Part shown: piece by piece, positions 1 through 24,583 of the stretch
Position numbering within the stretch: position 1 is the stretch's first letter
How the letters are laid out: each line of letters starts with the position of its first letter
Virus record (IMG/VR): IMGVR_UViG_3300027969_000407
Location: 1 to 24,583 of that record
DNA: 24,583 nucleotides
DNA from: a virus
Direction: 5' to 3' (one strand)
Made by a program: the position numbers and the translations under genes
Notes under the pieces: model-generated
What the model was told of the DNA's origin: nothing
What the model saw: only the letters and a program-made list of their open reading frames with translations
Database searches by the model: none

Positions 1-375
1 CTATTAGCTACTGTAGCAAATACAGCATTAGCAACATATAATTGGCTTTCCTGCTTACCATATGCATAAGTTGCATTATTAGATGTGGCTACACTTAGTT
101 GACTTTCTTGCTTACCATATGCATATGTTGCATTATTAGCTAGGCTGATCGAACCAAGAACACTATTAGCTACTGTAGCAAATACGGCATTAGCAACTCT
201 TAATTGAGATTCTTGTTTACCGTTTACGTAAACAGAATTGTTTACGCTTAATTGAGATTCTTGCTTACCATATGCATATGTTGCATTATTAGCAGTTTCA
301 ATTGATCCAAGAACATTTTGAGCAGTTGTTGCAAAGACAGCATTAGCAACTCTTAATTGAGATTCTTGTTTACCA
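1..375 (-). repeat. Higher-order coding repeat in the tail fiber (units of about 153-162 bp)
   Basis: Three successive copies, the last cut by the window edge, encode a block starting with the motif VANAVFAT and continuing with VLGSI, ANNATYAYGKQESQL and a second KQESQL. The landmark gcattagcaac on the plus strand occurs at about 25, 187 and 340, giving spacings of about 162 and 153 bases. All spacings keep the frame. The array may continue past the left edge. Confidence 0.75.
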
Positions 376-2960
376 TAAGCATATGTTGAGTTATTTGCAA
401 CAAGAGCACTGTTAGCATTAAGTTGACCTTCTATCTTGCTATTCAAATAAGTTGCATTATTAGCAATTGCAATTAAACTTAGTGTTCTAATGAAATCATT
501 ATTAACGTATAGACCAGAAGCATTTGCAATAAGACCGTCTTTGGCATTAACTGCAACGTCATCAGTATTAACAGAGATACCAGCACCAGAGCCTACAGCA
601 AGTGTACCGCTGACAGTTATTGGAGAACCAACTAATCCATTGCCACTTGTGATGCTTGTTACAGTACCACTATATTGATCCTGTGTTGCAAATACAATTT
701 GTGATGTATTAGATGACACAACAGTTGTACCACGACCAACAAAAAGAACATCATTATTAGATAATGTTGAACTTGTAAGACGTAGGATACCAACATTTTG
801 AACAGTATTAGAAACACCGATTAGCTTGTATATTGTTTTTGTGTCACCAGACCAATATACGTATGATCCGTTTGTAGATAGAACTTGATCAGCAGTACCA
901 AATGTACCATTAGCAAAAATTCCAGTAATCACCGCATTGGCAATTATTGCTTTTCCTACATTAGCAGTTGAAATTCTTAATACGCCAGTTGATGGTACGA
1001 ATGAAAGCCCTCCATCAGCAACAGCAGCATTAGCCCATGATCCAGTTACGCTGTTAGACATTGGGAAATACCAAGTACTAGTACTAGTATTATTCTGTGT
1101 TAGTGGTAAAGCAATACCCGGTGGGTTTGAAGTCCAGTATATGCCAGTACTATTTGATGCGAGAATTTGACCAAATGTACCAACAGAACCATTAGCAATT
1201 AAAACACCAATTTGTGATCTATTAACTGTTGTATTGGAGAAGAATGCGCTGTTTGCAACATCAGCACCAATAACTAATGGAGAAGCCCATGTGCGTCCTG
1301 CAAGATATGTAGAGTTGTTTGCAATCAACGCAACATTAGCATAATTAGAATTATTAGCAATGTAGGCAAACTGTGAATTTGTTGCATAAACAGAAGCATT
1401 GACGCTTAACTGCGCTTCTTGCTTTCCATATGCATATGTTGCATTGTTTGAAGTGATCGTAGCAATATATGCAGTATTTACAAACGTCCCATCTCCATTA
1501 GCAGTAATTCCACTATTAGCATTCACTTGATAATGTGTATTATTTGATGATAAACCATAACCAGCACGTGGAGCAACAGTTAAACTATTTTCCCAATAAA
1601 TTCCAGCGCCGTTTGAAACTAGAACTTGACCAATACCGCCTACTGATCCATTAGCAAATAACTTATTGATATAACTGTTACTGCTTACTATAATATCAGT
1701 AAACGCACCTTGATTGGCGGTTAGTGTCCCAGTTGATGGTGTGAATGATAGACGAGTATCAGAAATGACAGCATTTGTCCAATCACCGCTTGCACTATTT
1801 GACATTGGAAGATAATACTTAATTGAAGAAGTATTATCTTTTGCAATTGGTAAAAATGGTGCATACCAATAAGTACCACCAGCACCATTAGCAGCTAGGA
1901 ACTGACGAGCAGTACCGCTTGAACCACCCGCAATAAGAGTATTAATTGTCAATTTATCAATAGTTGCTACGTTTGCAATCAATCTACCATCAATTGTAAT
2001 TTCACCATTTGCATTAGCAGTAAGGAATGCAGTTGTTGTATTAATATTTTGAGAATTTGTTGAGATGACAGTATTAGCTTTACCAATAACAAGTTGCTTA
2101 GTATTTTCTTCCCAATACAAAACTACATTGTAATCACTATTTGAAGGAGATGTGTAACGCTGAAAAACAAATCCAATATCATTGAATGGAGTTGCTTGAC
2201 CATCATTTAAAATAATAAAAGTATTGTTTGTTGTGGTGATTGAAGTATTGACAACAGTCATTGTGCCATTGACAGTAAGATTATTAAGTACTGTCACGTT
2301 TGTGAAAATACCATTGCTTGCAACAGAGGTACCAATGTTGGCAGGTGATGCCCATGTACGACCTAGAAGAAAGCTTGAGTTGTTTGCAGCACTTACAGAA
2401 AGTTGGCTCTCCTGCTTACCATAAGCATAGGTAGAATTATTTGAAAGAGCAGAGTTAGCAACCGATAGTTGAGCTTCTTGTTTACCATAAGCATAGGTAG
2501 AGTTATTTGAAAGAGCAGAGTTAGCAACAGAAAGTTGGCTCTCCTGCTTACCATAAGCATAGGTAGAGTTATTTGCTGTTACAGAAAGTGATGCGGAAAC
2601 TGAGTTTATGGCAAATGTAGCAGCATTAACAGAAAGCTGAGCTTCTTGTTTACCATAAGCATATGTTGAGTTATTTGCAGTATATGCAAAAGTTGCGTTG
2701 GTTGAGTATACTGAATTGTTAACAGAAAGTTGACTTTGCTGTTTTCCATTCATGAATAAAGTATTATTTCCTGTAAAGGAAAAATCAACATTTGCTGACT
2801 GTATTAAACTCCAAACGCTTCCATTTGAAAAATATATTTGTTTGTCGGTGTGATATATAATCATACCACCATAAAGTGATGGATTAAGCGTACCTTTGTC
2901 TATAGGATTTGCTTGCCCAATAAAATTATTTTTGCCTGAATTATATTTTAATCCACTCAC
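1..2960 (-). CDS. Long repetitive tail fiber protein, C-terminus beyond left edge
   Basis: An open frame of 986 codons runs from a GTG at 2960 to the left edge without a stop, so the C-terminal receptor-binding end is missing. GTG is chosen because it lies 3 bases after the preceding stop, has a GGAG 9 bases upstream, and the first in-frame ATG is about 33 codons in. The N-terminus (about residues 1-55) includes NPSLYGGMIIYHTDKQIYF, probably the baseplate-attachment part. Most of the rest is low-complexity beta/fiber sequence rich in Asn, Ser, Thr and Ala. It carries about a dozen copies of a unit around YGKQESQLSV preceded by NNSTYA, two GRTWASP...IG..VA modules, and a duplicated ~120-residue module ending in a GxYW motif. 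NDIGFVFQRY near residue 280 belongs to a region common in marine T4-like fibers. It probably forms a trimeric fiber at the baseplate periphery. Fiber identity is fairly safe; receptor and total length are unknown. Confidence 0.85.
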   Translation of the reverse strand, partial: MSGLKYNSGKNNFIGQANPIDKGTLNPSLYGGMIIYHTDKQIYFSNGSVWSLIQSANVDFSFTGNNTLFMNGKQQSQLSVNNSVYSTNATFAYTANNSTYAYGKQEAQLSVNAATFAINSVSASLSVTANNSTYAYGKQESQLSVANSALSNNSTYAYGKQEAQLSVANSALSNNSTYAYGKQESQLSVSAANNSSFLLGRTWASPANIGTSVASNGIFTNVTVLNNLTVNGTMTVVNTSITTTNNTFIILNDGQATPFNDIGFVFQRYTSPSNSDYNVVLYWEENTKQLVIGKANTVISTNSQNINTTTAFLTANANGEITIDGRLIANVATIDKLTINTLIAGGSSGTARQFLAANGAGGTYWYAPFLPIAKDNTSSIKYYLPMSNSASGDWTNAVISDTRLSFTPSTGTLTANQGAFTDIIVSSNSYINKLFANGSVGGIGQVLVSNGAGIYWENSLTVAPRAGYGLSSNNTHYQVNANSGITANGDGTFVNTAYIATITSNNATYAYGKQEAQLSVNASVYATNSQFAYIANNSNYANVALIANNSTYLAGRTWASPLVIGADVANSAFFSNTTVNRSQIGVLIANGSVGTFGQILASNSTGIYWTSNPPGIALPLTQNNTSTSTWYFPMSNSVTGSWANAAVADGGLSFVPSTGVLRISTANVGKAIIANAVITGIFANGTFGTADQVLSTNGSYVYWSGDTKTIYKLIGVSNTVQNVGILRLTSSTLSNNDVLFVGRGTTVVSSNTSQIVFATQDQYSGTVTSITSGNGLVGSPITVSGTLAVGSGAGISVNTDDVAVNAKDGLIANASGLYVNNDFIRTLSLIAIANNATYLNSKIEGQLNANSALVANNSTYAYGKQESQLRVANAVFATTAQNVLGSIETANNATYAYGKQESQLSVNNSVYVNGKQESQLRVANAVFATVANSVLGSISLANNATYAYGKQESQLSVATSNNATYAYGKQESQLYVANAVFATVAN
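843..1203 (-). repeat. Fiber module copy 2 (duplicated ~120-residue domain)
   Basis: This segment encodes a module that begins IANGSVGTFGQILASNSTG, contains YFPMSNSVTGSWANA and LSFVPSTGVL, and ends FANGTFGTADQVL..NG..VYW. It is clearly homologous to the segment at 1588-1937 in the same protein (shared PMSNS.(S/T)G.W.NA, LSF.PSTG.L, FANG..G...QVL and YW). The similarity is plainer in protein than in DNA, which suggests an old duplication. Confidence 0.7.
1588..1937 (-). repeat. Fiber module copy 1 (duplicated ~120-residue domain)
   Basis: This is the N-terminal copy of the module found again at 843-1203. It encodes IAGGSSGTARQFLAANGAG, YYLPMSNSASGDWTNA, LSFTPSTGTL and FANGSVGGIGQVLVSNGAG, ending in IYW. 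The short G..GQ.L...G.G.YW element at each end also occurs once in the 465-residue fiber (5817-7214, residues about 96-112). Confidence 0.7.
2402..2575 (-). repeat. Tandem 66-bp repeat in the tail fiber (22 residues per unit)
   Basis: Near-identical 66-base units begin at about 2402, 2468 and 2534 on the plus strand, the third being incomplete. Each encodes KQES/AQLSVANSALSNN followed by STYAYG. A more divergent neighbour extends the pattern to about 2680. The DNA differences are few and mostly silent, so the array is recent or kept uniform by recombination. The unit is a whole number of codons, so gain or loss preserves the frame. Confidence 0.85.
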
Positions 2961-2963
2961 TTA

Positions 2964-3407
2964 TCAATACTCCGGGTATGTTTCACGCTGATTAATAATA
3001 TATGTAAAGTGCACGACAGCATGGTTTGCAGATGGGCTACCTGTGTTACTATCACAAGCAATTTGTAATTTTTCACCTGTCATCAGAATTTGTCTATCTA
3101 AAGAAATGTAAAGAAAGTCATTTGTTGGAACAGGAGCAGACTTTATAATATTATAGGTGTGACTATCAGTACTAACAACTCTCGCAGAAACAGTGATATC
3201 AGCAGTATGCTGATTGGTTACTACAAGACCTGTCATGATGGCAGCAGTATTTACAAAGCTTTCAGGAATAGGACCATTGGCACGAATCTTCCAGCGAGGA
3301 ACATCAAGGATAGTGAAGAAGCTGGAACCCTGTAGTTCCATGCGTGTAACTTCAAATAAATTTAGTGGTGGTTTCGCTGTTTCAATAACTGTATTACTTA
3401 AAGCCAA
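2964..3407 (-). CDS. Small virion structural protein, TTG start
   Basis: This 147-residue protein has no enzyme motif, membrane segment or signal peptide. It looks like a compact beta-rich domain: FTILDVPRWKIRANGPIPES in the first third, VTVSAR-like strands in the middle, and VVHFTYIINQRETYPEY at the end. The only sensible start is TTG at 3407: a perfect AGGAGG lies 5 bases upstream, while the first ATG is codon 23 and would remove the conserved-looking N-terminus. The Shine-Dalgarno sequence is embedded in the last codons (Gly-Gly) of the upstream beta-helix gene, leaving 1 base between stop and start, so the two are probably translationally coupled. Position between two adsorption proteins suggests a fiber-network component. 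I recognise similar small proteins next to beta-helix genes in marine T4-like phages but know no function. Confidence 0.7.
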   Translation of the reverse strand: MALSNTVIETAKPPLNLFEVTRMELQGSSFFTILDVPRWKIRANGPIPESFVNTAAIMTGLVVTNQHTADITVSARVVSTDSHTYNIIKSAPVPTNDFLYISLDRQILMTGEKLQIACDSNTGSPSANHAVVHFTYIINQRETYPEY

Positions 3408-3408
3408 T

Positions 3409-5397
3409 TTAGCCTCCTATTCCGACGATTAATGGAAGAACAATGTTTTGCACACCACGAGAGAAAGCTTGTCCTTCAATAACGCTTCTTTCGAAATCTA
3501 CTCTGATATCTTCACCTAGATATGTATCACCTTGTTCTGTGGAGAATGTAGCAAACACAACACCACCATCTGACTTGTATATAGCAGTCTTAGGATCAGG
3601 GGCTTGAGACGTACCACGTTGTGAATATGGAAGTGAATTATAGTTAACACCAGAACCAGCATATGAGAACTGTTCGCCTGATGCTTCAATACGTGAACGG
3701 AATGTAGTGACATATGGAGTGACGTTTGCAACAACAGTTGAAATTAGTGAAAGTAATTCACCCACCATAGTTGTAGAACCAGTTTCACCGCCAAAATATC
3801 CTGATGATCTTGCTACAATTTCTTGACGAAGTTGTTCCCAACAATCAATATAGATTTGTTTATATGCTGTATTAGCAATAAATTCTACTTGACCATTAAC
3901 TGAATTTGATGAAAACAAACCATATGTAAAGTAAGTTGCGCCCTTATCTTGTCCGCTCTTTAGATCGTCTACTAATTCATTAATCAGTGTGCGTGTGTCA
4001 CGGCTAGTAAGGTTTGCTAACGCAGAAGTATTTATATAAGTATTATAGTTATTAACTGTTGGATACCTTGTTGTCATCAAATTAGATACGATACTATCGA
4101 TATCGTTGTTGACATAATTAGCAAAGACAGGAGCAGTTTTTAAATTACTTGGATTTAAAACACCATTAATTTTAACAGCATAACGGAAACTTGTAGCTGC
4201 AAAGGCATAGTCACCAAATGAACAGTTTGAGTTAGTAATTGTTACCTGACCACCAAGGTGGGTCCATACACCAACTCTTGACCAGTTGGTAAATACAGAA
4301 ACCAACTGTAGAATAGCATCATTAACAATAGCGTAACCAACACCATTAGGATTAATTGCTGTGAAAGAGTCAACAACGATTGATCTTAGTGGACTATCTG
4401 GATCAAGAACTGAAGCATCAGCATAGATGTTGCCTTGACCTACAGGCACAAAAGGATTGCCAGTATTACGATCAATTGGTGCAGTCATTTGATTGTAAGT
4501 AAAATTATGAATTGATGAGCAGTCTGCTATGTACGGTGAGCGAGTGATAATCGCACCAGGATTAAATGCAAACGCATAACCCTTCTTTGGTGGACCACTA
4601 ACAGCATCAACATCCATCGTAGACCATATGGCCTTTTCATGCTTCATGCCGCTAAATGAGAAACCACGAACCTTGATACCACTATTAACAAGGAACATAT
4701 TGTTCTGTTCTTGACCAGCAGGTAATCTTAGTGTGGTTACACGAAGATCATACCCATATAGCGCACAATTTTTTGGAATTACTGTATTTGGTTGAACTTC
4801 ATATTCACCTGGGTGAACAACAACAATACACGATTCGCCAGTAGCGGCAGCAGCAGTCAGAGCAGCGCCAATGGTTGCCTTTGACTTATACAAGCTTGTG
4901 CCACTGTGAGTATCATTACCACCCATAGTAACGTAGAATGTGCGCTCAATTGATTTGTTAGGTGTGATTTGTGATAGTAGTGCTTGAAGGATGCCAGTAT
5001 TTGACCATGATCCTGTACCAGAACCACCAACCTTTAAATAAAAGTCATTTTTTAATACTGTAGGATCGTTATATACTAAGGCAAGTGAATCAGCAGCATA
5101 ATAGAGATTAGCATTTAAAACTGAGGTATTAGCAACAAACCAATCAACTTGTCCAAGACCAGCAGCAGAAAGCACATCAATAGCCGATTCAAGACCATTG
5201 ACTTTTGGAATATCTATGTTACCGACAATAATCTTACCAAGCTTGTCAACAGCAAACTTACTGAAACCTGCAATTTGCAAGTCAATAAGTCGTGAGTTAA
5301 CAGCAGAGTTAATGTCCGATACATCCATTTTAATAGCGGTATACTGGAGACTGTTGTCATTCCATGTATCCGTCATACCATAAATTTTAGTTGACAC
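3409..5397 (-). CDS. Beta-helix tail fiber/spike-like adsorption protein, GTG start
   Basis: This 662-residue protein opens with a module (residues about 8-60) containing DTWNDNSLQYTAIKMDV, then LIDLQIAGFSKFAVDKLG, common at the N-terminus of marine T4-like structural and fiber proteins. Residues about 150-400 look like a right-handed parallel beta-helix: GGNDTHSGTS, IVVVHPGEYEV, IPKNCALYGYDLRV and repeated short strands through NSNCSFGDYAF. A helical region follows (about 425-570). The end contains FSTEQGDTYLGEDIRVDFER and EGQAFSRGVQNIVLPLIVGI, a conserved C-terminal signature of this family as I recall it. Start: GTG at 5397 with AGAGGA 7 bases upstream; the first ATG is codon 8 and lacks a comparable site. 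It probably acts as an adsorption protein or baseplate appendage. Glycan-lyase activity is possible from the fold, but I see no catalytic signature. Confidence 0.75.
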   Translation of the reverse strand: MSTKIYGMTDTWNDNSLQYTAIKMDVSDINSAVNSRLIDLQIAGFSKFAVDKLGKIIVGNIDIPKVNGLESAIDVLSAAGLGQVDWFVANTSVLNANLYYAADSLALVYNDPTVLKNDFYLKVGGSGTGSWSNTGILQALLSQITPNKSIERTFYVTMGGNDTHSGTSLYKSKATIGAALTAAAATGESCIVVVHPGEYEVQPNTVIPKNCALYGYDLRVTTLRLPAGQEQNNMFLVNSGIKVRGFSFSGMKHEKAIWSTMDVDAVSGPPKKGYAFAFNPGAIITRSPYIADCSSIHNFTYNQMTAPIDRNTGNPFVPVGQGNIYADASVLDPDSPLRSIVVDSFTAINPNGVGYAIVNDAILQLVSVFTNWSRVGVWTHLGGQVTITNSNCSFGDYAFAATSFRYAVKINGVLNPSNLKTAPVFANYVNNDIDSIVSNLMTTRYPTVNNYNTYINTSALANLTSRDTRTLINELVDDLKSGQDKGATYFTYGLFSSNSVNGQVEFIANTAYKQIYIDCWEQLRQEIVARSSGYFGGETGSTTMVGELLSLISTVVANVTPYVTTFRSRIEASGEQFSYAGSGVNYNSLPYSQRGTSQAPDPKTAIYKSDGGVVFATFSTEQGDTYLGEDIRVDFERSVIEGQAFSRGVQNIVLPLIVGIGG
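3413..3418 (-). promoter_or_regulatory. Perfect Shine-Dalgarno (AGGAGG) setting a TTG start
   Basis: AGGAGG on the minus strand lies 5 bases before TTG at 3407, inside the final glycine codons of the upstream gene. It is the strongest ribosome binding site I see in the window and decides the non-ATG start of the 147-residue protein. Confidence 0.75.
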
Positions 5398-5404
5398 TCT
5401 TGCT

Positions 5405-5410
5405 TCCTCT
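5405..5410 (-). promoter_or_regulatory. Shine-Dalgarno (AGAGGA) setting a GTG start
   Basis: AGAGGA on the minus strand ends 7 bases before GTG at 5397, downstream of the candidate late promoter at 5428-5435. It supports GTG over the internal ATG at codon 8. Confidence 0.65.
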
Positions 5411-5427
5411 TATCTTTATTCTTTATG

Positions 5428-5435
5428 TATTTATT
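5428..5435 (-). promoter_or_regulatory. Candidate T4-type late promoter (AATAAATA)
   Basis: AATAAATA on the minus strand lies in one of only two long intergenic gaps (5398-5444), 30 bases before the GTG of the beta-helix gene, with a good Shine-Dalgarno site between. T4 late promoters use TATAAATA as their sole -10-like element, and marine T4-like phages use NATAAATA. The placement would give a short leader with an intact ribosome binding site. The same octamer occurs by chance inside genes here, so location is the main support. Confidence 0.55.
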
Positions 5436-5444
5436 AAACCTAAA

Positions 5445-5813
5445 TCAAACATTTGGTGCTTTTGGCCAAACAACTTCATTTGGATCAGAAAAACTTGTTG
5501 TAATGTCTCGTAACGCTTGTCTATATTCAGCCCATGCTGTTTTGTTTCCCGGCCAATCTGGCATTTGAGTATAATCAGACTGTGAAAGCAACTTGTTTCT
5601 AGTTTTCCTAATCATTCCCCAAGAAGCTTGATGTTGTCTTGGTTTGAGAACTAATTCTCCATCTTCAAGAACTAGGATATTTCCTTCTTCATTCATACTA
5701 AAAAGAAAGTGTTTATATTCATCTTCTGTAATCTCAATTGCATCATCAGGAATTGGAACCCCTGCTTCACTATTATAAAATCCCTCACTACTCACACTAA
5801 AATAAATTGTCAT
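5445..5813 (-). CDS. Tail fiber assembly chaperone
   Basis: This 122-residue protein has the pattern of phage tail-assembly chaperones. The N-terminal half (MTIYFSVSSEGFYNSE, then PIPDDAIEITEDEY) resembles the Caudo_TAP/Tfa N-terminus. The C-terminal half has RNKLLSQSDYTQMPDW, then WAEYRQALRDI and the end VVWPKAPNV, which matches the usual RN.LL..sDwt....W..YRQ.LRDi....VvWP..P signature of the phage tail APC family. Such proteins help a neighbouring fiber fold or trimerise and are normally encoded right after it. Here the gene starts 3 bases after the stop of the 465-residue fiber, its probable client; the 662-residue protein on the other side is a less likely partner. The Shine-Dalgarno match is weak, so translation may be coupled to the fiber gene. 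Confidence 0.85.
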   Translation of the reverse strand: MTIYFSVSSEGFYNSEAGVPIPDDAIEITEDEYKHFLFSMNEEGNILVLEDGELVLKPRQHQASWGMIRKTRNKLLSQSDYTQMPDWPGNKTAWAEYRQALRDITTSFSDPNEVVWPKAPNV

Positions 5814-5816
5814 AAA

Positions 5817-7214
5817 TTAAAAGCCCATTGCAATCCACCAAGCAGTTGTGTTTACGTTTTCTGTTGTCCAAGTTTGGAAGTATGAAGACCCTACTGTGAT
5901 TACTGTGGTTGAGTTTTCTGAAGCACTATTATCACCAACTTTAACGCCACCAGAAACAGTCACAGCAACATTTATAGTAGAGAATACTTGAGGAAAATAT
6001 ACAATTCCATAACTATCTTGCTTTGATGGCATTGATCCCCATTGTAATAGCATTCCATTTGGTAGTTTTACCCAATTTCCAGTACTTCCTGTTGTACTAC
6101 CAACACCCACACCAGTACCAGTAGTAAAATCAGATAGCTTTACGTATGAATCGCTTGGAATTAAAATTTCTTTGGCATTAATTGTACCATTTGATCCAAG
6201 TGTGATAGCATTCGTACCAGACTTGTTGCCGCTATAAACCTTAACACCATTTGTGAAGCGATGTGAAGAGAAGCCATCATTTAGATCGACAATATCGCCA
6301 TCACCAGAGATAATAATACCGCCACCAGAAGCATTTCCAGTTGATACAGTTAAGCTTCCTGATAGTGAGGCAGCAGTAGCAGAAAAACCACTAGTACCAG
6401 ACCATGACCATAGACCAGTACTGTCTACTGTGGCTGTACCATATGTGGTTGAGCCAAGATAATCAGTTACTCTAAACTTTGCATTACCTCCATTGGCACC
6501 ACGAAGATTCAAACCACCTATAGTTCCTGTTGCAGGAGTAAATGATTCAATATATCCAGCAGTACGGAATGCAGTGCCATTGAGAGAAAAGGTAGGATCA
6601 CCAGTAATAGAATATGATGCTGCCGACAATGTGGTAAATGCACCAGTATTAGCAACAGAAGAGCCGATACCAGCAGGAGCCGCCCATGTCTTTGATAAAA
6701 GCGTTGCAGAATTAGCAGAATTAAGTGTAGAAATGTATGTTGGATCAACAGAGACACCAGCAGCACCAACTGTAATACCTGTGCTTGCTCTCACTGAGAG
6801 ATTACCATTCATTGTTACATCGCCAATTATACCATCACCACCCTGTACTCTCGTAACAGTACCAAGACCAGCGTCAGTCCAATATAGACCAGTTGTACCA
6901 ATAGCTAAAATTTGGCCAGTTGTTCCGATTTTATTATTGGCAATGATCTTGATAGATGGACCAAAGGTAAATGATGTTGTATTGGCATAGATACCATCAC
7001 CAACTTGAAAAGAAGCTGATGAGTAAAATGTGTTTGTATTAAACCTGCCGTATAGAGTAGAGTTACGATTATTAGTAGGCGAACCAGTAACACCACTAGT
7101 GCTATTAGCAGTGAGAACTTCACTAGAAAATGCTTCTAAAAGTTGATTGGTACGTGCAATCCACGAACCAAATGTATCTACCTGAATGTCAACATTTGCG
7201 ACTTGTCTAGCCAT
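5817..7214 (-). CDS. Tail fiber with gp53-like C-terminal knob (probable receptor-binding protein)
   Basis: This 465-residue fiber has three parts. Residues 1-36 (VDIQVDTFGSWIARTNQLL) resemble the N-terminal attachment segment of short fibers in marine T4-like phages. Residues about 40-350 are Gly/Ser/Thr-rich beta sequence with a GQILAIGTTGLYW motif (100-112), a TVTRVQGGDGIIGDVTMNGN segment, and a KTWAAPAGIGSSVANTGAF module (175-193) related to the GRTWASP modules of the 1-2960 fiber. The C-terminal ~85 residues (WVKLPNGMLLQWGSM, IVYFPQVFSTINVAVTVSGG, then WWIAMGF at the end) match the gp53-like fiber C-terminal domain pattern (KLPNGLIIQWG...FP..F......WIAIG). That domain probably contacts the host receptor. 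The start overlaps the 64-residue gene by 8 bases, and the assembly chaperone follows immediately. Confidence 0.85.
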   Translation of the reverse strand: MARQVANVDIQVDTFGSWIARTNQLLEAFSSEVLTANSTSGVTGSPTNNRNSTLYGRFNTNTFYSSASFQVGDGIYANTTSFTFGPSIKIIANNKIGTTGQILAIGTTGLYWTDAGLGTVTRVQGGDGIIGDVTMNGNLSVRASTGITVGAAGVSVDPTYISTLNSANSATLLSKTWAAPAGIGSSVANTGAFTTLSAASYSITGDPTFSLNGTAFRTAGYIESFTPATGTIGGLNLRGANGGNAKFRVTDYLGSTTYGTATVDSTGLWSWSGTSGFSATAASLSGSLTVSTGNASGGGIIISGDGDIVDLNDGFSSHRFTNGVKVYSGNKSGTNAITLGSNGTINAKEILIPSDSYVKLSDFTTGTGVGVGSTTGSTGNWVKLPNGMLLQWGSMPSKQDSYGIVYFPQVFSTINVAVTVSGGVKVGDNSASENSTTVITVGSSYFQTWTTENVNTTAWWIAMGF

Positions 7215-7401
7215 AATTCTTCCCGTTTAATACTTGTTTAAGTAAATTTTTGACTTCAGTGAGTTCGCATTCTAACGAATACATTTTTTCTTGAAAGCTT
7301 TCCGCTTTCTTTTTTTCCTCACGTCTCGACAAAATCATTTTATAATAGTTATCATCTTTATTTATGATAGCGCCAGTATTGTCATCTCTCATGAATGTCA
7401 T
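7207..7401 (-). CDS. Small coiled-coil protein of the baseplate/fiber operon
   Basis: This 64-residue protein has a short N-terminal motif (MRDDNTGAIINKDDNYYKM) followed by a strongly charged helix (about residues 22-60, SRREEKKKAESFQEKMYSLE and onward) with heptad-like spacing that predicts a coiled coil. It has no signal peptide or membrane segment. The ATG overlaps the TGA of the 875-residue gene by 4 bases (ATGA), and its own end overlaps the next start by 8 bases, so it is embedded in a translationally coupled string; a second ATG lies at codon 4. I recall similarly sized proteins with an NTGAIIN-type start in structural blocks of other T4-like phages but know no function. A structural linker or assembly factor is a guess. 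Confidence 0.7.
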   Translation of the reverse strand: MTFMRDDNTGAIINKDDNYYKMILSRREEKKKAESFQEKMYSLECELTEVKNLLKQVLNGKNYG

Positions 7402-10025
7402 GCTGATACGCCTAATACTTGGATTTGATCAATCTTTGGCACAACAAATGTTGAGTCTGATAGGAATACAATTTTAATTTGCATTGAATCAAAACTATCA
7501 ATTTCAACAAGTCCATTGTTATAATATCTTGAAATATTATTATTCATTGGATTATTAAAAGCAATGTTTGGATATTTCATCTTTGCAATTGACATACCAT
7601 TACTGGAAACACTATTGCTTGTTATAACCGATCCAAGAATAATTGATGTATCTTTTACTTCCTTGGCCACTGCAATTGTATAGTTTTCTGGAAAAATTGA
7701 GCTATAAATTTTGATTACGTCATTATTAGCAAGATATGCTTTTGGATTAACACCATATGCTAATGCTGTATTACTTCCAAATGTTGTTGAAAATACACCG
7801 AGAACACTAATACCTTCTGAAGACGATGGAAGACCCAATTCATATTCAATGAAATTGTTTTGGTCTTCACTTGAGCTATATGTGTTAATGCTTGTTATGT
7901 ATTCAAGTGGTGTCCATGACTTATCATCAAATGGTTCTGGGTCTTGTGAATTGTAAACTTTAGCATATACCTTGATATCTGTTCCTAGTGGACGATATGC
8001 TGTCATAAACATACGAATGTCTTCAGCGAAATGTTCTTTGGTGAAATCTATCTTTTTGGCAATATGTCGTGCAACAGCAATACCATTACCATTAACTTCA
8101 CTGTCAATTAGAACACCATTCGAAGTTACAACATAAGTATTTGAAATTGTGTTCTTCATTGAGTACAAGTCAATTTGACCACCTTCGATAGAAGGTGATG
8201 TATAATAATTTGAATCAGCAGCGTTCAATTGAAGATGAGCATCAATTTTAATAGACTTATTATTTAACAATAGTGATGTATTGCTGTATAGATTATTATT
8301 TAAAATTTCTTGTGAGCGAGAAAGAATATGTGCATCATACTTATTAAGATTTTTTACACGAATATCGTTAATTTCAACTCTTTCGTTTTTGTTTGAAAAG
8401 CTATATGCGTCACCAGATTTAGCAGCAGCAGCAAAGTTGATATCAATCTTACCAGCAGCAGGTGTTTTAATATCACCCTTAATTTTAATTCTATCAATTG
8501 ATAAAGTATCAATTGAATAGATGTTAGCCGATGCATTTGAATCAATGCCAATAATGGTATTGTTTATATCAAAATATAAAGTATTTGCTGTTGAGTAATT
8601 CAAGTATAGCTTATTAGCCAATTCATCCTTGTAGTATACCTTACCAACAACAGTCTTAAGATAACTAGAGCCAGTATTTGTAAATGGAACAGGATTCTTC
8701 ATTACCATGGATGTGTTGTTTGATACAGACTTAACAAACACAACTTCTTTCTTTGTGCCATCTCCAAGAACAACAATTGGATCACCTTCTACAAGTGTGG
8801 TAAAGTTTGTACCAATACCATTAATAACGCTTGAGCCTCTTACTACTGATATCAGACCGCTGTTGTATGCATTATTCTTGTATACCCATTCACCACCAAT
8901 GAAATTGCCTGTGCGACCTTCAATTGTGAAGAATTCATAGTTGGCATTAACAAATGTCTTGGTTGTCTGAGTTTCAGTATACTTTGCAGCATTGATCTTG
9001 AATTTAAGATCGGTATCAGATAATGCCTTGAACACATCTGAGTTGTTTTTCAAGTACATTTTGCCGTCCTTCACGATATTACTACCAGGCGAAGGGTTAT
9101 TGGTACCTACAATCTTGTCTCCTGTTTTGTTTACCCAGAATTCATATGAAGGATCATCACATGAGATTACGATACCATAGAACTTACCTGTGGCAAGCTT
9201 AACTGGCTTATTGAAACCAAAGGTGACAGAAGTAGAAGCATCGCCAAAGGCATATACTTCATCATATTCTTTTCGTGAAATAGATTCTACGTAGCACTTT
9301 GAAAGAACTGGTTGATCATTCTCAACATCACAGATTTTTACGGTAATACCTGGTTTTAGATTACCAGAAATGTTTTTTGATGGATTTGGTTTTGCCTTAA
9401 CATAAAGCTCAATTGATGTAATTGATACTTGGCTTGACTTACCGACGATATCAGGATCGGCATAGAATGTTTGAATAATATTATATTCTGGTGTGGTAAA
9501 ATAGTCAGTTGCCGAAGTTGATGTTGATGTTGCTGTTACAACAGGAGTATTCTGTAGAGCAATCTGACCAGCAACTGGTGTCTTTTTAAAGTAGACATAC
9601 ATGGCTTCACGAACATATAACGGAAGATTAATATTAACAGTAGCAGTTGAAGAATTGTCTGTAGTCTTTACAGTAAGAACTTTTGGACCAGCAATGAGTG
9701 AAGCAATCGCAGCAGCCTTTTCAATATCCGTTGTTGGAATGATTGAAGGCGAGAAGTAAAAAGTAAATGTAATCATACCATAAAGATTTGATAACAGACC
9801 TTCACCCAATAGGCGACTGTCTTGCTTACACATACTTGTAACATCTACTCCCTCAAGATATACTTTGTGAACTGTGCCGGGTTTCAGACCATATACAGAA
9901 GTCTGAATTGCCTGTTCAGCAAGGATATAATTCGAGTTGATAAACTCTGTAGGAAACACATTAGGAATACCATAGATTCCTAAGTTGTAGTAGTAGTACA
10001 GTGAGTTTAAAATATTAATAGTCAT
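7398..10025 (-). CDS. Large virion structural protein, baseplate-fiber connector candidate
   Basis: This 875-residue protein follows the DUF4815-type gene after 18 bases. It has no signal peptide, transmembrane segment or catalytic motif. The N-terminus is Tyr-rich (LNSLYYYYNLGIYGI). Residues about 185-310 form a beta-rich domain containing SSQVSITSIELYVKAKP, GITVKICDVEN and FYGIVISCDDPSYEFWVNK, patterned like a carbohydrate-binding or jelly-roll module, though that reading is inference. A later domain (about 650-735) contains VARHIAKKIDFTK and TAYRPLGTDIKVYAKVYNSQ. I recognise both patterns from structural proteins of marine T4-like phages. It lies where T4 has gp9-gp12 and probably links wedge to fibers or forms an outer baseplate layer. 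ATG start; the only upstream purine run near the usual distance is AGAG. Confidence 0.7.
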   Translation of the reverse strand: MTINILNSLYYYYNLGIYGIPNVFPTEFINSNYILAEQAIQTSVYGLKPGTVHKVYLEGVDVTSMCKQDSRLLGEGLLSNLYGMITFTFYFSPSIIPTTDIEKAAAIASLIAGPKVLTVKTTDNSSTATVNINLPLYVREAMYVYFKKTPVAGQIALQNTPVVTATSTSTSATDYFTTPEYNIIQTFYADPDIVGKSSQVSITSIELYVKAKPNPSKNISGNLKPGITVKICDVENDQPVLSKCYVESISRKEYDEVYAFGDASTSVTFGFNKPVKLATGKFYGIVISCDDPSYEFWVNKTGDKIVGTNNPSPGSNIVKDGKMYLKNNSDVFKALSDTDLKFKINAAKYTETQTTKTFVNANYEFFTIEGRTGNFIGGEWVYKNNAYNSGLISVVRGSSVINGIGTNFTTLVEGDPIVVLGDGTKKEVVFVKSVSNNTSMVMKNPVPFTNTGSSYLKTVVGKVYYKDELANKLYLNYSTANTLYFDINNTIIGIDSNASANIYSIDTLSIDRIKIKGDIKTPAAGKIDINFAAAAKSGDAYSFSNKNERVEINDIRVKNLNKYDAHILSRSQEILNNNLYSNTSLLLNNKSIKIDAHLQLNAADSNYYTSPSIEGGQIDLYSMKNTISNTYVVTSNGVLIDSEVNGNGIAVARHIAKKIDFTKEHFAEDIRMFMTAYRPLGTDIKVYAKVYNSQDPEPFDDKSWTPLEYITSINTYSSSEDQNNFIEYELGLPSSSEGISVLGVFSTTFGSNTALAYGVNPKAYLANNDVIKIYSSIFPENYTIAVAKEVKDTSIILGSVITSNSVSSNGMSIAKMKYPNIAFNNPMNNNISRYYNNGLVEIDSFDSMQIKIVFLSDSTFVVPKIDQIQVLGVSA

Positions 10026-10043
10026 TGCTCTAACTTAACCTTT

Positions 10044-13000
10044 TTACTTTAAATTATATGGATAATTGTAATACGGTAATACATAACCGTGACCAAGATA
10101 TCCCCAATATGATTGGATATAGTTTATATATGGGTTGCGTAATAGAAGGTTAATTTCTGTGTCAGTTGGATACATTAACTTATAGCCAAATGTACCTGAT
10201 TTACCTTCACCTCCAAATAAACCACCACCATGTTTCTTACCCTTATACACTCTTACCTTATAGTATTGACCTTTGCTTGTATTATGTGCAAACAAAATTT
10301 TAAATTGATCTTCAAGGAAACCGCCAACTGGACCATAGTTCTTTCTTTCGAGAGAACCCGGATGCTCAATTTTTCTATTTCCATTCAAGCTTAGTTGACG
10401 ATTTGTTATATCAGCATTAGTAATTGCTAAAGCATCAGATGATGATTTTACTGAAATCCATGGACCATCAGAAGTCTTGCTCTGGAAAAATTCAACAGCA
10501 ATATTGTTATCACGTGAGTTAATATAAAATTCAACTGGACCAGTTAATGAAGAGAAGGTATAAAAGAATTCTTCATAGACATATGGTGAACTATCGCTAT
10601 TTGCACGGTTACGCTCATATTGTACCACACTAGCAATTGTTTGTGTTACGGTTGGAATTGGTGGAACTGTTACTACAGGACCATCAGTAGCACGTGTCTG
10701 ACCAGTAAATAAAATTTCATTATACGGTAGCTCTAGAGTTGAATCAGGAGACTCTGTAATAATGTTGATTTCGCTTAATGGTGGTGATAGATAACCATCA
10801 ACAATTGTTGCTCTGTATGCAGGGTTTGATACGTCTGCATATTTATAGTCCTCGAAACCATCTACAAAGAAGCCAAACTTAAAGCGATCAATACCATCAA
10901 AACCGGGGATTGCACGTTTCTGAGCGATTGCTTCAGTAAGAGTCAATGATGTATAATATTCTAAGTCTTGAATTCTCTTTTCAAGCTTACCAATTTGCTC
11001 CATGGTATAACCACGTGGTTGTGTGATAAGCTTATCAACCGCAGTTAGTGTAGTCTTAATTCTGTAGTTATCAAGACGCTTAGCAGAATATTTTTCATTT
11101 GCAATCTTTGTATCAACAATTGCAACAGTACCTGATGATAGTTGATATGGAACTGAAGGATATGGTGGAACCTTTAGAAGATTAATCGTAAGTGAATTAT
11201 CTGGTTGTGTTGGTTCAATGTTAGTTCCAACTTGACCTTTAATAATGTGAAACTCATTTGTTTCATCAATTACAACACGATCAATACGACCTTGATAATA
11301 CTCTACAGTTGAAGTCAACTGTGAATCTGGTGCAGGGAATAGCTTGTTTGTTGTATTGGCAAAACGTAGACCAGCAGTTTGTTCTAATGGATTAATTGGT
11401 GCATTAAGTGGACTGGTGCTTGGAGTTGCAGTTTTATTTGAGTATGGGCGGAAGTCAAATTGATCACGTAGATCGTAATATTTTCCTCTATTGCCATATA
11501 CTTCAGGAATTTCAAGAGTATTAATTGTTGTTGCAGATTGAGCTAGTGTGATGGTATCATCAATCAAGTATGTACCAGAATTGCCGCCAATCTTCACACC
11601 TTCGCTTGTTACTGAGAAGTAATCAATAGAAGCTAGAAGAACATCTGTGTTAGCAATTGTTAAATATGAATTTGGCTTTTGAACTAAGTATGAAATACCA
11701 TAGAAGTCTTCGTTCTGGTTATGATCAACATAAAAGTATTGTGTTACGTCTTCAGCAATTGCGTCAGTTGGAACAAAAGTTGTGTTTGCATTTGCTCTGT
11801 AAACCTTATTGAGGCGGAATACGTCAGGCACACCTAACGCCCATGGACCGTCATTCTTATCTACGTTTGAAGCAGTATTGATACGAACATACCTGTTTCT
11901 GTTTACAGTTTTACCAACAGCCGCTGCTGATGACCTTACGTTATATGAAACAGAAGTCTGAACAGCGACATTGGTTGTCATGTTCATTGTGACTGTCAGA
12001 AGCCTATTAGTTCCGTCAACAACCATTGTTCTATCAGAACGATCAAATGAGATTGGAACATTCTTAGGGAATATTAGACCATATGTGCCAGTAGTAATAC
12101 CAGTAGCAGCATTTGATACTAGAACTAGTTGTGTGGAGTTGGCAATATAGCTAACTTGACCTAGATAGCCAGTACTTACGGTTAGGAAGTCGCCAGCACG
12201 AAGTTCTGTAGTAAAGTCAGCAGAGCCGCCACCGTTAACAAATGTTGAATTTACGTTTGAACTAACATTACCCAAAAGGTCAGTACTATTCTTGAATGTT
12301 GCAAGTGGAGTGATGATCACATCTCTTTCCTGCACACTATTGAGTGATCCGGTATAAGGAAATGCACCATCACCAAGAGAGATTGTCATCTGACCAGTTG
12401 TGGCAAGATTATAAGTATTAACAGTACGATATATGTATGAAACATTATTTGCCTTCTTCACGGCTGGATTACCAGCATAGAAGATAAGTGAAGAAATGTC
12501 ATTATCCTTAAGAACAGCATTACCGTTCTCTAGAACGATATCAGCAATACCCTTGTTTACGCCATCATAAAATATTGAACGTAGATTAGAAAAGTTTGTA
12601 CCTACAGATAGATTGATATCAAATAGATAAATTCTATATGTACCAGAAGCACTACCGACTGTTCCAGAATCATATACGACTGAGCGAATACGTGCTGTAC
12701 CAACAGCAACAGCAGGTGGAATAGGAGTTGCACCAGCACGACCAGCAGTATAGTACTGATATGGAAGATTATGTAGAGTTACAAGATCACCATAGTTAAA
12801 TTGAAAATTTCCACAATACTCTTTAACAGTGACATAGTTACCATAGTTTAATGAAATGTTTGCAGGATTGGCTGAGTAGAAGTCAGTACCTTTATCAACG
12901 CCAATTTCATAGTTGTTATTTGTTGATACACGTTTACCATTGATGTATGCCACACCAGGGTCAATAATTATATTAAATTGTGATGCTTCATTAGCAGTAG

Positions 13001-14483
13001 TATTTACTGACTTAGTGTTCAATACGAATTGATCTAGAACATAGTTGCCAGAAGTTTCATATTGACGCTGAGCAATATAGTTGCCAATCTTATTATAGAC
13101 TGTCTGACGGTTTTGCTTGTATGGTTCACCGCCGCTAAATTCTGCAATGTATAGGAAGTCTTCACGTAGATCAGCTTCAGCCTTTGTCAATGTGACAAGC
13201 TTAGGAGTTAGCTGTAGACGATTAGCGCCCGGTGCAGTATGGTTAGGAGAGCCAGTTGCATTGTCAAGAAGTGATGTATCTTGATTAGAATTGATGATTG
13301 CTTCATTTGTTTCAAAACCAACCGAAACACCATCAGGAGCATTTGAGTACTTTTCAACGATAACCAATTCAGGGACAACACGTGAGAAGTAGCCCTTCTG
13401 ATAGATAACACCTTCACCAACAGTCATGGCATAAGCAGAACCAACTGGAGTTTCACCAGCACCAGCAACAGTAATATTTGTTAGATAATTTTGTGCTGTA
13501 AAATTGGCGATTGAAATTTGATTTTGAGGTGCTGTAGTTGATGAAACGGCAACATAAGGTTGAATGTAATATCCACTGCCCTTTTGTGTTACGTTTACGC
13601 TTTTGATAATTCCTAAAGGACCAAGAACAAGAGATGCACGAGCAGCACTACCAATAACCTCAGTAATAGTAGCAAGACTTGATGGTGTCGAATTAGTTGT
13701 CTGTACTATGTTTCCAGAACCAAATGTCCACTTGGCAGAATCACCTGCTGCAAGATCAGAAGCTTTTGGCTTAATCTTTATAATAACCGCTTGGTTGTTT
13801 GATGTAGTATCAACAGCAATAATCTGACAGTTTGCAGTGCCGTTAGTGATATAATCACCTACATAGAAATTATTTGTAAATGTTGTGCCAAATGTGCTAT
13901 TCTGAATAGCAATAGCACTAACAATAGCAATGCTATCGCTTGTTGAAAACCCTTGTGCGCCATCATTAACTATAATTTTTTCAATTACATTGTTTGGATC
14001 ATAAACAGTTAGTACTTCATCAGCAGCAAACTTAAGTTGCTCAGTAGTACCGCCCATACCATCAGACTTAAATCCTGAATTAACATAGCGAATGTATAGT
14101 GTATTAAGATCGGGTGAACGTGTTTCATAACCAGCAACAGAAGTGACAATTGTACCAACCAACGGTACAACTTGTGCGGAGTTCTTGATGTTGTATGAGT
14201 TATAGTTTGATACTACAACAGGTGTTTGATCAGTTTCAGCATCCTTGATCTTGACATATTGAAAATTGTTATTAAAGATGATATCACAACCGTCAACAAT
14301 TGTACCAGCCTTAAAAATGTTATCACCAAAGCGTTCGATCTGCTTTTGTAGAATGGTTTGAAGCTGATTGAGTTCACGAGCCTGAACAGACACACCGGGA
14401 CGGAATAGGATTTTATAGAAATCCTTTGTCTCGTTGTAATCGTCAAAATATGGTGACACACTTAAGTCTGTTTGAATAGACAT
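10044..14483 (-). CDS. DUF4815-type large virion structural protein
   Basis: This is the largest complete protein in the window, 1479 residues. Its N-terminus (residues 6-65, with FRPGVSVQARELNQLQTIL then QKQIERFGDNIFKAG) matches the DUF4815 opening found in T4-like and other myovirus virion proteins. A second conserved block at about 460-520 contains QRQYETSGNYVLDQF and IIIDPGVAYINGKRV. Residues 295-305 hold a GSGY beta motif shared with the gp7 and gp8 homologues. Around 1140-1200 a helical segment (TMEQIGKLEKRIQDLEYYTS) is followed by PGFDGIDRFKFGFFVDGFED. The end is rich in Gly, Tyr and Trp. It directly follows gp8, where T4 carries gp9/gp10, so it is a likely peripheral baseplate or fiber-attachment protein; that role is inference. 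The start ATG at 14483 has GGAG 11 bases upstream. Confidence 0.8.
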   Translation of the reverse strand: MSIQTDLSVSPYFDDYNETKDFYKILFRPGVSVQARELNQLQTILQKQIERFGDNIFKAGTIVDGCDIIFNNNFQYVKIKDAETDQTPVVVSNYNSYNIKNSAQVVPLVGTIVTSVAGYETRSPDLNTLYIRYVNSGFKSDGMGGTTEQLKFAADEVLTVYDPNNVIEKIIVNDGAQGFSTSDSIAIVSAIAIQNSTFGTTFTNNFYVGDYITNGTANCQIIAVDTTSNNQAVIIKIKPKASDLAAGDSAKWTFGSGNIVQTTNSTPSSLATITEVIGSAARASLVLGPLGIIKSVNVTQKGSGYYIQPYVAVSSTTAPQNQISIANFTAQNYLTNITVAGAGETPVGSAYAMTVGEGVIYQKGYFSRVVPELVIVEKYSNAPDGVSVGFETNEAIINSNQDTSLLDNATGSPNHTAPGANRLQLTPKLVTLTKAEADLREDFLYIAEFSGGEPYKQNRQTVYNKIGNYIAQRQYETSGNYVLDQFVLNTKSVNTTANEASQFNIIIDPGVAYINGKRVSTNNNYEIGVDKGTDFYSANPANISLNYGNYVTVKEYCGNFQFNYGDLVTLHNLPYQYYTAGRAGATPIPPAVAVGTARIRSVVYDSGTVGSASGTYRIYLFDINLSVGTNFSNLRSIFYDGVNKGIADIVLENGNAVLKDNDISSLIFYAGNPAVKKANNVSYIYRTVNTYNLATTGQMTISLGDGAFPYTGSLNSVQERDVIITPLATFKNSTDLLGNVSSNVNSTFVNGGGSADFTTELRAGDFLTVSTGYLGQVSYIANSTQLVLVSNAATGITTGTYGLIFPKNVPISFDRSDRTMVVDGTNRLLTVTMNMTTNVAVQTSVSYNVRSSAAAVGKTVNRNRYVRINTASNVDKNDGPWALGVPDVFRLNKVYRANANTTFVPTDAIAEDVTQYFYVDHNQNEDFYGISYLVQKPNSYLTIANTDVLLASIDYFSVTSEGVKIGGNSGTYLIDDTITLAQSATTINTLEIPEVYGNRGKYYDLRDQFDFRPYSNKTATPSTSPLNAPINPLEQTAGLRFANTTNKLFPAPDSQLTSTVEYYQGRIDRVVIDETNEFHIIKGQVGTNIEPTQPDNSLTINLLKVPPYPSVPYQLSSGTVAIVDTKIANEKYSAKRLDNYRIKTTLTAVDKLITQPRGYTMEQIGKLEKRIQDLEYYTSLTLTEAIAQKRAIPGFDGIDRFKFGFFVDGFEDYKYADVSNPAYRATIVDGYLSPPLSEINIITESPDSTLELPYNEILFTGQTRATDGPVVTVPPIPTVTQTIASVVQYERNRANSDSSPYVYEEFFYTFSSLTGPVEFYINSRDNNIAVEFFQSKTSDGPWISVKSSSDALAITNADITNRQLSLNGNRKIEHPGSLERKNYGPVGGFLEDQFKILFAHNTSKGQYYKVRVYKGKKHGGGLFGGEGKSGTFGYKLMYPTDTEINLLLRNPYINYIQSYWGYLGHGYVLPYYNYPYNLK

Positions 14484-14500
14484 TTAATTAAAGACTCCGC

Positions 14501-16555
14501 TTAAAATTCGAGTACTAGCTTGACAACTTCTGTCTGATTAGCTTTACGTGTAATTGGGTTCAGATTTTCCAGATAAAGGATTTCACCGCTGTCTGGGATC
14601 AACTCTCCATTGTATTTATTTGACACAATAAAGTAGGAATCTGAAGTAATCCCTTTGATTGTTCCATCACTTCCATCACTAGCAGTAAGGAATGAATTCT
14701 TTACATTTGTGACATACATGGTATCATCAAGGCCACCAATGCTGTCTACAATTGAGTGAAAGCTTGCTTGTGGTTGAGCATAACCAGAAATTGATTCTTG
14801 TACAATAACTTCATCGTCAATAAATCCAGCTTTACTTACACTACCAACAAACTTGTTTAGTTGATTAAAGCCACTGAACTCGTCTGCATCTCTTTCATTA
14901 ATGAATACGAATGGACGAGATACAGTATTAGCAGCCGCCGTACAGAATGAATCTTCACCAATCATATTAGAACCGATACTTAGATTTTTAGCTGATACAT
15001 TGGTTAGATTTAAACTATTTAATGTATATGAAGAAACTTTTCCATATAGATCAGTTTGAACTAGAGTAATAGAACAGTTTGAAGCAACAAAGTTAGACGA
15101 TGAAGTAACAGTCAATAAGTTGTTAGAAGCAATGGCAGACACGGTGGCAAAAAAGTTAGATGATCCGTTATTAATAATAATCTGATCATTTGTTCTCAAT
15201 GCTTCTTCAAAGTTTACACCTTGGGAATAAACAACATTATTTGCAGTTATATTTACAGAGCCAGCTAATTTAATTGGTTTGTAACGATATACATTTTCAC
15301 CAATGATAAATTGCCCAATAGTCTTTGTCATATCAAGTATAATACTTACATTAGCAAATAATGGGTCTTTGATAATACCGATTGTTCTATAATCATTAGC
15401 AATTGATAAAGGAATTTCATCGCCAAGAAAGTAAGTGTTAATCCCAACATAACGTGCGAATAGCTCATTATTTACGTTTAGTCCATGACCACCTTCAGGA
15501 GAAAGAATAACTCTCAACGATGCGTCAATAGTAACAGGGACGATATCATCAACCTGAATAGTAGCAATAGCAGAACGATATCCAGAACCATAGTTAAGAA
15601 TTTCTACTTTACTGACAGAATTGGCACTTGTAGGATCGATAATAGCACGAGCATAACAGTCAGAAGTTCTTGTTCCGCTTGTATCGTAGATGAATACGTT
15701 TGGATAAATTTCGTATGTATCACCGGGTCTTACAACACCGTTGAAACTATTTTCCAGTGTAATAATTTTTTTATTATTTTCAACATCAAATTGATAATCA
15801 GTTATAACTCTATACTGATTAACAGCATCACCAGAAGTAATCTTAATGATGCATCCATTGTAGAAGTTATCCAGACTTGAAGCACTTAAACCAATACCAT
15901 ATTTTAGTGAGTTTTCGCCAATACGAACGCTTTCAAACTCACCGTAAGGAATATAGTTATCATATCCTCTACCAGAGTCAGTAATAGTGATAACATCGAT
16001 TGTTCCTGATTTAGCACCAGCAGTGACTGTACGGTCAACAACAACTGGAATGTAATCTAAGGTTGAAAACTTGTTCATTGTAAATTCATCAACAGAAAAC
16101 ATATACTTCCAAATATAACCGTCATTAGGGGTTTCAAATTGATCAGCATCTGTGCCATATGGTTCTACGGTTGACTTAGCGCCATAGTTATTGAACAGGC
16201 ACTTGTAGACATAGTAGTATGTGCCAGCATTGACAACAACGTAAAATTGTTTTTCTGCCAGATTAGCATCTATATCATCGTACATATCATAAACAGTATC
16301 AATAGTCCAATCGTAACGACGAATCATATTTGTCACATTATCATATTTAATTCTTTTGCCAAAAACCATATCATTGTAGATATCGATCTGTGCTTTTGTT
16401 GTGTCTGATGGTATGGGAATGGTCGCATCACCACCATCATATGGAGTGTGCTTTCCTGCAAAGACGTAGTAGCTTGAAGCCGTTTGTACACTACGTACAA
16501 ACGATTCGGCTGCTTCGACATTCAGTTTTTTCGTAATAATTTGTTTTGTGCTCAT
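14501..16555 (-). CDS. gp8: Baseplate wedge protein gp8 homologue, enlarged
   Basis: This 684-residue protein has both ends of T4 gp8. The N-terminal part has SYYVFAGKHTPYD (28-40), IRRYDWTIDT (78-87, T4 has IPRRDW), YYYVYKCLFN (113-122) and NDGYIWKYMFSVD (144-156, T4 GDGYVWEYLFEI). The C-terminus has SGEILYLENLNPITR then a hydrophobic VVKLVLEF end (T4 GEMIYMENRPPI...FTF). T4 gp8 has 334 residues; the extra length lies between about 180 and 650 and includes GRGY and GSGY motifs and a PEGGHGLNVNNEL segment also seen in marine T4-like gp8 proteins. In T4, gp8 is a dimer that joins the gp7/gp10 wedge, and synteny with gp6 and gp7 agrees. The start lacks a good Shine-Dalgarno site and lies just downstream of two late-promoter-like motifs. 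Confidence 0.88.
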   Translation of the reverse strand: MSTKQIITKKLNVEAAESFVRSVQTASSYYVFAGKHTPYDGGDATIPIPSDTTKAQIDIYNDMVFGKRIKYDNVTNMIRRYDWTIDTVYDMYDDIDANLAEKQFYVVVNAGTYYYVYKCLFNNYGAKSTVEPYGTDADQFETPNDGYIWKYMFSVDEFTMNKFSTLDYIPVVVDRTVTAGAKSGTIDVITITDSGRGYDNYIPYGEFESVRIGENSLKYGIGLSASSLDNFYNGCIIKITSGDAVNQYRVITDYQFDVENNKKIITLENSFNGVVRPGDTYEIYPNVFIYDTSGTRTSDCYARAIIDPTSANSVSKVEILNYGSGYRSAIATIQVDDIVPVTIDASLRVILSPEGGHGLNVNNELFARYVGINTYFLGDEIPLSIANDYRTIGIIKDPLFANVSIILDMTKTIGQFIIGENVYRYKPIKLAGSVNITANNVVYSQGVNFEEALRTNDQIIINNGSSNFFATVSAIASNNLLTVTSSSNFVASNCSITLVQTDLYGKVSSYTLNSLNLTNVSAKNLSIGSNMIGEDSFCTAAANTVSRPFVFINERDADEFSGFNQLNKFVGSVSKAGFIDDEVIVQESISGYAQPQASFHSIVDSIGGLDDTMYVTNVKNSFLTASDGSDGTIKGITSDSYFIVSNKYNGELIPDSGEILYLENLNPITRKANQTEVVKLVLEF

Positions 16556-16561
16556 AACTTA

Positions 16562-16569
16562 TATTTATG
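16562..16569 (-). promoter_or_regulatory. Late-promoter-like octamer (CATAAATA) very close to the gp8 start
   Basis: CATAAATA on the minus strand ends only 6 bases before ATG at 16555. If used as a T4-type late promoter it would start transcription at or beside the start codon, giving an almost leaderless message. It may instead be a degenerate copy of the better placed element at 16590-16597. Confidence 0.3.
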
Positions 16570-16589
16570 TCTCTTAAAATGGTTTAAAC

Positions 16590-16597
16590 TATTTATT
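16590..16597 (-). promoter_or_regulatory. Candidate T4-type late promoter (AATAAATA) upstream of gp8
   Basis: AATAAATA on the minus strand sits in the 49-base gap between the gp7-like and gp8 genes, 34 bases before the gp8 ATG. This is the longest intergenic gap in the window. The octamer fits the NATAAATA late consensus of marine T4-like phages and would yield a leader of roughly 25 bases. I see no hairpin terminator in the gap. Confidence 0.5.
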
Positions 16598-16604
16598 ACT
16601 CAAA

Positions 16605-19600
16605 TTAATCTCTAATTTCGACATATTCAGTTCCACGATCCTGTACATAGATATCTTGACGATCTTGAACAGTAAATGGCGATACTTCTAAAATTTCAAT
16701 TGTATTGGCAGTTAGTATATGATTAGCAATTTTTACGTTAGTATTTGAAACAGTGTCAATAACAACTGTGCCGAAGAATCGAGTACCAGCAGTGTGCATT
16801 ACTTTCTTAAACATATCACCATACTTATCTAGGGGTAATCTAGACATAACATCATATGAATACTCTTGATAGTAATCACCGTCATGAACTTTTGAAATGT
16901 TACTTAGGAAACCTTTAGAAGTCTTATAGTAGCCACTACCAGTACCAGAGCCTCTTACAATAGCACGTGCACTGCCTGATCGTAAGCCATCCTCAGAGGT
17001 AAAAACTAGTGTTTGGTTGTTAGCATAACCATACCCAGAATCTACTACTTGAAGTGCTGTTACAACTCCATATGTGCTATAGGTAGAACCATCAATCTGT
17101 GCATTAAAACCAATTGGTGAATTATTATATTCTTCAATTTTAACTAGGGTTGAACTCACACCAGCACTTGTCAAAGTTTTATTCAATTCAAATTTATTAT
17201 CAAATTGCTGTCTCTTAACATAAATTTTATTTCCATCTGTTTTAAAAACCAAACCTTTAGCAACGGTTGGAACAGTAACAGATGCAACACTGTATACTTC
17301 TGATGTTCCTGTAAATGTGCTGAAGCTATACAAACTACTAGAAGTATTGAATATACCGTTTGAAACTTTATTGACAACCATTACATTTGATGTAGGATAA
17401 CCAATTGAATATACAGTACCAACGGCACCTGATAAATATTGAAATATTCTTTCACCAACTCTGAATGCCTGTGGGTTTTGAACTTCCATATTATAACGTA
17501 AATCAGGGATTGATTGCTGTACTTGCTCACCAACAATATATTGATTGGTAGCGTTCTCAACAGTAAAGATATAATCACTATAATCATAGTTAGCAACATA
17601 TGGTTGATATGCTCTAACAATAGGTGCAGCGGCATAATTTGTGCCAGGATTAATATCAGATAGAGTATTAATTGTGCCGATAGAAAGATTAGCAAAGCTT
17701 AAGCAGGAAAATATTGGAGATGAAATACTACCAGTTCGATTTTGTTTAAAACCAAATTCTGCTGCATTCAATCTAATTGAAGAGAATAACTGATTAGCAC
17801 CAGCAGTAGGATAGTTTTTGCTTTTAATTAAATCAGAATTTATTTGAATAACTTCTGTCTCATTAATTTTACCAATTTTAAATGATGCATCAGTACCAAT
17901 AGAAATAGAAATGATATCTGCAACAGTGCCTGTTTGACTACCAACAAGCTTTGAAACAGTAGAACTATTATATTCATTCTGCGTACCATATACAGATACG
18001 AACAATGATACGTTCGTAACAATAGCAGTAGTATCTGGCTTACCAGCTATAAGTAATAACTTGTCATTCTTAAAAAAACCTGACATATCAGATAGTGTTA
18101 GGGTGCCATTAGTAATATTTAAATTAATATTTGCAATTTTTGCTCGACCAATTTCAATACCATCATCATTAAGCTGATAGATTTGATCATATTTTTCAAT
18201 TATACCTAAAATGTTATTGATATTCATAGTAGCATTACCAGAAATATCAAGAACGGTCCCTGAAGCAGAAGTATCTTGTACAGATGCAACGGTGGCTATG
18301 ATTGATTGATTACTACTTTTAACAATTCTATTACCAACAGATGTTGTATAGTTATTAGACACCACCATAACAATTTGGCCATTACTATAGGTGTTTACAC
18401 GATTTTCTACAACCTGCCCATAAGCAAGCAATTGATTATTACTGTTAACAATATTGATTACGTCACCAACTGCAAACAACTCACCATTAACGATATTAGT
18501 GTATTCGATGGTCGCACGATTTTGTTTTAAATCTTCGAATATTTTATAATATCCACTTAGATAAGATTCTTTAAATAATGGCTTTATTGAAGCACCAATA
18601 CCAGAAGCTGTTGCTATTTGAAGATTATAGTTATTACCAAAGAAACCCCCACTCTGTTCCATAAAAGCAATTTTTCTAATTTGTCCACCATAGTCTGTTT
18701 CTGGTCTAAAAGTAGCATGACCATATTCAGATGTAATTGTGATCATATCACCATTGCTATAGTATGAACCAGCAGAAAGAATTTGAAAATCACTAATTGA
18801 ATTAGATGTATATACATTTGAAACTAGAATTGTATTGTCTGTGATCAGCGATTGTGTTCTATTAAGTGCTTCAGTACCAGTGATACCATGTGATACAGAA
18901 TATCCGTAACCACCATCTAATAGAATGAATTCAACAACACCACGTTCATTATCAAACACCGAAGAAACACGTGCCTGTCCATAATCACCAGTTTCTGTTA
19001 CGAATGATACGATATCACCAACTGCAAATTCTTTTGACCCTGTGATAATATCAACAGCAGTCAGGGAGCCTAAAACACGTGGCGAATCAGAGAATGGTGT
19101 TTGACTTTTACGATATATCGTTTCACGATTTGTGAATTCACCCTGTACATTTGACAGATAGAGAATGTGGACAAATCCGTTATTGACTTTTCTCTTAATA
19201 TAGCGTTCAACGAATGCTTCAGCGCCTGATGTGATGCCCTTGATCAGAGTACCGACAAGTGCAACTGCTCTTTGTGGATTGTTACCAGTGATCTCTAGAT
19301 ACTGTGGCTTTACCCATGTACCTTCAGATAGCTTGAACAGATTATCACCAGGGTAAACTACCTGACTGTTATAACCATACACCAGACGAAAGAATAGATC
19401 GATTGAACGAGAAGTACCCTTAGAGCGATATAGATCAAGAGAGTTCTTGACCAACATACGCTTGTTAGTTTTTGTATCAAATTCAATATTATTTAAATAC
19501 TTTTCTTTGAACTGTGTGATGAATAGATCAAGTGTAGTATCAATATCACGAATTTTTGGTAGATTGCGTGATAGGAAGATATTACCTAATCTCTTGCTTG

Positions 19601-19937
19601 CACCACCCCTTAGAATGTATGTGTTGCCACCGCTTGAGCTTGTTACAGGAATGAGTTCCGAACAGATATTAAAGCATTTGAATGTTTCTAAACCGTCAAC
19701 CTTGACAAGGATATCTGTGCCGACATAGGCAACGATTGTGCCAGTGACAATATCCTGTGTTACGATATCACCAACATTGAAATTGGTCGTATCCTCTAAT
19801 TGAAGAACCTGATGGTTCGTTTCCAGCCACTCATAATAGGCTTTGACAAACGTGACAAAGTTCTGTCCCTCATCCCTATAAAAGGATGGAAACATGCTTT
19901 CAATTAATGGGGATATCTTTTGTTCAATATCTTGCAT
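16605..19937 (-). CDS. gp7: Baseplate wedge protein, gp7-position homologue
   Basis: This 1110-residue protein lies between gp6 and gp8, where T4 encodes gp7 (1032 residues), the wedge core subunit that binds gp10 and gp8. The N-terminus has ESMFPSFYRDEGQNFVTFVK then AYYEWLE (13-39), and DIDTTLDLFITQFKEKYL with DLYRSKGTSRSIDLFFRLVY (about 131-187), an arrangement I recognise from large wedge proteins of marine T4-like phages. The middle is beta-rich with GxGY-type motifs at about 342-346 and 967-971. The C-terminal region has GSGTGSGYYKTSKGFLSNI and DYYQEYSYDVMSRLPLDKYG (about 996-1040), also familiar. The start is ATG, 3 bases after the gp6 stop, with a CAGGG site. The family assignment rests on size and synteny more than on direct similarity to T4 gp7. 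Confidence 0.65.
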   Translation of the reverse strand: MQDIEQKISPLIESMFPSFYRDEGQNFVTFVKAYYEWLETNHQVLQLEDTTNFNVGDIVTQDIVTGTIVAYVGTDILVKVDGLETFKCFNICSELIPVTSSSGGNTYILRGGASKRLGNIFLSRNLPKIRDIDTTLDLFITQFKEKYLNNIEFDTKTNKRMLVKNSLDLYRSKGTSRSIDLFFRLVYGYNSQVVYPGDNLFKLSEGTWVKPQYLEITGNNPQRAVALVGTLIKGITSGAEAFVERYIKRKVNNGFVHILYLSNVQGEFTNRETIYRKSQTPFSDSPRVLGSLTAVDIITGSKEFAVGDIVSFVTETGDYGQARVSSVFDNERGVVEFILLDGGYGYSVSHGITGTEALNRTQSLITDNTILVSNVYTSNSISDFQILSAGSYYSNGDMITITSEYGHATFRPETDYGGQIRKIAFMEQSGGFFGNNYNLQIATASGIGASIKPLFKESYLSGYYKIFEDLKQNRATIEYTNIVNGELFAVGDVINIVNSNNQLLAYGQVVENRVNTYSNGQIVMVVSNNYTTSVGNRIVKSSNQSIIATVASVQDTSASGTVLDISGNATMNINNILGIIEKYDQIYQLNDDGIEIGRAKIANINLNITNGTLTLSDMSGFFKNDKLLLIAGKPDTTAIVTNVSLFVSVYGTQNEYNSSTVSKLVGSQTGTVADIISISIGTDASFKIGKINETEVIQINSDLIKSKNYPTAGANQLFSSIRLNAAEFGFKQNRTGSISSPIFSCLSFANLSIGTINTLSDINPGTNYAAAPIVRAYQPYVANYDYSDYIFTVENATNQYIVGEQVQQSIPDLRYNMEVQNPQAFRVGERIFQYLSGAVGTVYSIGYPTSNVMVVNKVSNGIFNTSSSLYSFSTFTGTSEVYSVASVTVPTVAKGLVFKTDGNKIYVKRQQFDNKFELNKTLTSAGVSSTLVKIEEYNNSPIGFNAQIDGSTYSTYGVVTALQVVDSGYGYANNQTLVFTSEDGLRSGSARAIVRGSGTGSGYYKTSKGFLSNISKVHDGDYYQEYSYDVMSRLPLDKYGDMFKKVMHTAGTRFFGTVVIDTVSNTNVKIANHILTANTIEILEVSPFTVQDRQDIYVQDRGTEYVEIRD

Positions 19938-19940
19938 TCA

Positions 19941-21728
19941 TTATGCCCTGACAGCAACAGCGGTGATTTCAACGTCTTCTTCGATGATATTTAGGATAAC
20001 ATTATTGATGGTTGAAAGGTCTTTATACTTAGGTGACGCATAGATTTTAATACCAGCACCGACATATGAATCAATTTTAAAATTAGAAAACTGTAGTAAA
20101 CCAGTGTCGTAATCAATCTTACCAACAGCCTCAATAAACTGCCCGGAAGATGCTGAGATGACCTGAATGCTGCTAACACCATCATCCTTCAGAACAGCCT
20201 TGTTACCCTTATAATTAAATACGGTTGAAGAGATTGAATATCCCTTACCATCTGTACCATAAGTGATGCTCAAAGGAATACGGAACTTAACGTCAAAGGT
20301 TAGTAGAGTACCAGTTTGAGGAACAAAAACCTTAATGATCTTAATATCAGTCTCGTTCGAGATGATTGATGCCTGTGAAGTATCTACAGCTTGTACGAGC
20401 TTTGAATAACGGAAGATACGATTAAAATTATTTAGGTTTGTCTGAGCATAATTGATGATAGCAGACTTTGTGATTGTCTTGATATCTTCTGTTGACAGAC
20501 GTGTAATATTTACGTTATAATTAACTGTTGATTTAACCTGAATGTATGTGTATTCAGGATCAACGAATACTGGATCAATCGAAACAGGGGAACGTGGCTT
20601 CAGGAAGTTATAGTATTGATCGATCTTTACCTTTGGTAAGCTATCAACTTCATTAAGATCAACAGCAACAAATACTTTACCAAACTGTGGTGGATCAAGG
20701 TTCTCACCGCCATATGCAGTAACAGCGTTGACTTCAGGGAAGTTAATCTTAAGTAATGTTTCATAGTCTTCTGTAGTAATCGCACGTTCTTGTGTGTTGA
20801 AGTGACGTGGAGCATTATACTTGATTGATTCAAGGCTCTCACTAATAGCACCACCAGAAGCACTTTGATTAGTAGTAATACTAATTGCCGATTCATCATC
20901 AATAGTTGCATCAGGAGTAAATGTGCTACATCCGTTTGGAAGTTCACCATTAGATACACGATATTCAATAGTAATTACTGAATTGTTCTTTGGCATTCTA
21001 CCATTTACGCCATCACCAAATACGATTTCATAGCTATCGTTTTCAGCCCCTTGTACAAAGAATACCTGTGAAGTAGAGTTGATATCAAATAGTGATTGTG
21101 CTCTATTATAGACAAGAGTAGTAGCACCAACGTCTTCCATTATATTAACTGTAATAGATGATGTATCAACATTCTTATTAGAAATAATGAAACGCTGTGG
21201 GTCGGTTGATGAATAGGTATAATTATCCGCTACATAATATCCTTCATAGATAGGAATATTAGCGCCAATAAAGGTTAACTGTGTGCGTCCAGCATTCTGT
21301 GTATAGTCTGAAATAATAATATTTTCAGCAGTACTGAATGTAAAGTTTCTAGGACCAAATCGTGAGGTAAATGTATATCCCTTTGGAATAACAATTGAAC
21401 GCTTATTAAGAACATTACTGGTAACAGTTACACTCACATTAGCCTGAGAGGACTTGAATGAACGAGGAACGTAGTTAAGTTCTTTAGCATGAGATACAAC
21501 GCTATCACGAAGCTGAGCAGAATCAAGGAACATCTCACTGCCAACCATGTTTAGATAGAAGGCATTGTGGAATGTATTATACGATAGAATGTCAAGCAGA
21601 ACAGACATGTTGCTGCCATCGAAATCATAATCTTTAAATCTATCTTGTGTCTTTAGATATGACTTGAATGTGTTCTTGATCGTATCAAAGTCTAGACTTG
21701 ATAGAACAATTGAAGAATTAGCTGACAT
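19941..21728 (-). CDS. gp6: Baseplate wedge protein gp6 (baseplate J-like)
   Basis: This 595-residue protein has the layout of T4 gp6 (660 residues) and marine relatives. Early residues contain LDFDTIKNTFKSYLKTQDRF and YDFDGSNMSVLLDILSYNTF then HNAFYLNMVGSEMFLDSA (about 38-72), the typical start of gp6/J-like wedge proteins. The core carries SYEIVFGDGVNGRMPKN (about 231-247), the J-protein FGDG.nG..P signature, and the C-terminal third includes RAITTEDYETLL and a FPEVNAVTAYGGENLDPPQF segment. gp6 dimers form the inner ring around the hub and trigger sheath contraction. Its ATG overlaps the gp25 TAA by one base (TAATG) with AGGA 7 bases upstream; a perfect TATAAATA lies 46 bases upstream inside gp25. 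Confidence 0.93.
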   Translation of the reverse strand: MSANSSIVLSSLDFDTIKNTFKSYLKTQDRFKDYDFDGSNMSVLLDILSYNTFHNAFYLNMVGSEMFLDSAQLRDSVVSHAKELNYVPRSFKSSQANVSVTVTSNVLNKRSIVIPKGYTFTSRFGPRNFTFSTAENIIISDYTQNAGRTQLTFIGANIPIYEGYYVADNYTYSSTDPQRFIISNKNVDTSSITVNIMEDVGATTLVYNRAQSLFDINSTSQVFFVQGAENDSYEIVFGDGVNGRMPKNNSVITIEYRVSNGELPNGCSTFTPDATIDDESAISITTNQSASGGAISESLESIKYNAPRHFNTQERAITTEDYETLLKINFPEVNAVTAYGGENLDPPQFGKVFVAVDLNEVDSLPKVKIDQYYNFLKPRSPVSIDPVFVDPEYTYIQVKSTVNYNVNITRLSTEDIKTITKSAIINYAQTNLNNFNRIFRYSKLVQAVDTSQASIISNETDIKIIKVFVPQTGTLLTFDVKFRIPLSITYGTDGKGYSISSTVFNYKGNKAVLKDDGVSSIQVISASSGQFIEAVGKIDYDTGLLQFSNFKIDSYVGAGIKIYASPKYKDLSTINNVILNIIEEDVEITAVAVRA

Positions 21729-22147
21729 TACCTGATCCTGTCGAGTGTAATATTAAATGAAATTGGTTCTTGTTTATTTATAACCATGATTATGAGGTTG
21801 ATGACATAACGATGATTATCCCCATCAGGAACAATATCAATTTTGATTATCTTTGCTCGTGGTTCAAATGTATTAATTGTTTGTTGTACAAATACAGAGA
21901 TGTTCTGTGCTGTAGACCCACTGATTGGTTCGAATAGCATCTTCTGAATATCAGTGCCAATAGTTGGCTGATAAAGACGATCAAACTTATTGGTTAATAG
22001 TAGATTACGAATAGAGCGAATGACAGCATTCTCGTTAACATACTTAACGATATCACCCGAAACAGGATGTGGATTAAGATCAGTTAGAAAGTCACTATAT
22101 GACTGACTATCTCTATTCATTGCTGCAAATCTATCTGTCTTAACCAT
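21728..22147 (-). CDS. gp25: Baseplate wedge protein gp25 (GPW/gp25 family)
   Basis: At 139 residues it is close to T4 gp25 (132). The sequence has the family pattern: FLTDLNPHPVSGDIVKYVNE, VIRSIRNLLLTNKFDRLYQP (about 43-62), GTDIQKMLFEP (about 64-74), and the hallmark EPR core motif in INTFEPRAKIIKIDIVPDGD (about 91-110), followed by a beta-strand C-terminus. gp25 links the wedge (gp6, gp53) to the tube and sheath and is one of the most conserved contractile-tail proteins. It starts 11 bases after the preceding stop with an AGAGAGA purine run and shares its last stop base with the gp6 start. Confidence 0.95.
   Translation of the reverse strand: MVKTDRFAAMNRDSQSYSDFLTDLNPHPVSGDIVKYVNENAVIRSIRNLLLTNKFDRLYQPTIGTDIQKMLFEPISGSTAQNISVFVQQTINTFEPRAKIIKIDIVPDGDNHRYVINLIIMVINKQEPISFNITLDRIR
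21775..21782 (-). promoter_or_regulatory. Candidate T4 late promoter (perfect TATAAATA) upstream of gp6
   Basis: TATAAATA on the minus strand exactly matches the T4 late consensus and lies 46 bases before the gp6 ATG, within the last codons of gp25 (Val-Ile-Asn-Lys). The spacing would give a leader carrying the gp6 Shine-Dalgarno site. It is inside coding sequence, and similar octamers occur by chance elsewhere in this AT-rich window, so the call is tentative. Confidence 0.4.
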
Positions 22148-22158
22148 TTATTCTCTCT

Positions 22159-23607
22159 TTATGGAATTGATACTGGATCAGAATCGATTGCAAGTGTGTA
22201 ACGAGCAGACGAAGCAATCACTTTACATTTAATTTGCTTACCAACATCACTTGATGTGATTAGATATGAACTATTGGCTGCTGTTACCATGTCTGTGTTT
22301 CTGAACCACTGATAGTCATACTTTGTCGGTGTGAAGCCCGTCCACGTACCAGTAGAGCACTGTAGTCTACTGCCAACTGATAGTGAACCAGAGATAACTG
22401 GTAAATTAGCAGCAGGAACGCTATAGACAACAGGACCAACTTCATTGGACTTGATTTCAATATAACCAGCCTTATTCTCACCAACTACCTGACAATAGAT
22501 ATTAAGATCAATATCATCAATCGATGGAGAATAACTGAATGAGTTAGCATTATAGATTGGGTTGCCTTCACGATACCACTGAGCACTGTATGTCATAGCT
22601 GCATTGCTTGTCCATACGCCTGTGTTGCATGTTACAGTGTTACCTACAATTGCATAACCAGAAGCAACTGGTAATTCTTCATTTACAGGAGCAACAGTAT
22701 TAACAAATTCTTGGTTCTGTGCCTTATAGGTTTCGAATGCACCGCTATCAATACTTGCTTGGAAGCTCTCTAGACTATCAGTAGCAATTGCAGGTGGAAT
22801 ACCTGTAATGCCTTGCATCTGTGTCTGTGCCTGAGAAATCTGTCCAAGGCTGTTATTAGCATCACCAACGAGTGTATTCTTTAGTTCCTTAGCAGCCTGT
22901 AGAGTATCTTCAACCGCATGGAAAGCTGTTACCGCATCACCGATAGCTTGGAAGCCAGATGCACCAACACCTTCACAGATAAACTTTGCAATAGCACTAG
23001 AAATCTTTTTCTCAAGCTTCTTCACTGCCTGATTGATTTCATTCTTAATATCTGCCTTAACCATATCAACAATTTCAATTGCACATGCTTTAAGCTTTGG
23101 TATTACTTCCGATACTGCTTTAATTAAATCAGTAACGGCTAAAATTAACCCAAGAATTTCTAAAGTATATTTGATAAATGCTTCAAGCTGTGGAATGATT
23201 GTACCAGTAACAAGCTTACCTAGCCACTTGACAATACCCCATGGAGTAGGGCTTGGAAGAGATGTGATAGGAAGATATTTCTTTAGTAGTTCTAATTGTT
23301 CTTCAACAGCTTTTATTGCTTGCTTTTTAATATCATCTAAGTGTTGCTTGACAATAAGCTTTAGAGCATTACAATCGGTTACTGATCTAATTTGTTGTGT
23401 TAATTCTTTGATACGCTTTGTATTGACAACCAAGGTATCTTCTTGGTTCATTTCAATCTTATTGTCACGCTTTCCTGCACAAGGATCGCTTGTATTACCA
23501 TTAACAACAATCTCTTCTTCACCCACAGTTTCAGGTGCTCCAATAGTGCCTTGACTATTGAGTAGTGTTGATGATCCAGAGCCTGTTGCTATTGGCGTAT
23601 CAGCCAT
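22159..23607 (-). CDS. Virion protein with helical N-terminus and two C-terminal Ig-like domains, unknown function
   Basis: ATG at 23607 is chosen (482 residues) because AAGGA lies 6 bases upstream, overlapping the gp5 stop; an in-frame TTG two codons earlier is less likely. Numbering from that ATG, residues about 55-245 are helical, with charged amphipathic stretches, a hydrophobic run (YTLEILGLILAVTDLIKAVS, 147-166) and SPTPWGIVKWLGKLV (119-133). There are four cysteines in this half. Residues about 310-392 and 401-482 are two Ig-like domains, each with a C-x-tG-W...QW(Y/F)R...C pattern (VTCNTGVW, AQWYREG, IYCQVVG; LQCSTGTW, YQWFRN, IKCKVIAS). Ig-like domains on phage virions often bind surface glycans weakly. 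Lying between gp5 and gp25, it may be a hub-associated protein. I do not recognise the N-terminal half. Confidence 0.75.
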   Translation of the reverse strand: MADTPIATGSGSSTLLNSQGTIGAPETVGEEEIVVNGNTSDPCAGKRDNKIEMNQEDTLVVNTKRIKELTQQIRSVTDCNALKLIVKQHLDDIKKQAIKAVEEQLELLKKYLPITSLPSPTPWGIVKWLGKLVTGTIIPQLEAFIKYTLEILGLILAVTDLIKAVSEVIPKLKACAIEIVDMVKADIKNEINQAVKKLEKKISSAIAKFICEGVGASGFQAIGDAVTAFHAVEDTLQAAKELKNTLVGDANNSLGQISQAQTQMQGITGIPPAIATDSLESFQASIDSGAFETYKAQNQEFVNTVAPVNEELPVASGYAIVGNTVTCNTGVWTSNAAMTYSAQWYREGNPIYNANSFSYSPSIDDIDLNIYCQVVGENKAGYIEIKSNEVGPVVYSVPAANLPVISGSLSVGSRLQCSTGTWTGFTPTKYDYQWFRNTDMVTAANSSYLITSSDVGKQIKCKVIASSARYTLAIDSDPVSIP

Positions 23608-23613
23608 ATTCAA

Positions 23614-23618
23614 TCCTT
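23614..23618 (-). promoter_or_regulatory. Shine-Dalgarno (AAGGA) favouring ATG at 23607
   Basis: AAGGA on the minus strand lies 6 bases before ATG at 23607 and overlaps the gp5 stop codon. From the alternative TTG at 23613 it would have no spacing, so the ATG start is preferred. Confidence 0.6.
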
Positions 23619-24513
23619 AACCAATTTTTGTTACAATGCCCTTATTGACATGAATAGTCTTACCTGATGGTGACGAAAATGTTCCTGTAGCACCAGTAGC
23701 CATTGATACAGTGCCGATAGTAGTAAAGCTTCCTTCAGTCTGCACTAGGCCACCTGGTGATTGGATATTAATACTTGTTCCTGAGTTAATATTGACACCC
23801 ATAACGCCATTAATATCAATTTTACCAGCAGAAGATAATATCATATTACCAGCACTAGTAATGGTTGACTTACCTTCAACGATAGAATCCAAGTTACCCT
23901 TTACATGGATATTTGCATTACCTTCGATATATACATTCTTATTCTTACCGACGATTTCAAAGCTATCATCGACAGTCTTTAAAATCATACGTCCATCTTT
24001 ATTTATTTCAACATATGTACCCTTGCTGTGGCGAATATGTAATCTTTCATTGTCTGGGGTATCATCGATTTCAATAATGTGACCAGCACGAGTAACGATT
24101 GCACGGTTATATGGATACTTTGCGGCATATGATGATTCTGGTTCATTACCGACTTTCTTATTGACAACCGTTTGCTTCTCTCTAGCAAGGAATGGAATAG
24201 AACTATTCTTGTCCTCATCTCCCGGTAGATATGGAATGGTACCAACGATCATTGGGTATTGTTTGTCTTCTCCATCAAGGAAGAACCCAAATACGAATGA
24301 ACCAGCCAGAAGGCCCGGTGTGTCGCCAATACCTTGAAAGCTACCGCTAGTCGTAGGCATCATCACAATAGCGTCAGGAAGCCTGTCAGTAGCCAAATCT
24401 TCATGAATACCAAACGCACGTACCTTCACACCACCAAGCTTCATTGCATCTGTTGTGTTATCTTCTACGATACCAACAAACCAACGAAATCCTTGTTGTC
24501 CCATCTTAAACAT
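23617..24513 (-). CDS. gp5: Baseplate hub spike protein gp5 homologue without lysozyme domain
   Basis: This 298-residue protein begins with a gp5-type OB fold: WFVGIVEDNTTDAMKLGGVK, VRAFGIHEDL, MMPTTSGSFQGIGDTPGLL, VFGFFLDGEDKQYPMIVGTI (about 11-93). It continues with the VgrG/gp5-like segment AGHIIEIDDTPDNERLHIRH then GTYVEINKDG (143-174), and a C-terminal triple beta-helix with short alternating repeats (about 190-255, for example NVYIEGNANIHVKGNLDSIV). T4 gp5 has 575 residues with a lysozyme domain between OB fold and helix; only about 85 residues separate them here and no lysozyme motif is visible. It should form the trimeric membrane-piercing spike at the hub. ATG at 24513 has GGAG 8 bases upstream and shares one base with the preceding TAA. 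Confidence 0.88.
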   Translation of the reverse strand: MFKMGQQGFRWFVGIVEDNTTDAMKLGGVKVRAFGIHEDLATDRLPDAIVMMPTTSGSFQGIGDTPGLLAGSFVFGFFLDGEDKQYPMIVGTIPYLPGDEDKNSSIPFLAREKQTVVNKKVGNEPESSYAAKYPYNRAIVTRAGHIIEIDDTPDNERLHIRHSKGTYVEINKDGRMILKTVDDSFEIVGKNKNVYIEGNANIHVKGNLDSIVEGKSTITSAGNMILSSAGKIDINGVMGVNINSGTSINIQSPGGLVQTEGSFTTIGTVSMATGATGTFSSPSGKTIHVNKGIVTKIG

Positions 24514-24583
24514 TATGCAGTCTCCGTAAAGTTAAGCTTAACTAGCTCAAGAGCAATTGTGTGTTGTGGTCTATCACCCATTA
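24513..24583 (-). CDS. C-terminal end of upstream baseplate/tail-tube gene (partial)
   Basis: An open frame enters at the right edge and ends at TAA 24515-24513, overlapping the gp5 ATG by one base. Only about 22 codons are visible, including RPQHTIALELVKLNFTETA. The short hydrophobic-alternating end after HTIALELVKL resembles the C-terminal beta-strand of T4-like tail-tube cap or initiator proteins (gp48/gp54), which are often encoded just before gp5 in marine relatives. The fragment is too short for a firm call. The overlap shows it belongs to the same transcription unit. Confidence 0.5.
   Translation of the reverse strand, partial: MGDRPQHTIALELVKLNFTETA

Follow-up and report, generated by a model that had tools for sequence, protein, structure and literature searches.

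In the viral DNA above, the genes for a gp5-like central spike and for the baseplate wedge protein gp25 are separated by one further gene. The question this locus raises is what the product of that gene does at such a position, and whether it is tied to the spike whose gene it directly follows. We address this here for the window, that is, the whole 24,583-nucleotide stretch that was analysed, and for related loci in viral contigs; the gene is called the slot gene, and the gp5–gp25 interval the slot.

The slot gene and its neighbours

The slot gene (22159–23607, minus strand) runs from an ATG at 23607 to a stop codon at 22159–22161 and encodes 482 residues, a helical half followed by two Ig-like repeats, which confirms the protein of this length that the first-pass annotation had placed between the spike and gp25. 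It begins 9 bases after the end of gp5 and finishes 11 bases before gp25, with an AAGGA of its own, resembling a Shine-Dalgarno sequence, six bases ahead of the ATG (23614–23618, minus strand); the coupled translation that had also been proposed is not supported. Six more full-length relatives occur in viral contigs at 66–83% identity, two of them being near copies. Compared with three relatives, the gene has a dN/dS of 0.13–0.23 over its whole length, about 0.09–0.23 in the helical half and 0.09–0.15 in the Ig half, these values being ratios of computed dN and dS with dS near or above 1 in two of the three comparisons. Full-length relatives at such identities, together with the low dN/dS, point to purifying selection and indicate that the ORF is not a chance one. 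One close relative (L004:1895-3397) has an in-frame stop within the second Ig repeat.

The spike gene itself (23617–24513, minus strand, 298 aa) matches gp5 in its OB domain and beta-helix (PHROG 430, E 1e-64; Pfam Gp5_OB above its cut-off), and Pfam gives no match for a lysozyme domain in it. On the far side of the slot gene, and on the same strand, lie the baseplate wedge genes gp25 (21728–22147; PHROG 261, E 2.6e-33; Pfam PF04965 above cut-off) and gp6 (19941–21728; PHROG 219, E 2.7e-158), which overlap by one base; the names gp5, gp25 and gp6 are based here on PHROG and Pfam matches. Elsewhere in the window (5445–5813, 5817–7214), a match to a tail assembly chaperone (PF16778, E 3.4e-18) adjoins a protein whose C-terminus is gp53-like, of the tail fibre kind (PF21882, E 1.6e-8). 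A tandem repeat with a 66-base unit in 2.7 copies (2395–2575) lies inside an open-ended ORF of 986 aa, whose product repeats NNSTYAYGKQESQLSVAN-like units.

A conserved helical core

Within the helical half, residues 57–303 (22699–23439, minus strand) form a conserved core that contains Cys79, Cys175 and Cys211 and is delimited by profiles and models, its best conserved stretch in the alignments being residues 117–135 (LPSPTPWGIVKWLGKLVTG; 23203–23259, minus strand). Residues 1–56 (23440–23607, minus strand) are an N-terminal extension with Cys43, modelled at low confidence (pLDDT block means 30–43) and varying in length among close relatives (alignment A1). The first-pass annotation had described this half as unrecognised and as carrying four cysteines, and both descriptions hold: the cysteines are those just named, and residues 57–303 have no acceptable match in Pfam, PHROG or PDB sequences. 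Searching residues 1–302 against 50,697 phage records by tblastn gives a best E of about 7–10, two stand-alone relatives of the core find no match in the phage records either, and a search of genome contigs finds none for the helical half. No paper on this family was found, as judged by titles and abstract openings.

A profile made from the close relatives of the window's protein does, on the other hand, reach distant relatives of the core in viral contigs, and after two more scans the iterated profile recovers 106 ORFs, each from a different locus, which amount to 55 distinct sequences. Alignments of stand-alone and fused cores, built separately, match each other with an hhalign probability of 99.95 (E 1e-38), which indicates that the two forms are one family. 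The helical half is conserved and constitutes a family in its own right. Some relatives give weak Pfam matches that we read as chance helical matches, all below the Pfam cut-offs where scores are given: Baculo_PEP_C in 12 of 36 relatives (best E 8.8e-5), and PspA_IM30 (4.7e-5), CorA (3.9e-4) and DUF7217 (6.5e-4) in a single relative each.

Two of the cysteines behave as a pair. In the core alignment (47 rows, two of them truncated for this comparison), 39 of the 45 informative rows have Cys79 as well as Cys175, 6 have neither and none has just one, and the losses fall into three groups (L031/L038/L201; L086; L048/L074). The pairing of Cys43 and Cys211 is less clean. Both occur in 19 of the 47 rows, both columns are missing in 21, and five rows have another letter at 211 and no Cys43 (L032, L033, L230, L202, L076); the one-sided rows are L024, whose contig begins after Cys43, and L073, which has a gap at 211 and where we read a nearby Cys as the partner of Cys43. 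We infer disulfides 79–175 and 43–211 in the helical half; the joint presence and loss of Cys79 and Cys175 argues for the former and, through it, for a protein that would mature outside the cytoplasm. The full-length model (mean pLDDT 72.4, pTM 0.51) is confident in its Ig part, and the helical part, modelled from 47 sequences, is predicted with middling confidence as a bundle with one 77-residue helix (pLDDT 73.0, pTM 0.66).

Ig repeats and exchangeable C-terminal domains

The C-terminal half consists of repeat 1 at residues 305–396 (22420–22695, minus strand; Cys327/Cys372, Trp332/Trp344), matched by PHROG 26223 over 304–396 (E 1.3e-13), and repeat 2 at residues 397–482 (22162–22419, minus strand; Cys417/Cys461, Trp422/Trp434), for which Pfam IG_AIR9 gives E 0.0013, below its cut-off; all Pfam Ig models score under their cut-offs on this protein. 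The models of the two repeats have pLDDT block means of 84–95 and 88–95, and their matches to known structures are Ig domains with Z up to 10.1. The PHROG match and the confident model thus bear out the earlier description of this half as two Ig-like repeats in which Cys and Trp are paired. A full-length relative in UniProt, A0A6J5MAK8 of an uncultured Caudovirales phage (36% identity over 505 columns, Foldseek E 9.7e-40), carries the sole name 'Ig-like domain-containing protein'.

What follows the core varies within the family. The core occurs alone, at about 200 aa (for example L117, L029, L197, L095, L101, L031); with two Ig repeats (the window, L112, L115, L032), three (L217) or two and a further domain (L109, L225); with a TIG domain (L152, L159; PF01833 E 5e-12 for L152; 3 of 36 rows of A6); with a PKD-like end in L232 (weak, E 0.071); and with other beta-rich ends (L086, L202, L081; L048, L074). 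TIG and PKD are Pfam names here, whereas the sequences themselves were read to count the Ig repeats and to identify the other beta-rich ends. As far as these sequences tell, the core family is a module with changing C-terminal domains.

The gp5–gp25 interval as a probable cassette position

The placement beside gp5 and gp25 recurs across the relatives. All 106 core ORFs have gp5 just before or gp25 just after them in the fetched locus, and 85 have both. Among the 21 with one flank, three (L073, L076, L199) have another ORF after the core, and the remaining 18 run up to the locus end or stop no more than 160 bases short of it. In 104 distinct intervals, the slot holds the core in 40, nothing in 25, PAAR in 15, two unrelated helical families in 11 and 4 and something else in 9, counts that lean towards the window's kin, so that 40 of 104 is no frequency, since the loci were found with the core family, gp5 and gp6, keeping the best 80 of several hundred per gp5 or gp6 scan. 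With the core left out as a query, 92 intervals remain, of which 31 hold the core, 24 are empty, 15 hold PAAR, 11 and 4 the two helical families and 7 something else. The intervals were made distinct by their gp25 and gp5 sequences, with close relatives remaining among them, and gp5s were recognised by a profile of five sequences (A5) at E 1e-8, which misses remote gp5s.

Core and PAAR are found together in none of the 104 intervals. A search of whole contigs with a PAAR profile (A7) finds PAAR in 0 of 19 core-bearing contigs versus 2 of 11 others, which says little, since 9 of the 11 core-free contigs also are without PAAR and the contigs are fragments. On a gp6 tree of 92 rows (quick LG+G4, 23 of 89 inner branches open), the core label changes 8 times, 7 of them forced by well-supported branches, against a shuffled mean of 26.9, and all slot labels together change 22 times; these changes indicate that the slot has been refilled repeatedly. 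The tree and the contrasts drawn from it exclude the window (locus L011), whose gp6 is cut, and the tail counts below include it.

The other helical occupants of the slot (A11 in L049, L056, L051 and L079, among others; A10 in L165, L169, L170 and L157) show no homology to the core family by hhalign (probabilities of 2.9% and 1.3%, respectively). The same interval in Sinorhizobium phage phiM12 holds gp110, annotated as a peptidase, with a long N-terminal part that we read as helical and a C-terminal Peptidase_M15_3 domain (E 8.1e-19); its N-terminal part differs from the core family (hhalign probability 1.0%), and its gp5 is without the matching tail described below. This M15 slot protein (L189:4886-6448) stands beside a gp5 annotated as tail lysozyme and perhaps provides a second wall-cutting activity at the spike. 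Other arrangements also occur: phage DLP_6 has gp5 32 bases before gp25 and an empty slot; gp5 lies apart from gp25 in cyanophages P-SSM2, Syn10 and P-TIM68 as well as in HTVC008M; and in Vibrio phages D507 and K469 gp5 ends bluntly, D507 having a PAAR gene two genes on.

The gp5 tail switches with the slot gene

When the last 85 residues of gp5 are compared by slot content, the gp5s beside the core are seen by eye to extend beyond the beta-helix in a tail some 45 residues long; the consensus of nine such tails reads PGGVxVxxGxLxxxGxIxSxxGxTGTFTTPxGKxVxVxKGIVTNI. In the window this tail, which accompanies the slot family, is residues 254–298 of gp5 (GGLVQTEGSFTTIGTVSMATGATGTFSSPSGKTIHVNKGIVTKIG; 23620–23754, minus strand). 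A single-pass profile of the tail, which draws only on 6 gp5s from the clade of the window and was used at E 1e-3, matches 34 of 39 distinct gp5s beside the core versus 0 of 62 others (Fisher p 7e-22, uncorrected for relatedness), the other five core-linked tails being too divergent for it. The iterated profile matches 39 of 39 versus 3 of 62, and the three exceptions (L084, L121, L127) are partial matches, which we read as drift of the profile into beta-helix repeats. To take relatedness into account, independent contrasts were drawn from a 90-row gp6 tree, whose supported branches yield 7 pairs. Of these 7, a mean of 6.9 agree by the iterated tail call and 6.5 by the single-pass call, with 0.0 opposing in either case (sign test p 0.0156–0.0312).

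Could the tail and the slot gene simply travel together with the whole of gp5? Among phages with 60–70% gp6 identity, core/non-core pairs (23) have mean identities of 0.59 in the gp5 N-terminal part, 0.52 in the middle and 0.15 in the last 50 residues, versus 0.52, 0.47 and 0.39 for core/core pairs (99). At 70–80% gp6 identity, the values are 0.68, 0.48 and 0.12 for core/non-core (8 pairs) versus 0.77, 0.67 and 0.62 for core/core (9 pairs). The pairs share rows and hence are not independent, and the comparison covers 77 of 101 gp5s, namely those of 230–460 aa with a gp6 row of at least 400 aa, which drops 11 of the 39 core-linked gp5s, L011 included. In these close pairs the body of gp5 is kept while its tail changes, and transfer of the whole gene does not account for them. 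Exchange of all of gp5 also takes place, since at 50–60% gp6 identity the N-terminal part falls to 0.40 across groups versus 0.53, and since L091 and L100 have quite different gp5s (N-terminal part 0.11 and 0.13 to the nearest core phage). Since the slot gene adjoins gp5, some of the co-switching is accounted for by linked transfer of the two.

Other ways in which gp5 ends

Beside PAAR, 12 of 14 distinct gp5s end bluntly by pattern (of the ...IDLN type) and 2 are unclassed. The same blunt end is present in 11 of 11 gp5s beside A11 and 4 of 4 beside A10, and it is thus, by these patterns, not special to PAAR. Of the 24 distinct gp5s with an empty slot, 9 have HxH and 4 a PAAR-like TVFIG/TVIIG end, the others being mixed; when all 24 are classed by end pattern, 12 are unclassable and 1 is blunt. 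A spike may thus need no partner, as the unclassed or blunt ends beside empty slots suggest. In L122, L123, L131, L132 and L134, gp5 itself seems to end in a PAAR-like stretch (...TVFIGD, TVIIGD or TVFIGG).

HxH near the end of gp5, counted by the pattern H.H, is found in 0 of 39 gp5s beside the core, 0 of 14 beside PAAR and 12 of 62 without the core family (8 with the narrower H[ST]H). The twelve are L030, L077, L085, L089, L103, L130, L136, L143, L149, L144, L156 and L162; they resemble P2 gpV in this respect, and 9 of their intervals are without a slot gene. Close kin of L030 and L089 have the helical core family in the slot instead.

A proposed spike-tip partner of gp5

We propose, at a probability of about 0.58, that the slot protein pairs with the tip of the gp5 spike as a partner other than PAAR, docking through its helical half and carrying exchangeable C-terminal domains. 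This reading is the most economical since a change in the end of gp5 goes with a change of the following gene, known spike ends (PAAR; HxH) being among the alternatives. Blunt gp5 ends away from PAAR, and the many spikes that have no partner gene, lower its odds slightly. The first-pass annotation had suggested a baseplate or tail-tip component; the link to the hub and tail tip is supported, and it can be sharpened to the spike tip since the C-terminal tail of gp5 switches with the slot gene. The setting would be T4-like phages whose gp5 has neither an adjoining PAAR protein nor an HxH apex. There, the helical half (residues about 57–303), held by the two putative disulfides, would dock on trimeric gp5 at its special C-terminal tail, and the Ig repeats would be the outer modules of the tip. 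When the sheath contracts, gp5 and the tip would together be pushed across the outer envelope, and the outer module would then meet a host surface or periplasmic component. The docking on gp5, the copy number, the disulfides, the presence in the virion and the Ig ligand are all features that we infer from sequence.

The protein might alternatively be a baseplate or tail-tip adhesin away from the spike, with its Ig repeats facing outward on the hub or wedge, a gp5 tail that is self-sufficient and a co-switching due to adjacency only. Its Ig repeats are similar to repeats found in further virion proteins of phages (PHROG 12736, virion structural; 4069, Hoc-like), variable C-terminal domains are found in adhesins too, gp5 and the slot gene are 9 bases apart, and 25 of 104 intervals hold a gp5 without an adjoining partner gene. 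Linkage, however, should carry the body of gp5 as well, whereas close pairs differ at the gp5 end alone, and the slot is the position of PAAR; we thus regard the adhesin as unlikely. The slot protein could also be a chaperone or loader that folds or caps the gp5 tail during assembly and is absent from the virion, comparable with DUF2169, an accessory protein for a non-canonical tip in type VI secretion systems (T6SS), which together with its tip partner likewise co-occurs strictly with a particular spike end (PMC11883445). The stand-alone form of the core, a small helical protein, would suit such a role, but the Ig, TIG and PKD-like fusions and the putative disulfides are better suited to an extracellular or virion protein, and we give the chaperone a rather small chance.

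Two further alternatives start from the helical half. Its hydrophobic run, noted at first at about residues 147–166, is present, with a Kyte-Doolittle 19-residue mean of 1.63 at 148–166 and a best value of 1.93 at 151–169. A hydrophobic stretch at 144–169 would suit a membrane-active pilot, whose helical half opens or inserts in the inner membrane after entry of the tip, somewhat like ClyA-type pore formers. The helical model aligns with ClyA pore chains at Z 10.8 and 10.6 (192 residues aligned, rmsd 4.1 and 4.0) and with AhlB, AhlC, SmhB and MakA at Z 8.9–9.6. Foldseek against the PDB has no match at E 0.001; a designed protein comes top and the ClyA-type group next, at E 0.011 or worse, and the helical part of the full-length model matches STAT coiled coils as well as ClyA-type toxins. 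These Z scores, however, tie with those of MukF, syntaxin and designed bundles and fall short of the value of about 13 that the tool sets for helical proteins; the ClyA-type likeness of the model is a lead only. Furthermore, 11 of the 13 relatives scored have a best 19-residue hydropathy of 0.9–1.5, the remaining two having 2.0 and 2.6, and the proposed membrane insertion, taken as a trait of the family, is not supported. Since the high hydropathy is missing in these 11, we read the run as a buried amphipathic helix, and a membrane-active pilot seems very improbable. The slot protein as cargo or plug in the tail tube, related to the tape measure, would account for the weak matches to tape measures in PHROG, with E 0.064 for the slot protein, a best E of 0.00082 for relative L053 and others scattered among the relatives; yet these matches are helical and fall on a multitude of profiles at once, which we read as composition, the tube would have to accommodate two Ig domains, and a tube cargo has no link to the gp5 tail. 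We hold it to be the most improbable of these readings.

If the spike-tip reading is true, the tip unit of spike tail and adaptor would be swapped whole and, with its interchangeable domains, would provide a natural series for studying tip function. The sequence rule relating the gp5 ending to its partner would annotate many unnamed environmental phage genes, and the gp5–gp25 interval would be shown to be a cassette position. How a T4-like needle tip handles the periplasm and the inner membrane is open even in T4 (PMC7600766).

Comparison with known spike tips and Ig proteins

In T4, gp5.4, a PAAR protein, sits on the C-terminal triple helix of gp5, travels with gp5 and leads the tube into the cell (PMC7600766). 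The slot gene likewise stands directly after gp5, where PAAR is found in 15 of the 104 intervals of this group. A PAAR domain is, on the other hand, lacking in the slot protein in a Pfam scan at E 1, and profile A7 finds none in window ORFs of at least 60 aa even at E 10. Moreover, the window's gp5 has an added 45-residue tail in place of a blunt end, and the slot core is predicted to be helical, unlike the PAAR fold. With neither the motif nor the blunt gp5 end found, the slot protein is not a PAAR protein. PAAR proteins are known with C-terminal extension domains (PMC8651086), and under the spike-tip reading the slot protein would work like such an extended tip, yet is no PAAR protein.

Another spike end is the HxH iron apex fused to the spike itself, as in P2 gpV, phi92 and R2 pyocin (PMC6116203). 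None of the 39 core-linked gp5s has it; they have a separate partner gene instead. A non-canonical tip in T6SS, as set out in PMC11883445, consists of a VgrG with a PIPY domain and a strictly co-occurring DUF2169 protein. There, as in the slot family, the spike end depends on a co-occurring extra protein, whereas DUF2169 is described as a chaperone with a fold of its own; the comparison of sequences covered here is that of the Pfam scans.

The two C-terminal repeats are of the same kind as the Ig-like decoration domains of Hoc and Menderavirus, but are fused here to a helical domain that is linked with the spike. We tentatively go further, at somewhat less than even odds, and suggest another class of contractile-spike tip, in which a gp5 tail and a disulfide-locked helical adaptor would replace PAAR or HxH as the exchangeable unit and would serve as a platform for swappable outer domains (Ig, TIG, PKD-like). 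The gp5 tail and its helical adaptor would then correspond, on the phage side, to the extended PAAR tips that secretion systems carry.
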